Of a stretch of DNA of 64,000 nucleotides, positions 1 to 64,000 are shown piece by piece; position 1 is the first letter of the stretch, and the number at the start of each line of letters is the position of its first letter. The DNA is taken from assembly GCF_000316665.1 (NCBI RefSeq), contig NC_019678.1, forward strand, positions 7,473,001-7,537,000. Reading direction: 5' to 3'. The stretch is from Rivularia sp. PCC 7116 (GTDB taxonomy: Bacteria > Cyanobacteriota > Cyanobacteriia > Cyanobacteriales > Nostocaceae). The position numbers and the translations under genes were made by a program. The notes under the pieces were generated by a model, which had not been told where the DNA came from, made no database searches, and saw nothing but the letters and a program-made list of their open reading frames with translations.

Positions 1-88
1 GGATTCTCAGAAAGTTGAAGTTTACGGCAGATACTTTTTAAGTATATAGAGATTTTCTGCCCAAATATATTTAGCAACAATACATATC

Positions 89-1030
89 ATGCTAATAAAA
101 AAAACCTATAAAGTAGCAGCTTACATAACTGCTTATCAAGACAGCGAAGCACTTGAAAACACTATTACCTCTATCCAAAAACAGTCTTATCCTATATCGG
201 AAATATTTATTGTTGATAATTCCACCGAACCAATTATCTCACCGACACAATATCAAAACATTATCATTGATTCTCATCCCGAAAATGTCGGAGTTGATGG
301 AGGTTTAAATATATCTCTAAAATGGGCTATAGAACAAGGGTATGATTTTTTATGGCTTTTCGATCAAGACAGCCAACCTTTAACTGATAGTTTAGAAATT
401 TTGTTAGCAAAATATCAAGAATTATCTGCAAAAAACCATCATGTAGGCATAATTTCACCAAGAATACTTGATATTAATACTTCACAAGAATTTCCCGGAC
501 ATATTTTTCAAGATTATAAATTTGTACCAAAACCAGGATATTTAGAAGCAGAAGATTATTATTCTTGTGATGGTGTAATCACTTCAGGCTCTCTTGTTAA
601 TTTGAATGCGGCAAAATCTGTTGGACTTCCTCAAAATAATTTTTTTCTTGATGCAGTAGACTATGCTTATTGCAAAAAATTTAGACAATTCAATTATGAA
701 ATTATCGTAGTAAAAAATACAGCCCTTCAACATCGCCTTGGAAATTATTCTAAAGTAAAAGATAGGCGCTCTAAAAAACATAATGAAATCGTAACTTTCA
801 CTTGTTCTCCATCTCGTTATTACTATGCTTGTCGAAATCATACTTATTTTGAAACTCGTCAATCAAATAAGCGGATGTTATACTTTTGTATCATCCATCG
901 ATTCAAATTTATGATAAATATGATAAAGAGAATTACACGTTACGAACCCAATTTAGTCTTACTCAAAGTCTGGGCTTGTACATTCGGGACTTTTGACGGT
1001 TTAAGAGGTAGACTCGGCAAAACTTGGTAA
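89..1030 (+). CDS. GT2 family glycosyltransferase, rhamnosyltransferase-like
   Basis: This 313-residue protein has the GT-A fold layout of family 2 glycosyltransferases. An N-terminal nucleotide-binding region contains VDNS near residue 42, followed by ENVGVDGGLN near 65-74 and the DQD metal/nucleotide motif at 92-94. That arrangement is typical of bacterial rhamnosyltransferases that use dTDP-rhamnose in the cytoplasm to extend surface glycans. The next gene is rfbC, and rfbD and rfbA follow within 6 kb, which fits a rhamnose transferase. The start is the ATG at 89; no strong ribosome binding site is visible. The acceptor sugar cannot be told from sequence, and another deoxysugar donor is possible. 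Confidence 0.85.
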   Translation: MLIKKTYKVAAYITAYQDSEALENTITSIQKQSYPISEIFIVDNSTEPIISPTQYQNIIIDSHPENVGVDGGLNISLKWAIEQGYDFLWLFDQDSQPLTDSLEILLAKYQELSAKNHHVGIISPRILDINTSQEFPGHIFQDYKFVPKPGYLEAEDYYSCDGVITSGSLVNLNAAKSVGLPQNNFFLDAVDYAYCKKFRQFNYEIIVVKNTALQHRLGNYSKVKDRRSKKHNEIVTFTCSPSRYYYACRNHTYFETRQSNKRMLYFCIIHRFKFMINMIKRITRYEPNLVLLKVWACTFGTFDGLRGRLGKTW

Positions 1031-1124
1031 AACTTATATTTATCGTCATTTAAAATTATTTGTTACAAATTTTCTCCCTAAACGGCAGTAATATAAAAAT
1101 TCAGGAATAGTTAATGATAAATCA

Positions 1125-1670
1125 ATGAAAATCATTTCAGCAGAAATTCCTGATATTCTAATTGTTGAACCACAAATTTTTCACGACGAACGTGGGTTTT
1201 TCTTTGAAGCCTTTAACTTAAAAAAATTGATTGCCAAAACTGGTATTAAGTTTGACTTTGTTCAGGATAATCATTCTTACTCCAAACAAAATGTATTGCG
1301 CGGTTTGCATTATCAAATCATACAGCCGCAAGGTAAGTTAGTGCGTGTAATCGCTGGCAATATATTTGATGTTGCCGTAGATATTAGAAAAAGTTCTTCT
1401 ACTTTCGGTAAGTGGGTTGGTTATGAAATTAGTGCGGAAAATAAACGTCAGATATGGATACCTCCGGGCTTTGCTCATGGTTTTGTAGTCCTCTCTGAAG
1501 TTGCCGAAGTCATATATAAAACTACAGATTATTATGCGCCTCAAGGAGAACGTACCCTGCTTTGGAACGATACCGATTTAAATATTGATTGGCAAATAAA
1601 TACTGAGCCGATTCTTTCTCCAAAGGATGCAATAGGTAAACCCTTGAGAAAAATAGACGTTTTTCCTTGA
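1125..1670 (+). CDS. rfbC: dTDP-4-dehydrorhamnose 3,5-epimerase
   Basis: The 181-residue length matches RmlC/RfbC, a cupin-fold homodimer that epimerises C3 and C5 of dTDP-4-keto-6-deoxyglucose in dTDP-L-rhamnose synthesis. Family signatures are visible: HDERGFFFEAF near residues 20-30, LRGLHYQ with the likely catalytic His at 62, and PPGFAHGF near 113-120. A DYYAP segment near residue 135 carries the conserved aromatic pair. It lies 94 bp behind a GT2 gene and on the same strand as rfbD and rfbA further on, so the genes probably supply one sugar donor. Identification is secure. Confidence 0.96.
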   Translation: MKIISAEIPDILIVEPQIFHDERGFFFEAFNLKKLIAKTGIKFDFVQDNHSYSKQNVLRGLHYQIIQPQGKLVRVIAGNIFDVAVDIRKSSSTFGKWVGYEISAENKRQIWIPPGFAHGFVVLSEVAEVIYKTTDYYAPQGERTLLWNDTDLNIDWQINTEPILSPKDAIGKPLRKIDVFP

Positions 1671-1875
1671 TATCGAAAAATTTCGGTTTCTATAAATTTA
1701 TTATCTGGTTAATAGCTATCTGGGAAAAACATTTGTATGGTTTCAAATTTACCCGAATACTAATCATCTGCACCCTTTCCTAGATTCATCGGAAGCTGGA
1801 AAATGAAGCCTCTGCTCCTAAGAGAGAGGTTTTTCTATTTTCAGAGATGTCTAATCACCAACAAATAGTCAAAGG

Positions 1876-1898
1876 AGAGATTATGATACAACATCTCT
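1876..1898 (+). terminator. Hairpin, possible terminator behind rfbC
   Basis: A 6-bp stem AGAGAT / ATCTCT is followed within two bases by TTTTT. A weaker hairpin with CCTCT / AGAGG arms and five T lies just upstream at about 1809-1834. Either could end rfbC transcription before the convergent CAP-domain gene. Stems are short, so this is only a suggestion. Confidence 0.4.
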
Positions 1899-1932
1899 GA
1901 TTTTTCGGTATTTTTAATTGAAAATACTAGTT

Positions 1933-3531
1933 TCAGGTTGAAACTATAGCACCGAAATCCTGCGTCCAATAATTGTTGTAATTGATTGTACCCGTATCAT
2001 TTGCTAAGTTATAATATCCAACTCCGATTTCCTCATAGCTCGGATTGAGAATATTTTCGCGATGCCCGGGGCTATTCATCCATCCGCTCACAACTTCTTC
2101 GGCACTGATGTAACCTGCGGCGATATTTTGCCCTACATAAGAAGACTGATAACCTGCCGATTTAGTGCGATCGCTAACTTGCGTACCGTCAGAACCTGTA
2201 TGGCTGAAGAAATCATTCACAGCCATATCCTGACTGTGTAACTGTGCAGATTCTGATAAGTCGGTATTTAAAGTTAAAGGCTGCAAACCATATTGGCTAC
2301 GGTAAGAATTTGTTAATGCAACAACTTCATCAATCAAAGGATTGCTCGGTGGAGAAACCGGTGTAGGCTCTGGTGCCAGAGGTTGTGCAGTTGCTGGAAT
2401 TGGTGAAGACTCATTCAAAACTAAAGTCTCGGATTCAGTATCTATGGGAATTACAGACAGACTCAAATTGTAATTGGTATCTTCTGCTTCTATAACCTCA
2501 AAGACTCTAACGTAGTAAGAACCTTCTTCTAGATTATTAACGTTTAAGGATTCGCCGATATTGCCGCTATTAACTCCACGAGCAATAATTTCGCCACTGC
2601 TATCAAGTAACTCAACATCTAGATCGGAACTATTACCGTTGATTGCAAGCTCCAGATTGCTATTAGGATTACTCAAATTCAAATTATAAAAGTCTTCACC
2701 GTCAGAGCTTCCTATCGAGTCTCTAAAAATGATTTCGCCAGAGTCCAAAGCTATTGCACGAGAAGTATTTAGGCTGTTTCCTGCATAGTCACCTTCAATA
2801 AATTCACTCGCAGCTAGTCCATCACCTAAACCTTGAGTGATGAAGTGTTCGTAGCCCTCGCTATAACTCAAACCTTGAAGTTCGGAATTATTGTTTAGAT
2901 AGTATTCAACATCAAATCCAGGGGCTGAGGCTCTTCCTTCATTCAAGCCATTAATCGCAAAATGCTCCAAAAGCTGCTTGTTATCTAACGAGCTAGCTGC
3001 TAAATCGGTATGAGCATTTTTATAAAATTGTGCGTCAAAAGCCGGTGAGAAGGAATTGCCATTGTTCAAACCTTCGATTACCAAATTATCAAATGCTTGT
3101 TTATAGCTATTACCAAAATTTTGAGCAACTTCAGGATTATCCGCTAAATAATATTCAATGTTGACAAATGGTGAAAACGAATCTCCTTCTGCTATACCCC
3201 GATTTTTTAAATCTTCAAATAGTTGTTCGTAACCCAGATTGCTTAAATTACTGTTGCTTTGGCGGTAAAAATTCAAGTCAACAAGTGCTGAAAAACTTCG
3301 CCCTTGACTGATACCGTCATTCGATAGATGTTCGTAGGCTTGCCTATTATTTAATTGAGCTAAGTCGCTATTACTAGCACGATAAAAATCTAAATCAACT
3401 ATCGATGAAAATTGCAGACCATTTTCTAAACCATAATTTTTAAAATGTGACCATGCTTGGCTATCAGTCAACCCACTCAAATCTAAATTAGCAGAGCGGT
3501 AAAAATCAGCATCAAATAAATTTACAGGCAT
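1933..3531 (-). CDS. CAP/SCP-domain protein with six N-terminal repeats and a PPC-like domain
   Basis: This 532-residue protein has three parts. Residues 1 to about 240 hold six repeats of about 40 residues, each with an (F/V)D..FY...N.DL core and a GL..G..FS end. Residues of about 250-360 resemble a bacterial pre-peptidase C-terminal (PPC) beta domain (DFYNLNLS, GSYYVRVFE). Residues of about 400-530 form a CAP/SCP (cysteine-rich secretory protein, antigen 5, PR-1) domain with HSQDMA, FSHTGSDG, GQNIA and GHRENILNP, the usual bacterial pattern. CAP proteins are secreted; there is no classical signal peptide here, so export may use a type I or other leaderless route. It sits inverted between rfbC and rfbD. 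The biochemical role of bacterial CAP domains is mostly unknown. Confidence 0.85.
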   Translation of the reverse strand: MPVNLFDADFYRSANLDLSGLTDSQAWSHFKNYGLENGLQFSSIVDLDFYRASNSDLAQLNNRQAYEHLSNDGISQGRSFSALVDLNFYRQSNSNLSNLGYEQLFEDLKNRGIAEGDSFSPFVNIEYYLADNPEVAQNFGNSYKQAFDNLVIEGLNNGNSFSPAFDAQFYKNAHTDLAASSLDNKQLLEHFAINGLNEGRASAPGFDVEYYLNNNSELQGLSYSEGYEHFITQGLGDGLAASEFIEGDYAGNSLNTSRAIALDSGEIIFRDSIGSSDGEDFYNLNLSNPNSNLELAINGNSSDLDVELLDSSGEIIARGVNSGNIGESLNVNNLEEGSYYVRVFEVIEAEDTNYNLSLSVIPIDTESETLVLNESSPIPATAQPLAPEPTPVSPPSNPLIDEVVALTNSYRSQYGLQPLTLNTDLSESAQLHSQDMAVNDFFSHTGSDGTQVSDRTKSAGYQSSYVGQNIAAGYISAEEVVSGWMNSPGHRENILNPSYEEIGVGYYNLANDTGTINYNNYWTQDFGAIVST

Positions 3532-4476
3532 AGGTTAGATTGGGAACAACACAAAAAAACATTGCAAACGTTTGCTTTTCGTCAGCGTTCCTATACCACG
3601 TGGCTAAAAATTACAAAACCAAATGTTTTATAATTTTAAGAAAAAATTAACGATTCATCTAAGTAGGAATTATAGCAACATTAACACACCATATTTTGTC
3701 TTCTGCTATAAGTAGTATTTCTAGGGGAGCGGGTTATTTTTTTGAAAAACAACCTATTCTCAAGCCATTCACAGTATTAATATATTATTGAATGTAAATA
3801 AATACTAAACAAAATTGCTCATAAATATAAGTATTTTTAAACATTAGTTATTTTTTTTTCGTAGAATTTTGATTAATGGTATGTAGGCTTATTTTTGTAT
3901 CAATCGATATATTTTTTGGCAAAAATATTTATTAATACCTAAATACTTTACCCAAAGATTTATCATGTTGTCGCAGTTGTTTTACTATAAGTAATTTTTA
4001 TTAGCATAATTAAAAAAATAGCGATTAAATGTTTTATTTCCTATACTATATATAAGTTGGTTTTATAAATCAACTAGAGACTGAATATATGTAGTCTATT
4101 TTTACAAAACAGATACTTATTATTATTTCTAAAGTAGATGTACTGCAGTGCAGAATAAATTTCAGGTAGTATTACGATTACGTGTATGTGAAAATTCTGC
4201 CAAAATCATTATTTTAAACATATATTAAAGTAATATTTTCATCAAAATAGATGATAAAACAGTAATATCACTGAAATCAATCTGCCCATAAAAGATTAAA
4301 AATACTAATGCTATATCTAGTTTAATTCGATGAATTATTTAGCTTTCCGCTTTTAAACTTGAAAAGCGATCGGTTCTTGATTAATGATTTTTCTACATAA
4401 AAAAGTTTATTGGCTAGTTAGTAGAGTTATAAATGTAGAAAGTCTTTCATCATCTAGATGAATCATTGTCAATATA
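3532..4476. other. Long AT-rich intergenic region without a recognisable gene
   Basis: This 945-bp gap separates the divergent CAP-domain and rfbD genes and must contain both promoters. It is very AT-rich with many A and T runs. I see no ORF with a credible start, no tRNA and no clear repeat element. Confidence 0.5.
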
Positions 4477-5361
4477 ATGAGTAAATCAATTTTGCTAATT
4501 GGCTGTAACGGTCAAATAGGTACCCAATTACAAAAGACTCTTCAACCTTACGGCAATGTAATAGCTGTAGCTCGTCGGGAGGCAGAACTTACTCAACCCC
4601 AAACCTTTGAAAAACTAATCGAGCAAAATCAGCCGCAAATCATTATTAACGCTGCTGCCTATACTGCTGTAGATAAAGCCGAAAGCGAACCCGAGTTAGC
4701 AAACACAATTAACGCTATAGCTCCTCAACTTATGGCTCAACAAGCTCAGCAATCGGGGGCTTTACTGATTCATCTTTCTACCGATTATGTTTTTGATGGT
4801 AAAAATAATTGTCCTTATCAGGAAGATGATGCTACCAACCCTTTAAGCATTTACGGTAAAACTAAATTACTAGCAGAACAAGCTATTCGTTCAACTTGTA
4901 GCGACTACTTAATTTTGCGAACAGCTTGGGTGTATGGCTGTGGAGGTAAAAGCAACTTTGTCAAAACTATGCTGCGGTTGGGGGCACAAAAGTCAGAACT
5001 TAAAATAGTTTGCGATCAAATAGGTAGTCCTACCTGGGCAAAAGATATTGCCGAAGCTATAACCGCACTAATTTCCAAAAATCAACTAGAAAATGGCATT
5101 TATCACTATACCAGCAGCGGCGTAGCTAGTTGGTATGACTTTGCTGTTGCCATTTTTGAAGAAGCAAAAACTCTAGGCTTTCCTTTAAAAGTAGAGCGGG
5201 TTATCCCTATTGCTACCTCAGAATATCCAACCCCCGCCACACGCCCTAACTACTCAGTTCTTAACTGTGCCAAAATCTCAGCCCTTATGGAATCCCATCC
5301 GCCTCATTGGCGACAAAGCCTGAGAAAAATGCTTCAAGAATTCCAGCAGCTAAATCGGTAA
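4477..5361 (+). CDS. rfbD: dTDP-4-dehydrorhamnose reductase
   Basis: The 294-residue product belongs to the extended short-chain dehydrogenase family of RmlD, which reduces dTDP-4-keto-L-rhamnose to dTDP-L-rhamnose with NAD(P)H. The dinucleotide-binding loop GCNGQIG is at residues 9-15, HLSTDYVFDG near 99-108, and the catalytic YxxxK at Y126/K130 (YGKTK). Length matches the family. It is 77 bp ahead of rfbA and likely co-transcribed with it. Identification is secure. Confidence 0.96.
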   Translation: MSKSILLIGCNGQIGTQLQKTLQPYGNVIAVARREAELTQPQTFEKLIEQNQPQIIINAAAYTAVDKAESEPELANTINAIAPQLMAQQAQQSGALLIHLSTDYVFDGKNNCPYQEDDATNPLSIYGKTKLLAEQAIRSTCSDYLILRTAWVYGCGGKSNFVKTMLRLGAQKSELKIVCDQIGSPTWAKDIAEAITALISKNQLENGIYHYTSSGVASWYDFAVAIFEEAKTLGFPLKVERVIPIATSEYPTPATRPNYSVLNCAKISALMESHPPHWRQSLRKMLQEFQQLNR

Positions 5362-5438
5362 TTAATCGAAAAATTGAAATACAGATAATCGGCTTTTGCT
5401 GATGCGACTAGCAATCCCCAACCCTATCCCCAAAATAT

Positions 5439-6515
5439 ATGAAAGCACTAATTCTTTCTGGTGGTAAAGGTACGCGATTACGCCCCCTTACCTACACTGG
5501 AGCAAAACAACTGGTACCTGTAGCAAACAAACCAATTTTGTGGTACGGCATTGAAGAAATGGTAACAGCCGGTATAACTGATATCGGTATTGTCGTTTCT
5601 CCTGAAACTGGAGAAGAAGTCAAAGCCAAAACCGGGAATGGAGAAAAATTCGGGGCCACCATAACCTACATTTTACAAGAGCAGCCCGCAGGACTAGCTC
5701 ATGCCGTTAAAGTAGCTCGACCTTTTTTAGAAAATTCACCTTTTGTAATGTACTTGGGTGATAATTTAATTCAGCAAGGTGACTTGAGTTACTTTCTGAA
5801 AAAATTTCAGCAGCAACATCATGATGCGCTGATATTGTTGCGTACTGTTGATAATCCCAGTGCATTTGGAGTCGCTAAAGTTGACGAAAACGGTACAGTT
5901 TTAGAATTAATCGAAAAGCCAAAAGTTCCACCTTCAAATTTAGCTTTGGTAGGAGTATATTTCTTTTCAAAGATTATTCACGAAGCCATTGCTTGCATTA
6001 AACCATCTGCAAGAAATGAATTGGAAATTACTGATGCTATTCAATATTTAATCAGTCAAAACAAGCAAGTATCAGCTTGTAGACTTGAGGGATGGTGGTT
6101 GGATACGGGGAAAAAAGATGATTTATTAGAAGCAAATCGCTTAATTCTTGATACTAGCTTGCAAACATTAATTTATGGCGAAGTTGATGCTCGCAGCCAA
6201 GTCATCGGTAGAGTTAAAATTGGCAATGGTTCTAAAGTGATTAATTGCACAATCCGCGGTCCAGTAGTGATTGGAGAAAATTGTCATTTAGAAAATTGTT
6301 TTATCGGTCCCTATAGTAGTATTGCCGATAAATCAACTTTAGTAGATACAGAATTAGAACATAGTGTAGTTTTAGAAGGCGCAAAAATATCGGGAATTCA
6401 GCAACGAATTATAGATAGTTTAATTGGGCAAAGAGCGCAAGTTACACTGGAACCTCGTCGTCCAAAAGCCTTACGATTTATGATTGGCGACGATTGTCAA
6501 ATTGAACTTACTTAA
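5439..6515 (+). CDS. rfbA: Glucose-1-phosphate thymidylyltransferase, long form
   Basis: This 358-residue enzyme makes dTDP-glucose from dTTP and glucose-1-phosphate, the first step to dTDP-rhamnose. The N-terminal nucleotidyltransferase domain shows SGGKGTRLRPLT at residues 7-18 and the KPILWYGIE sugar-binding stretch. Beyond about residue 240 the chain contains left-handed beta-helix hexapeptide repeats (IGRVKIGNGS, VVIGENC), so it is the long type and not the short RmlA of about 290 residues. Genes rfbC and rfbD are nearby. No rfbB (4,6-dehydratase) is in the window, so that step must be encoded elsewhere. Confidence 0.94.
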   Translation: MKALILSGGKGTRLRPLTYTGAKQLVPVANKPILWYGIEEMVTAGITDIGIVVSPETGEEVKAKTGNGEKFGATITYILQEQPAGLAHAVKVARPFLENSPFVMYLGDNLIQQGDLSYFLKKFQQQHHDALILLRTVDNPSAFGVAKVDENGTVLELIEKPKVPPSNLALVGVYFFSKIIHEAIACIKPSARNELEITDAIQYLISQNKQVSACRLEGWWLDTGKKDDLLEANRLILDTSLQTLIYGEVDARSQVIGRVKIGNGSKVINCTIRGPVVIGENCHLENCFIGPYSSIADKSTLVDTELEHSVVLEGAKISGIQQRIIDSLIGQRAQVTLEPRRPKALRFMIGDDCQIELT

Positions 6516-6768
6516 TTTTTTTTTACTGAAAAACTGTATTTTTTACGACTAAAGTAATTTATTTTTCATGATATTTATTTGTATGACAGTTTAAATAGCG
6601 TCTGATAAATTTACAAATTAACAATAAATCGGTATTAATAAAATATATTTGAACAAATGGGTTAGTACGAACTAGCCTGTTATTGCATAGCTGAAAAAAT
6701 AGTCAAACCTTGAAGTCGTTATCTAACTAATTAGAAAACTTTTTGTTTTCTATCAAATTTAGATAGGT

Positions 6769-7674
6769 TTGCCCGATTCTTCAGTGATTTATTTCTTAAT
6801 AGTTAATTATTACTCTACGAGTCTTGTTACTAAGCTGATAAGTTCTATTCCAGCAAGCATAGATGCTGAATATAAAATAGTTATAGTTAACAACTCTCCG
6901 GAAGACTATTCTATAGAAGAACTTAGCAGTAAATCAGTCCATATTTTGAATAGTCGAGATAATTTAGGATTTGGTTGTGCTTGTAATTTTGGACTTCAGT
7001 GGATTTACAATATAGACAGTAATGCTACCGTTTGGATAATTAATCCAGATGCTTATTTCGATACAATTTCTTTAGAAAGGGTAAAGTATTTTTTCTATTC
7101 GCATCCAGAAGTTTCTATTCTCGGCACTATAATTCATACGCCTTCCGAAAAGATTTGGTTTGCAGGCGGTAGCTTTTTATCTAAAAGCGGCTCAATATCA
7201 ACACCAGATTTACTCACAGATACAAATGTCGATTATGTGATTTGCGATTGGGTTTCTGGCTGTAGTTTAATTATTAATCTGAAGAATTTTTCTGATTGTC
7301 CGCAATTTGACGATGCTTACTTTCTCTATTACGAAGATTTTGATTTTTGTAGGCGGTATGCCAATCAAGGATATTTAATTGCTGTAACTAAAGATTTTGG
7401 CGTTCTTCATCAGCCTTCATCAATCACAAACAGATATATTTTCAAAAAAACAAAGCATAGTACCTACAGTTATTTACTAACTCTTGAAAAATATACCAAT
7501 AATTTAATTTTTATTATTAGATTACTTAGACTTTTGATTAACGCTCTGGTGTTAACTTTTTTCCGACCTAAAGTAGCGTATGGTAAATTCGCTGGACTGT
7601 TAATGTATGGTCGGCAAGCGATTAAGAAGAATAAGACGATTCATGGTGCTGATGAATCTAGTAATCCGGTGTAA
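6769..7674 (+). CDS. GT2 family glycosyltransferase
   Basis: This 301-residue protein looks like a GT-A family 2 glycosyltransferase. It has IVNNSPE near residues 39-45, SRDNLGFGCACNFGL near 62-76 and INPDAYF near 92-98, the last equivalent to the metal/nucleotide site in rhamnosyl-type enzymes. A hydrophobic stretch near residue 245 (FIIRLLRLLINALVL) may tether it to the membrane. It starts at TTG (6769), since no ATG precedes the conserved domain. It lies 253 bp beyond rfbA, so it probably uses dTDP-rhamnose or a related donor for surface glycan assembly. Confidence 0.82.
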   Translation: MPDSSVIYFLIVNYYSTSLVTKLISSIPASIDAEYKIVIVNNSPEDYSIEELSSKSVHILNSRDNLGFGCACNFGLQWIYNIDSNATVWIINPDAYFDTISLERVKYFFYSHPEVSILGTIIHTPSEKIWFAGGSFLSKSGSISTPDLLTDTNVDYVICDWVSGCSLIINLKNFSDCPQFDDAYFLYYEDFDFCRRYANQGYLIAVTKDFGVLHQPSSITNRYIFKKTKHSTYSYLLTLEKYTNNLIFIIRLLRLLINALVLTFFRPKVAYGKFAGLLMYGRQAIKKNKTIHGADESSNPV

Positions 7675-7687
7675 ATATTGAAAAAAC

Positions 7688-7762
7688 TTGTTAGTTGTTA
7701 GTTGTTAGTTGTTAGTTGTTAGTTGTAAAATTCCTAACTCCTAACTCCTAACTTTTAACAAC
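7688..7762. repeat. STRR heptamer tandem repeats (TTAGTTG and CTAACTC types)
   Basis: Five head-to-tail copies of a TTAGTTG-type heptamer are followed by a run of CCTAACT units. The two runs are nearly reverse complementary, so the transcript could fold into a hairpin between the convergent glycosyltransferase and pyruvate kinase genes. Confidence 0.85.
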
Positions 7763-7778
7763 TATCAATTAGCTATAT

Positions 7779-9548
7779 TTAAGCAGTTCCCACTGCTCCG
7801 GAGTAAACTACACCCCGCTGTATATCCATAGTTAAAATAGCTCCATCCCTAATCGCTTGAGTTGCATTTTTAACACCTACAATTACAGGAACTCCTAAAC
7901 GTAAGCCAATTACAGCGGCATGAGAAGTAAGACTTTCTTCCTCAGTAATGATGCCACTGGATTTACGAATTGCTTCGACAAAATCTGCATTTGTACGCGG
8001 CGCTACCAAAATCTCTCCAGGATTGAAATTATTTAATTCCATACCACTCGAAGCGACTCGCGCGCGTCCCGTCACAGAACCTTGTCCCAATCCTACACCT
8101 TGACCAAGTACCGCAGTTACTATTTCAACTTTAACCAAGTCAGTAGAACCAGAAACTCCTTGAAGAGTCCCCGCACTCATCACAACTAAATCACCTTCGT
8201 GCAATAAGTTTTTTTCTTGAGCGACATTAATAGCCGCTTGAAAAGTTTGACCGGTTGAAGGTAGTTCTAAAACTAATAATGGTTTAACTCCCCATACCAA
8301 TTGCAGTTGTCTGGCTACGTTTACATGGGGTGTAACCGCCAGAATTGGAGTACGAGGACGGAATTTAGAAACATTCCGAGCTGTTGCGCCACTTTGAGTA
8401 AGTGTCATAATTGCAGCAGCTTTAAGTTGCTTAGAAATTTGACCTACTGCTTGAGAAATAGCATTAGGAATCGAACGTCTTGGATCTGGCAGCTGATTGG
8501 TATTTTTACTTTGAGCATCTTCTTTCTCAATGCGTTCGGCAATCCTAGCCATAGTTGCGACTGCTTCCACCGGGTATTTACCCACAGCAGTTTCGTTAGA
8601 AAGCATTACGGCATCCGTACCATCTAGTATTGCGTTAGCTACGTCCGATACCTCTGCTCGCGTCGGACGAGGATTGCTAACCATACTGTCTAGCATTTGG
8701 GTAGCGGTAATAATCGGAATACCCAAACGGTTTGCAGTCGCAATTAGACGTTTTTGCAGCACGGGAACATCTTCTGCTGGAAGTTCCACACCCAAGTCCC
8801 CTCTCGCTACCATCACGCCATCACATAAAGCCAGAACCGCTTCCATTTGTTCAATGGCTTCGTGCTTCTCTATTTTGGCAATTACTGGTACTTGTTTTCC
8901 TGCGTTGGAAATCAATTCCTTAATTTCCATAACATCTTGGGGATTGCGAACAAAAGAAAGTGCAACCCAATCTACACCTTGGTCTAAACCAAAAACTAAA
9001 TCCTCGCGGTCTTTATCAGTTAATGCCTTAATTGACAAATAAACACCAGGAAAATTCACACCTTTATTATTAGACAGCTTGCCTTCAACCGTTACAATGC
9101 AATGCAAATCACCTTTTTCTTTGTTTACCTCCACAACCTGCATTTCTACTCGTCCATCATCAAGAAGAATATTCGCACCAACGGGTACTTCTTGTGCTAA
9201 ACGCTCGTAGGTAATGCAGCTAATTTCCTGAGTACCAACGACTTGACGATTGGTCAAAGTGAAACGGTCGCCTTTAGCAACAACTATCGACCCGTTTTCA
9301 AACTTACCCAAACGAATTTTTGGACCCTGCAAATCTTGCAGAATCGCCACTGGCTTGTTTAATTCAAATGCTGTCTGCCGAATCGACCTGATATTACGCT
9401 GATGGTCGGCATGAGTTCCGTGAGAGAAATTAAGCCGCAGCGTTGTTGCACCTGCTTCAATGAGAGCCTTAAGGACTTCAGGGCTGCTGGTAGCAGGTCC
9501 AATCGTAGCAACAATTTTTGTCCGGCGTATTGAATCTCTTAGTTCCAT
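7779..9548 (-). CDS. pyk: Pyruvate kinase with C-terminal PEP-utilising domain
   Basis: This 589-residue enzyme converts phosphoenolpyruvate and ADP to pyruvate and ATP. The first 475 residues or so are the standard pyruvate kinase: RRTKIVATIGPATSS at the N terminus, LNFSHG near 40, KIEKHEA near 225 and the MVARGDLGVE active-site segment near 250. The last 85 or so residues add a phosphohistidine-like swivelling domain with TEEESLTSHAAVIG. That extension is known from Bacillus-type and many cyanobacterial pyruvate kinases; the TSHAA histidine is kept. The gene is monocistronic here, with STRR repeats on both sides. Confidence 0.96.
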   Translation of the reverse strand: MELRDSIRRTKIVATIGPATSSPEVLKALIEAGATTLRLNFSHGTHADHQRNIRSIRQTAFELNKPVAILQDLQGPKIRLGKFENGSIVVAKGDRFTLTNRQVVGTQEISCITYERLAQEVPVGANILLDDGRVEMQVVEVNKEKGDLHCIVTVEGKLSNNKGVNFPGVYLSIKALTDKDREDLVFGLDQGVDWVALSFVRNPQDVMEIKELISNAGKQVPVIAKIEKHEAIEQMEAVLALCDGVMVARGDLGVELPAEDVPVLQKRLIATANRLGIPIITATQMLDSMVSNPRPTRAEVSDVANAILDGTDAVMLSNETAVGKYPVEAVATMARIAERIEKEDAQSKNTNQLPDPRRSIPNAISQAVGQISKQLKAAAIMTLTQSGATARNVSKFRPRTPILAVTPHVNVARQLQLVWGVKPLLVLELPSTGQTFQAAINVAQEKNLLHEGDLVVMSAGTLQGVSGSTDLVKVEIVTAVLGQGVGLGQGSVTGRARVASSGMELNNFNPGEILVAPRTNADFVEAIRKSSGIITEEESLTSHAAVIGLRLGVPVIVGVKNATQAIRDGAILTMDIQRGVVYSGAVGTA

Positions 9549-9725
9549 AGGGGGCTGCTGTATAGCGCTTCTAGCTAGGGAATAATCGTAGATGAAACTG
9601 AAACTTTTGTCTGTGGCTAGAAACGCATTCCAAATAAATTAATTTCTTAAGCATTAAAAATTTTATATTAATACCTACCCACCTTGAAATTTTTATTACT
9701 TATAAATCTTCACTGCTGGCTGATG

Positions 9726-9764
9726 ACTGGTAACTAGTAACTGGTAACTGGTAACTGGTAACTG
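9726..9764. repeat. STRR heptamer repeat (GGTAACT type)
   Basis: About five near-perfect tandem copies of a GGTAACT-type heptamer lie in the gap between the divergent pyruvate kinase and carotene hydroxylase genes. Confidence 0.85.
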
Positions 9765-9877
9765 TTGACTGATGTACGATAAATGTAAAAATGTAAATAA
9801 ATGTTGGTACACAAAACTTTATTATTCGTCAGTCTGTGTCGTATACTCGCAAATATTTGGAAAATAAGGAGTTGACA

Positions 9878-10768
9878 ATGCTGATGTCGGAGGCACAATC
9901 GCCACTGACACTTCCCCCCAAGGAACTTTTGTCCCCACCCGGTGGTTTCAATCCGACTCTGCTAATGTTTTTAGCGGCTATTGGAATTGTAATTATATCT
10001 GTACTTGGTTATTGGGTTTGGCAATGGCCGCAATGGATATGCTTTTGTATGAATATCCTTGCTTTGCATATCTCTGGTACGGTAATTCACGATGCTTGCC
10101 ACCAGTCTGCTCATAGCAATCGGACAATTAACGCTCTGATGGGACATGTTAGTGCCTTGATGCTTGTTTTCGCATTTCCAGTATTTACGCGAGTGCATTT
10201 ACAACATCATGGAAATGTAAACGATCCAGAAAAAGATCCAGACCATTACGTTTCTACAGGTGGTCCTTTATGGTTGATTGCGGTTCGCTTTTTCTACCAT
10301 GAGATATTTTTCTTCAAACGTCGTTTATGGCGCAACAATGAACTTTTTGAATGGCTGATAAGTCGCCTTATAGTCATAGCTATTGTTATTGTTTCGATCA
10401 AATTCAATTTTCTAAGCTACATTCTTAATTTTTGGTTTGTACCCTCGGGTATCGTTGGTTTGGCATTAGGCTTATTTTTCGACTATTTGCCCCATCGTCC
10501 ATTTGTAGAACGCAATCGCTGGAAAAATGCTAGAGTTTACGCCAGTCCGATTCTGAATATCTTAATTTTGGGTCAGAATTATCATTTGATTCATCATTTA
10601 TGGCCTTCTATCGCTTGGTACAACTATCAACCTACATACCGGTTGATGAAGCCCCTTTTGGATGAAAAAGAATGCCACCAATCATTAGGCTTGCTCAAGA
10701 AAAAAGATTTTCTTGAATTCATGTATGACCTAGTTTTAGGAATTCGTTTTCACCCGAAGAAAGAATAG
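9878..10768 (+). CDS. crtR: Beta-carotene hydroxylase (CrtR type)
   Basis: This membrane di-iron hydroxylase of the fatty-acid-desaturase superfamily is about 296 residues long. In cyanobacteria CrtR adds 3-hydroxyl groups to beta-carotene and related carotenoids, giving zeaxanthin-type pigments. Three histidine clusters are visible: HDACHQSAH, HLQHHG and, near the C terminus, QNYHLIHHLWP, with DYLPHRPF between. Several hydrophobic spans surround them. I start at the ATG at 9878 because AAGGAG lies six bases upstream; a GTG at 9836 would add 14 unconserved-looking residues. The alternative of a ketolase (CrtW) is less likely from the motifs. Confidence 0.9.
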   Translation: MLMSEAQSPLTLPPKELLSPPGGFNPTLLMFLAAIGIVIISVLGYWVWQWPQWICFCMNILALHISGTVIHDACHQSAHSNRTINALMGHVSALMLVFAFPVFTRVHLQHHGNVNDPEKDPDHYVSTGGPLWLIAVRFFYHEIFFFKRRLWRNNELFEWLISRLIVIAIVIVSIKFNFLSYILNFWFVPSGIVGLALGLFFDYLPHRPFVERNRWKNARVYASPILNILILGQNYHLIHHLWPSIAWYNYQPTYRLMKPLLDEKECHQSLGLLKKKDFLEFMYDLVLGIRFHPKKE

Positions 10769-10769
10769 G

Positions 10770-10918
10770 TAGTGGGTAATGGGTAATGGGTAATGGGTAA
10801 TGGAAGATAAAGAGGTAGGGTAGGAGAGGAAAAAGAAAAGCTAAAAATTTGAATTATTTAGTTCTCAATTCTCCATGCCCCATGCCCCATGCCCATGCCC
10901 CATGCCCCATGCCCAATT
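10770..10918. repeat. STRR heptamer repeats (TAATGGG and CCCCATG types)
   Basis: Four TAATGGG-type heptamers at 10772-10804 and six to seven ATGCCCC-type units at 10873-10918 fill most of the gap behind crtR. Both are typical low-complexity STRR tracts of filamentous cyanobacteria. Confidence 0.85.
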
Positions 10919-10926
10919 ACCAATTA

Positions 10927-11211
10927 CTAAATGTCACTAGATATACTTAAAGCCTGTATAATTTCAGTATGAGCGGTGAATTGCAATCTGTTTAGAGATT
11001 CGGTGAAAAATACAAAACCTTTGTAGGCTGTTGCATATTTATAAATCTTGGTGAAAAACCCTTCCGCTGTTTCAACTACGAGCGGTTCTTCACTTTTTGA
11101 GACAATTATCATAAAATCTTCCGATTTTATCCGAACTCCGGTACCTTTATCGGTGAAAACTCTTCCAGCCATAGCTGTAGATTGAGTTGTGTCATAACTG
11201 TCAAACTTCAT
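10927..11211 (-). CDS. Conserved-looking small protein of unknown function
   Basis: This 94-residue protein has no family that I recognise. It is soluble-looking, with alternating short beta-like segments (GVRIKSEDFMIIVSK, PLVVETAEGFFTKIY) and no signal peptide, transmembrane helix or cysteine. The start is the ATG at 11211. It lies 37 bp downstream of aroH on the same strand, so the two may be co-transcribed. Good composition and an intact frame next to a housekeeping gene support a real gene; the function is unknown. Confidence 0.6.
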   Translation of the reverse strand: MKFDSYDTTQSTAMAGRVFTDKGTGVRIKSEDFMIIVSKSEEPLVVETAEGFFTKIYKYATAYKGFVFFTESLNRLQFTAHTEIIQALSISSDI

Positions 11212-11248
11212 AGTTTTTTAAGTATTTTCACATAGAATTGCGTTTATT

Positions 11249-11665
11249 CTACACTTTTGATTCTATTGTTGACTGTGATGCTTGTAACGGCTGGGGTGAA
11301 TTCCAGTCAGGACGAAGTTTAGACGCGTTACGTAAATAAATATGGCTTATGCTAGTAGAAGATTTCATATAAGCATGGATTAAAATCCGGATGCACTTTT
11401 CTAAGCTTCCCCGAACGTACATTTGCTGTACGTCTATCATTGGCACATTATTCCAATGGGGACGATGACGAGCTACCGCTGCGGGGAAAATAGCATCTAA
11501 ATCGGGTGTAACCGAAAAGGTGACGCTAATCATATCTGTTGGGTGCAGTTGATTGCGTTCTTCAAGTTCGTCGAGTATTTCCATTACCGCTTCTTGCATC
11601 GCTTCAACTGTATTCTCTGAAACAGTTGTCGCTCCCCGAATTGCCTGCATTCGCCCTTTCTCCAC
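11249..11665 (-). CDS. aroH: Chorismate mutase, AroH class
   Basis: This 138-residue protein matches the trimeric AroH-type (Bacillus-like) chorismate mutase, which rearranges chorismate to prephenate for phenylalanine and tyrosine synthesis. Diagnostic segments are AIRGATTV with the active-site Arg near residue 10, SVTPDLDAIFPA near 50-60 and QQMYVRGSLEKCIR with the second catalytic Arg near 86. The start is GTG at 11665: a perfect AGGAGG at 11674-11679 lies eight bases upstream. The family's usual length is 120-130 residues. Confidence 0.94.
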   Translation of the reverse strand: MEKGRMQAIRGATTVSENTVEAMQEAVMEILDELEERNQLHPTDMISVTFSVTPDLDAIFPAAVARHRPHWNNVPMIDVQQMYVRGSLEKCIRILIHAYMKSSTSISHIYLRNASKLRPDWNSPQPLQASQSTIESKV

Positions 11666-11800
11666 GTAAAAATCCTCCTAAATTTAATATTGGTCATTAG
11701 TCATTATTCACCAGCTTTGGGTAAAGGACAATTGACCAACATACAAATCACTGTTTTTTGGCTTTGCGTTACTTCATAGCTCCAGTTGTGGGAATAATTT

Positions 11801-12622
11801 TTACGGGCGATACAGCCATAGGGGTAAACCACTGGTCGATAATTCAAATTCCACCCAATCAATTTGAGATGCAAGACCGCGAGTTTTAAGTTTGTTACCA
11901 GGTAAAATTTTGCTATACCAGGGTTTGGGTTCTTCGAGGGTATAAACCTCAGTTTTTTCTGGATCTAGATTTACCAACTCGGCAGCCCAGCGACGAGCAT
12001 CTTCTTCTGTTCCGAGCTTGTCTACCACTCCTAATTCTAAAGCTTGCTCTCCGGTGAAAATTCTACCGTCAGCGAAGGTTTTGACTTTTTCCGGTGTTAA
12101 ATTACGTCCCTCTGCCACTGTTTGCACAAATTGTTGATAACTTGTATCGATCAATTCTTGCAGAATGGTTTGTTCGCTCTCAGTCAGTTCTCTATCAAAA
12201 GACAAAATATCTTTATAGGGACCGGATTTTATTACCTTAAAAGAAACACCAATTTTATCTAATAGGCGTTGCAAATTGTTTCCGCGCAAAATTACGCCGA
12301 TACTTCCTGTAATCGTTCCGGGATTAGCCATAATATGTTCCGCTCCCATGCCGATATAAACACCCCCAGAAGCAGATATATTGCCAAAACTAGCAATAAT
12401 CTTCATCTTTTCGCGCAAACGCTTTAGGGCGCTGTAGATTTCTTGAGAATCTCCTACCGTACCACCAGGGCTGTCAATTCTTAATAGTAGAGCTGGAAAT
12501 TTCTTCTCTTCTACAGTTTTTAGGGCTTCCAGAACTCTTTTGCGAGTGCTACCTGCTATTGCCCCAGTCACTTCTATTTTGGCAATTTGCTTGCGAAACT
12601 TTGATTTAAAAGGCCAAACCAT
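11801..12622 (-). CDS. sppA: Signal peptide peptidase SppA, short form
   Basis: This 273-residue S49-family serine protease resembles the 36-kDa type SppA, which degrades cleaved signal peptides in the membrane. SPGGTVGDSQEIYSAL near residues 50-65 is the S49 signature, NISASGGVYIGMGA near 81-94 contains the nucleophile Ser, and KSGPYKDILS near 131-140 supplies the general-base Lys. Residues GTITGSIGV follow the nucleophile region as expected. No clear N-terminal membrane anchor is present, so membrane association is uncertain. Cyanobacteria often have two S49 paralogues; which one this is cannot be told. Confidence 0.93.
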   Translation of the reverse strand: MVWPFKSKFRKQIAKIEVTGAIAGSTRKRVLEALKTVEEKKFPALLLRIDSPGGTVGDSQEIYSALKRLREKMKIIASFGNISASGGVYIGMGAEHIMANPGTITGSIGVILRGNNLQRLLDKIGVSFKVIKSGPYKDILSFDRELTESEQTILQELIDTSYQQFVQTVAEGRNLTPEKVKTFADGRIFTGEQALELGVVDKLGTEEDARRWAAELVNLDPEKTEVYTLEEPKPWYSKILPGNKLKTRGLASQIDWVEFELSTSGLPLWLYRP

Positions 12623-13000
12623 GAGCAGTATCGAACCATTAGATTACTTATATTGATTTAAAACATTAACTTTAATTTACAAATGCGTAAAGCATCCACT
12701 GTTAAAAAAACCAAGCAGATGCAAAAACGTTAGCTAATCTTAATAAATTTTTATGTATGTAAATATATTTTAGTTTTCTCAAAAAAGTTTGTTGCTCTCA
12801 TATAATTTTGCGACCAAAGAAACTTTTATCATTAAGCTTCTAGTATTGTAAAACTGATTTGTGACAATTCATCATGATTTAGTTCTTGAACGTAATGAAT
12901 AGACGTGTAATTTTTCATCAACTTGAAAATTACACTGTTCCAAATTTGAGATCGGCTCCAATAAGTTTCATAACCTCTCTCACAATATACAATGTGTTGC
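12623..13000. other. Intergenic region, no gene seen
   Basis: This gap is AT-rich. A 79-codon plus-strand frame across 12886-13125 runs into the oppositely coded small membrane protein gene and has no recognisable content. No repeat or RNA gene was found. Confidence 0.4.
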
Positions 13001-13312
13001 TTAAGAATCTAACCGTAAGATTTGACATCGGTAGTATACATAAGTGTCAAAAAGCGCCCCGACGAAGCTACAGGTTAAGCAAATCACAAATAACCCTTCC
13101 ATTGGCATACCGTTACCAAAAGTAGCTAGGAATTGAGATATTTGAGTCGCGATTATTGTAGTCAGACCTTCTAAGCCCGGAAGCAAGCTTGCAAGGGACA
13201 AAATTAGCAATCCCGCACCGAAAAATAATATTGGAGCAAAGAAACTAAAAATAATCGACAGAAGTAGAGAGCGAAGAAAGTTTGTAAACAAGGTCATAGG
13301 AAGAAGTTCCAT
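13001..13312 (-). CDS. Small membrane protein of unknown function
   Basis: This protein is about 103 residues if started at the ATG at 13312; a TTG five codons upstream is less likely. It has three hydrophobic segments: about residues 10-40 (SIIFSFFAPILFFGAGLLIL), a central amphipathic stretch with LPGLEGLTTIIATQISQFL, and a C-terminal helix (LFVICLTCSFVGALFD). No catalytic motif is visible. It looks like an integral membrane protein of the kind conserved in cyanobacteria, but I cannot name a family. Confidence 0.6.
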   Translation of the reverse strand: MELLPMTLFTNFLRSLLLSIIFSFFAPILFFGAGLLILSLASLLPGLEGLTTIIATQISQFLATFGNGMPMEGLFVICLTCSFVGALFDTYVYYRCQILRLDS

Positions 13313-13327
13313 GATGATGATTAACAA

Positions 13328-13970
13328 CAGCTGGTATCCGTCACTTTCTACAATAAGCGCAATTGCCTTATAGCAGACCGCATTTAAAGAATCTTAAGTT
13401 TTAATTAAAATATGTTCATAGAATTTTCGGCAAAGATTTTTTATTTAAAATCGTATTAATTTCAGAAAAATTACAATATATTAGTACTTACAGCCATACT
13501 ACATCATCCTTGTAGTTCATAAATTCAGTTAATAACTGTTTCTATTTATGAGAGTATTTTTTTACTTAAGTTAATATCAAGCACTTGAATACGAAGCGCG
13601 CTCCTGCGACTTGTAAATTTTGTCACCTTTTTTTGTTAAGGCTTTTTGCGAAACCGGAAATATGTAGTTTTCATAGGTTTGCTTGTGGCGTTCAGCTATA
13701 CTACCTCTATCCCCGCTAGTAGTCTGTCCCATAAAATTAACCTGTAGGGTAGGGATGCCTGAAAGGGAAAGAGGTAGTGAGAAAAGCTTTCTGGTTTCTA
13801 CGATACATTCCTCTAATTCAATGAGAAAGACCATTAAGTACTAAAGTAATAAAAATTCTGGATCGACCTTATTCTGTAGGAGAGCAGTAGTAATCGTTCG
13901 CTGTTTTCACCTTTTATGGATATCTTTCGCTATTATGACGGCAATTACGGTAGTTAATTAAAAATTAATT
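13328..13970. other. Long intergenic region, no supported gene
   Basis: This 643-bp gap precedes the MlaE gene. A minus-strand frame of 85 codons (13577-13834) is present but its composition is irregular and it has no recognisable motif. The remainder is AT-rich. It presumably holds the promoter of the MlaE-DUF3119 pair. Confidence 0.4.
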
Positions 13971-14768
13971 GTGGGTCAAGCAACATCTAAATCCAGTTTG
14001 GGAGCATGGAGTCAGCGATTGTTGGCTGCGCTTTTTTTGATTGGACAAGTAATAATTCATTTATTCCAAGTAAAAATTCATCGGCGCAATACTTTAGAAC
14101 AAATGGCTGCGGTGGGACCTGACTCACTATTTATTGCCTTAGTTACGGCTGTATTCGTAGGTGCGGTATTTACAATTCAGGTTGCACGAGAGTTTATTAA
14201 TTTTGGTGCAGGAAACGCTGTAGGAGGAGTATTAGCTGTAGCTTTAACGCGAGAACTTTCTCCCGTACTCACGGCAGTTGTTCTAGCAGGACGAGTTGGT
14301 TCGGCTTTTGCTGCTGAGATTGGTACTATGCGGGTGACAGAGCAGATTGATGCTTTATTAATGTTAAAAACTGACCCCATAGACTATTTAGTTATTCCTC
14401 GGGTGCTGGCTTGCTGCTTAATGCTGCCGATTTTGACTTTATTGTCTTTAGTCACGGGTATGGCAGGAGGATTGGTAATTGCTACAAATTTTTATAATTT
14501 ATCGGATGTTCAGTTTTTAGATTCGGCACGTAATTTTTTGGGAGTCTGGGATATTTTAAGCGCGATGATTAAAGCTCTTTGTTTCGGGCTTCTAGTCGCG
14601 GTTATTGGCTGTAACTGGGGATTAACCACCACTGGTGGAGCAAAAGGTGTAGGTCAATCCACCACAACAGCAGTAGTTACAGCTTTATTGATTATATTTA
14701 TTGCTAATTTCTTTCTTTCTTGGTTGATGTTCCAAGGTACTGGAGGAGCTTTGCTGCAAGGTTTTTAG
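13971..14768 (+). CDS. mlaE: MlaE-family ABC transporter permease
   Basis: This 265-residue polytopic membrane protein belongs to the MlaE/YrbE permease family, which moves phospholipids between inner and outer membranes with an MlaF-type ATPase and an MCE protein. The conserved ALTRELSPVLTAVVLAGRVGSAFAAEIGTM-like core spans about residues 85-125 and reads with no gaps; five or six hydrophobic helices follow. The start is GTG at 13971. No MlaF or MCE gene is adjacent. The downstream DUF3119, DUF3086 and plsY genes make a lipid-envelope role plausible. Confidence 0.92.
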   Translation: MGQATSKSSLGAWSQRLLAALFLIGQVIIHLFQVKIHRRNTLEQMAAVGPDSLFIALVTAVFVGAVFTIQVAREFINFGAGNAVGGVLAVALTRELSPVLTAVVLAGRVGSAFAAEIGTMRVTEQIDALLMLKTDPIDYLVIPRVLACCLMLPILTLLSLVTGMAGGLVIATNFYNLSDVQFLDSARNFLGVWDILSAMIKALCFGLLVAVIGCNWGLTTTGGAKGVGQSTTTAVVTALLIIFIANFFLSWLMFQGTGGALLQGF

Positions 14769-14874
14769 GTTATCTCAATCAAAGTTAGAAATTCGTTATT
14801 GATAAGAAGGCTACTGGTAACTGGTTGCTTCTAAAATAAGGATAATGTCTGTTTAGAAAAAGTTATTTTATATA

Positions 14875-15273
14875 GTGACTAGCTCATTAGCTTCCAAATC
14901 AACATCTACTGTAGAACTCAAACCTAGCTACAACATACCTGTAGTATTGATAGTTGGGTCGATTATATGTTTGACCATCGGACAACCAGTAGCTGGAGCA
15001 ATTGTTGGATTGTTTGGCTTATTTCTTATGTACCAAGCAGTAACATTGCGTTTGCAGTTTACCGCCACCGATTTAGACCTTGTTAGAGGCGAGGATTTGC
15101 TGCGTCGTTTTCCTTACAGTGAGTGGCAAAATTGGCGTATCTTTTGGAATGTAATTCCTATTTTGTTTTACTTTAAAGAAATCAAAAGTATTCATTTTCT
15201 ACCAATTTTGTTTGACCCTAAAACCCTCAAAGCTTGTTTGGAAGAACGCTGTCCAAGAGTTGATTCAGATTAG
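14875..15273 (+). CDS. DUF3119 family protein
   Basis: This 132-residue protein matches the cyanobacterial/plastid DUF3119 family. It has two adjacent transmembrane helices (about residues 24-60) followed by a PH-like region with TDLDLVRGEDLLRRFPYSEWQNW and ending in LFDPKTLKACLEERCP. The start is GTG at 14875. It sits 106 bp behind the MlaE permease and before DUF3086 and plsY. Function is unknown; the company suggests membrane lipid homeostasis. Confidence 0.85.
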   Translation: MTSSLASKSTSTVELKPSYNIPVVLIVGSIICLTIGQPVAGAIVGLFGLFLMYQAVTLRLQFTATDLDLVRGEDLLRRFPYSEWQNWRIFWNVIPILFYFKEIKSIHFLPILFDPKTLKACLEERCPRVDSD

Positions 15274-15321
15274 GGATTTAAAGTTAGGAGATTGGATTGA
15301 GGATTTAAGCATAAAAAATTA

Positions 15322-15464
15322 GGCGTTGCTCAATTGAAATATGAATTTATTATTACTATCTAAGGTTAGCCCCTTAAATCCCCTAAAGTTAGGGGACTTT
15401 AAATTTCATTTCTTCCCCAAAATTGGGGGTTGGGGCGCTATTCATACTTTTAATCAGCAACGCC
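15322..15464 (+). mobile_element. 143-bp MITE-like element, family A, copy 1
   Basis: The element begins GGCGTTGCT and ends AGCAACGCC, with imperfect inverted ends of about 25 bp (both continue to ATGAAT / ATTCAT). A second copy of identical length lies inverted at 50605-50747. The flanks are AAAAATTA on the left and TAAAATTA on the right, a possible 8-bp target duplication with one mismatch. The interior holds two G/C-run hairpin arms. It encodes no protein; the 70-codon frame across it is fortuitous. Confidence 0.8.
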
Positions 15465-15642
15465 TAAAATTAATTCCTCTTATTCTTGTCTCCTCAAATC
15501 TCCTGACTTCAGATACTCATCAATTAGTGTCTAAATTAGCTGGTAAAATGTAGAGTCAACACTTTATACTTGATACTCATATTGAAATTTGTAAAGATGG
15601 CGTGTTTTTCATCGCCCTATTTTTTAAGGACTTGGATTGATT

Positions 15643-16896
15643 ATGAACCAAGACGACAATTATAAAGAAGAACAATTACAAGAAGAAAGTAATACAGTTG
15701 AGCAAACAGAGAATTCTTTGTCCCAGTCTTCGGTTGAACAATCGCGATCGCCAGTTCTTACAGTAGAAAATTCATCAAACTCAGTTTCCTTTCCTATGGC
15801 GAATTCAAGTGAAAACACTAATGCCGAAGGTTCAATACTAAACCCGGAATCAGTTGATAATTCTCCGGAATATAACCTCGCGGCTCAGAGAGTAGCACAG
15901 TTACAACGTACTGAAGAATCTTTAAAAGAAGAAATATCCAATTTACAAGCATCTTACAAAACTCTTCAGGCTGAAGTCGGTAATACTCAAAAAGCGCTTT
16001 CTAAAATGACCCAAGAAGCGCTGTCGGAATTAGAACAACGCAAACAAACTCTATTAATTTCGATTGAGCAACTCGAACGCCGTCAAGAACGTATTCGCAA
16101 TGAAATGCGAACTACTTTCGCCGGAGCTTCTCAAGAATTAGCAATTAGGGTACAAGGTTTTAAGGATTATTTGACTGGCAGCCTACAAGATTTAGCTGCT
16201 GCTGCCGAACAGTTAGAATTAGTGCCACCAACAAAACTCGAACCTCCAAAAACTTCTGCTAGGGAAGTTGAGCCAGACGATGAATTCGATGATGAGTTTG
16301 ACGATGAAGATGAATACGAAGAACGTGGAGGTTCCGATTTTGGTCGGGGGCAGTTTCAAGATACCACAAGAAAAATTCGCCAGTTAATAGACCAGTACCG
16401 TACCAAACCAGATTATTACGGGCCACCGTGGCAATTAAGACGCACCTTTGAACCAGTTCATGCCGAACGAGTTTCTAATTGGTTCTTTAAGCAAGCAGGA
16501 AGAGGTGCTTTGAGAACAATGGGTAGCAGGCTGCAAAATACACTGATTGCTTCAGCAATTATATCTGTATTGCATTCTTTATATGGCAATCGCGTTCGTA
16601 CTTTGGTTTTAGCAAATTCGCCGGAACGTTTGGGAGAGTGGCGACGCGGCTTACAAGATTGCTTGGGAATTGGTCGTCCGGATTTCGGTCCCGATAGAGG
16701 TTTGGCGTTATTTGAAACACCATCGGCTGTTGCCCAAAAAGCAGAGCGTTTGGTAAAAGCCGGTTTGCAACCGCTTATCATTATCGATGATTCCGAAGAA
16801 CAAATTAATGTCGGATTGTTGCAATTCCCCTTATGGTTGGCTTTTGCTCCCGACCCCAAGATGATGAGAGACTATTATGAGGATGAATTTTTCTAA
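15643..16896 (+). CDS. DUF3086 domain protein with coiled coil
   Basis: This 417-residue protein belongs to the cyanobacterial DUF3086 family. The first 80 residues are Ser/Asn/Glu-rich and disordered. Residues of about 85-165 form a long coiled coil (QLQRTEESLKEEISNLQ and beyond). Then comes a very acidic linker near 210-225 (DDEFDDEFDDEDEYEE), and a C-terminal DUF3086 domain with NSPERLGEWRRGLQDCLG and PLIIIDDSEEQI. I start at the ATG at 15643; a TTG two codons earlier sits closer to AAGGA. It precedes plsY. The function is not established. Confidence 0.85.
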   Translation: MNQDDNYKEEQLQEESNTVEQTENSLSQSSVEQSRSPVLTVENSSNSVSFPMANSSENTNAEGSILNPESVDNSPEYNLAAQRVAQLQRTEESLKEEISNLQASYKTLQAEVGNTQKALSKMTQEALSELEQRKQTLLISIEQLERRQERIRNEMRTTFAGASQELAIRVQGFKDYLTGSLQDLAAAAEQLELVPPTKLEPPKTSAREVEPDDEFDDEFDDEDEYEERGGSDFGRGQFQDTTRKIRQLIDQYRTKPDYYGPPWQLRRTFEPVHAERVSNWFFKQAGRGALRTMGSRLQNTLIASAIISVLHSLYGNRVRTLVLANSPERLGEWRRGLQDCLGIGRPDFGPDRGLALFETPSAVAQKAERLVKAGLQPLIIIDDSEEQINVGLLQFPLWLAFAPDPKMMRDYYEDEFF

Positions 16897-17081
16897 ATAT
16901 TGTTAGTTGTTGGTTGTTAGTTGTTTTTCGCTGTGTAAACCACTTTATTACTAAGAGCATCTAGCTCGGTTATAATAGCAAGCTTTCCACCTTCGACTAC
17001 TTTTAATTCCACTTGCCTATTTAGAAATACAATATCCACCAACAACTATCTACTAACTACTAACTACTAACTTCTTAAAAT
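16897..17081. repeat. STRR heptamers flanking the DUF3086-plsY gap
   Basis: TTAGTTG-type heptamers lie at 16902-16924 and CTAACTA-type units at 17048-17072. They are complementary in type and could pair in the transcript. Confidence 0.7.
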
Positions 17082-17780
17082 ATGACTACTTGGTTAAGTT
17101 TGTGTGGAGCAATTTTAGTCGCAGCTTATGTTTTGGGTTCTATGCCCACGGGTTATACGCTCGTAAAGCTGTTAAAGGGAATTGATATTCGAGAAGTTGG
17201 TTCGGGTTCAACTGGTGCAACTAATGTCTTAAGAACTTTAGGTAAAGGTCCTGGTGCATTTGTTTTACTGATTGACAGCTTGAAAGGAGTCTTATCAATA
17301 TTTCTAGCTTACTGGTTGTTTACCTTCTCATCCAATAATAATTTAATTCCGGCAACAGTTAATATCGAAATTTGGCAGCCCATTATGGTTACTTTGGTGG
17401 GTTTAGCAGCCATAATCGGACACAGTAAATCAATCTTTTTGGGATTCAAGGGTGGTAAATCCGTTGCTACTAGTTTAGGAATCTTGTTAGCCATGAATTG
17501 GCAAATTGGTTTATCAACACTTGGCATATTTCTCGTAGTTGTCGCGATTTCGCGGATTGTATCCCTAAGTTCCGTTTGTGGCGCGATCGCAGTTTCAATT
17601 TTGATGATTTTATTTGGGCAACCTTTACCTTATATATTGTTTGCTATGGTTGGTGGTTTGTATGTAGTTATCCGTCACCGCAGCAATATTGAACGGATAT
17701 TAGCAGGTACCGAACCGAAATTAGGACAGAAAGCAACGGTGGAAGCAGAAGCCGAGCAGACTGTTGGTTCTGCTAGTTAA
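17082..17780 (+). CDS. plsY: Acyl-phosphate glycerol-3-phosphate acyltransferase
   Basis: This 232-residue integral membrane enzyme transfers the acyl group from acyl-phosphate to glycerol-3-phosphate, the first step of phospholipid synthesis. PlsY motifs are all present: the VGSGSTGATNVLR loop near residues 38-50 (Ser replaces the more usual Asn), GHSKSIFLGFKGGKSVAT near 111-128, and the late RHRSNIERIL segment near 203-212. Five hydrophobic helices fit the known topology. The C-terminal 20 residues are extra. Confidence 0.95.
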   Translation: MTTWLSLCGAILVAAYVLGSMPTGYTLVKLLKGIDIREVGSGSTGATNVLRTLGKGPGAFVLLIDSLKGVLSIFLAYWLFTFSSNNNLIPATVNIEIWQPIMVTLVGLAAIIGHSKSIFLGFKGGKSVATSLGILLAMNWQIGLSTLGIFLVVVAISRIVSLSSVCGAIAVSILMILFGQPLPYILFAMVGGLYVVIRHRSNIERILAGTEPKLGQKATVEAEAEQTVGSAS

Positions 17781-18015
17781 ATTTTTGGATTGTGCGAAAA
17801 AATAAATAATCTATTTTCGCCATGAATAAAAGTTATGGAAACGTAGCGGTGCTGCGTCTCTAAATCTTGCTGTTATCGATAAAACATATGGCTTTCTGGA
17901 AATGGGCTACCAAGCTCTGTTATTTATGTGTAAGTTGAATAAAAAAGGAGAAACAAGATATTTTTTAATACCCTGCTCTCCCTAAAAAAGTAATTATTTA
18001 TGATTTCAAAGCCTG

Positions 18016-18867
18016 TTATTTACGAATATACAGAAAACTTTGTCCGGAACGTTCTACTTCTTCAAAACCCTGAGTTCGCAGATTACGACGCAGCGCGTTC
18101 GCATTAGAAAGTCCCAACATATCTGGATGTACTTCAACTAAAAGTTTGCTAACGGTAGATAGGTTTGCAAAACTTAATAGTTTGCCTTCACTACCTTGGA
18201 CATCCATAATCAAAACTGTGGGTTTAATACGCGCAATCTCGTCATTGAGGGGCTTAACGGCAACTTCATAAGGAACAGTTTTATCATCAGCTGGCTTGAA
18301 TGCTGAGGAGCGCGAAAAATGTTCGGAAACATGAAAAGTGCAAGTATCATGTGTTTCATCAAGCATACACATATTGATTTCGGGTTTCACATCATTAAGC
18401 GCGTAGTTTTCCCGAATTAAAGATTCAAGTACGGGATTAGCTTCATAAGAATAAACTCTCTCGCCGCCAATTTTCAAAGCGCAGGCGATCGCCAACATGC
18501 CAATTCCACCGCCAAGTTCCATCACGATGTCGTCAGGTTCAAGCCGATGGATTAACAAACGACGTTCCTCGCGGGTATGTCTTCCATCAATCAGCTTCTT
18601 TACTTGAAACGGAGTCATTCTCGGATCGATCTTCATCCGGACACCGTTTACAGTTACCACAGTGCCATATGCTTCTGAAGAAACTGTTTGTTCTGCTGAT
18701 GGTCGCTGTTGGCGATAACCAGTTTGTATTTTATTGTAAAGTCCGGGTGTGGTTTTTTCCCAAGCAGTCAGAAAATTCCACCAAACACGTTTAGCTTGCA
18801 GCTTCATGTGTCTTGCCATCAAAGCATTATCCCACCAGTAGGAACGTAACGTATTATAAATGCTCAT
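18016..18867 (-). CDS. FkbM-family SAM-dependent methyltransferase
   Basis: This 283-residue protein has an N-terminal basic region of about 75 residues and then a class I methyltransferase domain. Motif I is VMELGGGIGMLAIACA near residue 117, acidic motif II is YSYEANPVLESLIRENYALN, and LIMDVQGSEGKLL with its DVxGxE is the FkbM signature. FkbM enzymes methylate hydroxyls of sugars, lipids or natural products. It lies 33 bp downstream of the CmoA-like gene on the same strand, so they are probably an operon. Substrate is unknown. Confidence 0.85.
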   Translation of the reverse strand: MSIYNTLRSYWWDNALMARHMKLQAKRVWWNFLTAWEKTTPGLYNKIQTGYRQQRPSAEQTVSSEAYGTVVTVNGVRMKIDPRMTPFQVKKLIDGRHTREERRLLIHRLEPDDIVMELGGGIGMLAIACALKIGGERVYSYEANPVLESLIRENYALNDVKPEINMCMLDETHDTCTFHVSEHFSRSSAFKPADDKTVPYEVAVKPLNDEIARIKPTVLIMDVQGSEGKLLSFANLSTVSKLLVEVHPDMLGLSNANALRRNLRTQGFEEVERSGQSFLYIRK

Positions 18868-18900
18868 AATTGCGAATATTTAAACTTAGAATCTCAAATC

Positions 18901-19611
18901 CTACTTAATTGCCAAGAAACCTTCAAAACACAAATGCTTAAACACCGTCATAATATCAACAAAGCCTGCACGTTTCATCAGGTCAATATTTCCTTGGGTA
19001 GAAAAGGGCTCGAGTACACCTTTTAAACTGCGACTTTTGTTAACAATTTCTTGCTCGGTAAATCCCTGCTGTAATTTGAAGTCAATATAGAGCGATGACA
19101 TCATATCTTGAAAGCGAGCGTCGGGTGCTCTGACTTTTTCAAACAGAAGAAAACCACCTCCCCAGCTCAAACTATTGTAGATTTTATCGAATAGTAGCTG
19201 TCTAACTGCGGGTCGTACAAACTGGATAGTATAGTAAGCAATAATCAAATCGGCTGAATCGAACTCCGTTTGCAGAATATCAGCTTCGCGAATTTCAACT
19301 TTCGGATAATTCGAGGTTTTTTCCTTCGCAGCTTCAACCATTGCTGACTCAATTTCTATACCCACAATATGAACATCGCGATCGGTATTAGCTTCGGCTA
19401 ACTTACGCGTAAGTTCTCCCGTCGAGCAGCCTAATTCGTAAACTGTTGAACTTTGTCTAAGGAAAAAGTCGGACAGCGCTACAACTATTTCATGACCTTG
19501 TTGATATTGCGGAACCGAACGACCTACGTGTTGGTCAAAAGTTTGCGGCACGCTACCACCAAAAGACCATCGCGCATTTACAACTGATATAGTATCACCA
19601 ACATCAGGCAT
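18901..19611 (-). CDS. CmoA-like class I methyltransferase / carboxy-SAM synthase homologue
   Basis: This 236-residue protein aligns well by eye with E. coli CmoA, which makes carboxy-S-adenosylmethionine from SAM and prephenate for tRNA wobble uridine modification. Shared features are FDQHVGRSVPQY near residues 24-35, VYELGCSTGELTRKL near 57-71, YYTIQFVRPAVRQLLFDKIY near 125-144 and FSTQGNIDLMKRAGF near 205-219. There is no CmoB gene in view. It could act as an ordinary methyltransferase together with the neighbouring FkbM protein. The aroH product prephenate would be its co-substrate if it really is CmoA. Confidence 0.75.
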   Translation of the reverse strand: MPDVGDTISVVNARWSFGGSVPQTFDQHVGRSVPQYQQGHEIVVALSDFFLRQSSTVYELGCSTGELTRKLAEANTDRDVHIVGIEIESAMVEAAKEKTSNYPKVEIREADILQTEFDSADLIIAYYTIQFVRPAVRQLLFDKIYNSLSWGGGFLLFEKVRAPDARFQDMMSSLYIDFKLQQGFTEQEIVNKSRSLKGVLEPFSTQGNIDLMKRAGFVDIMTVFKHLCFEGFLAIK

Positions 19612-19753
19612 TTCTTTAGATAAAAAATATTATTATGACTACTATTTATTACGTTATTTTCTCTTCGTCATCTTGCTAGGGGAGGATTCAAAGCTAATAA
19701 TTAGCTTATTAGATAGAGATGAAATATAAAGTTAGTTGAGATATAAAAAAACA

Positions 19754-19873
19754 ACTAGTATTACATTTCATTAATTCTGAAGGGTGTACGGAAAACATAA
19801 AAAATTATTCTTCCCCCTCTACCCCTTCTACCCCCTCTCCCCCTCGTCATATTTAATGACAACGAATACTAGT
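19754..19873 (+). repeat. Inverted-end repeat, ACTAGTATT family, copy 1
   Basis: The 120-bp unit starts ACTAGTATT and ends AATACTAGT, perfect 9-bp inverted ends. The left half (CATTTCATTAATTCTGAAGGGTG, then AAAAATTATTCTTCC) recurs inverted at 30033-30162. A pyrimidine-rich CCCCTCTACC tract fills the right half. No protein is encoded. Confidence 0.75.
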
Positions 19874-20002
19874 TAAAGTATTTAAACTTCGTACTTGTAT
19901 ACTTTATTGCTGATGTGAAAACCTTACATTAAATTTCTGGTTTGCTATAACAGATTGGGAAATCAAACCTAATTATTGGCATAACCTTTAATCCAAATAA
20001 CA

Positions 20003-20911
20003 ATGAAACTCTCTGCTGTTGGCATTGCTTTATTAGCAACCTTATTTTTATATCAGGGTTGCTCATCTACTACGAAAACTGAAGATAAATCTGAGAATCA
20101 ACAAGCTCGGGTGGAATCGTTACCAGAATCCAATCCGACAAATTCCAGTAAGCAAAAACCCGAAGAAAATAAACAAATATCGTCATCTGTATCTCAACCT
20201 GAAAAGAAATCTACAGCTACCCAAGGTAAATTAACTGTTCCTACGAAAATTACACCTAATAAACCCGTTCCCGTAAAAGTTCAGGTTCCAGCTTCTGTTG
20301 CAAAAGCTAATACAACTAACGCTTCCCAGCCAAAGCAAATGCACATGATTGTAGTGAGTAATGACTTAAGATTCTTTGATTTAGTTCAAGCTAACTATAA
20401 AACTAGTGAAAATATCGAAGTGAAGCCTAAATTTCCTGCTCCCGGAGAATATACAGTTTTTAGCGACTACAATCCCCTAGGTGAAAAAGAACAGGTTTCT
20501 ATAGAAAGAATTTCTGTTCCTGGTGAAGTACCCTTTCCTACAGAATTAGAGAGCTTTAGCAAAACTAAAACATTTGCCGATACGAAAATAGATTTAAATT
20601 TATCTCAACCTAATATCAAAGCCGGTAAAAAAGTCACTTTAAAATTTGATTTGAAGCAAGCAAGCAATAACAAACCAATAAAAGACTTAAAACCGTATTT
20701 AGGTCAAAAAGCAAATCTAGTAGTCATTAAAAGTTCTTCTTCCCTAGGAGAAAATGACTACATTGATACTGAAACTATCCAGAAATCGCCAAACAACCAA
20801 CTACACTTTACAACTAAATTTCCTCAACCGGGAAGCTACAAAATTTGGCTGCAATTCAATCGCAATGGAAAAGTTAAAACTGCTGATTTTTGGGTAACGG
20901 TTAACAGTTAA
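20003..20911 (+). CDS. Putative lipoprotein with two beta-type repeats
   Basis: This 302-residue protein has a lipoprotein signal peptide: a hydrophobic stretch followed by LYQGC with the lipid-bearing Cys at residue 20. A Ser/Lys/Glu-rich linker runs to about 75. Two similar beta-rich units follow, each starting with a LTVPTKITPNKPV or LNLSQPNIKAGKKV strand and ending with FPAPGEYTVFSDY or FPQPGSYKIWLQF. The MHMIVVSNDLRFFDLV segment resembles secreted proteins with YtkA/metal-associated folds, but the usual histidines (HxHP) are absent. It is probably anchored in the envelope; function unknown. Confidence 0.7.
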   Translation: MKLSAVGIALLATLFLYQGCSSTTKTEDKSENQQARVESLPESNPTNSSKQKPEENKQISSSVSQPEKKSTATQGKLTVPTKITPNKPVPVKVQVPASVAKANTTNASQPKQMHMIVVSNDLRFFDLVQANYKTSENIEVKPKFPAPGEYTVFSDYNPLGEKEQVSIERISVPGEVPFPTELESFSKTKTFADTKIDLNLSQPNIKAGKKVTLKFDLKQASNNKPIKDLKPYLGQKANLVVIKSSSSLGENDYIDTETIQKSPNNQLHFTTKFPQPGSYKIWLQFNRNGKVKTADFWVTVNS

Positions 20912-21009
20912 CAGTGAACAGTGAGCAGTTACCAATAACCAGTTTTGTATTTTTAACTCTTAACCCCTAATTCCTAATTCCTAATTCCTAACTCATAACT
21001 CCTAACTTT
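20904..21009. repeat. STRR heptamers between convergent genes
   Basis: Tandem AACAGTG-type units, then CCTAATT and CCTAACT heptamers, occupy the whole gap between the lipoprotein gene and the convergent dehydrogenase gene. Confidence 0.75.
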
Positions 21010-21963
21010 TCATTTCTTCTTGACACCGCTTGTCTTTAAAACATCGCTCATTGTGTGGCAGTGATTTGGTAAATTGAAAGTTTTGGGATTAGTTATTTTT
21101 TCATAGCTAAAATGGCGATATTTCATACAGAATCTATCCCATGCAGCCATCTGAATATTGAAAGTCTTGATGATTACATCTGCTAGAGATGAAGATAAAG
21201 GAATTCTGAAATAAATCTTTGTATCCAAATATCTACAAATTTCTTCTATTGCTTGGTTTGCTGTAATTTTTTCTTGTCCTAAAACGTACTTTCTTGGCTC
21301 TTTCTCTTTAGGAGGATTATCAATCAGGTGCTTGACTACGGTAGCAATATCTTTGGCATGAATGAAGTGAAAGCTACCATCTGCTTTCAAAAAGCGAATC
21401 AAGTTAACATATTTTGTGACTTCAGGAATACCCGAAGTTATCTGAGATGATGGCTTATTTTCATCACCACCCACAACTAATGTAGGAAAAACTTTAGTAA
21501 TTTTGGATTCGATAGCTAGTTTAGAAAATTTTCTTAAGCAATCGAATTTCGAGCGAATGTAATCTGTACCTAATTCTCCTGCTTCCTTCAGAGGTTGATT
21601 TTTACTGTCTAAAACGCTTGCTGTAGAGAAATATATCACCTGTTCGCATTTTTGGGCATCTAACAGGTTGAGTAATTCAATTGTCTTGGCTACATTAATG
21701 TCAAAAGTTCCCGTACCACCCCAAGCAGTTGCTGTTAACACAGCTACATCTATAGTTTCAAGTAATTCAGCTAAATCCCCTACTTTTTGCATATCTCCCT
21801 GCACAACATGGACACCAGGGCGTGCTGAGGTATCGATCTGCAATTTGTCTGGATTTCTTACTAACAAATACAGTTCGTGCTGGGTTTCTTGTATTAATGA
21901 TTCGCTGATGTAATGACCTATACAGCCGCTTGCACCAGTAACTAAAATCCGCTTCTGGCTCAT
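21010..21963 (-). CDS. NAD(P)-dependent epimerase/dehydratase family protein
   Basis: This 317-residue protein is an extended (atypical) short-chain dehydrogenase. The nucleotide-binding GASGCIG loop is at residues 10-16, an acidic GD in VVQGDM near residue 57 and YFSTASVLD near 110-118 follow. The catalytic Tyr-Lys pair may be in DYIRSKFDCL near residue 134. Proteins of this type act on nucleotide sugars, flavonoid-like or lipid substrates. It is monocistronic and gives no pathway clue. Confidence 0.8.
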   Translation of the reverse strand: MSQKRILVTGASGCIGHYISESLIQETQHELYLLVRNPDKLQIDTSARPGVHVVQGDMQKVGDLAELLETIDVAVLTATAWGGTGTFDINVAKTIELLNLLDAQKCEQVIYFSTASVLDSKNQPLKEAGELGTDYIRSKFDCLRKFSKLAIESKITKVFPTLVVGGDENKPSSQITSGIPEVTKYVNLIRFLKADGSFHFIHAKDIATVVKHLIDNPPKEKEPRKYVLGQEKITANQAIEEICRYLDTKIYFRIPLSSSLADVIIKTFNIQMAAWDRFCMKYRHFSYEKITNPKTFNLPNHCHTMSDVLKTSGVKKK

Positions 21964-22205
21964 AGAATTATTCTAAGTTTTTGTTGTTAGATGATTGTAA
22001 TTATTTTTAACTTTTATACTCACAACTAACAACTACAACCAGATACCAAAAGTGTCGGGATAAAAAAGATATGGCACAAGAGGGGACAAGGGGACAACGA
22101 GAAAATAAAAAGTTAGGAGTTAACAGTTAGAATTTTTTATTCTACCTCCTCTTTCCCCTCTACCTTCTCTACCCCCTCTTCCCCTTTGAATCGATACCCA
22201 ATGCC

Positions 22206-23285
22206 CTACTTGCTTGCAGCAGTTAGCATTTCACTTTTTGCCGTGTTCAATTGCTTAGCAGTCTCAAAGAAGAATGCAACATTTTCTTCTGGTGTAGTGG
22301 GTAAAACACCGTGTCCAAGGTTAAGAATATGTCCCCAATTTCCGGCTTTGCTAACGGTGTCGTGAATGCGATCGCGAATAAATTCTTTGGAACCGAAAAG
22401 TACTCCGGGATCGAGATTTCCCTGCACTTTCATTTCTTTGCCCAATCTCCGACGCGCATCTGCCATATCAACCGTCCAGTCTACGTTGATTATGTCAGCA
22501 CCGGATTGGCTCATTCTTTCTAGTAAACCTGCACTTCCACTAACTAAAAGAATCAATGGTGTATCTGGATGAGTTTGCTTTACTTGCTCAAATACTCTTT
22601 TTTGATATGGTAAAGCAAAGGTTTCGTAATCTTGAGGACTTAGTTGACCTGCCCAAGAATCAAACATCTGTACTACTTGAGCGCCGCAGTCAATTTGATA
22701 GCGGACGTATGTAGCGATTGAATCCGAAAGTTTAGCTAGGAGCTGATGTAATATGGCTGGTTCGGAGAAAGCCATATTCTTAATAATAGAATAGGTTTTA
22801 GAACCTTTTCCTTCTACTGCATAAGCGGCTAAAGTCCACGGGGCACCAACAAAACCTAGTACAGTTGATTTATTTCCTACTTCTTCTCGCAACGCTTGCA
22901 AAATAGTTTTTATAAATGGCAAGGATTCTTCTGGTTGCAAGGAATATAGGTTATCAACTTGCTTTTGAGTACGAATAGGATTTTCAATAACGGGACCTTT
23001 TCCTTCAGCGACATCCATATCAATACCGATACCTGGCAAAGGAGTAACGATATCGGAAAACAGAATTACGCCATCGGGTTGAAAAGCTTTCCAAGGTTGT
23101 AGGGAAACTTCAATTGCCACTTCGGGAATTTCCGAGCGCTGGCGAAAGGAAGGATATTTTTCCCTTAAGTCCCGATAAGCTTTCATATATCGTCCCGCTT
23201 GTCGCATCATCCATACAGGGGGACGGTTTACGATTTCACCGCGAGCTGCTCGAAGCAAGTGAGGCGTGCCTGAAGTTACACCCAT
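22206..23285 (-). CDS. hemE: Uroporphyrinogen decarboxylase
   Basis: This 359-residue enzyme removes four carboxyl groups from uroporphyrinogen III to give coproporphyrinogen III, feeding haem, chlorophyll and bilin synthesis. Signature segments are [13 protein letters not shown] near residues 22-34, [12 protein letters not shown] near 74-85, [12 protein letters not shown] near 143-154, [10 protein letters not shown] near 209-218 and the final [11 protein letters not shown] near 321-331. Length is typical. C-rich low-complexity sequence lies downstream. Identification is secure. Confidence 0.98.
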
Positions 23286-23874
23286 ATATTAATTCATCCT
23301 AAAATAACTAGTTTATTTAACCTATGATTTATCAGATTATCATTCTTTGATTGTCGTTTTTCGGACTTTTTGTTGCAAAATATTAAGTTGTCAAGCATAT
23401 GTTTTACAATTCCGATAATTTGTTTTCAAAGTCAGTTCTTAGAAGGCTTTAAAACTAAAGATTCTTTGATTATTTTTACCCTAACGAGATAATATTTTCG
23501 CAGAATCACCCACTCATTAACAGGTCTTACAGTTATTAACTTGATTTAAATCATGATAATTTATGTAAACTATTATAATTAACTTTTCATTTTCTTGGTA
23601 AGTATCTTAAATCAGTAATTTATGATTTCTGTAGATAATATTTGAGGTTTTTCAATTATCTACTCAAATAAGAATTTGTGCTTATCCGCAGAGTTCTTCG
23701 TTATTGAAAAGACTCTTGTTTTTAATATTTCTTAAAAATTGCAATTTAATTATATTGAACAAATATTCCGTCGTACATTCCTCGTCCATATGAAATATGG
23801 GCGGGGTAGTTCATTAGTTCTTTTATCAATGTTTTGAAGTTAAAGTTTTTCTCTCGTTTCTGTAAACATGTATC

Positions 23875-23997
23875 AGGACTTACGCATGTGTCACAATACC
23901 CGGTTGGTGCGTGACACTGAAAACATTGTTACTACGTTCAACATTGGTCAAAGTGTCACAGCACCCTACAGAAAAATGTGCCGGTTGCGTAAGTCCT
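23875..23997 (+). mobile_element. 123-bp MITE-like element, family B, copy 1
   Basis: The element has perfect 12-bp inverted ends, AGGACTTACGCA and TGCGTAAGTCCT. ATGTAT occurs on both sides (one base off on the left), a possible target duplication. The interior contains GTGTCACAATACC and GGTGCGTGACAC. An inverted, right-truncated copy is at 58115-58224. Confidence 0.82.
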
Positions 23998-24015
23998 ATG
24001 TATATTAAACCCGAC

Positions 24016-24230
24016 ATCTTGCACCATTGTCGTTAAGCCCGAATACGCCCCTTGTAAGCCGGAGGCTTTCTAGCCCGCACGCGACCTGGGAACGCAGAGA
24101 AATCAATTGATGCGGCTCATATACAAAGTACCTTAAAACGCACTCAAAGCATTGTCCAGCCGTCTTTAGACGACTTAGTATATTAGCCAGGGAATTCATT
24201 CCAAGGCAGTTGTTGAGAATGATGCAAGAT
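24016..24230 (+). mobile_element. 215-bp inverted-repeat element with internal hairpins
   Basis: The ends ATCTTGCACCATTGTC and GAGAATGATGCAAGAT are inverted over 16 bp with a few mismatches. Inside are GTCTTTAGACGAC and GCCAGGGAATTCATTCC, hairpin modules also seen in the element at 26265-26378. It is nearly back to back with the preceding element. No protein-coding content is recognisable. Confidence 0.65.
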
Positions 24231-24417
24231 TTAATTTAAACCTGATTTGACAAAGTAAAGAATATATGTTAGCAAAGTTATAAATAAATTTAATCAAAAA
24301 CCGTTTTTCCCTAATTTCTGGAAAAACCACATTTTAATTATTAGAGACGCGGCTGCTGAACCTATGTCTCGTTAATACCTTCACAACAACAGGTCTAAAA
24401 AAAGACTTAGATAATTC

Positions 24418-25866
24418 ATGCAGCCAAAAAATTTAAAGCGTCTCTTGCGTGCTTTGTCGCGGCAAGGTTTGGATGTAACTTACAATAATTCAACTTATTC
24501 GGTGCGGTTGAGTAATAAAACCAATGCACCTGTAGCACAAGTTTTATTACCTGAAAATTTTCCTGTAGAAGCAAAAGCCCTTAAGCAGTTAGCAAATCTT
24601 GCTAGTGTTCGTCATCCTGCTGGTGGTTATGTTTGCAAATGTCATGCTACACCGGATTTTCATCCAGGTGATGCTGGGATTGCTATCGGTTCGGTGGTAC
24701 AAACTGAAAACATGGTGATTCCTGCCGCTACCGGTTCGGATATCAACTGTGGAATGCGCTTACATGTAGCTGATTTAACTATTGATGAGTTTTTAGCAAA
24801 GCGCAATCAATTTGTAGAGTTGATGAAAGGGGATTACTTTTTCGGTACTCGCGATGTCACCATGTCAGGGTTAGCAATGCAGGCTTTATTTGAGTATGGG
24901 GTTCCCGGTTGGTTGGATGTAATGCTAGATTCACCTTCGGGAAGTGTGACAAAATCTAATTTAGAACAGCTCGCAGCAGAAACTGACAATATTTTCTTGG
25001 GTGGTTCGATGGATGGCAATTGGCAGCTTGCACCTGACGAACTCGTACCCGATGAAGAATTAGTACGTGATGGTGGACTCGCTACTATCGGCGGTGGGAA
25101 CCATTTTGTAGAAGTTCAGCGCGTCGATAAAGTAATCAATTCAGCTTTAGCTTACGCTTGGGGAATCAAAGAAGGGCAAATTGCTTTTATGATTCACTCC
25201 GGCTCCCGTCATGTCGGAAAATATATTGGCGGAATGTGGCGAGATAAGGCTGTTTCGGCTTGGGAAGCGGGGGTGAAATATCCAGACTCTAAAATATTTC
25301 CGCTTTCACTAAATTCTCATCCCGAACTAGTTGCAGGTTATTTACAAGCTGAAGCAACTGCTGCAAACTACGGTTTTATGAATCGTTTGTTGTTAGCCGA
25401 ATTACTGCGTTTGCGTTTGCGGGAAGTTTATGGAGATGTGGAAGCACCGTTAGTTTACGATTTGCCTCACAACATTACATTACCCGTTGAATCCAAAATC
25501 TCTAGGTGGATAACTCGTAAAGGTGCTTGTCCAGCGAATTTGGGGCAACCTGTAATTATTCCCGGTTCGATGGGTGCTTATTCTTACTTATGTGTAGGAA
25601 AAGGTAATCATAAATTTGCAAATTCTGCTTCTCATGGAGCGGGTAGATTGCGTAGTCGTTTTGAACTCAGTCGTGGAGGAGCAAGAGAAACTGAGGAAGA
25701 ATTGGGGTTAACAGGAGTTGACTGTATTACTTTACGAGAAGAAAGACGAATTGAAGAAGCACCCGCAGCTTATAAACCAATTGATTCGGTAATTGATGTG
25801 CAGTTGAAAGCCGGAATTGTTGATGTTGTTGCTAGGTTGAGTCCGATTTTGACTTTTAAAGCTTAG
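24418..25866 (+). CDS. rtcB: RtcB-family RNA ligase
   Basis: This 482-residue protein belongs to RtcB, the GTP- and Mn-dependent ligase that joins 2',3'-cyclic phosphate or 3'-phosphate ends to 5'-OH RNA ends. The metal and catalytic positions are kept: GSDINCG with Asp108 and Cys111, GGGNHFVE near 229-236, IHSGSRHVG near 259-267, PHNITLPVE near 354-362 and the guanylated-His motif SHGAGR near 404-409. It would act in tRNA or RNA repair in the cytoplasm. No RtcA or archease gene is adjacent; a broken NACHT gene follows 99 bp later. Confidence 0.94.
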   Translation: MQPKNLKRLLRALSRQGLDVTYNNSTYSVRLSNKTNAPVAQVLLPENFPVEAKALKQLANLASVRHPAGGYVCKCHATPDFHPGDAGIAIGSVVQTENMVIPAATGSDINCGMRLHVADLTIDEFLAKRNQFVELMKGDYFFGTRDVTMSGLAMQALFEYGVPGWLDVMLDSPSGSVTKSNLEQLAAETDNIFLGGSMDGNWQLAPDELVPDEELVRDGGLATIGGGNHFVEVQRVDKVINSALAYAWGIKEGQIAFMIHSGSRHVGKYIGGMWRDKAVSAWEAGVKYPDSKIFPLSLNSHPELVAGYLQAEATAANYGFMNRLLLAELLRLRLREVYGDVEAPLVYDLPHNITLPVESKISRWITRKGACPANLGQPVIIPGSMGAYSYLCVGKGNHKFANSASHGAGRLRSRFELSRGGARETEEELGLTGVDCITLREERRIEEAPAAYKPIDSVIDVQLKAGIVDVVARLSPILTFKA

Positions 25867-25965
25867 GGATTCTTCTGAGTTGCAATAAGCTCGCTATAAT
25901 ACCCGTAATCTTGTTTCATAGTAGTGCTTCAGCGCTAATCCCCACACAACAGCTAACTAGTAAAA

Positions 25966-26439
25966 GTGGTTAACTTCAATCCCTATCTAAAATCAATCCG
26001 CGAAACCTACGCTCAATGGTGGGATTATTACACCATTACTGATGTTGTGGGGAAGAAACGGGATGAGGAAAAAAATCTTCCTCCCCTCCTTAATAATTTG
26101 ATGGTAGAGAAGGTTAAACAAAAGCAGGAAGAAGAAACCGAAAGATTAACAGTTTTAGAAGGTTTGCTTAAATACGCGAATGACCACGTATTATTAATAG
26201 GTCGTCCTGGTAGTGGTAAATCCACAGCATTATTGCGGTTATTGTTGGAATCAGCGCAAAATCACCTGGAAATTAATTTCCAGGCTAAAAGCGAAAGTCG
26301 TCTCAAGACGACTGAATCTCCTACAAATAGTTAGTTTCAACTGACTTCGGCTATGAGCCAGGGAATTGATTCCCTGGCGGATTCGCGAGAAAACAAGAAA
26401 ATCCCCATCCTCATCGAACTAAGCAACAAAACAAGTTAA
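25966..26439 (+). pseudogene. Truncated NACHT-type NTPase gene interrupted by a repeat
   Basis: From GTG 25966 the frame encodes about 100 residues typical of cyanobacterial NACHT NTPases: an N-terminal SIRETYAQWWDYY segment, then LLKYANDHVLLIGRPGSGKSTALLRLL with a full Walker A. After LLLESAQNH a 114-bp palindromic element begins and introduces a stop at about 26332-26334. Beyond the element the same frame resumes with ENKKIPILIELSNKTS, the next NACHT beta strand, then ends at a stop at 26437-26439. Walker B and all C-terminal repeats are missing. The remnant overlaps the end of the convergent phosphoesterase gene. Confidence 0.8.
26265..26378 (+). mobile_element. 114-bp triple-palindrome element inside the NACHT gene
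   Basis: The element opens with a perfect 20-bp palindrome (CCTGGAAATT and its complement), has a central GTCGTCTCAAGACGAC stem and closes with GCCAGGGAATTGATTCCCTGGC. Its length is a multiple of three, so the host frame is not shifted, but an internal TAG stops translation. The middle and right modules resemble those of the element at 24016-24230. Confidence 0.7.
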
Positions 26440-27302
26440 ACTTCTTGCTCCCCACTCCCTAATCTAAATACCGTGATTTCCGGACGCGAACCAAATCTTA
26501 AATGCAGTTTGGTCGTACCTATACCTCTATTGGTATATTCAAACATTGTTCCTATTTTATAAAGTCCGGCATAATACTTTTGTCCTAAACCTGGTAGAAA
26601 GGGTGGGCTTAAAAAAGGTAAATTGATTTGTCCTGCATGGGAATGTCCCGATAATTGTAAATCAAAGCGATTTGTTAAAGCGCTGGTATCTGCAAAATCT
26701 GGTTCGTGTGCCAATAAAATCGCTGCACCTTCTGAAGGTAATTGTTGTAAAACCAAGTCTAAACGGTCTTTTCCTACCCAAACATCATCAACACCAGCGA
26801 TATTAAGTATGGAATTTCCCCGTTTTAGGGTGTAAACCTTGTTATCAAGATTTAAAACATTATTTTTTTCTAGTACTTCCGCAATTTTTGTTGCATTTGC
26901 CCAGTAATCGTGATTGCCCAATACTGCCACTATTTTATCTACAGCATTAAGTTGACCTAAAGTAGCCTCTAGTTTGGAAATAAATTTCATTTGACGACGA
27001 GTAACAAAATCTCCCGTAATCGCAATTAAATCTGGTTTTTGTTGATTTACGAGCCGGAAAATATGATTCAATTGTTGTTTTTTGCTTCGTTTGTCAATAT
27101 GAATATCGCTGATTTGCACAATCCGATAGCCATTAAATTCCGAAGCTAAATTTGGTAATTTTAATTCTACATAATTGATATCAATCCAATTAGGTTCGAT
27201 AAAATGTGCGTATAATAAAACGCAAATACCTAAAATAAAAATATTTGTTGTTAATCTTGATAGTAAAAATTTAGCTTTAAAAAGCAGCTTATGAGTTTTC
27301 AT
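26436..27302 (-). CDS. Metallophosphoesterase, YkuE-like
   Basis: This 288-residue protein has an N-terminal membrane anchor (about residues 16-36) and a calcineurin-like phosphoesterase domain. The dimetal motifs are in order: ISDIHID near 62-68, ITGDFV near 95-100, LGNHDYW near 127-133, AHEPDF near 203-208 and SGHSHAGQ near 219-226. This fits the YkuE/YaeI group, membrane-bound enzymes some of which hydrolyse UDP-diacylglucosamine-like lipids. Substrate is not determined. The gene is monocistronic and convergent with the broken NACHT gene. Confidence 0.88.
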   Translation of the reverse strand: MKTHKLLFKAKFLLSRLTTNIFILGICVLLYAHFIEPNWIDINYVELKLPNLASEFNGYRIVQISDIHIDKRSKKQQLNHIFRLVNQQKPDLIAITGDFVTRRQMKFISKLEATLGQLNAVDKIVAVLGNHDYWANATKIAEVLEKNNVLNLDNKVYTLKRGNSILNIAGVDDVWVGKDRLDLVLQQLPSEGAAILLAHEPDFADTSALTNRFDLQLSGHSHAGQINLPFLSPPFLPGLGQKYYAGLYKIGTMFEYTNRGIGTTKLHLRFGSRPEITVFRLGSGEQEV

Positions 27303-27519
27303 TCTTCAACATAAATAGTTTTTGACAATCAATTCTTTAGTTTAGAATTGCTAAGCTGTTGTGCATTTAAATTGTATATTCGGACGGGCAGGGATGCCCA
27401 TCCCACAAGAACTTGACATTTTTTGTTTATTCAATTTAAATGCGTTTTAACTTATAATTCGGAATTTTGTCCACTCATATAGTTACAATATTAGTTTGGA
27501 GCTTCAGGAGTATCCTTTT

Positions 27520-28890
27520 ATGAGTCTTCCTATAGTAGCCATCATCGGTCGTCCCAATGTAGGCAAATCAACTATAGTCAATCGTTTAGCTAAACAACAA
27601 TCAGCTATCGTTCATGACGAACCAGGAGTCACCCGAGACAGAACGTACTTGAGTGCATTTTGGCGCGATCGCGAATTTATGGTGGTCGATACGGGTGGTT
27701 TGATATTCAATGACGATACGGAATTTTTACCGTTCATTCGTCAACAAGCAATGGTAGCTTTGTCTGAAGCGAGTGCAGCAATTTTTGTTGTAGATGGACA
27801 AACTGGTGCTACACCAGCAGATTTGGAAATAGCGGAATGGCTGCGACATCATCCGGTACCAGTATTACTCGCGGTCAATAAGTGCGAATCACCAGACCAA
27901 GGATTGATGTTAGCAGCCGATTTTTGGCAGTTGGGGTTGGGTGAACCTTATCCAATGTCGGGAATCCACGGTAATGGAACGGGAGAGTTATTAGATGAAT
28001 TAATTAATTTTCTTCCTCCAGTTTCAGAAGTCACACAAGATGAAGAAATTAAAATTGCTATTATCGGCAGACCAAATGTTGGTAAATCAAGTTTATTAAA
28101 CTCATTTGCTGGTGAAGAAAGAGCAATTGTTAGTCCAATTTCCGGTACCACTCGCGATGCTATTGATACCTTTATTGAAAAAGACGAACAAGTTTATCGT
28201 TTAATTGATACAGCGGGTATTAGAAAAAAGAAAAACATTGATTACGGTACCGAATTTTTTAGTATAAACCGTGCTTTTAAAGCAATTCGTCGTTCCGATG
28301 TGGTCTTATTTGTTATAGATGCTCTTGACGGAATCACCGACCAAGATCAAAAATTAGCTGGAAGAATAATCGATGAAGGTCGAGCTTGTATAACCGTTGT
28401 AAATAAATGGGATGCTTACGAAAAAGATTCTTACAGCGTTTATGACTACCAAAAATATTTATCCGGCAGGCTGCATTTTTCTGACTGGTCGGAAACAATT
28501 TTTGTGAGTGCTTTAACCGGACAGAGAGTACTCAAAATTTTAGATTTAGTTAATCAAGCAATCGAACAGCATAGAAGAAGAGTAAGTACTTCAGTAATTA
28601 ACGAAGTATTAGAAGAAGCAGTACGTTGGCATTCACCACCGGCAAGTCGTAGCGGTAAACAAGGGAGAATTTACTACGGAACTCAAGTTAGCACCCAACC
28701 ACCTACTATTGCTTTATTTGTGAATGAAGAAAAACGTTTTAACGATAATTACCGTCGTTACATCGAGCGTCAATTCCGAGAACAATTAGGCTTTAGAGGT
28801 ACTCCGATTCGTCTTTTATGGAGAAGCAAGAAAGTTCGAGAAACCGAAAGCAATGTCAGAGCCAATAGAGCAACTAAAGTTTGGGGTTAA
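27520..28890 (+). CDS. der: Ribosome biogenesis GTPase Der (EngA)
   Basis: This protein of about 456 residues has two tandem G domains and a C-terminal KH-like domain, the Der layout needed for 50S subunit assembly. GRPNVGKST and later GRPNVGKSS are the two P-loops; DTGG and DTAG follow as G3 motifs; NKCES and NKWDAYEK are the G4 motifs. The ATG at 27520 is chosen because AGGAG (27506-27510) lies nine bases upstream; an earlier TTG would add eight residues. Identification is secure. Confidence 0.97.
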
Positions 28891-28892
28891 AA

Positions 28893-29080
28893 GGTAATGG
28901 GTAATGGGTAATAGGTAATTGGTAATAGGTAATTGGTATTTGGTAATTGGTAACAGATTATTTTTACCTATGAATTTTAATTCCTAACCCCTAGCTCCTT
29001 ATTCCTAAGCCCTAACTCCTCACTCTTAACTCATAATTACTAAATCCTAAATGCTAATTCCTAACTACTAACAATTAACT
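28893..29080. repeat. Extended STRR region
   Basis: Runs of GGTAATG/GGTAATT heptamers at 28893-28955 are followed by CCTAACT/CCTAATT-type units to about 29080. The two halves are complementary in type. The tract fills the gap between der and the transporter gene. Confidence 0.8.
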
Positions 29081-29092
29081 TCCAACTCTTAA

Positions 29093-30022
29093 ATGGATTT
29101 ATTACGTTCTTTACCGCTGGGGCTTTATCTCGAACAACCGATTACTTGGCTGCACAAACTTGATTCACGAGTAAAGTTTGTGTGGTTAATGAGTTTTCTC
29201 ACCACCTATATTTTTGCTAATACTTGGTGGCGTGCAATACTTGTATGTGTATTGATTTTTATCACATTAGTGTCTGGAATTCCTCGGAGAGTATGGCGGC
29301 AGCAAATGGGTTATTTACTATCAATTTGCTTCCTGGTTTTAATTATTGCATCTCTAAGTCCTGATGGAATGGGTGTTGATTATCAGCCCCGTCTACCTAT
29401 AGAGAATCAATATTTAAATCAACCATCAACTCAAGATAATACGGAAAATTCTATTTTATCAAGATTTAAATCGCAAGAATATAATTATGTATTATTTGCT
29501 AGAGGACCTGTAAAAGTCACACGACATTCTTTTGATTTAGCGGTACGTTTGAGTACTATTTTCTTTACAGTTTTATACAGCACAACCTTATATTTACTAA
29601 CTACTGCTCCAGAAGAAATCACGGCAGGTATCGAAAGTTTGATGCAACCTTTAAGGCGCTTTAAAGTACCAGTTACCGAAATAGCTTTGACATTAACATT
29701 ATCCTTACGCTTTATCCCTTTGGTTTTAGAAGAAATCCAAAATTTAGTTCGCTCGGTAATGACTAGAGCAATTAATTGGAAAAAATTAGGGTTGAAAGGA
29801 GTGGTTAAAGTTTGGATGATGGTGGCAGAAAGATTGTTACAAAATTTGCTGCTAAGGGCCGATCAAATGGCAAATGGTATTGTAGTAAGGGGTTTTATCG
29901 GTTCCAATCAACACCGAGTGCAATGGCATAATTTACGTTTAAAAGGTTTTGATTGGTTAGCCATAGCTGTATTAATTTTATTTTGGGGAATGCGTTTTAC
30001 TATCGGAAATCAAGTTAACTAA
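29093..30022 (+). CDS. ECF transporter T component / CbiQ family permease
   Basis: This 309-residue membrane protein belongs to the CbiQ/EcfT family, the transmembrane coupling subunit of energy-coupling-factor vitamin and metal importers. An N-terminal HKLDSRVKFVWLM signature near residues 21-33 begins the domain. Four or five hydrophobic helices follow. The C-terminal half has the coupling-helix region with AERLLQNLLLRADQMANGIVVRGF, where ARG-type motifs contact the ATPases. A hydrophilic insertion of about 40 residues (about 100-140) is typical of cyanobacterial members. No ATPase or S component is adjacent, so the substrate is unknown. Confidence 0.87.
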   Translation: MDLLRSLPLGLYLEQPITWLHKLDSRVKFVWLMSFLTTYIFANTWWRAILVCVLIFITLVSGIPRRVWRQQMGYLLSICFLVLIIASLSPDGMGVDYQPRLPIENQYLNQPSTQDNTENSILSRFKSQEYNYVLFARGPVKVTRHSFDLAVRLSTIFFTVLYSTTLYLLTTAPEEITAGIESLMQPLRRFKVPVTEIALTLTLSLRFIPLVLEEIQNLVRSVMTRAINWKKLGLKGVVKVWMMVAERLLQNLLLRADQMANGIVVRGFIGSNQHRVQWHNLRLKGFDWLAIAVLILFWGMRFTIGNQVN

Positions 30023-30032
30023 TATTTATTTT

Positions 30033-30162
30033 TAGTAGTCCTTTTCATTAATTCTGAGGGGTAAGGATGGGAGGGGGAGAGTGGGAAGAAGAGGTAGAGG
30101 GGGAAGAATAATTTTTTATGTTTCTCATCCACCCTTTAGAATTAATGAAATGCAATACTAGT
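30033..30162 (-). repeat. Inverted-end repeat, ACTAGTATT family, copy 2
   Basis: Read on the minus strand the unit begins ACTAGTATTGCATTTCATT and continues AATTCTAAAGGGTG, matching copy 1 at 19754. Its other end (TTTTCATTAATTCTGAGGGGT) is an inverted version of the same sequence, so the copy is a long imperfect hairpin of about 130 bp. C/T-rich sequence lies between the arms. Confidence 0.7.
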
Positions 30163-30535
30163 GGTTCAAATCATTCATTTTAAAGGGTTTCTTTTTCTTA
30201 AAATTCTTTTCTCCCCCTGCTCCCCTGCTTCCCCTGCTTGTCAAAACCCACCATATTTAATGCAAAGGAATACTAGCACTTCAGCAAGAAAACTTTGTAG
30301 GATGTATTGTTAATACAGAAAATTTTCTCTTCCCCCTCTTCCCCCTCTTCCCCCTCTCCCTCCCTTGCCTCACCTGCCAATGTTGGCTTGCTCGATTACT
30401 AGTTAGGAGTTAAGAGTTAGAAATGATGATAGGGGTGATTGAATAATCGCAAAAAATTTATTCTCTTACCTCCTTATCTCCCATCCTTCTATCTCCTCAT
30501 CTCCTTGTCCCCTTTTCTTCCCTGTTTCCCAATTA
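30163..30535. repeat. C/T-rich intergenic repeat block
   Basis: The ATATTTAATG...GGAATACTAG end at 30252-30276 matches the right end of the ACTAGTATT family. Four CTTCCCC units follow at about 30330-30355. The block reaches to the start of the TrpE/PabB gene with more CTCC-rich sequence. No gene is seen. Confidence 0.6.
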
Positions 30536-32080
30536 ATGATTACAGAATTACAGCCTTGGTATTGGCGGAAGCTTCCTTTAAACAAGCGTACTGGTAGTCA
30601 CGTTTTTGCTTGTTTGTTTATTTCTGGCTGCCAAAATCAAATCGCTGCTCTTTTGGAAAGCCCTTATGGAAATAATTCAAATAATCCGAAATTAGCTCGT
30701 TATTCTATATGTGCTGGTTCACCTCGGGTAATTAATAATGTTGTGCAAATGTGGACTCCCCAATTAGGAGGAGTGTTTCCTTTTCTCAAACAATTATTAG
30801 GAAAGCAAATATTAGCAAAGCAGATAGAAACGGAAGTTTCTTTGCTTCCATTTACCGGAGGCTGGTTGGGTTGGTTGGGCTATGATGTGGCTGGGGAAAT
30901 AGAAACTTTACCGACATTAAAATCCGATAGTTTACCGTTTCCAGTCGCTTTTTGGTACGAACCCGAATGTTTTGCAGTACTAGATCATTGGCAGCAGGTT
31001 TTATGGCTGGCTACAAGCGATAGCGGCAAACTTGATGAATTAGAAAATAAACTCGAACAAAATTTTGATTCATCAGATTCTGCATCTGCAATTCGCCATA
31101 GGAAATTATCTCCCTTACAACTACTTACCTCTCAAGCTGATTATGAAGCGGCTGTTTTGCAAGCCAAAAAGTACATAAAAGCAGGGGATATTTTTCAAAC
31201 CAATCTTTCTATCCGTTTTGAGACTCAAACAAATGCTTCTGGATGGGAAATTTATCTAGCTCTACAAAAAATAAATCCTTCTCCTTTTGCTAGCTATTTC
31301 AAGACTCCTTGGGGTGAAGTAGTTAGTTGCTCTCCGGAAAGATTAGTTCAAGTATACGAAAATCAAGCTCAAACTCGACCAATTGCTGGAACCCGAAAGC
31401 GCGGTGAAACAGAAGAAGAAGATCGGAAATTAGCGCAAGAATTACTTACTAATACTAAAGAGCGTGCCGAACATATTATGCTGGTGGACTTAGAGCGTAA
31501 TGATTTGGGACGAGTCTGTGAATGGGGAAGCGTGCAAGTTGATGAGTTGTTTGCCATTGAACGTTACAGTCATGTAATGCATCTGGTTAGTAACGTTAAG
31601 GGAATTCTCAAATACGACGACTCCAAACAGATGAATCGTCAAAACAAAGAAAATATAATCGACACGATTGCTGCTATGTTTCCCGGTGGTACGATAACGG
31701 GTTGTCCTAAAGTTCGTTGCATGGAAATAATAGAAGAACTCGAACCTGTTAAACGCAGCTTATTTTATGGTTCCTGCGGTTATTTAGATCGAAGGGGTAA
31801 TTTAGACCTAAATATCTTAATTCGGACTTTGTTGGTAGCAGCTAAAGTAAATAAGTCTTTCAACCCTCTTGCTCCATCGCGCATTACGCCATATCATTTA
31901 TTTAATTCCTTTAAAAAGTTCGATCCTCAATCTTCCAGATTAAATTTACACCACTCAAATCTTAATTCTGTTTGGGGACAAGTTGGTGCAGGAATTGTCG
32001 CAGATAGCAATGCTCGCAAAGAGTGGTACGAATCTCTGCATAAAGCACAAGCGCAAATCAAAGCATTGCAAATAGTTTAG
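30536..32080 (+). CDS. Chorismate-binding enzyme, anthranilate/aminodeoxychorismate synthase component I
   Basis: This 514-residue protein has an N-terminal TrpE/PabB domain (LPFTGGWLGWLGYDVAGE near 102-119) and a chorismate-binding domain: AGDIFQTNLSIR near 217-228, PIAGT at 282-286, LVDLERNDLGRVC near 317-329, and PGGTITGCPK near 383-392. The domain is the ammonia-using half of anthranilate or 4-amino-4-deoxychorismate synthase. PIAGT is the TrpE form, whereas E. coli-type PabB has a Lys (PIKGT), but overall wording such as PGGTITG and YGSCGYLD is PabB-like. A lineage insert of about 40 residues sits near residues 435-475. No glutaminase gene is adjacent. Confidence 0.85.
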   Translation: MITELQPWYWRKLPLNKRTGSHVFACLFISGCQNQIAALLESPYGNNSNNPKLARYSICAGSPRVINNVVQMWTPQLGGVFPFLKQLLGKQILAKQIETEVSLLPFTGGWLGWLGYDVAGEIETLPTLKSDSLPFPVAFWYEPECFAVLDHWQQVLWLATSDSGKLDELENKLEQNFDSSDSASAIRHRKLSPLQLLTSQADYEAAVLQAKKYIKAGDIFQTNLSIRFETQTNASGWEIYLALQKINPSPFASYFKTPWGEVVSCSPERLVQVYENQAQTRPIAGTRKRGETEEEDRKLAQELLTNTKERAEHIMLVDLERNDLGRVCEWGSVQVDELFAIERYSHVMHLVSNVKGILKYDDSKQMNRQNKENIIDTIAAMFPGGTITGCPKVRCMEIIEELEPVKRSLFYGSCGYLDRRGNLDLNILIRTLLVAAKVNKSFNPLAPSRITPYHLFNSFKKFDPQSSRLNLHHSNLNSVWGQVGAGIVADSNARKEWYESLHKAQAQIKALQIV

Positions 32081-32649
32081 GTTCAAAATATTTCATGTAG
32101 GTAATTTTTTCTATTTCTCACTTCAATTCATCTGAAACTTTATGCAAAGTCCAGCTAGCGACATAACATTAAGTCCTAAAGCAAAACAGACTGGAAATTT
32201 GCAACATTTTGAATTGAAAAACGTAAAATTTGCAACTGAAAACTCAGAACTACAAAAATTCTAAATTATTGCTTTGGATGCCCTATGTCTAACAATTGAA
32301 CTGGAAATAATCAAATGGTTTTATATTATGTTTCGAGACTACGGTAGAATAGTTTTTTACTTGTAGCGACTAAACTACCTAAATCTGTTGTTAATTAGTT
32401 TCTACTACAAATTGTTCTATATTTAACCAGTTTAGTTAAATATGTATTTTTTGATCGGAAAAATTTAGCAACTATTTAATATTTCCTTTTCTCATACGTA
32501 AATGCATTCTTTAATGTACAAATAACTACCGTAATTACCTTTCTAGATTTACATTGCGTAAAAATATTCTCGCAATATCTTATTAATATTGATCCGACTT
32601 TTTGTTTTTAACAGCGAAAAGATATATGTACTCGTACCTTGACTAGTAA
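32081..32649. other. Upstream region of pipX
   Basis: The 569-bp gap has no ORF of note. It holds the NtcA-type promoter described at 32516-32555 and, further upstream, only AT-rich sequence. Confidence 0.5.
32516..32555 (+). promoter_or_regulatory. NtcA-type promoter ahead of pipX
   Basis: GTACAAATAACTAC at 32516-32529 matches GTA-N8-TAC exactly. After 20 bases comes TACATT at 32550-32555, matching the TA-N3-T -10 box. The 20-24 bp spacing is that of canonical NtcA-activated promoters. The pipX ATG is 95 bp downstream. NtcA is the global nitrogen regulator and PipX its coactivator, so this would be a feedback loop. Confidence 0.6.
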
Positions 32650-32928
32650 ATGAATTCAGAAAACTCCGAAACTTACTTGAATCATCCAACCTGGGGACTA
32701 CTTTACAGAATATGTATGGTGGAACAAAGTCAAGAGCTTTTTACTACGTTGTATGCTCAACGTTTATTTTTCTTGGTAATCAATGATGAAAAAGGAATCA
32801 AGTTCCAACCAGTAGGACGTACCGAGGCAAGAATGATGTTGGAAAATCGTTTGCGTAATTTGCGTCGCAGCGGGCAGTCTATTGAGTACGATCAGCTAAC
32901 TAGTATTTTTCAACGTACATTTCAATGA
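32650..32928 (+). CDS. pipX: PipX, PII-interacting coactivator of NtcA
   Basis: This 92-residue protein matches PipX closely: YLNHPTWGLLYRIC near residues 9-22, ELFTTLYAQRLFFLV near 29-43 and GRTEARMMLENRLRNLRR near 57-74. PipX has an N-terminal Tudor-like domain that binds either PII (GlnB) or NtcA, swapping partners with 2-oxoglutarate and ADP/ATP levels. Length is as in Synechococcus (89) and Anabaena homologues. Its stop overlaps the start of pipY by four bases (ATGA), the conserved pipXY bicistron. Confidence 0.96.
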   Translation: MNSENSETYLNHPTWGLLYRICMVEQSQELFTTLYAQRLFFLVINDEKGIKFQPVGRTEARMMLENRLRNLRRSGQSIEYDQLTSIFQRTFQ

Positions 32929-33617
32929 CTAGTTCGCTAACTAAACGTATACGTTCAATACAAGACTCGCTTCCTGAATCTGTGAAATTGATTGCTGTCA
33001 GCAAAAAAGTTTCGGTGGCAGCAATGCGCGAAGCATATGCTGCCGGTATCCGAGATTTCGGCGAAAGTAAGGTTCAAGAAGCTACGAGCAAAATTGAGCA
33101 ATTACAAGACTTATCAGGTATTACTTGGCATTTTATTGGACATCTACAAAGCAATAAAGCTAAAAAGGCTCTTTCTTATTTTCAATGGTTTCATTCCGTA
33201 GATAGCCTCAAGCTCGCACAGCGCTTAAATTTGTTAGCTTCGGAAATGGGAATTAGCCCTAAAGTTTGCCTGCAAGTTAAAATCCTCCCCGATCCAAGCA
33301 AATCCGGTTTTACAGTATCTCAACTTCTAGATGATTTGGTGGAACTTAATCTATGTCAAAGTTTACAATTTGAAGGTTTGATGACAATTCCACCATTAGG
33401 ATTAGAAACTCCGGAAGTTATGAAGGTGTTTAATCAAACACGAGAACTGGCAACTAAAATTGATCGACGGAACTTGGAAAATATCAAAATAAAGCAGCTT
33501 TCTATGGGAATGTCGCAAGATTATCAGTTAGCAATTCAATCTGGTGCAACGATGATACGTTTGGGAACTATTTTATTCGGAGAACGCCAGTTAGAATCCG
33601 AAAAAGATGAGGTGTAA
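32925..33617 (+). CDS. pipY: PLP-homeostasis protein PipY (YggS/PROSC family)
   Basis: This 230-residue protein is a single-domain PLP-binding protein of the YggS/PLPBP family, which controls free pyridoxal phosphate. The PLP Lys is in LIAVSKKV near residue 27, followed by DFGESKVQEA near 44-53, WHFIGHLQSNKAK near 68-80, and SMGMSQDYQLAI near 193-204 with the phosphate-binding region. It is translationally coupled to pipX through the ATGA overlap. In cyanobacteria pipX and pipY are co-expressed and functionally linked. Confidence 0.95.
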   Translation: MTSSLTKRIRSIQDSLPESVKLIAVSKKVSVAAMREAYAAGIRDFGESKVQEATSKIEQLQDLSGITWHFIGHLQSNKAKKALSYFQWFHSVDSLKLAQRLNLLASEMGISPKVCLQVKILPDPSKSGFTVSQLLDDLVELNLCQSLQFEGLMTIPPLGLETPEVMKVFNQTRELATKIDRRNLENIKIKQLSMGMSQDYQLAIQSGATMIRLGTILFGERQLESEKDEV

Positions 33618-33619
33618 AA

Positions 33620-33652
33620 AGCTTAAAACCTTCGATATTGCTCGGTTTTAAG
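33620..33652 (+). terminator. Hairpin behind pipY
   Basis: GCTTAAAACC and GGTTTTAAGC form a perfect 10-bp stem around a 13-base loop just two bases after the pipY stop. There is no T run, so it may act as an RNA stability element as much as a terminator. Confidence 0.55.
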
Positions 33653-33713
33653 CTGGGAGAAGAAAAATCTGCCTCATTTTGAAATAATCAGTCTTTTGAT
33701 AGACCCTCTGTAA

Positions 33714-33743
33714 TTCGCCAGCCTTATACTTAAAACTGGCGAA
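33714..33743 (+). terminator. Second hairpin behind pipY
   Basis: TTCGCCAG and CTGGCGAA form a perfect 8-bp stem with a 14-base AT-rich loop. It lies between pipY and sepF, suggesting that sepF has its own promoter in the 33744-34110 stretch, which otherwise shows no gene. Confidence 0.45.
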
Positions 33744-34110
33744 CTCCCATTATATAAGCGAATAATTATCCGTAATTTGAATAGATATAACAATATTTGA
33801 TACAGAAAATTTATTTAGTACCCTAGTTGCAAAAGCGACAAAAGATATAGTATTTACAAAAGCAAATAAAAATAAAATCAGGGGTAGAAACAACTTTCCA
33901 CAATCTAACTACTAAGATATAATCTTGACTCATCATTATACGTAGTCAGGGTATAAGTGTTGTAACAAAATGAAGACAATGTAAAGTACCCGTAACCCAT
34001 GCTACAAGTAGTGATTCAATGTAACAATTATTCTCTATTTGTAGTGGTAAAAGTTGACAAAAACAATTTTTACCTTCTCAATAAATATGATTGGCACCAG
34101 GAGCGTAAAG

Positions 34111-34728
34111 ATGAATAACATATTTTCCCGATTGAGAGACTTTGTTGGTCTAAATGAGCCAGTAGAATATGAGTACTATGAAGAGGAACCGGATGCAGAA
34201 GGTTATGAAAATCTGTATCACGAGCATAATCAATCAGCACCAGCACCAGCACCAGCACCTCAACCAGAAAGTGCTCCAGTTAATCGACGTTGGCGCGAAC
34301 CAATGCCTACAATGGGAAGCGATGTAACAAGCACTTCTTCTGCAAAGGCAATGAGTAATGTTATTGGTATGCCAGGAGTTTTAAATGGTATTTCTGAGGT
34401 ATTAGTTCTTGAACCACGTACCTTTGAAGAAATGCCCCAAGCGATTCAAGCATTGCGCGAACGCAAGTCTGTTGTCTTAAATTTGACAATCATGGACCCA
34501 GACCAAGCTCAGCGTGCTGTAGATTTTGTTGCAGGAGGTACTTACGCCCTTGACGGACATCAAGAGCGTATAGGAGAAAGTATCTTTCTGTTTACACCTA
34601 GCTGCGTTCAAGTTAGCACTACTGGCGGAGTACTTCATGAAGTTCCTCAACCACCAGTACGTCCTCGCCCTAATCCAAATCCATCTGGCCAAGCGTGGGG
34701 AAACGAACCGAATCACATGGCGCAATGA
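34111..34728 (+). CDS. sepF: Cell division protein SepF
   Basis: This protein of about 206 residues has the SepF layout: an N-terminal membrane-binding amphipathic helix ([14 protein letters not shown]), an acidic and Ala-Pro-rich linker (about 20-65, with three to four AP repeats), and the C-terminal SepF domain with [19 protein letters not shown] and [20 protein letters not shown]. SepF anchors and bundles FtsZ at the division ring. The ATG at 34111 is preferred: AGGAG at 34099-34103 is seven bases upstream, and the helix is normally N-terminal. The pipXY-sepF-proC order is common in cyanobacteria. Confidence 0.95.
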
Positions 34729-34735
34729 AGATAAA

Positions 34736-34805
34736 CTAGTCATTAGTCATTAGTCATTAGTCCGTTTGTTTCCGCCTGATGACCAATGACAAATGACCAA
34801 TGACT
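34736..34805. repeat. STRR heptamer tract (GTCATTA type) with inverted partner
   Basis: Three CATTAGT-type units are followed by GACCAATGACAAATGACC-type units that are roughly their reverse complement. They would fold into a hairpin between sepF and proC. Confidence 0.75.
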
Positions 34806-34815
34806 TTTAGAGGCA

Positions 34816-35634
34816 ATGACAAATCATAGAAAATTTGGCTTAATTGGTGGCGGGGTAATGGGTGAAGCATTATTATCCCGCCTCATCAGTTGTGAGATAT
34901 ATCAACCATCTGAAGTTATTGTCAGCGAACCACTTACAGAACGTCGAGCTTATTTAGAGCAAGAATACAAAATTTTGGCGATCGCTGATAGCAGCATGGC
35001 GTTTACAGAAGCCACAGAAGTAGTATTTTTAGCCATTAAGCCTCAGATTTTCAGTGCTATTGCTCAAGAACTGGCACCAGTAATTAGACACGGCAGCAAG
35101 CAGCTAATAGTTTCGATTCTGGCAGGAGTACCTTTAAAACAATTGGAAGCAGCTTTCCCAGGTTTGCCGGTAGTCAGAGCAATGCCGAATACCCCAGCTA
35201 CAGTAGGTGCGGGAATGACTGCTATCTGTTGTGGTGCTTACACCAAAGCTAAACATACAGAAATCGCTAAGAAACTATTTTCCGCAGTCGGGGAAGTAGA
35301 AGAAATACCGGAATACTTAATGGATGCAGTCACAGGGCTTTCCGGAAGCGGACCAGCTTATGTCGCTTTGATGGTAGAAGCTCTTGCTGACGGTGGAGTT
35401 GCAGCAGGTTTACCAAGAGCAGTTGCCAGCAAGTTGGCATTGCAAACAGTATTGGGAACTGCACAACTATTGCAAGAAAGCAAAATGCACCCAGCAGTAT
35501 TGAAAGATAAAGTTACTAGCCCTGGCGGTACGACAATTGCCGGTATTACTAAGCTCGAACAGGCTGCGTTTCGTTCTGCATTAATTGAAGCTGTAAAAGC
35601 TGCTACGAAACGTTCTCAAGAATTAGGAAAATAG
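34816..35634 (+). CDS. proC: Pyrroline-5-carboxylate reductase
   Basis: This 272-residue enzyme reduces pyrroline-5-carboxylate to proline with NAD(P)H. An N-terminal Rossmann fold has GLIGGGVMGEALLSRL near residues 8-23, then AIKPQIF near 74-80, VRAMPNTPATVGAGM near 119-133, and the C-terminal dimerisation domain with GLSGSGPAYVALMVEALADGG-type sequence and SPGGTTIAGI near 234-243. Length matches the family. Identification is secure. Confidence 0.97.
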   Translation: MTNHRKFGLIGGGVMGEALLSRLISCEIYQPSEVIVSEPLTERRAYLEQEYKILAIADSSMAFTEATEVVFLAIKPQIFSAIAQELAPVIRHGSKQLIVSILAGVPLKQLEAAFPGLPVVRAMPNTPATVGAGMTAICCGAYTKAKHTEIAKKLFSAVGEVEEIPEYLMDAVTGLSGSGPAYVALMVEALADGGVAAGLPRAVASKLALQTVLGTAQLLQESKMHPAVLKDKVTSPGGTTIAGITKLEQAAFRSALIEAVKAATKRSQELGK

Positions 35635-35639
35635 TTAAG

Positions 35640-35725
35640 GGCATGGGTAATTGGTAATGGGTAATAGGAATTATTTTTTCTATTGTCCCTTTATTACCTA
35701 ATTACCAATTCTCAATTTCCAATTC
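35640..35725. repeat. STRR heptamers behind proC
   Basis: GGTAATG-type units at 35645-35667 and the complementary CCTAATTACCAATT sequence at 35697-35712 flank a T-rich stretch, forming a potential hairpin downstream of proC. Confidence 0.65.
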
Positions 35726-35909
35726 TTATTAGCTCTTTTTTTACAAAATGTCGAGAAAATTGAATCAAATTGATTGCGGTTAAGTATAATACGAAGAAGC
35801 CCGCGTCAGGGAATTTGATTTATTGTGCAGGAGTAATTGTGTGCGAATACTACTTGCCCCCGGATTGAAGTGATTAATTGAAAATCAACTTGGATACAAT
35901 TTTAATTGA

Positions 35910-38579
35910 GTGAATAATCCTGCCCTAACTTCAGACGTTGACCCGAGTTCAGTTTTTTCTTTTGAACTCGATCAATTCCAACACGATGCCATAGCTTCTC
36001 TAAATGCTGGACGTTCAGTTGTTGTTTGTGCGCCCACGGGTTCCGGTAAAACTTTGATTGGTGAGTACGCTATCTACCGTGCATTGGCACGAGGAAAGCG
36101 GGTATTTTATACTACCCCTCTCAAAGCTCTTTCCAATCAAAAATTACGCGATTTCCGTTCCGAATTTGGTTTTGATTCGGTGGGGCTGCTGACTGGAGAT
36201 GCTTCTATCAACCGAGATGCTCCAATTTTGGTGATGACTACGGAAATTTTCCGTAATATGCTCTACGGTACACCTATTGGGCAAGTTGGTACTTCATTAA
36301 TAGATGTGGAAGCGGTGGTGTTAGATGAGTGCCACTATATGAATGACCGTCAACGAGGGACGGTTTGGGAAGAATCTATTATTTATTGTCCAGAATCGAT
36401 CCAGCTTGTAGCTCTTTCGGCAACGGTTGATAATAGCGACCAGCTTACTGATTGGTTGAATCAGGTTCATGGCCCCACAGATTTAATTTATTCGGATTAT
36501 CGTCCGGTTCCTCTTGATTTTCATTTTGGCAATAGTAAGGGGTTGTTTCCTCTTTTAAATGAAGAGAAAACTCAGCTAAATCATCGTCTGGTAAAAAGAA
36601 AGAGAAAAAGAGGCGATAAAAGCAAGCAAATTGCTAGACAAGAATCTCCTGATATTAGTTATGTCTTGGAGCATTTGCGTCAAAGAGATATGTTGCCAGC
36701 TATTTACTTTATTTTTAGCCGTCGTGGTTGCGATAGAGCAGTGGCTGAGGTTGGTGATTTATGGTTGGTTGATGGGGATGAAGCGCAAAGATTGCGACCT
36801 CAAATTGATGAGTTTCTAACTCGCAATCCAGATGCGGGAAGAGCCGGACATGTTGGTCCGCTTTATCGGGGAATTGCCGCTCATCATGCCGGTATTTTAC
36901 CTGCTTGGAAAACTTTAGTAGAAGAGTTATTTCAACAAGGCTTAATTAAAGTTGTATTTGCAACTGAAACTTTAGCCGCAGGTATAAATATGCCTGCTAG
37001 AACTACAGTAATTTCGACCCTTTCTAAACGTACCGATAGCGGGCATCGGCTTTTAAATCCTTCCGAATTCTTGCAAATGGCAGGAAGAGCCGGTCGTCGC
37101 GGTATGGATGAAGTTGGTTATGTGGTAACCTTGCAAACGCCGTTTGAGGGTTCTAAAGAAGCTGGTTATTTAGCAACATCTCATCCAGACCCTTTAGTCA
37201 GCCAGTTTTCACCCAGTTACGGTATGGTGTTAAATTTGCTGCAAACCCATACATTAGAAGAGGCGAAGGAATTAATTGAACGAAGCTTTGGGCAATATTT
37301 AGCTAATCTGCATTTACAGCCAGAGTACAAAAGAATTGCTGAGTTTAAACAACATTTAGCACAAATCCAGACAAAGATTGCTGATGTTAGCGCTGAGGAA
37401 GTCGCTAAATATGAAAAATTGCGTCAGCGTTTAAAAGTAGAACGCAAACTGCTAACAACTTTACAAGAACAAGCCGCAGAAACACGCAAAGAAGAATTAA
37501 GCATGATGCTCAGCTTTGCGGTGTCTGGAACTTTGCTAAGTATTAAGGGAGACAACGCCGAATTCTCTGCACCAATAACAGCGGTTTTAGTTGGTAAAAC
37601 CCCTGGGAATGAAACACCCTTCCTAGTTTGTTTGGGAAAAAACAACCGTTGGTATGTGACTTCGGTAAATGATGTGATCGATTTATACGCTCAAATACCT
37701 CGGATTGACATATCTCCCGATTTATTACCACCATCTCAACTTTTATTAAAACCGGGGCAGTCATGTTCTGGAGATGAGATTACAGAGGCGATCGCCGCAC
37801 AAATTCCCGAAGCTCCGGATGATTCTTTTATGGCTCCGGAGGTGGTGGAACAACTGCGCGTGGTAACGGATGTGCAGGAACAATTGGAAAGTAGTCCGCT
37901 GTATGGATTGGGCAATGCCGCTAGCATATATAAGCGTCAAGCCCGTGCTGTTGAATTAGAAGCCGAAATCCAAGAATTGCGATCGCAAGTTGAACAGCAA
38001 TCCCAACGCCATTGGGATGAATTCATTACATTAATAGAAATTCTCCAATACTTTGATGCCTTCGATAATTTAGTTCCGACTGAATTAGGACAAATGGCTG
38101 CGGCAATTCGGGGAGAGAATGAATTATGGTTGGGTTTAGTGCTTAATAGCGGCAACTTGGATGGATTAGCTCCCCATCATTTTGCTACAGCGGTTGCAGC
38201 ATTGGTAACGGAAACTTCCCGCCCTGATAGTAGAGTGTTTTTTGAGCTTAGCAGTGAAGTTGCAGATGCTTTAGCTTCATTACGTCCGATTCGTCGCAAG
38301 GTATTTCAATTACAACGCAGGTATGGAGTAGCTTTACCTGTATGGTTGGAGTTTGAATTAATTACTTTGGTAGAGCAATGGGCATTAGGAATGGATTGGG
38401 TAGAAATATGTGAAAACACCACTTTAGATGAAGGGGATGTAGTCAGAATTTTACGTCGTACCTTAGATTTATTATCGCAAATTCCCCACGTTCCCCATTT
38501 ACCACAAGAAATTAAGCGTAATGCTCAGCGAGCAACTCAGTTAATTGATAGGTTTCCAGTGAATGAAGTGGTTGAGTAG
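35910..38579 (+). CDS. Ski2-like DEAD/DEAH-box RNA helicase with DSHCT domain
   Basis: This 889-residue superfamily 2 helicase resembles Ski2/Mtr4 and plant ISE2-type proteins. Motif I is APTGSGKTLI near residue 41, motif II VLDECHYM near 135-142 (DECH), motif III LSATVD near 168, motif V FATETLAAGINMPART near 350-365, and motif VI QMAGRAGRRG near 390-399. The C-terminal DSHCT-type region spans about 700-880. These enzymes unwind RNA; in plastids the relatives aid RNA processing. The start is GTG at 35910. Confidence 0.93.
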   Translation: MNNPALTSDVDPSSVFSFELDQFQHDAIASLNAGRSVVVCAPTGSGKTLIGEYAIYRALARGKRVFYTTPLKALSNQKLRDFRSEFGFDSVGLLTGDASINRDAPILVMTTEIFRNMLYGTPIGQVGTSLIDVEAVVLDECHYMNDRQRGTVWEESIIYCPESIQLVALSATVDNSDQLTDWLNQVHGPTDLIYSDYRPVPLDFHFGNSKGLFPLLNEEKTQLNHRLVKRKRKRGDKSKQIARQESPDISYVLEHLRQRDMLPAIYFIFSRRGCDRAVAEVGDLWLVDGDEAQRLRPQIDEFLTRNPDAGRAGHVGPLYRGIAAHHAGILPAWKTLVEELFQQGLIKVVFATETLAAGINMPARTTVISTLSKRTDSGHRLLNPSEFLQMAGRAGRRGMDEVGYVVTLQTPFEGSKEAGYLATSHPDPLVSQFSPSYGMVLNLLQTHTLEEAKELIERSFGQYLANLHLQPEYKRIAEFKQHLAQIQTKIADVSAEEVAKYEKLRQRLKVERKLLTTLQEQAAETRKEELSMMLSFAVSGTLLSIKGDNAEFSAPITAVLVGKTPGNETPFLVCLGKNNRWYVTSVNDVIDLYAQIPRIDISPDLLPPSQLLLKPGQSCSGDEITEAIAAQIPEAPDDSFMAPEVVEQLRVVTDVQEQLESSPLYGLGNAASIYKRQARAVELEAEIQELRSQVEQQSQRHWDEFITLIEILQYFDAFDNLVPTELGQMAAAIRGENELWLGLVLNSGNLDGLAPHHFATAVAALVTETSRPDSRVFFELSSEVADALASLRPIRRKVFQLQRRYGVALPVWLEFELITLVEQWALGMDWVEICENTTLDEGDVVRILRRTLDLLSQIPHVPHLPQEIKRNAQRATQLIDRFPVNEVVE

Positions 38580-38584
38580 ATTGG

Positions 38585-38634
38585 GGATGGGGCATAGGGC
38601 ATAGGGCATGGGGCATAGGGCATGGGGCATAGGG
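38585..38634. repeat. STRR heptamer tract (GGGGCAT/AGGGCAT)
   Basis: About seven tandem GGGCAT(A/G) units lie directly behind the helicase gene stop. Confidence 0.85.
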
Positions 38635-38655
38635 AATTTTAACCTTTAACCAACC

Positions 38656-39234
38656 TTAGTTATTCTCTCCTACATCAAGCCGAACTCGTCGATAAAGCTT
38701 CTCCACGGGAATCGAAATTCCCACACTTTCCAAAATTAAAGTGTCTCCTTCCCCATAGGTATGTAAAACCCACAAACCTTCATCATTTTTACGAAAGCAT
38801 TCCACACTAATTTCATCGGATTCAATTAAAACGTATTCTTGCAAAGTAGTTGATTGACGATAGCGAGTGAATTTTTTACCTCGATCGAAAGCTTCGGTTG
38901 ATGGGGAAAGTACTTCGACAATTAAGCAAGGATATTCTACTAAATCAATTGATTCTTTATCGCGATCGTCACAAGTCACTACTACATCAGGATAATGATA
39001 AGATTGCGATGTTAGTTTTAATTTCACATGACATACATAAATTTCACAGTCTTTTTCTGCTAAAAAATTATCTAATTCGATGTATAAATTTAAAAAAATA
39101 CGATTATGTGATTTTGTTTTCCCCGTTCTTAAGATAACTTTTCCGTCAATATATTCATAACGGAGTTCCTGAGTTTTTTCCCATTCCAAATATTTCTCGG
39201 GACTCATGTATTGAAATTGAGGATTGGCAACCAT
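38656..39234 (-). CDS. Uma2-family putative restriction endonuclease-like protein
   Basis: This 192-residue protein belongs to the Uma2 (DUF820) family, greatly expanded in cyanobacteria. It has the PD-(D/E)xK nuclease core: MSPEKYLEWEKTQELRYEYIDG near residues 10-31, HYPDVVVTCDD near 96-106 with the catalytic Asp, and CLIVEVLSPSTEAFDRGKKFTRYR near 122-145 with the Glu and downstream Lys. Their biological role is unclear; some copies are linked to mobile DNA. It is monocistronic here and lies just downstream of the large oxidative cluster. Confidence 0.88.
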   Translation of the reverse strand: MVANPQFQYMSPEKYLEWEKTQELRYEYIDGKVILRTGKTKSHNRIFLNLYIELDNFLAEKDCEIYVCHVKLKLTSQSYHYPDVVVTCDDRDKESIDLVEYPCLIVEVLSPSTEAFDRGKKFTRYRQSTTLQEYVLIESDEISVECFRKNDEGLWVLHTYGEGDTLILESVGISIPVEKLYRRVRLDVGENN

Positions 39235-39305
39235 TGGTTATTTCCAGGTGATGGTATTAAATCCATTTTACAATTATCAATTACCAATTAACAATTACCT
39301 GTTAC

Positions 39306-40928
39306 CTATTTATTAACCAAACAATCTTCTTCCAACTCAACTAATAAATCTTTTTCAATCGGTTGATTGGCGAGAATATCGTGTTTTAAATCTCCCCATT
39401 TTTTCCCGGATTTACTTTTATATAAGCTGATAATTTCGGGAATTTTTGGAGATATCATAACTCGTGCTGTTTCTAACTGTTCTAATAGTCTGGCTCGACG
39501 ATAGTGGTGTGATTTTTGCAATCCTTCTTCTAACTGCATGGCGATTTCTTCGGGATTATGTTCTGCATTATCCAGTAATAAAATATAATGCTCTTGGGGA
39601 TGTTTTACAGGTACTAAAGATTTAAAACAGCTTTCTTCTAAGGGTAAAGTTTCTAAGACATCGCGAACAAATTCGGAATGTAATTTTTCACCAACTAAAT
39701 CGCTGACTTCTTTTTTTCTGCCTACAAATTCCAGACAAGGTGTATTTAGGTATGAATGGGTAAAGCGTACTCTATCTCCGATGCGATAGCGGTAGAATCC
39801 ACCTTTTTGAGAGATAATTACTTCATATGTATTTCCCTGTTTTAATTGATGTAGCTGATAAACAAAGCCGCTTTCATCTAAAAACTCGAAAAATACTTCA
39901 TTAAGTAAAGGTACGCATCCTTTAGCAGGAATTAAGGGAATAGTCATTGGTGCTTCTGTTGCCAGAAGCCCTTTTCCCTGTACTAAAACATTGGGAAATA
40001 AAGAGCGTAAGAAATCGGCACCATCAGCAGCATTTGTACTATCCCAACAAGAAATTAGTTTTAATTCGCTCCATAAGAGATGCCAAGGAATTTTATTACT
40101 ATTAATTCTTTGTAATAGTTCGTTTAATTTCGGATTTGCAGATACTTGTTTGAATAAATGAGGCTGTAATAACATTAAACGTCGTCTTGCGGACATTACG
40201 TTTTTTAGTTCTAATGCTAATTGTTTGCGGTGTTGTTGAATATAATCAAGAATTACTTTGAGAAAAGTAGGACTCCAAATAGATATTATTTCTAGCTTAT
40301 CGGATTTTAAAAGTGTTTTTGCAAGCTGATGTTTAAACTTTTCGACATCATTGAGTTTATTTAAACCAGGTGGAGATACTAAAAAATTTCCAATTAAAAA
40401 TTTTAGCCACCCATCTAAATAGTCTGAATCATCTTGTAAAGATTGAGATTGAGATAAAGAGGATTTTTCTAATTCTACTTTTTCTTCTCCTAACTGCGGC
40501 GAAATACAAAAGTATATTTTGCCAGTAGTAAAATTAGGACCGTTTTTGATTAAATCGTGTGCCCATACACAGAACATTTTATTAAAAGAATGCCGTAAAG
40601 ATTTGGTATAGGGAATCGATTTAGCTGCACCGCTACTTCCAGAAGTTTTTTCATAAAAAATAACTCGTTCGGAAGAAAGCAAATGGGTTTTATCTTGCTG
40701 TTGTGTATGAATCCAATTCTCAATATTTTGGTATTCGACTATAGGAATTTTATGCCAGTCATCAATACTCTTTACCCGCAGATACCTGCCATAATCGCTT
40801 TTCATTAAGCTTTTAAATATTTCATTCTGTACTTTTTGCTGAGCAATTTGAGGATTTTCTAAAGCCTGGTAAAATTTATGGCTAGCGGATTCGGTTATTT
40901 TCTTGAACAGTTTTATTATGAAGTTCAT
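39306..40928 (-). CDS. GH3-family acyl-adenylate-forming enzyme
   Basis: This 540-residue protein is of the GH3 auxin-responsive family, which in plants links acyl acids (jasmonate, auxin, benzoates) to amino acids via an acyl-AMP. Adenylation motifs are visible: YEKTSGSSGAAKSIPYT near residues 92-108, YRYRIGDRVRF near 378-388, and LEFVGRKKEVSDLVGEKL near 397-414. Bacterial members are poorly studied. It is the last gene of the minus-strand cluster, 49 bp behind the acyltransferase. It would activate a carboxylic acid for amide or thioester formation; the acid and amine are unknown. Confidence 0.85.
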   Translation of the reverse strand: MNFIIKLFKKITESASHKFYQALENPQIAQQKVQNEIFKSLMKSDYGRYLRVKSIDDWHKIPIVEYQNIENWIHTQQQDKTHLLSSERVIFYEKTSGSSGAAKSIPYTKSLRHSFNKMFCVWAHDLIKNGPNFTTGKIYFCISPQLGEEKVELEKSSLSQSQSLQDDSDYLDGWLKFLIGNFLVSPPGLNKLNDVEKFKHQLAKTLLKSDKLEIISIWSPTFLKVILDYIQQHRKQLALELKNVMSARRRLMLLQPHLFKQVSANPKLNELLQRINSNKIPWHLLWSELKLISCWDSTNAADGADFLRSLFPNVLVQGKGLLATEAPMTIPLIPAKGCVPLLNEVFFEFLDESGFVYQLHQLKQGNTYEVIISQKGGFYRYRIGDRVRFTHSYLNTPCLEFVGRKKEVSDLVGEKLHSEFVRDVLETLPLEESCFKSLVPVKHPQEHYILLLDNAEHNPEEIAMQLEEGLQKSHHYRRARLLEQLETARVMISPKIPEIISLYKSKSGKKWGDLKHDILANQPIEKDLLVELEEDCLVNK

Positions 40929-40977
40929 ATTTTATTTAAATGGGTAATATTTATAAATTTTTTATAAATTTTTTAAA

Positions 40978-41631
40978 TTAATTTTGAAGTTTTTCTAGTT
41001 CAATCTTGTTGTTTGATAAGGTTGGAGAAATAATATTGTTTGGATACAAACGGCTTTCAGCAGATATAAAAGTTTCGTCTTTTATAATTACCCCAGGAGT
41101 AAGATAAGAACCTGCTCCGATAAAAACATCGTTACCAATTTTTATTTTTTTTACATACAGCATTAAATCCTGTTTTTTAGGCTTAATTGCATGGGATATC
41201 ACAGCGCAACTTTGACCAAAAACTACGCGATCGCCGATTTCAATTAAGGAACGATCTGCTATTTCTAGTTTGGGAGTCCAATAAACATTTTTACCAACTT
41301 TTGCTCCCCACAGTCGCAACCAGAATGAAAATGCCCCAGGAATCAAACGTAATCCTGATTCTAATACAGTAAAAGATATATATATAGACTGGATTTGATG
41401 ACTTCCCCACCAAGGAGAATATTGTTTACCTTTTAAATAACTAATTCCTTCTTCAAGGGGGTAGAAATAGTTATGTATTTTATGAATTAATAATGGGAAT
41501 CCATATAAGGTGAATAACAAAGCCGTAATGCTATAAAAGCTTGGTGATTGACAAATCCATAAGAAAGAAATGGATGATAGAAGCATTACAACACTAGGGA
41601 ATAAAAGAAGTATGGTGCTTTGTATAGTCAT
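40978..41631 (-). CDS. Left-handed beta-helix acyltransferase
   Basis: This 217-residue protein has two N-terminal hydrophobic helices (about residues 5-50), then a hexapeptide-repeat acyltransferase domain with LWGAKVGKNVYWTP, IEIGDRVVFGQSC, and KIGNDVFIGAGSYLTPGVIIKD. A His in AVISHAI near residue 148 is a possible catalytic base, as in xenobiotic/maltose acetyltransferase-type enzymes. The membrane segment suggests a lipid or membrane-bound acceptor. It lies between the GH3 gene (49 bp) and the sterol desaturase-type gene (201 bp). Confidence 0.75.
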   Translation of the reverse strand: MTIQSTILLLFPSVVMLLSSISFLWICQSPSFYSITALLFTLYGFPLLIHKIHNYFYPLEEGISYLKGKQYSPWWGSHQIQSIYISFTVLESGLRLIPGAFSFWLRLWGAKVGKNVYWTPKLEIADRSLIEIGDRVVFGQSCAVISHAIKPKKQDLMLYVKKIKIGNDVFIGAGSYLTPGVIIKDETFISAESRLYPNNIISPTLSNNKIELEKLQN

Positions 41632-41832
41632 GAATTTGAATATGGTAGTTGCTTAAATTCTGTATACTGATATCAAACTATTTCTTTTAAGACAGGTATA
41701 AATCCGGAATTGAGATAAATGAAACTACAGTTACTTTAAATTTTCTGCCTATAATATGAAGTTTTCACTGTATAATTACTCTTATATAGTAAATATGTTC
41801 TTACGTAAAATTACAAATTATTGCTTTTTACT

Positions 41833-42558
41833 TTAAAACGGTAAGAATAGTTTTTTGGTTAAAGATAAGGAATTATTAATACCTAATGAATCTGGAAGAT
41901 TTTCTGACTTGTAATAAGTCCCATGTAATTTATCCCACAGCTTCAAGTTTGCACCGTAGTTACCCTGCATGTAATCTGTCGAATGGTGCCAAGCATGGTC
42001 TTGTGGTAAAATCAACCACGGAGATACATAAGCATATATCCAAGAATCAAATTTCAGATTCAGGTTACTATGTCGCCACAAATCCAAAGCCGAACTTAAG
42101 CTGATACCTAAAATATACCAGTTCGGTTCTTCGAGCAAATATAAAAATAACGGGTGAATCCACAAATAAACAATTAAAAAACTCGTCCACAAAGTATTAC
42201 GGGAAGTTCCGAATACATCCATTTCTGTTACAGTGTGATGTACTTGATGGATAAACCACATGCTTTTGCTGTGGAATAGGCGATGATTCCAGTAATAGAG
42301 ATAATCCACAAATACAAAACTTAATAAAAAAGCCACTATAGGATGAATGTTTAGTGAAGCATGAGTATGTGGTAGCAAGAAATGATAAATTTGAAAAACA
42401 ACAGTTATTTGCAAAAACGGTATTACAATTCCTTGAAAAAATAAGCCAATACCGTCTAATAACCAATCTTCACCACTCTTTTTCCTGAATAGAAAGGGTT
42501 TATTGCTATTTGTAACGGTTAATGCTAGAAGAATTACGAACGTAAAGAAAACTAACAT
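41833..42558 (-). CDS. Sterol desaturase / fatty acid hydroxylase superfamily protein
   Basis: This 241-residue integral membrane diiron protein has the eight-histidine pattern of the fatty acid hydroxylase superfamily: WNHRLFH near residues 90-96, HQVHHT near 102-107, and HAWHHS near 187-192. Several hydrophobic helices precede them. Relatives oxidise sterols, sphingoid bases, carotenoids or, in saxitoxin clusters, an alkaloid (SxtD). It sits inside the minus-strand oxidative cluster, 123 bp downstream of a Rieske oxygenase gene. Confidence 0.88.
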   Translation of the reverse strand: MLVFFTFVILLALTVTNSNKPFLFRKKSGEDWLLDGIGLFFQGIVIPFLQITVVFQIYHFLLPHTHASLNIHPIVAFLLSFVFVDYLYYWNHRLFHSKSMWFIHQVHHTVTEMDVFGTSRNTLWTSFLIVYLWIHPLFLYLLEEPNWYILGISLSSALDLWRHSNLNLKFDSWIYAYVSPWLILPQDHAWHHSTDYMQGNYGANLKLWDKLHGTYYKSENLPDSLGINNSLSLTKKLFLPF

Positions 42559-42641
42559 ATTAATAAATCAGTTTCAATTTATACGATTTTTGGTTTATAT
42601 AGTCGCTATACTTTTCTCAGGTTCTACCTGGGAATTTTTTG

Positions 42642-42667
42642 GAAGTGGCTGCGCCACTTCTTTTTTT
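42642..42667 (+). terminator. Strong hairpin with T run, plus-strand orientation
   Basis: GAAGTGGC and GCCACTTC form a perfect stem with a 3-base loop (TGC), followed by eight T. Both flanking genes are on the minus strand, on which the hairpin is preceded by an A run and not followed by T. It may therefore block antisense transcription or serve as an RNA processing site in the operon gap. Confidence 0.6.
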
Positions 42668-42681
42668 GTGAATCTTTTCAT

Positions 42682-43704
42682 CTAAACCCAGAATTTTACC
42701 TCCACCGATTTATCGGCAAGCTGTCTGGGATCTTTTCCTGCTGCGATTTGGTTGCGAATAGACTCAACGAAAACATGGATAGTATCGGCAGGGGTATTAG
42801 CAAATTGCATTCCATATTTTTCAATTACTTCCCACTGAATCTTCAAAGCTTCGATATCCTGGCGAATAATATGCTGTGTAGTCCAATGTACCAAAGGTTT
42901 GACTAGTTTATTCCAAATGCCGTAATTGTAAGTTATGTAGGTATAGACTAGAGTTGAATTTTCGGTTTCGGGAACACATTGGCTGGTGATAAATAGTCTT
43001 CTATTGGGCGACATGTTGTATTCTACGCTGGTGACATTCGGCATGTGGAAGCTATCAGTATGACGAATTTTATAACCTTTACGATTAAGAAATTTGCTAA
43101 ACCATCCCAGATTAGTTGTTTCGTTACGGTATTCTGCAAATACGCTGCCACTGCGTCTTTCTACCGTCATTTCTAGTTGTTGTTTTTTTGAGTTGCGGAA
43201 AATTCCAGGATGTACGGAAGCCGTATGAGGAACATCAATAAAATTTTCTGCACAATTGGTAACGTTGTTGTTAAAGCGATTGATTACTTTCACAGTTTCC
43301 CATCCCGGCTGTTGGTAAAGAGGCATTTTGAAAGGTGTAAACTCCTCTGAAGGCTGGGAAGATAAGCGCACGTAAATATAGCCATCTTGTTCTTTTGTTT
43401 GGTAAAGTTGGCATCTTGCCATTTTGCTTTGACATAAGTTATTTGCTTGGGAAGGAACTTTCACTACTCTTCCGGTATTATCGTAAACCCATCCGTGGTA
43501 AGGGCATTCTATTTTCCCTTGACAAACTTTACCTTTTGATAAGCGACTATTTCTGTGAATGCACCTATCTCGTAAAGCAACGGGTTTACCGTCTTCCCCA
43601 CGGAATATTGCCAGCCATTCACCTAAAATTGTCCGAGACAAAACTTTATTTGGCTTTAATTGATTGCTCAATGCAACAACATACCAAAAATCTTCAAATT
43701 TCAT
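42682..43704 (-). CDS. Rieske oxygenase, PaO/LLS1-like
   Basis: This 340-residue protein has an N-terminal Rieske [2Fe-2S] domain with CIH at 48-50 and CPYH at 67-70. A catalytic domain carries the mononuclear iron site NFIDVPHTASVH (His160 and His165, bridging Asp near 157). The spacing is that of the pheophorbide a oxygenase / aromatic ring-hydroxylating alpha-subunit group. It lies 24 bp after the ferredoxin gene, its likely electron donor. No ring-hydroxylating beta subunit is present, so it would act as a stand-alone oxygenase. Substrate unknown. Confidence 0.88.
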   Translation of the reverse strand: MKFEDFWYVVALSNQLKPNKVLSRTILGEWLAIFRGEDGKPVALRDRCIHRNSRLSKGKVCQGKIECPYHGWVYDNTGRVVKVPSQANNLCQSKMARCQLYQTKEQDGYIYVRLSSQPSEEFTPFKMPLYQQPGWETVKVINRFNNNVTNCAENFIDVPHTASVHPGIFRNSKKQQLEMTVERRSGSVFAEYRNETTNLGWFSKFLNRKGYKIRHTDSFHMPNVTSVEYNMSPNRRLFITSQCVPETENSTLVYTYITYNYGIWNKLVKPLVHWTTQHIIRQDIEALKIQWEVIEKYGMQFANTPADTIHVFVESIRNQIAAGKDPRQLADKSVEVKFWV

Positions 43705-43705
43705 A

Positions 43706-43735
43706 AATTAGTTGTTAGTTGTTAGTTGTTAGTTT
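43706..43735. repeat. Short STRR heptamer run overlapping the ferredoxin stop
   Basis: Three to four TTAGTTG units fill the 24 bp between the Rieske and ferredoxin genes. Such repeats are rare inside an operon-like gene string. Confidence 0.7.
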
Positions 43736-44016
43736 TTATTAATTTTAATATCGTTGGTAAGCTGAATTTGGCAAGCTAGTCTTGCCTTTGGATTTTCTGG
43801 AGCTAATATTTCTAAAAGTTCTTTTTCTGCTTCTGATGCAGGTGGAATATCACCATCAATAATTACAAGGCAAGTGCCACAAATTCCGGTGCGGCAACCG
43901 AAAAGTATTGGTGAATTTTCGACAGTTAAATGTTCGGATAAATTTTGGTTGGCTTCTAATTCAACTGATTGATAATTAGTTTCTGGAAATTGGATATTAC
44001 ATTTTTTTTTAGACAT
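43729..44016 (-). CDS. Plant-type [2Fe-2S] ferredoxin
   Basis: This 95-residue protein has the plant-type ferredoxin cluster motif: Cys41, Cys46 and Cys49 in GCRTGICGTC, and a fourth Cys near residue 82 in RLACQ. It is a small electron carrier of the cytoplasm. Lying between two Rieske oxygenase genes (24 and 29 bp gaps), it probably feeds electrons to them. No matching ferredoxin reductase gene is in the window; the photosynthetic FNR or photosystem I could reduce it. Confidence 0.92.
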   Translation of the reverse strand: MSKKKCNIQFPETNYQSVELEANQNLSEHLTVENSPILFGCRTGICGTCLVIIDGDIPPASEAEKELLEILAPENPKARLACQIQLTNDIKINKN

Positions 44017-44045
44017 GAAAGATAATGTGATTAACTTATTTATAA

Positions 44046-45092
44046 TTACGACATTTCATTTTCAACTGACCAAATAGAAGGTTGAAGTTGATTTACATAG
44101 CTCATATATTTAACTAAAGGTTCGTCAATATTTAAAATAGCGTTTGGATTATAGCGAATATTGTCGTAAATCATTCCGTCTTCACCTCGTAAAAAATAGT
44201 AAGCAAGTTTTGTCATCACTAGCAAAAATCTACTTATAAAAAATCCAATCAATCCCGGTCTTTTTTTAGTTATATAAATTGGTTGAATTTTAGTTTTTGT
44301 ACTTTCGAGAGGTGTATAAGCGTAAATCATATGTAGCGGCGGTATGAATTTAACTTTTTTCATGATAGTTAGCAATCCCAAGCAACCATCGGCATATCTC
44401 ATGGTGTATTCATAATAGTTGCCAAGTATCTTGCTTGCTATTTTTTCTCTAAATGTAGTTTTAGGAAATTCGCCACCAAGAGTAAAATCTATAATATTTC
44501 CAGATTGATTTTTGTGTAGAGATAAATCCATTTTTATATTCAATTTATGCACGGTTTGTAGATGTTGGGCATCGATTCCGTTCATCATACAAATATGGTG
44601 GTGACAGTTTCGTTCAAAAGCTTTATCGTATTTAACGACAAGAGATTGATGCTTTAACTCGTCAAATTCTGCAACTTGTTCGGGTGCTGCTAAATCTGGA
44701 TAAACCCAAATAAATCCATATTTCTCAGCAGTAGCGTAAGCTTGTAATTTAGCTTTTGCAGGAATATTTGACTGACAGGGAATATCTTGACATTTTCCTT
44801 CGCCATTAAAAGCCCAATGATGAAAAAAACAACGAATTAAGTTACCATCAACTTTTCCTATAGCTAAATCTGTTCCTAAATGAGGACAATAAGCATCTAA
44901 TGCTCTTATTTTCTTATCTTTACCGCGAAAAATTACAATTTTTTGACCGCAAACGATAAAAGATTTAGCTTGATTCAGAGTTATTTCTGTAATCGGACAA
45001 ACTATATACCAACCTTTTGCAACAATATCCCAATTGTTGAAGATTTTCATTTCGATCAAGGGTTGAGTATTTTGGTTTTGTAATGAGTTCAT
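44046..45092 (-). CDS. Rieske oxygenase, KshA/Neverland-like
   Basis: This 348-residue protein has a Rieske centre with YCPH (Cys69, His71) and CFFH (Cys88, His91), and an iron-binding motif MNGIDAQHLQTVH with two His and an Asp. Near the C terminus a hydrophobic stretch (GFFISRFLLVMTKLAYYFL) may contact the membrane. It resembles the 364-residue Rieske protein at 48041-49135 along its whole length (shared ITKKRPG / VTKKRGG and IDAxH motifs), so the two are paralogues. This subgroup includes steroid 9-hydroxylase and cholesterol 7-desaturase. Substrate is unknown. Confidence 0.88.
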   Translation of the reverse strand: MNSLQNQNTQPLIEMKIFNNWDIVAKGWYIVCPITEITLNQAKSFIVCGQKIVIFRGKDKKIRALDAYCPHLGTDLAIGKVDGNLIRCFFHHWAFNGEGKCQDIPCQSNIPAKAKLQAYATAEKYGFIWVYPDLAAPEQVAEFDELKHQSLVVKYDKAFERNCHHHICMMNGIDAQHLQTVHKLNIKMDLSLHKNQSGNIIDFTLGGEFPKTTFREKIASKILGNYYEYTMRYADGCLGLLTIMKKVKFIPPLHMIYAYTPLESTKTKIQPIYITKKRPGLIGFFISRFLLVMTKLAYYFLRGEDGMIYDNIRYNPNAILNIDEPLVKYMSYVNQLQPSIWSVENEMS

Positions 45093-45151
45093 ATATTCAA
45101 TTTAGCGATGCTGTTGTAAATTATTTAAAGAATTATATACTTTGCTGATTA

Positions 45152-45337
45152 CTATTTGCTCTTGGAATCCAGTATAAACAGCATTGAACCTATGGTAAAA
45201 AATATTCCGCCACAACAGGAAGAAATAGAGTGAAATGATATCTCCTGAAATAAATCCAGAAAAGAGTTCATTGTTAACAGAAGAGAACCAATTAAAAATA
45301 GATAACTTGCCAACAGAGTGTAATTAATTCTTTTCAT
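45152..45337 (-). CDS. Small two-helix membrane protein
   Basis: This 61-residue protein has two hydrophobic helices: about residues 7-27 (LLASYLFLIGSLLLTMNSFL) and about 40-57 (SCCGGIFFTIGSMLFILD). The phi-I-G-S-phi-L-F patterns recall the YrhK-like small membrane domain. It lies between the AurF-like gene (18 bp) and a Rieske gene (59 bp), so it is translated as part of the cluster. It might anchor or dock one of the oxygenases; that is inference. Confidence 0.6.
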   Translation of the reverse strand: MKRINYTLLASYLFLIGSLLLTMNSFLDLFQEISFHSISSCCGGIFFTIGSMLFILDSKSK

Positions 45338-45355
45338 ATTGATTATTTGTAATTA

Positions 45356-46531
45356 TCAATTACTTGCTAACCATTTTTTAAAATTTATTCTTTGCTCGTT
45401 TAAATATCTAGAAATTGAATTTGCAGCCATAAAAGACATTTCGCGGTTACTTTTCCATAGATAATCCAAAGATTCAACATAAACTTTATAGGATTCCATT
45501 GCTTCATGATGAGTTTGAAAGCTATTATGTAATGCTTCCGTCTCCTGTGTAAAACAACGGCGGATCGTATCTTTCGCTTCAGTGTCGCTCATCCCAAAAA
45601 CTTGCGATCGCAACAGCCGGTAAATAGCTGGGTACAGTGCAGCATCGTACCAAAATATACCGTTAACTGCGATTGAACAATGGTAATGGTCTTTTTGGCA
45701 ACCTCGTATTCCTAAATTTGCAACAACTTTCTCAAATTTTGTCGGGGGTTTGATGCATTGAATCACATCATGGGAGATTATCGTGGAACTGTTGAAATGA
45801 AAACTTTCATCCATGAAGTGATAGTAAGAAATTTTTGCCGGTATAGGTGCATTATCTGGATTATTGTGGTTTTGATAGTAATTGCTGAGCTTATGTTGAA
45901 TTAACTTGCCGTTAAGAGTACGCAAACCCCTTACCGTAAAATATTGACAAGCTAGAAAAGTATTATCTGCCGAAATTAATCCGAAAGCTTGTAGTTGCAG
46001 TTTTTTCCATTGAGTTTTGAGAAAGTTAGTATCGGCAAATACCATAGTTTCAGTATATGGTCCGCGCATAGGATAAGTAAATATGCGTTCTCCAAATAGC
46101 GTCGATTCAACTTGATGAGAAATTGTTTTGAAAGCGTTGATATGACAGCGTTCCTGGGCTGATTCTAAATCGAGCATATCGCATATTACCCGGAAATCCT
46201 CTTGGGCGTAAAGTCCGGCTGCACTAGTTTGATTGAATAGAATAGTTGCTATTTCAGCAGAAATTATTTGGCAATAATAAGCTACCCAGTAAAGTTGATT
46301 GAGAATTATTCTTTGACTTTGACTGGCTTGCGTCCACAGAGGTGTACCGTAGAGTAAAGAATATTGTTCGGGGTTCCAGTATTCATCTTTGCAATCATCA
46401 TAGTTAAAAGCAGCAGCAGCTTTATCTAATAATTCCGTACAGTCTTGTTGTTTGTTACGCTTATAGTTGATTTGCAGTTTACCGTAGACTTTTCTATTTG
46501 CTAAAAGCGTATTTTCTTTGGTTTCAATCAT
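45356..46531 (-). CDS. AurF-like diiron oxygenase
   Basis: This protein of about 391 residues has the helical diiron signature with two ExxH motifs, ERCH near residues 127-130 and ESFH near 242-245. Further acidic ligands are likely in SAEIATILFNQ near 92-102 and GPYTE near 157-161. The layout fits the AurF (p-aminobenzoate N-oxygenase) group, which oxidises amines to nitro or hydroxylamine groups. The ATG at 46531 leaves a 19-bp gap to the upstream gene; a GTG at 46561 would overlap that gene by 11 bp. N-oxygenation is an inference; C-hydroxylation is also possible. Confidence 0.7.
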   Translation of the reverse strand: MIETKENTLLANRKVYGKLQINYKRNKQQDCTELLDKAAAAFNYDDCKDEYWNPEQYSLLYGTPLWTQASQSQRIILNQLYWVAYYCQIISAEIATILFNQTSAAGLYAQEDFRVICDMLDLESAQERCHINAFKTISHQVESTLFGERIFTYPMRGPYTETMVFADTNFLKTQWKKLQLQAFGLISADNTFLACQYFTVRGLRTLNGKLIQHKLSNYYQNHNNPDNAPIPAKISYYHFMDESFHFNSSTIISHDVIQCIKPPTKFEKVVANLGIRGCQKDHYHCSIAVNGIFWYDAALYPAIYRLLRSQVFGMSDTEAKDTIRRCFTQETEALHNSFQTHHEAMESYKVYVESLDYLWKSNREMSFMAANSISRYLNEQRINFKKWLASN

Positions 46532-46550
46532 ATAATTATCGCTTCTTTTT

Positions 46551-47471
46551 CTATAAAACACATAAGCTTGCTTTTAAAGGTTGAAAGTAACCTTTATTTT
46601 CTAAACTATTTATGACGCTAGTTGCATTAGGTAGATGCATTAAGCTGTGCAATTTTTTTAAGCGAATTCCGCTATGATTCTGCGTATCTAATTGTTCAAA
46701 AATATTGATTTTTTCTTCTCTAGATAAACTGCCTTTGACTTGTTCGATTGCTTTGACAACACTTTGAGGTCCTACTTGCACCATTTGCAAAAATACTGCC
46801 AGTATTTCTGTAATAGTTTCTCTACTCAATTTAGTTAAAGATATTTTTTCAAATAGGGTTACACCAGTCGCATGATGGCGACTTTCATCTTGCAAAAAAC
46901 TATTAAGCGTAGAACGTAATTGAATATTTTGACAATGCTTTGCAATACTACGATAATGAGTCAAACCCCATCCTTCTAAAACTACTTGAAGTACAAATAA
47001 TAGTACTTTTTTATCATTACTTTCTACTACTTCTTCTAGTAAATTTAAAAATGGACTGTTGTTTATTTTTGGAACCGGCAAAAAACCGCTAATTTTTGAA
47101 AAATGATTAACTTCATCAGCAGCAAATAAACCGTAAAGCATTCTTTCTTCAGTTGTTTCTGCGAGTAAAATCATTTTTGCCATATATCCGACTCCAGCTT
47201 TTTCAATGAAATAAGCTTCCTTCAAAATTTCTAAGTTGCAAAGCTGTAAAATCAATCTTTTTTCCGTGGCTGTAGATTCTTGAAAAATGTTGACTTTATG
47301 CAAGTTGAAATATTCTTGATTCCAGTAGTTAAGTGGGGTTTCATTTTTTGCGTTTTTTTCGCTTAAAATATCTCCTTGATTATCCAATGCGGCAGATAAA
47401 ATTCTATTGAGCTTATCTTCTCGATCTATATGAGGTAAATCTAATCTAGCAACAGTATTTTGTTTATTCAT
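46551..47471 (-). CDS. Ferritin-like diiron protein with paired ExxH motifs
   Basis: This helical protein of about 306 residues shows EVNH near 120-123 and ESRH near 196-199, with additional Glu ligands likely in EILKEAYFIE near 81-90 and at VVLEGW near 166. That is the ligand set of ferritin-like diiron oxygenases. It is not obviously a close paralogue of the AurF-like neighbour, so two distinct diiron enzymes sit side by side. The start is the ATG at 47471; the open frame extends 26 codons upstream but with intergenic-type repeat sequence. Function unknown. Confidence 0.7.
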   Translation of the reverse strand: MNKQNTVARLDLPHIDREDKLNRILSAALDNQGDILSEKNAKNETPLNYWNQEYFNLHKVNIFQESTATEKRLILQLCNLEILKEAYFIEKAGVGYMAKMILLAETTEERMLYGLFAADEVNHFSKISGFLPVPKINNSPFLNLLEEVVESNDKKVLLFVLQVVLEGWGLTHYRSIAKHCQNIQLRSTLNSFLQDESRHHATGVTLFEKISLTKLSRETITEILAVFLQMVQVGPQSVVKAIEQVKGSLSREEKINIFEQLDTQNHSGIRLKKLHSLMHLPNATSVINSLENKGYFQPLKASLCVL

Positions 47472-47618
47472 GATTTCAACGTTTAAAAAATTACAATTTA
47501 ATTGTGGGGTAGGCATCCTTGCCTGTCCAAATGTAAAATTTAAATGCACAACAGCCAGTTGTTCTCGTGCAATCAGAATTGATATTTAATTTAAAAATCC
47601 GCAGCCCCAACTACGACT

Positions 47619-47876
47619 TTAATTTTCTGAATTTGGACACACAGAAATAACCATAGGGTGAGAAGTATCTTCAGGAATAGGTTCTTTCGGTAAAAGCATT
47701 GGATGTGAATCTTCCTCAGCTTGATTTCTGGTAATTTTATTTCCTGGAACTAAAATCTCAGAATCTTGGTGCAAACAAATATCAGCTTTGTGATGGGAAT
47801 TTACTCCGCAGGCAGCAAACGTAATTACCAAAAACGAATTGAAAAGCACCGAGGGAACTGTAAGAAATCTTTTCAT
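47619..47876 (-). CDS. Small putative lipoprotein
   Basis: This 85-residue protein begins with a signal peptide (MKRFLTVPSVLFNSFLVITF) and a lipobox-like FAACG, with the lipidated Cys at about residue 23. The mature part is about 60 residues, hydrophilic, rich in Pro, Glu and His, with two similar SHPM units (DSHPMLLPKEP and DTSHPMVISV) and two further Cys. It is embedded in the minus-strand oxidative cluster. The function is unknown; the Met/His content could suit metal binding, a guess only. Confidence 0.55.
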   Translation of the reverse strand: MKRFLTVPSVLFNSFLVITFAACGVNSHHKADICLHQDSEILVPGNKITRNQAEEDSHPMLLPKEPIPEDTSHPMVISVCPNSEN

Positions 47877-47961
47877 ATTTCAAGATAAAACTCCTATATT
47901 TCTTGTAATTGTTGTGCTTATATCAACCTTCAATCCCGTTGTTTCATTTTTAGTAACGTCT

Positions 47962-47979
47962 GCGGGCAATATTGCCCGC
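47962..47979. terminator. Perfect 18-bp palindrome in the cluster
   Basis: GCGGGCAAT joins directly to ATTGCCCGC, giving a GC-rich hairpin in the 164-bp gap between the 364-residue Rieske gene and the small lipoprotein gene. No T run follows on either strand. It may act as a weak terminator or a repeat. Confidence 0.45.
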
Positions 47980-48040
47980 TTCTAATGCTCACTGCAAAGC
48001 TGATAATTAAGCAGATGTATATATATTGGCTGTTAAGCTG

Positions 48041-49135
48041 TCAATCATTTGCTTCTCCTTTAGATTCCACCATTTCTATTTTCTTTTGCCGTTGTCTTTC
48101 TTCTTCTTCGTTTACAGGCTCCCAACTACCCCAACGCAAACCTTTTTGTTTTTCTACATTGTGGATAAATTGCAAAATTGCATTATCTGCTTTAGTTGGT
48201 GTTTGAAAGTCAAAATTAATCGTTTGAAAAATCTGGGTATCCCCTTTCGCGAAATAGTTTCCTACTAATTTCGTTAGCCACAGCACCACCCTGTTAAACA
48301 GCCAACCGAAAACACCGCCACGTTTTTTGGTAACTAAAATAGTTTGCCCTTCTGTTTTCCCTCCTTCAAGCAAACGTAAGGCGAACATAATATGAAAATG
48401 CAGAAAATCGGGCCCTATAGTTACTGTACCAATAGTTCCATACCAATAGCACATACTATAAGTAACGGCTTTTTTATAGAAAGGGCGGATTAATTTCATC
48501 AAAAATGAATCTTCACCACCCCTAGTAACGTTGTTAAAAACGATGGCATTTTCGTTCAGTTGCTGCTTGCGAAAAACAATCTCTAAAGGTAGATTGTGAA
48601 CCGTATTGAAATGATGTGCATCAATCGCATTAATCATCACCACATTTGGGTGACAGTTTTTTACGAACCCAGAAGTTATAGCACTATCACATTCAAAATT
48701 TTCTAATTCTGGAACAAAAGGCAAAGATTGTGAAGGAGTTTCACCAGTCCAAACCCATACCATGCCGTACTTTTCGGCAACATGCCAGGTTTTCAACTCC
48801 AAGGGAAGCCCAGTTCCCAAGCAAGGAACATCAACACAATCACCTTTACTATTAAATTTCCAATTATGGAATAAACAACGCAATCCCTCACCTTCGACTT
48901 TGCCTTCTGCAAGATGAGCGCCCATATGGGGACAGTAAGCGTCAAAGCAAACCAGTTTACCGTTGATATCTCGATAAATTGCTAGCTCTCTACCCAGTAA
49001 CGAAACAGCTCGTACCTGCCCTTTTCGTAGCTTTCTTGCAGGAATAGCCCAGTACCAACCTTCAACGAAACGTCTGGGATGATTAAATATTTGCGTGTAA
49101 CGATATGAGCTAATATTATTTGATACGACTTTCAT
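48041..49135 (-). CDS. Rieske oxygenase, KshA/Neverland-like paralogue
   Basis: This 364-residue protein has the Rieske ligands CPH (Cys68, His70) and CLFH (Cys87, His90), and the mononuclear iron motif INAIDAHHFNTVH. It parallels the Rieske protein at 44046-45092 throughout, including the VTKKRGGVFGW segment and a hydrophobic region near residue 290. No beta subunit gene is present. The C-terminal 25 residues are strongly charged (EEERQRQKKIE). It would act on the same or a successive intermediate as its paralogue. Confidence 0.88.
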   Translation of the reverse strand: MKVVSNNISSYRYTQIFNHPRRFVEGWYWAIPARKLRKGQVRAVSLLGRELAIYRDINGKLVCFDAYCPHMGAHLAEGKVEGEGLRCLFHNWKFNSKGDCVDVPCLGTGLPLELKTWHVAEKYGMVWVWTGETPSQSLPFVPELENFECDSAITSGFVKNCHPNVVMINAIDAHHFNTVHNLPLEIVFRKQQLNENAIVFNNVTRGGEDSFLMKLIRPFYKKAVTYSMCYWYGTIGTVTIGPDFLHFHIMFALRLLEGGKTEGQTILVTKKRGGVFGWLFNRVVLWLTKLVGNYFAKGDTQIFQTINFDFQTPTKADNAILQFIHNVEKQKGLRWGSWEPVNEEEERQRQKKIEMVESKGEAND

Positions 49136-49282
49136 GTCATTTTCATTACCGGAATTTCCGGGCTGTAAAGAAGTTGTATGTAAAGGCGCTATATCTAAGA
49201 TGAAAAGTTTTTAGCATGGTAAAAGCAATCCAACTCAAAACTATTCAACGCCTATATTTCAACCCAACCGCATTTTTTCGAT

Positions 49283-50035
49283 CTAAGCCGGAATTTTTAA
49301 GATTGAATTTTTATTTATGCCTTGATTGCTTCTATCTGCAAACCACATTCTACGTCCGGCACGGGTAAGATTTTCTTCACAAATTTCCGTAAAACAGACT
49401 AGTTCATCGCCATTTAAATGACCGGGATTAAGCGCCTGAAAATACTGAATGTGCGGATCTCGCAATCTTTGAGCGGGTATACCATGCAAGCCATCGCGCA
49501 GTATGTGGGGATGGGGAAAACGCACTACACCGGTTGTGATATTGTAATTTTCGCCAAAACGTTTAACAGCCAAATCCTGCATTAAATATAAAATACGTTC
49601 CGGGGTAGGAGTATCGTAACGAGGATAAAACTCTTTCCAAAATAACGGCAAAAAACGATAGGTGCGATAACCGCCAGAAATCAATAGCCAGTAAAGTTTA
49701 CCCGTACAGTATTCGTTTCGCAGTTGATTTATTGAAGATATCCAACCAGCAGATAGCGCCGAACTAGACCAAGCACTAGGATCTACAATCGTATCTCCCG
49801 AAAATACAATGCTGATTTTTTCATCTTCAAAATAGGTATCGTACATTAGCAATGTCGAAAACCCTTTCAATTGATTTGTTTGTTCATCTTTGATTAAAAT
49901 TACCCAGTTTTTACTATCTAAGTCATTGTTGAATATATCTCTTTTAACTCCTTTAAAATGTTTGCTCAATAGCATAAACATTGCTTCTAAATCTAAATCC
50001 GATAATTCTTCAGTCCTAATTAATTCGCTATTCAT
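49283..50035 (-). CDS. GNAT-like acyltransferase domain protein
   Basis: This 250-residue protein looks like a GNAT-fold protein in its first 130 residues: an opening LSDLDLEAMFMLLSKHF helix, then beta strands with WVILIKDEQTNQLKGFSTLLMYD and ISIVFSGDTIVDP. The classical acetyl-CoA loop (Q/RxxGxG/A) is not obvious, so activity is unproved. The C-terminal half (RFPHPHILRDGLHGIP and later) has no match that I know. It is the first gene of the minus-strand cluster and so lies nearest to the presumed promoter region at 50036-50789. Confidence 0.55.
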   Translation of the reverse strand: MNSELIRTEELSDLDLEAMFMLLSKHFKGVKRDIFNNDLDSKNWVILIKDEQTNQLKGFSTLLMYDTYFEDEKISIVFSGDTIVDPSAWSSSALSAGWISSINQLRNEYCTGKLYWLLISGGYRTYRFLPLFWKEFYPRYDTPTPERILYLMQDLAVKRFGENYNITTGVVRFPHPHILRDGLHGIPAQRLRDPHIQYFQALNPGHLNGDELVCFTEICEENLTRAGRRMWFADRSNQGINKNSILKIPA

Positions 50036-50789
50036 TTTTTAATAAATCTTTTGTCAGTTCTTATTAATTAATATAGTTATTCTTCTGCCTAATTATTAAA
50101 TATATGTGTCAGATAGTTATCTGTCCAGGGTCTTAATAAAGCATAAATAGTTTGTTGAATACCCTGTAAGTCTCTAAAACAAAGCCTTTCGCATCTAATA
50201 CGTTATTTTTTGATGAAAACAAATCTTCTATTACTAAGATGAAATATTGTAAACTACGTTCAACTTCATGCTGCTTCACCCCGATTCATTCGCCTTCAAA
50301 AAGCATCTTGGTTATGCCTATTTATTCCTAGTATAAGCGAAGAAAAACGACTATATAATTGGCATAAAAGCGAGGATTAAAACTAATGACTATATAATAT
50401 TTTTTATGAGTGTAGTAAATCTGATTAGCAGCATCCCAGTCTTAAAGGTTAAATAAGTGAATTCTAGCGACTTGGATATAAAATAAATATTTTAGCTAGT
50501 TTTCGGGGGCTTTATTAAACTCTATAAGCTTATGCAGGCAGAGTTTGGTTTGAGTGGTTAATGATAAGTTGGTTAAATCTGGGAAAAATTAGTATTAAAA
50601 TTTTGGACGTTGCTGATTAAAAGTATGAATAGCCCCCAACCCCCAATTATGGGGGAGAAATATATTTTAAAGTCCCCCAGAATTGGGGGATTTAGGGGGC
50701 TGCGATAAGATAGTAATAACAAATTCATATCTCAATTCAGCAACACCAAATTTTGGTATGGGATTTTAGACGTTCGAGGTTCTATTGCG
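50036..50789. other. Divergent promoter region with a MITE
   Basis: This 754-bp gap lies between the first gene of the oxidative cluster (minus) and the merR gene (plus). A 143-bp MITE occupies 50605-50747, close to merR. The rest is AT-rich with no ORF. I did not find a clear MerR-type operator with a 19-20 bp spacer. Confidence 0.5.
50605..50747 (-). mobile_element. 143-bp MITE-like element, family A, copy 2
   Basis: Read on the minus strand this copy follows the one at 15322-15464 from end to end, with the same 143-bp length and high identity by eye. It is flanked on both sides by AAATTTT, a perfect 7-bp direct repeat touching the element ends. It sits 43 bp ahead of the merR start, so it may carry or disturb that promoter. 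Confidence 0.8.
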
Positions 50790-51206
50790 ATGCTGGCTAA
50801 TACAAGCGAACCGTTGTTAATAGGCAAAGTCCAAAAGCTTAGTGGGGTTCCGATTCGGACAATTCGCTATTACGAGACTTTGGGCATTATTAAACCATTA
50901 GGAAGAACTGAAAGTGGTTACAGAAAGTTTTCCCAAGATATACTGGCTCGATTATCATTTATCAAACGCGCTCAAAAACTTGGGTTAAGTTTGCAAGAAA
51001 TCGGTAGTATTCTTCAAGTTTATGACGATGGTGAAGCTCCATGCGATCAAATTCACTATCAACTGGAAAATAAAATATTGGAAATTGAAAAGCAGATTCA
51101 AAATTTACAGGTATTACAAAACGAATTAAAGGAATTGCTGTTGGGCTGGAAGAGTGTGTCTAACAAGCCAAGTAATATGATTTGTCCAAATATTCAGAAA
51201 AATTGA
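50790..51206 (+). CDS. MerR-family transcriptional regulator
   Basis: This 138-residue protein has the MerR winged helix-turn-helix: LLIGKVQKLSGVPIRTIRYYETLGII near residues 9-34, then GYRKF and the ILARLSFIKRAQKLGLSLQEIG helix. A C-terminal coiled coil covers about 90-118. Metal-sensing members use cysteines at the end of the DNA-binding part and at the C terminus; here Cys85 (EAPC) and Cys132 (MICP) fit that pattern with His89 nearby. It could sense a thiophilic metal. It lies divergent from the oxidative cluster and may control it, though nothing proves this. Confidence 0.88.
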   Translation: MLANTSEPLLIGKVQKLSGVPIRTIRYYETLGIIKPLGRTESGYRKFSQDILARLSFIKRAQKLGLSLQEIGSILQVYDDGEAPCDQIHYQLENKILEIEKQIQNLQVLQNELKELLLGWKSVSNKPSNMICPNIQKN

Positions 51207-51272
51207 AATCGGGTTTCTAGTTGCAGCGATCGCCCTACCAAGAAGAAACATGATTTTTTTATTCCTAAATGA

Positions 51273-53831
51273 CTAAACACCCCTACAGCTTAGTGCTTGG
51301 TACGCCGATTGATTGTCAACGCCACCGCCCATTTGATTGTTTGCAACTAAATACAACTCCCCGTCTTTACCTCTTACCCATCCGGTAGCTTCCACAATGG
51401 CTGGCTTTGAATTCCTCACATCAGAACTAGAAACTTTCTCTCCTTTTTTAGAAGCAGTTCGTAAATCCAACCATAAATTTGCACCCCTTAAAATTGTTGT
51501 GGGATTGTGCGGTAAACCACCCCTATTACTAATCAGAAAGTTATTTCCCTGTTGTGCCGCACATCCAGCGCTTACATAATTATCAGCATCAACAACAGTC
51601 GCAGGTAAATTATTAACTCCAGAATTGGGATCTATATCGGGAGTATTTAGCTCTACTACACCATTAAATTCTGCGCCTCGGTTGGAACTTGCAGTAATAT
51701 CGCTTCCGGGAGTTAGTTGAAAACGTTGTGCAATTCCAAAAATACCTTGAGCATTAATAGTTACTTGTCCGCCAAAACCTTCGGTAGCATTCGCGGTAAT
51801 ATCGCTATTTTGGAAACCGACTAAAGTATCGGTATCGATAAAAATATTACCGCCATTGGAACTATTGCGAGCGTTGCTGGTAATGTTGCTTTCTTGGAAT
51901 AATTGTAGATTTTCAGATTCAATATTGATATTACCCTTATCACCAGCATTAGTACTTGCGGTAATTGTCCCTTGATTTTCCAATAAAATAAAAGGGGAAT
52001 TAACATTAATATTTCCCGCAGTGCCACTACCAGCCAAACCGCGTAAATTTTCGGGGTCGCTACTGAGGAAATTACTAGCATTAATAGCTGCTCGATCGCG
52101 GATAATTAACTTGTCGGTAGTTAAATCTAAATCTCCACCTTCACCGTTGCTTACTACGGCATTTGCTAATAAACCGCTACGACCAAATTCATTTGAGCCA
52201 GTTAATTCCACCGAATCGGCTTTAATTTGTAAATTTCCAGCAGTTCCCGAACCTGAGGTACTACTCGATATTTGAGCGCCATTTATAACTCGCAAGCTTC
52301 CGGTTTCAATATTCAAGTCACCACCTGTACCTTTACCCGTACCCAAAAAATCTGGTGCTCCTGGTATTTTCTGTACTGCTGTCACAATACTGCTTGGACC
52401 TTGCGGTATTCCTCCATTAAGTTCTATATTTTCAGCTTTTATCTTTAAATCTCCTGCTTTCCCAAAGCCAAAAGTACTGGAAAATATCTGGGCAGCATTA
52501 GTAAGTTGCAAGCTATCAGTTTTAATAGTTAAAGTTCCACCATTACCAGTTGCTCCTGGTGCTACAGGAGTTGCGATCGCACTTGGTCCAAATGGTGAGA
52601 AACCACTCATTTGTATGTCTTTAGCTTTTACGTTCAGTTCTCCAGCATTGCCACTACCAAAAGTACCGCTCGATATTTGACCACCATCTTCTACTTGTAA
52701 AATCTTAGTTTCAAGGTTGATTTTACCGCCATTTCCACTTGCTCCAGTGGCAACATCAGCTAATATACTGCTGAAAACTTGATTATTAGGTTGTAAAGCA
52801 AAACCTTTCACAGCTATAGATTCCGATGCAAAAATATTTATTTCTCCTCCGGAACCACTACCAAGGGTATCGGAAATAATAACCGAAGCATCTTGAAGAC
52901 TAATATTTTTACCTTTTATTTGAATGCTTCCACCGCTAGTACCACTAGTATCTATTGAAGCAGCGTTGAACAAATTTATATTACCGTATTCAATTCCTTG
53001 AGTTGCTTTTAACTCTAAATTACTATTTTTATTAACTAAAGTAATTTCACCTTGATTTACCGACCATAGCTCAATCTGACCCGCAGGAAAAGTTATATTT
53101 CCTCCATCTAGGATTATTTCGTTTCCAATCAGAGCTAAAATTTGATTACTGGAATTCTGATAGTTTAACCCAGAAGGTCGGTTACTTCTATCTATAGAAA
53201 AATCTGCTGGGCTTACTTTTAAATTATTACCAGAACCGTTAATATTTATAGAACTATTAGGCTGAGAACCAAGTTGCAAACCTATAGGAACACTGATAGT
53301 AAGCAGAGATTGAGATGAAGGATTGATAGCACTAAATTCTGCTCCGTCAGCAAACTTTATTGTTTGAGCAGTTGAACCAATAAACGAACCACCAATATTT
53401 AGTATTGCATCTTGACCAAAAATAATTCCTTGGGGATTAATCAGAAATAAATTTGCTGTACTTGGTTTAACCCCATCAATCCAAGTTTGAATTGTACCGT
53501 TGATATTAGAAGCCGAGCCACCAGTGACTCGTGTCAGAATATTTTTAATTGCAGCATCATGAGTAAAGCGTGCAGTATCTCCAGATTGGATAGAAAATTC
53601 TTGCAAACTGTGGAAGAGATTTACAGCGTTTTCAGGTCTGCTTCCACCAGTAATTTCGTATATTCCACTTTTTAGATTGTTAATTTTAGTCGGTGTAGGT
53701 AAAGTTGCATCACCAGTTATTCTGGTTTGAGCTGATACTGGTAACGTTACTGTAATCAACGGAGAAATACCAATCAGTAATAAGAATTGTTTCAACCCGA
53801 AAGACCAATCGGAATAAGTGGTAGAGCGCAT
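51273..53831 (-). CDS. Filamentous haemagglutinin-type secreted adhesin
   Basis: This 852-residue protein has an N-terminal signal peptide (about residues 1-35) and the TPS/filamentous haemagglutinin N-terminal domain: LFHSLQEFSI near 68-77, NLFLINPQGIIFGQDAILNIGGSFIGST near 125-152. The remainder is a long beta-helix with repeating GSGNAGELNVKAKDIQ-type units of 35-55 residues and ends in a Cys-containing YQALSCRG tail. Such proteins are exported by a TpsB outer-membrane partner; none is present nearby. Cyanobacteria often carry several. Its role is probably adhesion or surface structure. Confidence 0.9.
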   Translation of the reverse strand: MRSTTYSDWSFGLKQFLLLIGISPLITVTLPVSAQTRITGDATLPTPTKINNLKSGIYEITGGSRPENAVNLFHSLQEFSIQSGDTARFTHDAAIKNILTRVTGGSASNINGTIQTWIDGVKPSTANLFLINPQGIIFGQDAILNIGGSFIGSTAQTIKFADGAEFSAINPSSQSLLTISVPIGLQLGSQPNSSININGSGNNLKVSPADFSIDRSNRPSGLNYQNSSNQILALIGNEIILDGGNITFPAGQIELWSVNQGEITLVNKNSNLELKATQGIEYGNINLFNAASIDTSGTSGGSIQIKGKNISLQDASVIISDTLGSGSGGEINIFASESIAVKGFALQPNNQVFSSILADVATGASGNGGKINLETKILQVEDGGQISSGTFGSGNAGELNVKAKDIQMSGFSPFGPSAIATPVAPGATGNGGTLTIKTDSLQLTNAAQIFSSTFGFGKAGDLKIKAENIELNGGIPQGPSSIVTAVQKIPGAPDFLGTGKGTGGDLNIETGSLRVINGAQISSSTSGSGTAGNLQIKADSVELTGSNEFGRSGLLANAVVSNGEGGDLDLTTDKLIIRDRAAINASNFLSSDPENLRGLAGSGTAGNINVNSPFILLENQGTITASTNAGDKGNINIESENLQLFQESNITSNARNSSNGGNIFIDTDTLVGFQNSDITANATEGFGGQVTINAQGIFGIAQRFQLTPGSDITASSNRGAEFNGVVELNTPDIDPNSGVNNLPATVVDADNYVSAGCAAQQGNNFLISNRGGLPHNPTTILRGANLWLDLRTASKKGEKVSSSDVRNSKPAIVEATGWVRGKDGELYLVANNQMGGGVDNQSAYQALSCRGV

Positions 53832-53876
53832 TTATTTTCTCTCTGTCATAACAGCTTAGATGCTGATATATTTTAT

Positions 53877-55712
53877 TTACTTAAAATTACGCTTGCGACC
53901 GAGAAAACCCTGAGAACGATAGATTATCCCGAATAAACCTAATCCCAACAATCCGAATAAAGAGCCAGATTCCGGAGTTGATTTAACTTCTACAGAACTG
54001 GAAGTTCCTAAATTCACTTTCTGCCATGACATATGCTGCCATAATCCAGACACATCGGATGTAGTAAATTCTTGGTAATAGCCATTCCAACCCCATTTAT
54101 AAAATTCATTACTATCTTCTAGCATTCGATTTATTCCTTCATAAAAATCGCTGGAATTTGAATCTGCACGAGCAAATGCGATTCTCTCATTGAGCGAAGT
54201 ACTAGCTTGAGAATATATATCCTGCCAGAAATTTTCTATAGAATATGCAACGCTTGAACTACTCGAATTCATCAGAAAACCAGTTACATCATCTAACAAA
54301 TCGAATGGACTAGTATTTGCTTGAGCATCTATATCCCAACCTAAGATATCCATTGCCATGCGGTCGTTAGAAGTCGTTTTTCTCTTTTTCCCCAATCCTA
54401 ATAATGGGTCCATAATTCCTAGGATATCCCTGTTGTGCTTCCAGTGACTTGCTTGATAGCCATCACCACCTAAATTGCTATCTTCCCCAGAAGAAAAACT
54501 AGCGATTTGGCTAATACCTCGGTTATTAGTCATAAAAGGATTACCGCCAATAGATAAGTCAGCAATTCCATTTTTGCCATCTACACTGTGAGTAAATTCT
54601 TTACTTGTATCGGAATAACGGTACAAGTCTAGTAGAGTAATACTTTGATTAATTTTTTCAGCATCAATTTTTTGATTGTTGATTTTGCTTTCACTTAAAT
54701 CGTCTCTAAACTGTGCGTTATCCAAAGAACTTACAAAACCTAAAACATGTCCTAATTCGTGTACTGCCATGCTGAAAAAGTCTAATTTATCTTCAGGGAC
54801 ACCGTAATTTTGAAAATCGTAATTCCAAGAAGATTTTCCACTGAGATTGTTTAAATTACTAATCATCACATAGCCATCCAACTGTGTATCTTGTGCAGAT
54901 ATCAATCCTAAAGCTTTTGCATTCGCACGAGTCATATTAATTTGATTGATTCCTGTGATTTCTTCTCCATTAGCCATCACATGAAAATCTTCTCCTGTTA
55001 CACCTGTATTGAAACTATTGAAAGCATTAAAATCTGCCTGGGAACGGATGTCTTGCTCAAATTTATTCCGAAAGTTACTGTAATCAAATGACTCCATACC
55101 CGGTAATGCTCCCCCGATTACATTTTCGGGTAAATCATTTGTTGCATCAACAGATATGTTTAGAGTTACATCATCTTTTATATAATTAGACCAAAACTTA
55201 CCGGCCATTTCAAAACCCAAAATTTGTTCTTGGCTAACTTCTGAGCTATAAGTAAAATTAAACTTTAATGCGTTTGTAGCATTAGGTAGAGAAATATCTT
55301 CCGAATCATTAATTAATGTATCTATATTTAAGTTGGGTAAACGGGAAAGATAATCAATGTATGAGTCAGCCTCTGTTTTCGTTATTTCTGATAAGACATT
55401 CGATGGAGTTGTTGATTGAATGCTAGGTAAAATATCAGGTAAATTACTATATTGATAGTTAAAATCTGTTGTAAGTATTTCTGTCTCAGTTTCCGAATCG
55501 ATATTAAATGAATCTAAATCTAAATCTAACGATAAATTTGAAAACTCTATTTCTGTGTCTATATCCACAGATTTATTAATCTCAAAGCCAAATGCTGTTA
55601 CAGGAGAAATGATAGCCACTAATGCAGTACTGATAGAAAACAATGTTCGCAAAATAAACTTATTTGCAGAGAACAGTTTATGATTGCCATTTCTGAAATT
55701 ATTAGTTTTCAT
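53877..55712 (-). CDS. PEP-CTERM-type secreted metalloprotease (NF038122-like)
   Basis: This 611-residue protein has a signal peptide (to about residue 43), an Asp/Glu/Ser-rich region, and a zinc metalloprotease domain with AVHELGHVLGFVSSLD near residue 317, an HExxHxxGxxxxxD pattern of the metzincin kind. Near the C terminus STPESGSLFGLLGLGLFGIIYRSQ followed by basic residues is a PEP-CTERM-like sorting tail. It resembles its upstream neighbour throughout. One YKWGWNGY unit is near residue 548. It has a 150-residue N-terminal insertion absent from the neighbour. Substrate unknown. Confidence 0.85.
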   Translation of the reverse strand: MKTNNFRNGNHKLFSANKFILRTLFSISTALVAIISPVTAFGFEINKSVDIDTEIEFSNLSLDLDLDSFNIDSETETEILTTDFNYQYSNLPDILPSIQSTTPSNVLSEITKTEADSYIDYLSRLPNLNIDTLINDSEDISLPNATNALKFNFTYSSEVSQEQILGFEMAGKFWSNYIKDDVTLNISVDATNDLPENVIGGALPGMESFDYSNFRNKFEQDIRSQADFNAFNSFNTGVTGEDFHVMANGEEITGINQINMTRANAKALGLISAQDTQLDGYVMISNLNNLSGKSSWNYDFQNYGVPEDKLDFFSMAVHELGHVLGFVSSLDNAQFRDDLSESKINNQKIDAEKINQSITLLDLYRYSDTSKEFTHSVDGKNGIADLSIGGNPFMTNNRGISQIASFSSGEDSNLGGDGYQASHWKHNRDILGIMDPLLGLGKKRKTTSNDRMAMDILGWDIDAQANTSPFDLLDDVTGFLMNSSSSSVAYSIENFWQDIYSQASTSLNERIAFARADSNSSDFYEGINRMLEDSNEFYKWGWNGYYQEFTTSDVSGLWQHMSWQKVNLGTSSSVEVKSTPESGSLFGLLGLGLFGIIYRSQGFLGRKRNFK

Positions 55713-56115
55713 TTTTCCCAGTTTATTAGTAGATGTATCTGTTTGATTAATATCTAAACTAGAGCATCGGAGATAGCTTAAAAACCAAGAAATTACTTAA
55801 TAAACAGCTTTATTTAAGATTTTTAGACAAAATTTATAATTTTGCAAAAAATATTTTTTTGTAATGTTATTTCTGTAAAGTTAATTTAAAACAAGTAGGT
55901 AAATGTATGATTATTTACAAGCAATTTTTAAAAATTAATTTTAACTGTTTTGAATAATATATTTTAAAATAAAAATGAAGCTTTAATTATTAGTATATTT
56001 ACTGTATATCCACATAAAAATGTAACGAATCGGATATATTTTATTTTCAACTGTCAAATAACTAAAGGTAAACGGTAGAGCACAATGCTATTTTTACTTT
56101 CTTGAGTTAAGCCTT
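55713..56115. other. Intergenic region between the two metalloprotease genes
   Basis: The 403-bp gap is extremely AT-rich. No ORF, repeat or terminator hairpin stands out. It must contain the promoter of the 611-residue protease unless the two are co-transcribed. Confidence 0.4.
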
Positions 56116-57627
56116 TTAAATGTTAATGTATTTGTCATCTTTCTTGCGATAGAGACAATTATGAGCGCGTGAAATAATTCCAAACAAACTTAATCCCAGC
56201 AACCCCAGTAAAGAAGTAGGTTCGGGAGTTGATTTGATATCCACAGAACTTGTTGTATCAAAATCCATTTTTTGGAAAGCTACATTTTGCCAAAAACCGT
56301 CTTGTTCAAGTTCCTTGTGAGATTGCCAATAACCATTCCAGCCCCACCAATAACCATTCCAACCCCACTTATAGCCATTCCAGCCCCACTTGTAAATTTG
56401 ACCGCTTTCTCGAATCATTTCGCTTAGTAATTCACCCCGGTCATCTTTATTGTCTCCATCCTCATCTATCCACTCGGATGGTGTAAGGGAAATCCCAGAT
56501 TTTTGTAAAAGTTCTATCTGTGCATCGTTGTACAAAGCTGTAATATCAACATTCCCCTGCTGTACATCCCAACCCAATACATCCATTGCAGTCAAATCCA
56601 GATTTGTAACTTGTCTCCTTTGTCCTATACCGAGAGTGGGGTCCATAATACCTAAAATATTACTTTGTTGTTTCCAATGACTTGATTGATATCCATCACC
56701 CCCTAATAGCTCATCATCTTCTCCTGTGGAAAATTCAGCCATATTTGTTTTTCCCCTATCAATAGAGAAGAAAGGATTTCCACCAACTGAGACATCAGCC
56801 ATTCCTAGTTTTTTATCTGCTGTCTTATGAGATGAAGTACTTCGATCGGAATAGCGGAATAAATCAAGAAGAGTTACATGTCCCTGTGCTTTATCAGCTT
56901 TGACTTTTTTACCTCTTCCTCTTTCTTGTTTGACAGCATTCATCCATCCTGGATCGTCTCCAGAGCTTACAAAGCCAAGAGTATGTCCTAGCTCGTGTAC
57001 GGCCATACTAAATAAGTCTAAAGTACCTTCAGCAATATTATTGCTTTGATAATTTTGATTCCAAGATAACTGTGCTGTTAAGTTGCTAAGGTCGCTAATC
57101 AAGATATAACCATCTAAACCTGCATCATCTGCCGATATTTTTCCTAAAGCTTTAGCGCTAGCACGGGTGAGGTTGACTTCCTTCATGTTTTTAAATACAG
57201 TTCCATCAGCCATGATGCTATATTTGTTACCATCTTTATCTGTGTTGATACTATTCAAAGCATTTTCATCTGCTATTGAGGTGATATCTTCTGCAAAAGC
57301 GCTTCGGAAGTCTCGGTGATGTTGGAATTGCGTCATTCCCGGTAGCGCCCCACCAATCACATTCTCGGGTAACATGCCGGTTGACTCGACAAATATATTT
57401 AGAGTTACATCATCTGTCAAATGATTTGACCAATACTTACCAGCCATCTCGAAACCAAGCATTTGCTCGTAAGTCGTTCCAGGTGCATAGCTGAAATTAA
57501 ACTTTAATGCTTGTGCAGGTGAGTTAGTTATAACTAATGCGGTGCTGACTGAAAGTAAAGCCTGCAAAAACAACTTTCTTTTTGAAAATAAGTTATTAAT
57601 ATTATTTTTCGATTTTTCAGTTTTCAT
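56116..57627 (-). CDS. PEP-CTERM-type secreted metalloprotease with WGWNGY repeats
   Basis: This 503-residue paralogue of the downstream protease has a signal peptide (to about residue 40), AVHELGHTLGFVSSGDD as the zinc site near residue 215, and STPEPTSLLGLLGLSLFGII followed by RK residues as a PEP-CTERM tail. Just before the tail, three tandem seven-residue units (KWGWNGY, KWGWNGY, WWGWNGY) occur where its paralogue has one. It is predicted to be exported and anchored in the envelope. Both copies begin the mature region with LKFNFxY and an FEMAGK(F/Y)WSN motif. Confidence 0.87.
   Translation of the reverse strand: MKTEKSKNNINNLFSKRKLFLQALLSVSTALVITNSPAQALKFNFSYAPGTTYEQMLGFEMAGKYWSNHLTDDVTLNIFVESTGMLPENVIGGALPGMTQFQHHRDFRSAFAEDITSIADENALNSINTDKDGNKYSIMADGTVFKNMKEVNLTRASAKALGKISADDAGLDGYILISDLSNLTAQLSWNQNYQSNNIAEGTLDLFSMAVHELGHTLGFVSSGDDPGWMNAVKQERGRGKKVKADKAQGHVTLLDLFRYSDRSTSSHKTADKKLGMADVSVGGNPFFSIDRGKTNMAEFSTGEDDELLGGDGYQSSHWKQQSNILGIMDPTLGIGQRRQVTNLDLTAMDVLGWDVQQGNVDITALYNDAQIELLQKSGISLTPSEWIDEDGDNKDDRGELLSEMIRESGQIYKWGWNGYKWGWNGYWWGWNGYWQSHKELEQDGFWQNVAFQKMDFDTTSSVDIKSTPEPTSLLGLLGLSLFGIISRAHNCLYRKKDDKYINI
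56329..56391 (-). repeat. Triple 21-bp in-frame repeat
   Basis: Three adjacent 21-bp units (plus strand ATAACCATTCCAGCCCCACC(A) and two variants) encode the WGWNGY repeats of the metalloprotease. They differ at only one to three positions, which suggests a recent slippage expansion. Confidence 0.85.
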
Positions 57628-57694
57628 CTTATCTTTAATTTTGAGTATCTTTTGAAACTTGTATATAAGTAATTAAACAAAATTAATTACACAT

Positions 57695-57845
57695 TGTCCG
57701 AAGCGAGTGAAACGGAGTGAAACGTTAGCGTTCACGAAGTGAGTCGTTAGACTAAGCGTCTCCCGGAGGGAGAGAGCAACCGCAAGGGCTGGGATTACTA
57801 CCCTTCGGGAACACATAAAGGTGAACGCGCAGCGAATAATGACGG
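57695..57845. repeat. GC-rich palindrome block
   Basis: The stretch has markedly higher GC than its surroundings and holds small palindromes such as CTCCCGGAGGGAG and CCCTTCGGG, plus GAAGCGAGTGAAACGGAGTGAAACG direct repetition in shortened form. Blocks like this are dispersed through many cyanobacterial genomes. No coding potential. Confidence 0.6.
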
Positions 57846-58114
57846 TAAATATTTTTGTTCACCTACTTATCTCTAAGTTAGAAAATAAGATGTTGATTTC
57901 ATAACCCAGAAACTACCTACAAAGAGCTATTTTTGACAAAATTAATTGAGATTTTACAATTTATTGAATATTGCTTTTTATGTTGGAGTATGTATAAATT
58001 TGTTTGTCGAACAAGCGGGTATACAATTGTTTCCCGTTCTGATGTCAGTAAAGATGATATTTGATAAAAGCGATACAAGTATTTAAATAATAATTTTCAA
58101 TATTAATTATTTAT

Positions 58115-58224
58115 AGGACTTACGCAACCGACACATTTTTCTTGTAGGGTGCTGTGACACTTTAAGTAACTGTGAACGTAGTAACAATGTTTTCAGTGTC
58201 ACGCACCAAATGGGCATTGTGACA
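58115..58224 (-). mobile_element. MITE-like element, family B, copy 2, truncated
   Basis: It starts AGGACTTACGCAACCG and follows the reverse complement of the copy at 23875-23997 for about 110 bp with few differences, then diverges after ATTGTGACA, so the second inverted end is lost or degraded. Confidence 0.75.
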
Positions 58225-58919
58225 ATTGCGGCCATTCCTGATTTAATTAACCTTATCAAGGTATTAAAAATATCTGAATTCTTGCGGCAATTTTTTTAAA
58301 GCCGCTTTTGAGAAAGTCGTGTTTTCACAAATCTAAAGATAATCCAGACGGGTTTTTTAGTCGAAATAATCTTGGATCTAAGAGAAAATTTCGACGTATA
58401 CGCTCTATTACACCCAAATCGCGTTACAATGTTGCCAGTTTGGCTGACGACATAAGTTAAGTGCATCTACATTTAACATCAGGACTGCATCTTAATACCG
58501 CAATTCATTTCTACATGATGGCAACTTAATATTGCTATTGCTGCTTCTCTCCAAATTTTACGAACAGGCAGTTTTGTTGTCTTCTCCTACGGTAACTACC
58601 TTTACAGCTATTCCCCCCAGATTTATCCGCAATAATTGCGATTTTGATAGAAAAACCCTCGAAATGGGCAAACTAAGATTACAAAACAATTAAATATTTT
58701 TGTATTTCTGACTTAGGTAAAGTTTTAAGTTAATAAATCTCTCATTGCTGGCAACAATTTGATTAACAAAATCTAATTGCTAAGTACACATCCTGCGGTA
58801 ATGTCAGACATCTGGTTTCTCTAGGTTTATCGATAATTGTGTCGGTATAAGTAAGCTTTATCTATCGATATAAAAGATGCTCATATGTAAAGTTCTAATT
58901 CAGGAAAAATCTATATATT

Positions 58920-60710
58920 ATGCACGACTTAACCAAGTTTACTCTTAGAGATATGTCTGAGTGCGGTTTAGCGCTACGACAAATCGCACAGAAAGCTAAT
59001 TGCATGGAAGATGCTAGTAATTTAATTATCAAATATTTTCACGAAAATTTTATTAATCAAGAGACTAAAGAAAAATCCTGTATTCTCGTGCGTTTTTTCA
59101 AAACCCATGCTTACGGAAAACTAACTCCGGAATTAAAACAACATGTGCGAGATATATTAGGCAACGATATTAATGAAAGTCAAATAGCAGATAATTTAAA
59201 ATGCTTAACTTTACTTGCGACTGCTGGTGAATTACCAGACTGGAATTCTCGTCATACATCTTTAGGGCACAAAGCAATACCACTTACAAATGAGGATGCT
59301 ATACATAGCATACCGATGATTTCTCAATTAATTACACAATTAGGATTAAATCCGGGAACAATTTTACAGCCAGCGACTGATTTATTGATGGATAGCGAAC
59401 AGCGGATGTATAACGTATTTTATATTAAAAATGCTTTGGGTAGCCCGTATATCCCGGCTCAGGATTCATTTGTAATTCCATTTGGAGTCAAATCTGTGAT
59501 TGGATTTGGCGGATTATTACCCTCTGGTAATATGTTTACAATATTGATGTTTTTAAAAGTAGTCGTTTCGCAAACAATCATAGAATTAATACGTCCTTTG
59601 GCATTGAACATCAAAACAGCAATTATATCTTTCGATGAGAGAAAAGTCTTTAATAAATGTCGTTCAGTTGCAATAGAAGAAAAAAATATCTTACAAAACC
59701 TTAATTCCCAAATTGCTACTTTAAATCAATTATTAAATGTTTCCGAACAATCTACTATAACTCAATCAGATCGTTTAGAAACAGCTATAACTAATTTAGA
59801 AGAAACATTGAGTCAGCTTAAAAAAACTCAGATTCAGCTTGTGCATAATGAAAAAATGTCTAGTTTGGGTCAAATGGTAGCAGGTATTGCCCACGAAATT
59901 AATAATCCTGTTAACTTTGTTCATGCAAATCTGAGTTATGTAGAAGAATACAGTCAAGCTCTACTTAAATTAATTGAAGTATATCAAGAGCAATATCCCA
60001 ATCCCCTAGAAAAAACTCAGTCGGATATCGACTTTGAAGAGCTAGATTTTATCAAAAAAGATTTTACTAAAATCGTTGACTCAATGAAAGTAGGTACCGA
60101 ACGCATTCAAGGAATTATTACCTCGTTGAGAGTTTTTTCTCGCCTAGACGAAGCTGAAATTAAACAAGTAGATATTCATGAAGGTATTGATAGTACTTTG
60201 ATGATTTTGCAAAGTCGTTTAAAGTCTCAAACTAATCAAAAATCAATTGAAGTGATTAAAAAATATGGTAGTTTACCAGAAATAAATTGTTATCCCGGTC
60301 AACTAAATCAGGTTTTTATGAATATTTTAACTAATGCAATCGATGCTTTAGAAGAACAGATAAGTAATAAAGTATGGGCAGCCGAGGATATAAGTTATAA
60401 AAATAAATATCAGCAAGACAAAGATATTTTTAGACCTTTTCAAATTCGTATCACCACTACAGCTATAGATAATCAATGGATATCTGTTAGCATTTCTGAT
60501 AATGGTAAGGGGATTGCCGATGAAGTACTCAGTAAGTTATTTGACCCCTTTTTTACAACTAAAGAAGTTGGCAAAGGAACGGGATTGGGATTATCTATCA
60601 GCCATCAAATTGTCGTAGAAAAACATGGTGGAAAACTTACCTGTAATTCTACACTTGGACAAGGTACGGAATTTATAATTATGCTTCCGATTAATATCAT
60701 GTTCGGATAA
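58920..60710 (+). CDS. Histidine kinase with cyanobacterial N-terminal sensor region
   Basis: This 596-residue sensor kinase has an N-terminal region of about 245 residues with no family name I can give, then a coiled coil (about 255-305), a HisKA domain with VAGIAHEINNPVNFVHANL near residues 320-338 (the phospho-accepting His), and a HATPase domain with NILTNAIDALEEQ (N box), SISDNGKGIADEV (G1), FDPFFTT and GKGTGLGLSIS (G2). No transmembrane helix is evident, so it is likely cytoplasmic. The N-terminal type, with TLLATAGELPDWN and FVIPFGVKSVIGFGG, looks like a GAF-like ligand domain. No response regulator is adjacent. Confidence 0.92.
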   Translation: MHDLTKFTLRDMSECGLALRQIAQKANCMEDASNLIIKYFHENFINQETKEKSCILVRFFKTHAYGKLTPELKQHVRDILGNDINESQIADNLKCLTLLATAGELPDWNSRHTSLGHKAIPLTNEDAIHSIPMISQLITQLGLNPGTILQPATDLLMDSEQRMYNVFYIKNALGSPYIPAQDSFVIPFGVKSVIGFGGLLPSGNMFTILMFLKVVVSQTIIELIRPLALNIKTAIISFDERKVFNKCRSVAIEEKNILQNLNSQIATLNQLLNVSEQSTITQSDRLETAITNLEETLSQLKKTQIQLVHNEKMSSLGQMVAGIAHEINNPVNFVHANLSYVEEYSQALLKLIEVYQEQYPNPLEKTQSDIDFEELDFIKKDFTKIVDSMKVGTERIQGIITSLRVFSRLDEAEIKQVDIHEGIDSTLMILQSRLKSQTNQKSIEVIKKYGSLPEINCYPGQLNQVFMNILTNAIDALEEQISNKVWAAEDISYKNKYQQDKDIFRPFQIRITTTAIDNQWISVSISDNGKGIADEVLSKLFDPFFTTKEVGKGTGLGLSISHQIVVEKHGGKLTCNSTLGQGTEFIIMLPINIMFG

Positions 60711-60747
60711 ACATTTGTCATTTCCTAATCAAATAAGATATTAAATA

Positions 60748-60769
60748 AGACGGGTAGAAGCACCCGTCT
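60748..60769. terminator. Bidirectional hairpin between kinase and WD40 genes
   Basis: AGACGGGT and ACCCGTCT form a perfect 8-bp stem with a 6-base loop between two convergent genes. Similar sequences (GACGGGCAGG...CCC) occur at 27381-27400 and 47500-47525, so it may belong to a dispersed hairpin family. Confidence 0.55.
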
Positions 60770-60810
60770 CACAAAGATTTTGATAATTTTTACTACTGAA
60801 TATGCCTGCT

Positions 60811-61947
60811 TTATTGTGACAGTTTCATTTTTAATCTTGCATTCAAAGTTGGCGGTTTACTTTCCCAAAGACGTACTGTTTTATCAAAACCACCACTAGC
60901 AAGCATTTTTCCATCAGGGCTAAAAGCAAGGGAACTTACCCAATCTGAATGCCCATAAAGCTGACTCAACAAATTACCCGTACTCAAATCCCAGATTTTT
61001 ATTCCGTCTTTACCACCGCTAGCAAGAGTTTTGCCATCTGGATTAACCGCGATCGCAATTACTGAGTTAATATGTCCGTTAAAAGTTTGCTGTACTTCCC
61101 CAGAATTAAAGTCCCACATTTTGACGCTGCGATCGCGGCTAGCGCTGATAACATGATTTCCATCGGGAGTAAATTCTATGGCTGTAACTTCCCTCTTGTG
61201 AGCTTTGAATCCGCGAATTAATCTCCCAGACTGTAAATCCCATAATTTTACAACCCCTTTATGATCGCCACTTACTAATGTTCTACCATCAGGGCTAATA
61301 GCTACCGTGTGAATTAAATTATCAAACTTTGTTATTGTGCCTAATGGACGTTGTTGCAATAAATCCCATACCCGGATTCCATCTAAAGCGCCGCTGATAA
61401 GAACTTTACTGTCTGGAGTTACTGCTAATGAAAGTACGTTACTTCTATGTGCCCGGAAGGAACGAATAAATTTGTAATTTTCTAAACTCCAAATATTGAC
61501 GGAATTGTCGGTGCTACAGCTGACTAAATGTTTACCATCTGGCGAAATTAATAAAGATTGTATAGATTCTTGATGGGCTTTGCTAATCTCACCCAAGCGT
61601 TTTCTCTTTTTTAAATTCCATAAGCGAATAATACCATCGTTATTAGAACCACCACTGACAAGCATTCTACCGTCGGGACTAAAAGTTACAGATTTAACGG
61701 CTCCTTTATGCCCTTTAAATGTATGGCTTAATTGAGGATTGGTAAAATTATTGGCAGCAACTGACTTTACTGTTACCTCAGAAGCGGCAGGTGTGGTTAA
61801 TGCTAACTGCGTAATACTTGTAAATCCTGCTGCACCAATTAATACAGCACAGATTTTTTTTACTACAAATATTTTAGATACAGCTAAATTAGTCAAGTTA
61901 GGCTTTATAAACTTAGGCTTTATAAAATAATGACGAACAATTTTCAT
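60811..61947 (-). CDS. WD40 repeat protein with N-terminal membrane anchor or signal
   Basis: This protein of about 378 residues has a hydrophobic N-terminal segment (CAVLIGAAGFTSITQLALTT) acting as a signal or anchor. Seven WD40 repeats follow, with FSPDGRMLVSGG, IRLWNL and VKLWDLQSGRL units, enough for a complete seven-bladed propeller. Such propellers are protein-interaction platforms in the periplasm or at the membrane. The ATG at 61947 is preferred to one 37 codons upstream because the hydrophobic signal then lies close to the N terminus; the choice is uncertain. Partner unknown. Confidence 0.85.
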   Translation of the reverse strand: MKIVRHYFIKPKFIKPNLTNLAVSKIFVVKKICAVLIGAAGFTSITQLALTTPAASEVTVKSVAANNFTNPQLSHTFKGHKGAVKSVTFSPDGRMLVSGGSNNDGIIRLWNLKKRKRLGEISKAHQESIQSLLISPDGKHLVSCSTDNSVNIWSLENYKFIRSFRAHRSNVLSLAVTPDSKVLISGALDGIRVWDLLQQRPLGTITKFDNLIHTVAISPDGRTLVSGDHKGVVKLWDLQSGRLIRGFKAHKREVTAIEFTPDGNHVISASRDRSVKMWDFNSGEVQQTFNGHINSVIAIAVNPDGKTLASGGKDGIKIWDLSTGNLLSQLYGHSDWVSSLAFSPDGKMLASGGFDKTVRLWESKPPTLNARLKMKLSQ

Positions 61948-62251
61948 AGTTGGCAATTCTAAGCAAATACTCTTAAAAAGCATAAAGGAGGGTTGCCCCT
62001 CCTTGAAATCTATTTTGCCCCTTACATTCAGGCTTTGCCAATAGACAAGTATTTTCAATAATTGATATTTTTTTCTAAATAATCCTAAAGACGTTATAGT
62101 ACAACGCCTCCAGATTATTTTACCAAGTATTTTTTCGGTTTAAAGCCCCGAAGTTTCTTTAAGCGGGGGAACCCCGCCAACGAACTTCTCTTCGGATTCA
62201 TCCGTGGACTATACTCTGTTAAAGCCCCTAAATTCCATTTATGGGGAATTA

Positions 62252-62282
62252 ATTACGAATTACGAATTACGAATTACGAATT
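62252..62282. repeat. STRR heptamer tract (ATTACGA type)
   Basis: Four near-perfect tandem ATTACGA units lie between the small membrane protein and WD40 genes. Confidence 0.85.
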
Positions 62283-62313
62283 ATACTTACAAATCCCCCA
62301 TTAAGCTTATTTA

Positions 62314-62613
62314 TTACTGAGGCGGCTTCTTCTTATTTATACTCAGCATTGGCAAAGATGAATTGGATGAATTAGTAGGTAGATACAGTTGTTTAACTGA
62401 TTCATCCGCATTTTGCAAATCGGGGCGTTGCTGAATTCGCAACCACCTTATAATTAAAGCTGTTCCAGCAGTTCCTAAGCCAAAAATAAACAATGCCCAG
62501 CTGTCATCTAATCCGCCTATAAGCGCATCCACTATTCCCATGGTGATTAATATGGTAATTAGCGGTTCTTTACGGTAGGCTGATTTTACAATACGAGGAA
62601 ATACAGCATTCAT
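62314..62613 (-). CDS. Small two-helix membrane protein of unknown function
   Basis: This 99-residue protein has two hydrophobic helices, about residues 18-34 (LITILITMGIVDALIGG) and 38-57 (WALFIFGLGTAGTALIIRWL), and a hydrophilic 40-residue tail. It begins with a basic PRIVKSAYRKEP segment. No family is recognised, though it looks like a conserved cyanobacterial type. It is transcribed toward the WD40 gene. Confidence 0.6.
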   Translation of the reverse strand: MNAVFPRIVKSAYRKEPLITILITMGIVDALIGGLDDSWALFIFGLGTAGTALIIRWLRIQQRPDLQNADESVKQLYLPTNSSNSSLPMLSINKKKPPQ

Positions 62614-63257
62614 AATAGCGTGTTTTCAGTTCCCCTTTAGTATATTTTTACTAATATAACGATATGGCATATAAGCGCTTTATATGAAAGCATCAATACT
62701 ATTATAATTTTATTCAATCTGCAAGGGAGGAATTCCTCAAATTGAATGAAAGTTTAGATTTTTGAAGTTAAGTTATTATGCCTCACGCTTATATTTTATT
62801 GCAAGTTTAGAATAACACTTTCAAGAAACCTTGTTAGCTATTAATAGAAATTTATCAAAAATAAATTGTACCTTTATAAATCTGGTTCTAGTACCTATGT
62901 CTCTAAAATTTAAATCGTGGCGAATGCTAGTAGTCTAGCAATGAAACTATGGGGAGTGAATAAGGAGATAACGAAGTTTTTTCTCCCCCTCTCCCCTCTC
63001 TCTAGCTTTACCGGGCAATCTTGGCTGGTTCGAGTTAGGCTAGTAAGTTAAACAGTGCCATACAAATAGGAACGGGGAATGGAAAACATCCTGTCTACCA
63101 TGAAAAAGTATAAGTTCCTGGTTTTACTAATCAAAAAAATGAGATGTATATATAGCTTCCACAAAAATACATCCGCCTTCAAATCTACCCAATTTATTAG
63201 GATTCCCCGTTCCTTTCTAAAAAATATAACCCAAACTTTTGATATTTCTGCTCAAAA
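62614..63257. other. Intergenic region, no gene seen
   Basis: The 644-bp gap is AT-rich, with a CCCCCTCTCCCC tract at 62985-63000. A 70-codon plus-strand frame at 63079-63291 overlaps the high-light-inducible gene and has no recognisable content. Confidence 0.4.
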
Positions 63258-63434
63258 CTATCTTAGTCCCAACCACGCTAAAACACCTTGATTGGTAATA
63301 CATTCTATTGCCACTATAATCGCAAAACCAATCATCGCGGCTCTACCATTCAAACGTTCCGCATATTCATTAAAGCCCAGCTTTGGTTCTTCTAAGTTGG
63401 GTGTCACGGTTGGCTGCGGTTGTTGTGCTGTCAT
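63258..63434 (-). CDS. hli: High-light-inducible protein (HLIP / small CAB-like protein)
   Basis: This 58-residue protein has one transmembrane helix with the chlorophyll-binding signature ERLNGRAAMIGF (ExxNGRxAMxGF) at residues 26-37. HLIPs sit in thylakoid membranes, bind chlorophyll and carotenoid and dissipate excess light, often with photosystem II assembly or chlorophyll synthase. The ATG at 63434 is preceded by AGGAG at a 10-base spacing. It is short enough to be missed by simple ORF cut-offs. A three-fold HLR1-like motif lies upstream at 63542-63569. Confidence 0.93.
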   Translation of the reverse strand: MTAQQPQPTVTPNLEEPKLGFNEYAERLNGRAAMIGFAIIVAIECITNQGVLAWLGLR

Positions 63435-63541
63435 TGGGAATAACTCCTGATAATGAAAATTACTACGAGAATACTAAATTGTAGATTCCGATTGCACTAC
63501 TTGAACCACTTAGATTTAAAATCAAGCTTGTTCAACTACTT

Positions 63542-63569
63542 TTTACAAAATTTTACTATTTTTTACATG
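63542..63569 (+). promoter_or_regulatory. Triple HLR1-like repeat upstream of the HLIP gene
   Basis: TTTACAAA at 63542, TTTACTAT at 63552 and TTTACATG at 63562 are three direct repeats with an exact 10-bp period. The first fits the RpaB-binding HLR1 half-site (G/T)TTACA(T/A)(T/A); the second and third each depart at one position. HLR1 pairs are separated by two bases, as here. They lie about 108-135 bp ahead of the HLIP start, read on the opposite strand from that gene. Confidence 0.6.
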
Positions 63570-63737
63570 ACGTAACAAGAAGAATTGATAGTCAAAAAGG
63601 TCGATGCAAAGGTTATGACAGAGAATTTAAGCGATTAAACCCGCAATTGGTATTAATTAATTCAGCATGGCTGCTGTTTAATTGACAGACTACATTAAAA
63701 GCAATGTTAAAGCAGTAAATTTATTTAGGGGCAGTAC

Positions 63738-64000
63738 ATGGAAATCGGTGTTCCCAAGGAAACGAAAGATAGAGAGTTTCGAGTAGGGTTGAGTCCTTCG
63801 AGCGTCAGAGTTTTAAAAGAAGCTGGTCATAATATCTTTGTAGAAACCCAGGCTGGTGTAGGTGGTGGGTTTACAGATAACGATTACATGAGTGCCGGAG
63901 CATCAATTGTTACTACTTCCCAAGAAGCTTGGAATCGTGAATTAATTGTAAAAGTAAAAGAACCCCTAAAGGAAGAATATAAATTTTTGCAAAAAGGGCA
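63738..64000 (+). CDS. ald: Alanine dehydrogenase, N-terminal part (runs off the window)
   Basis: The first 87 residues are visible. MEIGVPKETKDREFRVGLSP is the standard start of alanine dehydrogenase, with the conserved Lys and Arg that bind pyruvate, followed by VETQAGVGGGFTD and VKVKEPL. The enzyme interconverts alanine and pyruvate plus ammonia with NAD. In heterocystous cyanobacteria it functions in nitrogen metabolism of filaments. The gene continues beyond 64000. The GGGG-containing stretch about nine bases upstream may be the ribosome binding site. Confidence 0.94.
   Translation, partial: MEIGVPKETKDREFRVGLSPSSVRVLKEAGHNIFVETQAGVGGGFTDNDYMSAGASIVTTSQEAWNRELIVKVKEPLKEEYKFLQKG

What the first reader, a model, noticed from the sequence alone, without database searches (positions are those of the whole stretch)
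39306..50035. Candidate undescribed oxidative biosynthetic cluster without PKS or NRPS
Twelve same-strand genes in 10.7 kb encode a GH3-type acyl-adenylating enzyme, two acyltransferase-like proteins, a sterol-desaturase-type hydroxylase, three Rieske oxygenases, a ferredoxin, two ExxH diiron proteins, a small lipoprotein and a small membrane protein. At least six are iron-dependent oxidation enzymes. Rieske, ferredoxin and SxtD-type genes also occur together in saxitoxin clusters, but no sxtA, sxtG or sxtB homologue is here. The product may be an oxidised acyl-amide or lipid; that part is inference.
Basis: partly seen in the sequence, partly recalled or inferred. Interest (0 to 1): 0.78.

Follow-up and report, generated by a model that had tools for sequence, protein, structure and literature searches.

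The report
Conserved cyanobacterial oxidative lipid-amide gene cluster
A block of ten oxidation, acyl-transfer and amide-forming genes is kept together in many cyanobacteria and probably makes one unknown small molecule; such blocks were reported in 2021 as an orphan class, but a likely amide-forming step and an unusual halogenase-like enzyme make it newly testable.

Summary
In detail: twelve minus-strand genes lie at 39306-50035. Ten form a real unit. In the 80 best relatives fetched by the AurF-like gene (E), each of the other nine recurs nearby in 50 to 75 loci, while twelve window genes outside the block recur in 0 to 4. The small lipoprotein and membrane protein are not core (4 and 3 of 80). 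In 243 genomes of the order, E and a close GH3 ligase occur in exactly the same 37 genomes, even where the two lie far apart. 'Undescribed' is wrong: this is the 'Rieske-containing' orphan class of CylC-homolog clusters of Eusebio et al. 2021 (PMC8406957), product unknown. Beyond that paper's main text: a GH3 amide ligase and a GNAT-fold transferase belong to it, though the paper saw no substrate activation there; E carries both dimetal-halogenase motifs, but the ninth residue essential in NocO is Gln in 80 of 80, against Glu in 15 of 15 CylC-type relatives; some clusters add an Mpo1-like 2-hydroxy-fatty-acid dioxygenase and an amidohydrolase. Best reading: oxidative tailoring of an amide-linked fatty acyl compound without a carrier protein. 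The chemistry is inferred.

The parts
49283..50035 (-). A: GNAT-fold acyltransferase (250 aa), first gene of the block
   Evidence: No Pfam match; AlphaFold2 pLDDT 87.8, Foldseek GNAT hits; in 63 of 80 loci
48041..49135 (-). B: Rieske oxygenase 1
   Evidence: Pfam Rieske; nearest solved KshA, SxtDIOX, SxtT; C68 H70 C87 H90 D172 H175 H180 D299 in 74 of 74 rows; 73 of 80 loci
47619..47876 (-). C: small lipoprotein-like protein; not core
   Evidence: no Pfam hit; only 4 of 80 loci
46551..47549 (-). D: ferritin-like diiron protein (start probably internal, at the ATG of residue 27; inference)
   Evidence: Ferritin_2 at threshold; E111, E116, E146, H149, E192, E222, H225 in 74 of 74 rows; 75 of 80 loci
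45356..46561 (-). E: CylC/AurF-like dimetal enzyme, Gln at position 222 (start probably internal, at residue 11; inference)
   Evidence: ExxQExxH and HxxDExxH in 79 of 79 orthologues; Q222 in 80 of 80 rows against Glu in 15 of 15 CylC-type
45152..45337 (-). F: small YrhK-like membrane protein; not core
   Evidence: Pfam YrhK E=3.1e-7; 3 of 80 loci
44046..45092 (-). G: Rieske oxygenase 2
   Evidence: Pfam Rieske; near-invariant Cys/His/Asp set; 62 of 80 loci
43729..44016 (-). H: 2Fe-2S ferredoxin, likely electron donor
   Evidence: Pfam Fer2; four near-invariant Cys; 71 of 80 loci
42682..43704 (-). I: Rieske oxygenase 3, VanA-type
   Evidence: Pfam Rieske and VanA_C; nearest solved SxtDIOX, SxtT, NdmA, DdmC; 66 of 80 loci
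41833..42558 (-). J: fatty acid hydroxylase / sterol desaturase family
   Evidence: Pfam FA_hydroxylase; NCBIfam OlsE 67 bits against cut-off 475; near-invariant His residues; 59 of 80 loci
40978..41631 (-). K: hexapeptide-repeat acyl/acetyltransferase
   Evidence: Pfam Hexapep; in the same 37 genomes as E plus one; 54 of 80 loci
39306..40928 (-). L: GH3-family acyl-adenylating amide ligase
   Evidence: Pfam GH3, GH3_M, GH3_C; plant GH3 structures, best E=9.3e-19; close homologue in exactly the 37 genomes that hold E; 50 of 80 loci
50790..51206 (+). Divergent MerR regulator, possible local regulator, not core
   Evidence: Pfam MerR; 4 of 80 loci

Best explanation
The block encodes one dedicated pathway that makes and oxidatively tailors an amide-linked fatty acyl (or similar acyl) small molecule, with no PKS, NRPS or carrier protein among its genes. 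Proposed steps: the fatty acid hydroxylase J, or fatty acid metabolism, supplies an oxygenated acyl acid; GH3 ligase L adenylates a free carboxylate and joins it to an amine; GNAT-fold A and hexapeptide K add acyl groups to N or O; Rieske enzymes B, G and I, fed by ferredoxin H, and the diiron proteins D and E oxidise the scaffold. E is a derived CylC-type dimetal enzyme working on an untethered substrate; chlorination and oxygenation both remain open. Shown: the unit, its gene families, conserved catalytic residues, co-occurrence. Inferred: substrate, order of steps, product.
For: Block kept in relatives while twelve outside genes are not. E and a close GH3 occur in the same 37 of 243 genomes over 12 families, K in these plus one; in two genomes E and GH3 are 0.95 and 2.9 Mb apart on one contig yet both present. 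Gene order is shuffled between lineages but membership is largely kept. Catalytic residues conserved. L is solidly a GH3, and a bacterial GH3, OlsH, makes N-acyl ornithine (PMC12493201, passages). E: both halogenase motifs. In 26 of 80 loci an Mpo1-like 2-hydroxy-fatty-acid dioxygenase gene stands next to G, and an amidohydrolase lies nearby in 20, pointing to fatty acids and amides. An A homologue stands beside a divergent GH3 in six genomes without E.
Against: No substrate or product is known. GH3, hydroxylase and GNAT families are broad; the nearest curated families OlsH (28 of 620 bits) and OlsE (67 of 475) fall far below their cut-offs. L is absent from 12 of 51 well-covered loci, K from 9 and J from 6. 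A is looser than E, K and L: in 13 of the 37 genomes only a distant A homologue was found (222-233 bits against 351-416 in the other 24), and in the eight of those 13 fetched at the A site it stands away from any other cluster gene. The window genome has no Mpo1-like gene, so that clue holds only for other lineages. Co-occurrence and similar distance matrices (r 0.84-0.97) partly reflect shared ancestry.
Confidence: 0.45

Rival explanations
1. The block makes a modified membrane aminolipid, working like the planctomycete OlsH/OlsI route and the OlsE hydroxylase: GH3 forms an N-acyl amino acid, other enzymes acylate and hydroxylate it in the membrane.
For: Nearest curated families for L and J are OlsH and OlsE; A has a GNAT fold; OlsH precedent (passages).
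Against: Both matches are far below cut-off. Six oxygenase-type proteins, one of them CylC-like, exceed what known ornithine lipids need (recalled). No methyltransferase was seen among the 45 commonest neighbour families listed (by eye, no domain search), and an alpha/beta hydrolase (OlsI is one) forms a family in only 7 of 80 loci (hits in 8), on the other strand.
Confidence: 0.2
2. E is not a halogenase: with Gln at the ninth essential position it acts as an oxygenase, desaturase or N-oxygenase, and the cluster product contains no halogen.
For: Q222 fixed in 80 of 80 rows; the aligned residue is Glu in 15 of 15 CylC-type, where it lies exactly 30 residues before the motif Asp, as NocO E252 does before D282. 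The E252A variant of NocO is inactive (PMC12101540, passages). The residue after the last His ligand is Phe instead of Thr, also fixed.
Against: ExxQExxH, which AurF lacks and which marks halogenases (PMC12871659, passages), is intact in 79 of 79. Wang et al. found that E252A keeps its iron, so this residue may be a hydrogen-bond acceptor, a role Gln can fill; they also note Gln in a small subset of homologues.
Confidence: 0.4
3. A non-lipid alkaloid pathway, saxitoxin-like in its use of several Rieske enzymes and a ferredoxin.
For: B and I match SxtT and SxtDIOX among solved structures.
Against: B matches KshA slightly better, and I matches NdmA and DdmC nearly as well; the fatty-acid-type enzyme J, and in 26 loci an Mpo1-like gene, recur in the neighbourhood.
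Confidence: 0.1
4. Neighbouring but unrelated transcription units.
For: Two modules (A-B-D-E and H to L) can separate or invert, as in L129, L146, L150 and L065, L066.
Against: Identical phyletic sets of E and close GH3 and near-identical set of K, even when dispersed; outside genes not conserved.
Confidence: 0.02

Closest known systems
Rieske-containing CylC-homolog clusters (Eusebio et al. 2021, PMC8406957)
   Same: CylC homolog with two to four Rieske proteins and usually a sterol desaturase family protein, chiefly in Nostocales and Oscillatoriales, no known product; the paper also notes the same functions dispersed over the genome in Synechocystis
   Different: That paper reports no substrate-activating enzyme in these neighbourhoods; here GH3 is a consistent partner. 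Its supplementary gene maps were not readable here, so gene-by-gene identity is unchecked.
CylC / NocO dimetal (diiron) halogenases
   Same: ExxQExxH and HxxDExxH motifs; AurF is the best, though weak, fold match
   Different: Separate clade (SH-aLRT 100, quick tree); Gln for Glu at the ninth site; no carrier protein reported beside this class (PMC8406957)
OlsH (planctomycete GH3, N-acyl ornithine synthetase)
   Same: Bacterial GH3 family enzyme
   Different: 28 bits against cut-off 620; different neighbours
Mpo1 2-hydroxy fatty acid dioxygenase (PF06127)
   Same: Neighbour gene in 26 of 80 loci; family assigned through one representative and the L129 fusion
   Different: Absent from the window genome; function by family name only

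Membership tests
Rieske-containing CylC-homolog cluster class | a CylC homolog (single in most) | tested here: met
   E is the only match of the E profile in the window genome at E<=0.001
Rieske-containing CylC-homolog cluster class | two to four Rieske proteins | tested here: met
   three
Rieske-containing CylC-homolog cluster class | sterol desaturase family protein in most | tested here: met
   J, FA_hydroxylase
Rieske-containing CylC-homolog cluster class | this exact locus or its gene order in the published supplementary figures | not testable with these tools
Dimetal (diiron) halogenase | ExxQExxH and HxxDExxH | tested here: met
   79 of 79 orthologues over 300 aa
Dimetal (diiron) halogenase | ninth residue Glu (NocO E252); Gln in a small published subset | tested here: not met
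   Gln in 80 of 80 rows against Glu in 15 of 15 CylC-type; in the 15 the Glu is 30 residues before the motif Asp, here the Gln is 29 before it; NocO itself was not aligned
Dimetal (diiron) halogenase | halide-dependent product | not testable with these tools
   needs enzyme or culture
GH3 acyl-amido synthetase | three GH3 domains and adenylation residues | tested here: met
   T95 S96 G97, K103, E325, Y381, D385 in 48 of 48 rows; that these are nucleotide-binding motifs is recalled
OlsH equivalog | curated NCBIfam cut-off | tested here: not met
   28.2 of 620 bits
GNAT acyltransferase (gene A) | GNAT fold | tested here: met
Saxitoxin cluster | sxtA, sxtG, sxtB homologues | not tested
   the twelve genes' families are; the genome was not searched for these genes

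The most novel reading that the evidence does not exclude
E is the first member of a carrier-protein-free branch of the dimetal halogenase family: it functionalises an unactivated C-H bond of a free, GH3-made acyl amide, with Gln replacing the Glu needed by ACP-dependent halogenases, within a widespread cyanobacterial lipid-amide pathway whose product is unknown.
Probability: 0.3. Interest if true: 0.75.

Novelty: new member of a known kind. Interest (0 to 1): 0.5.

Why it matters
The class was the commonest CylC-homolog cluster type in the 2021 survey (36 of 95 classified), yet has no product. An amide ligase that travels with E suggests what to look for (acyl amides, with or without halogen). 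The fixed Glu-to-Gln difference bears directly on what separates halogenation from oxygenation in diiron enzymes, and an enzyme that needs no carrier protein would be useful as a biocatalyst.

Tried and rejected
Chance neighbours: rejected by the flank control and phyletic sets. C as a peptide precursor: looked at by eye only, for its repeated SHPM letters; it recurs in 4 of 80 loci, so dropped. Plasmid spread: tblastn of E in the plasmid collection found 4 records, all under 32% identity, so no evidence for it. Rfam: no hit in the window at gathering thresholds; no tRNA. Profile searches of solved structures gave no match for E, only chance-level ones for D (best E=0.076) and A (E=0.37). The E model is only fair (pLDDT 68.2); best Foldseek hit AurF, E=0.19, probability 0.99, so metal-site geometry was not argued from it. 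Literature searches for a product of this class or for GH3 in it gave the 2021 paper as the only one on this class; most subscription journals are not in that library, and most other papers were seen only as listings.

Results against tidy conservation: of 51 loci with at least 9 kb on both sides of E, 38 hold all eight of B, D, E, H, I, J, K, L and 32 hold all ten with A and G. L079 keeps only E and G. Of the 40 neighbourhoods first fetched by D: B 36, E 35, H 30, I 29, J 26, K 26, G 25, L 25, A 23 (several loci are short contigs). The D set (E-value 1e-70 or better, 40 of the 46 genomes with any hit) has three genomes beyond E (G029, G137, G220); in G137 and G220 the D homologue has Lys for the Glu at position 192 and no other cluster gene near. 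GH3 membership was cut at 45% identity over 200 residues in the best piece; weaker GH3 homologues are in the other 70 of the 107 genomes with any hit. In 13 of the 37 genomes A is only a distant homologue.
Full report
OBSERVATION. The twelve genes are present on the minus strand at 39306-50035. Families: GH3 (L), hexapeptide transferase (K), FA_hydroxylase (J), Rieske with VanA_C (I), Fer2 (H), Rieske (G, B), YrhK-like small membrane protein (F), weak AurF (E), borderline Ferritin_2 (D), no Pfam hit for C and A. A has a GNAT fold by prediction and structure comparison. The genome is 8.73 Mb in three contigs; the nearest E sequence is in a Rivularia metagenome-assembled genome, 94% identical. 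That the genome may be Rivularia sp. PCC 7116 is recall, not a result.

A REAL UNIT. D was found in 46 of 243 genomes of the order. I fetched neighbourhoods of 40 relatives (the tally gives B 36, E 35, H 30, I 29, J 26, K 26, G 25, L 25, A 23 of 40). A profile of E then found 149 relatives in named genomes, of which the best 80 were returned, so the sample leans to near relatives. In those 80 loci: E 80 (by construction), D 75, B 73, H 71, I 66, A 63, G 62, J 59, K 54, L 50, C 4, F 3. Many loci are cut by contig ends; among 51 with at least 9 kb on both sides of E the counts are E 51, B 50, D 50, H 50, A 47, G 47, I 47, J 45, K 42, L 39, C 2, F 2; 38 hold eight core genes and 32 all ten. Twelve window genes outside the block recur in 0 to 4 of the 80. 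Gene order differs between lineages: A and G move, and in L129, L146 and L150 part of the block is inverted.

CO-OCCURRENCE. In the same draw of 243 genomes, E of this clade (over 700 bits) is in 37 genomes from 12 families. GH3 at 45% identity or more over 200 residues is in exactly those 37; K (E-value 1e-20 or better) is in those 37 plus G029. A is in those 37 plus eight, one of the eight a negligible hit (G134, E=7e-4); but in 13 of the 37 the A homologue is distant (222-233 bits against 351-416 in the other 24). I fetched the A site of eight of these 13, and there no other cluster gene was near; in a ninth, G008, it lies downstream of GH3 (L086). D (1e-70 or better) is in those 37 plus three. 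In several genomes GH3 is far from E: about 955 kb in G036 and 2.9 Mb in G240 on the same contig, 36 kb in G163, and on other contigs in G015, G028, G043, G078 (for G028 the E contig is only 6.5 kb, so this may be an assembly break). PMC8406957 had already noted such dispersal in Synechocystis. Shared ancestry inflates any p-value, so the Fisher values are not used as evidence strength; the argument is the matching sets despite dispersal.

ENZYME E. The published halogenase signature is QExxH (as ExxQExxH in a 2026 preprint) and HxxDExxH, part of nine residues, each essential for chlorination in NocO (PMC12101540 and PMC12871659, passages only). Both motifs are in 79 of 79 orthologues. The ninth residue, AurF E196 and NocO E252, lies 30 residues before the motif Asp by the published numbers; in 15 of 15 CylC-type relatives a Glu lies exactly there. 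The aligned residue in this clade is Gln in 80 of 80 rows (79 orthologues and the window), 29 residues before the Asp and three after an invariant Lys (K219) shared by both groups. NocO itself was not aligned. PMC12101540 notes that a small subset of homologues has Gln; that these are the Rieske class is my inference. Other fixed differences include Phe for Thr after the last His ligand. A quick tree separates the two groups (SH-aLRT 100).

OTHER ENZYMES. Rieske and mononuclear-iron type residues, the ferritin-like ligand set of D, histidines of J, the ferredoxin cysteines and GH3 adenylation residues are invariant or nearly so (which residues bind iron or nucleotide is recalled from the families). 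B is nearest KshA, SxtDIOX and SxtT among solved structures; I is nearest SxtDIOX, SxtT, NdmA and DdmC, which is superfamily resemblance only. GH3 matches plant GH3 structures, JAR1 best.

EXTRA PARTS IN RELATIVES. In 26 of 80 loci an Mpo1-like gene stands next to G (representative L131: PF06127, 35.9 bits, cut-off 24); an amidohydrolase is nearby in 20; in L129 one 730-residue frame holds both domains. The window genome has no PF06127 hit. In six genomes without E (G037, G060, G014, G170, G180, G127) an A homologue lies within about 3 kb of a divergent GH3, with a VanA-type Rieske in four of the six; in G127 the A frame is broken and in G180 the GH3 frame beside A is short. One of these loci (L176) also has an RnfD/FG-GAP/UnbV protein and a fatty acid desaturase. 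This supports A and GH3 working together, but also shows that A is not specific to this block.

WHAT IS KNOWN. PMC8406957 (abstract, outline, section 19 in full, passages elsewhere; [quoted passage not shown] The window is a member. The GH3 link, the GNAT assignment, the fixed Gln and the Mpo1/amidohydrolase variants go beyond what I saw of its main text; its supplements could not be read. PMC12493201 (passages) shows that a bacterial GH3 forms N-acyl ornithine. Searches for a later product of this class or for GH3 in it showed none in the open-access library.

VERDICT. A real, widely conserved, functionally orphan pathway, already recognised as a class but not understood. The likeliest product is an oxidised fatty acyl amide, at moderate confidence.

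Noticed in passing
L176-L181: A second arrangement in six genomes without E: GNAT-like A beside a divergent GH3, in four with a VanA-type Rieske; L176 also holds an RnfD/FG-GAP/UnbV protein and a fatty acid desaturase.
   Followed up: partly
L129:15027-17219: One reading frame holds amidohydrolase and Mpo1-like domains, which are separate genes in other loci.
   Followed up: partly
L063 and L064: Lone D homologues with Lys in place of the Glu at position 192 and no cluster gene nearby, perhaps decayed or repurposed copies.
   Followed up: no
L068:8911-15767: K-D-A triplet without E, B or GH3 nearby, next to genes that look by eye like a DevBCA-type exporter.
   Followed up: no
L144: A contig binned as a planctomycete carries B, D, E, H and I; transfer or misbinning not resolved.
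   Followed up: no
L154-L157: CylC-type relatives with Glu at the ninth site, next to a ferredoxin gene 41-44% identical to H; a PKS-like protein lies nearby in L155 (by eye).
   Followed up: no
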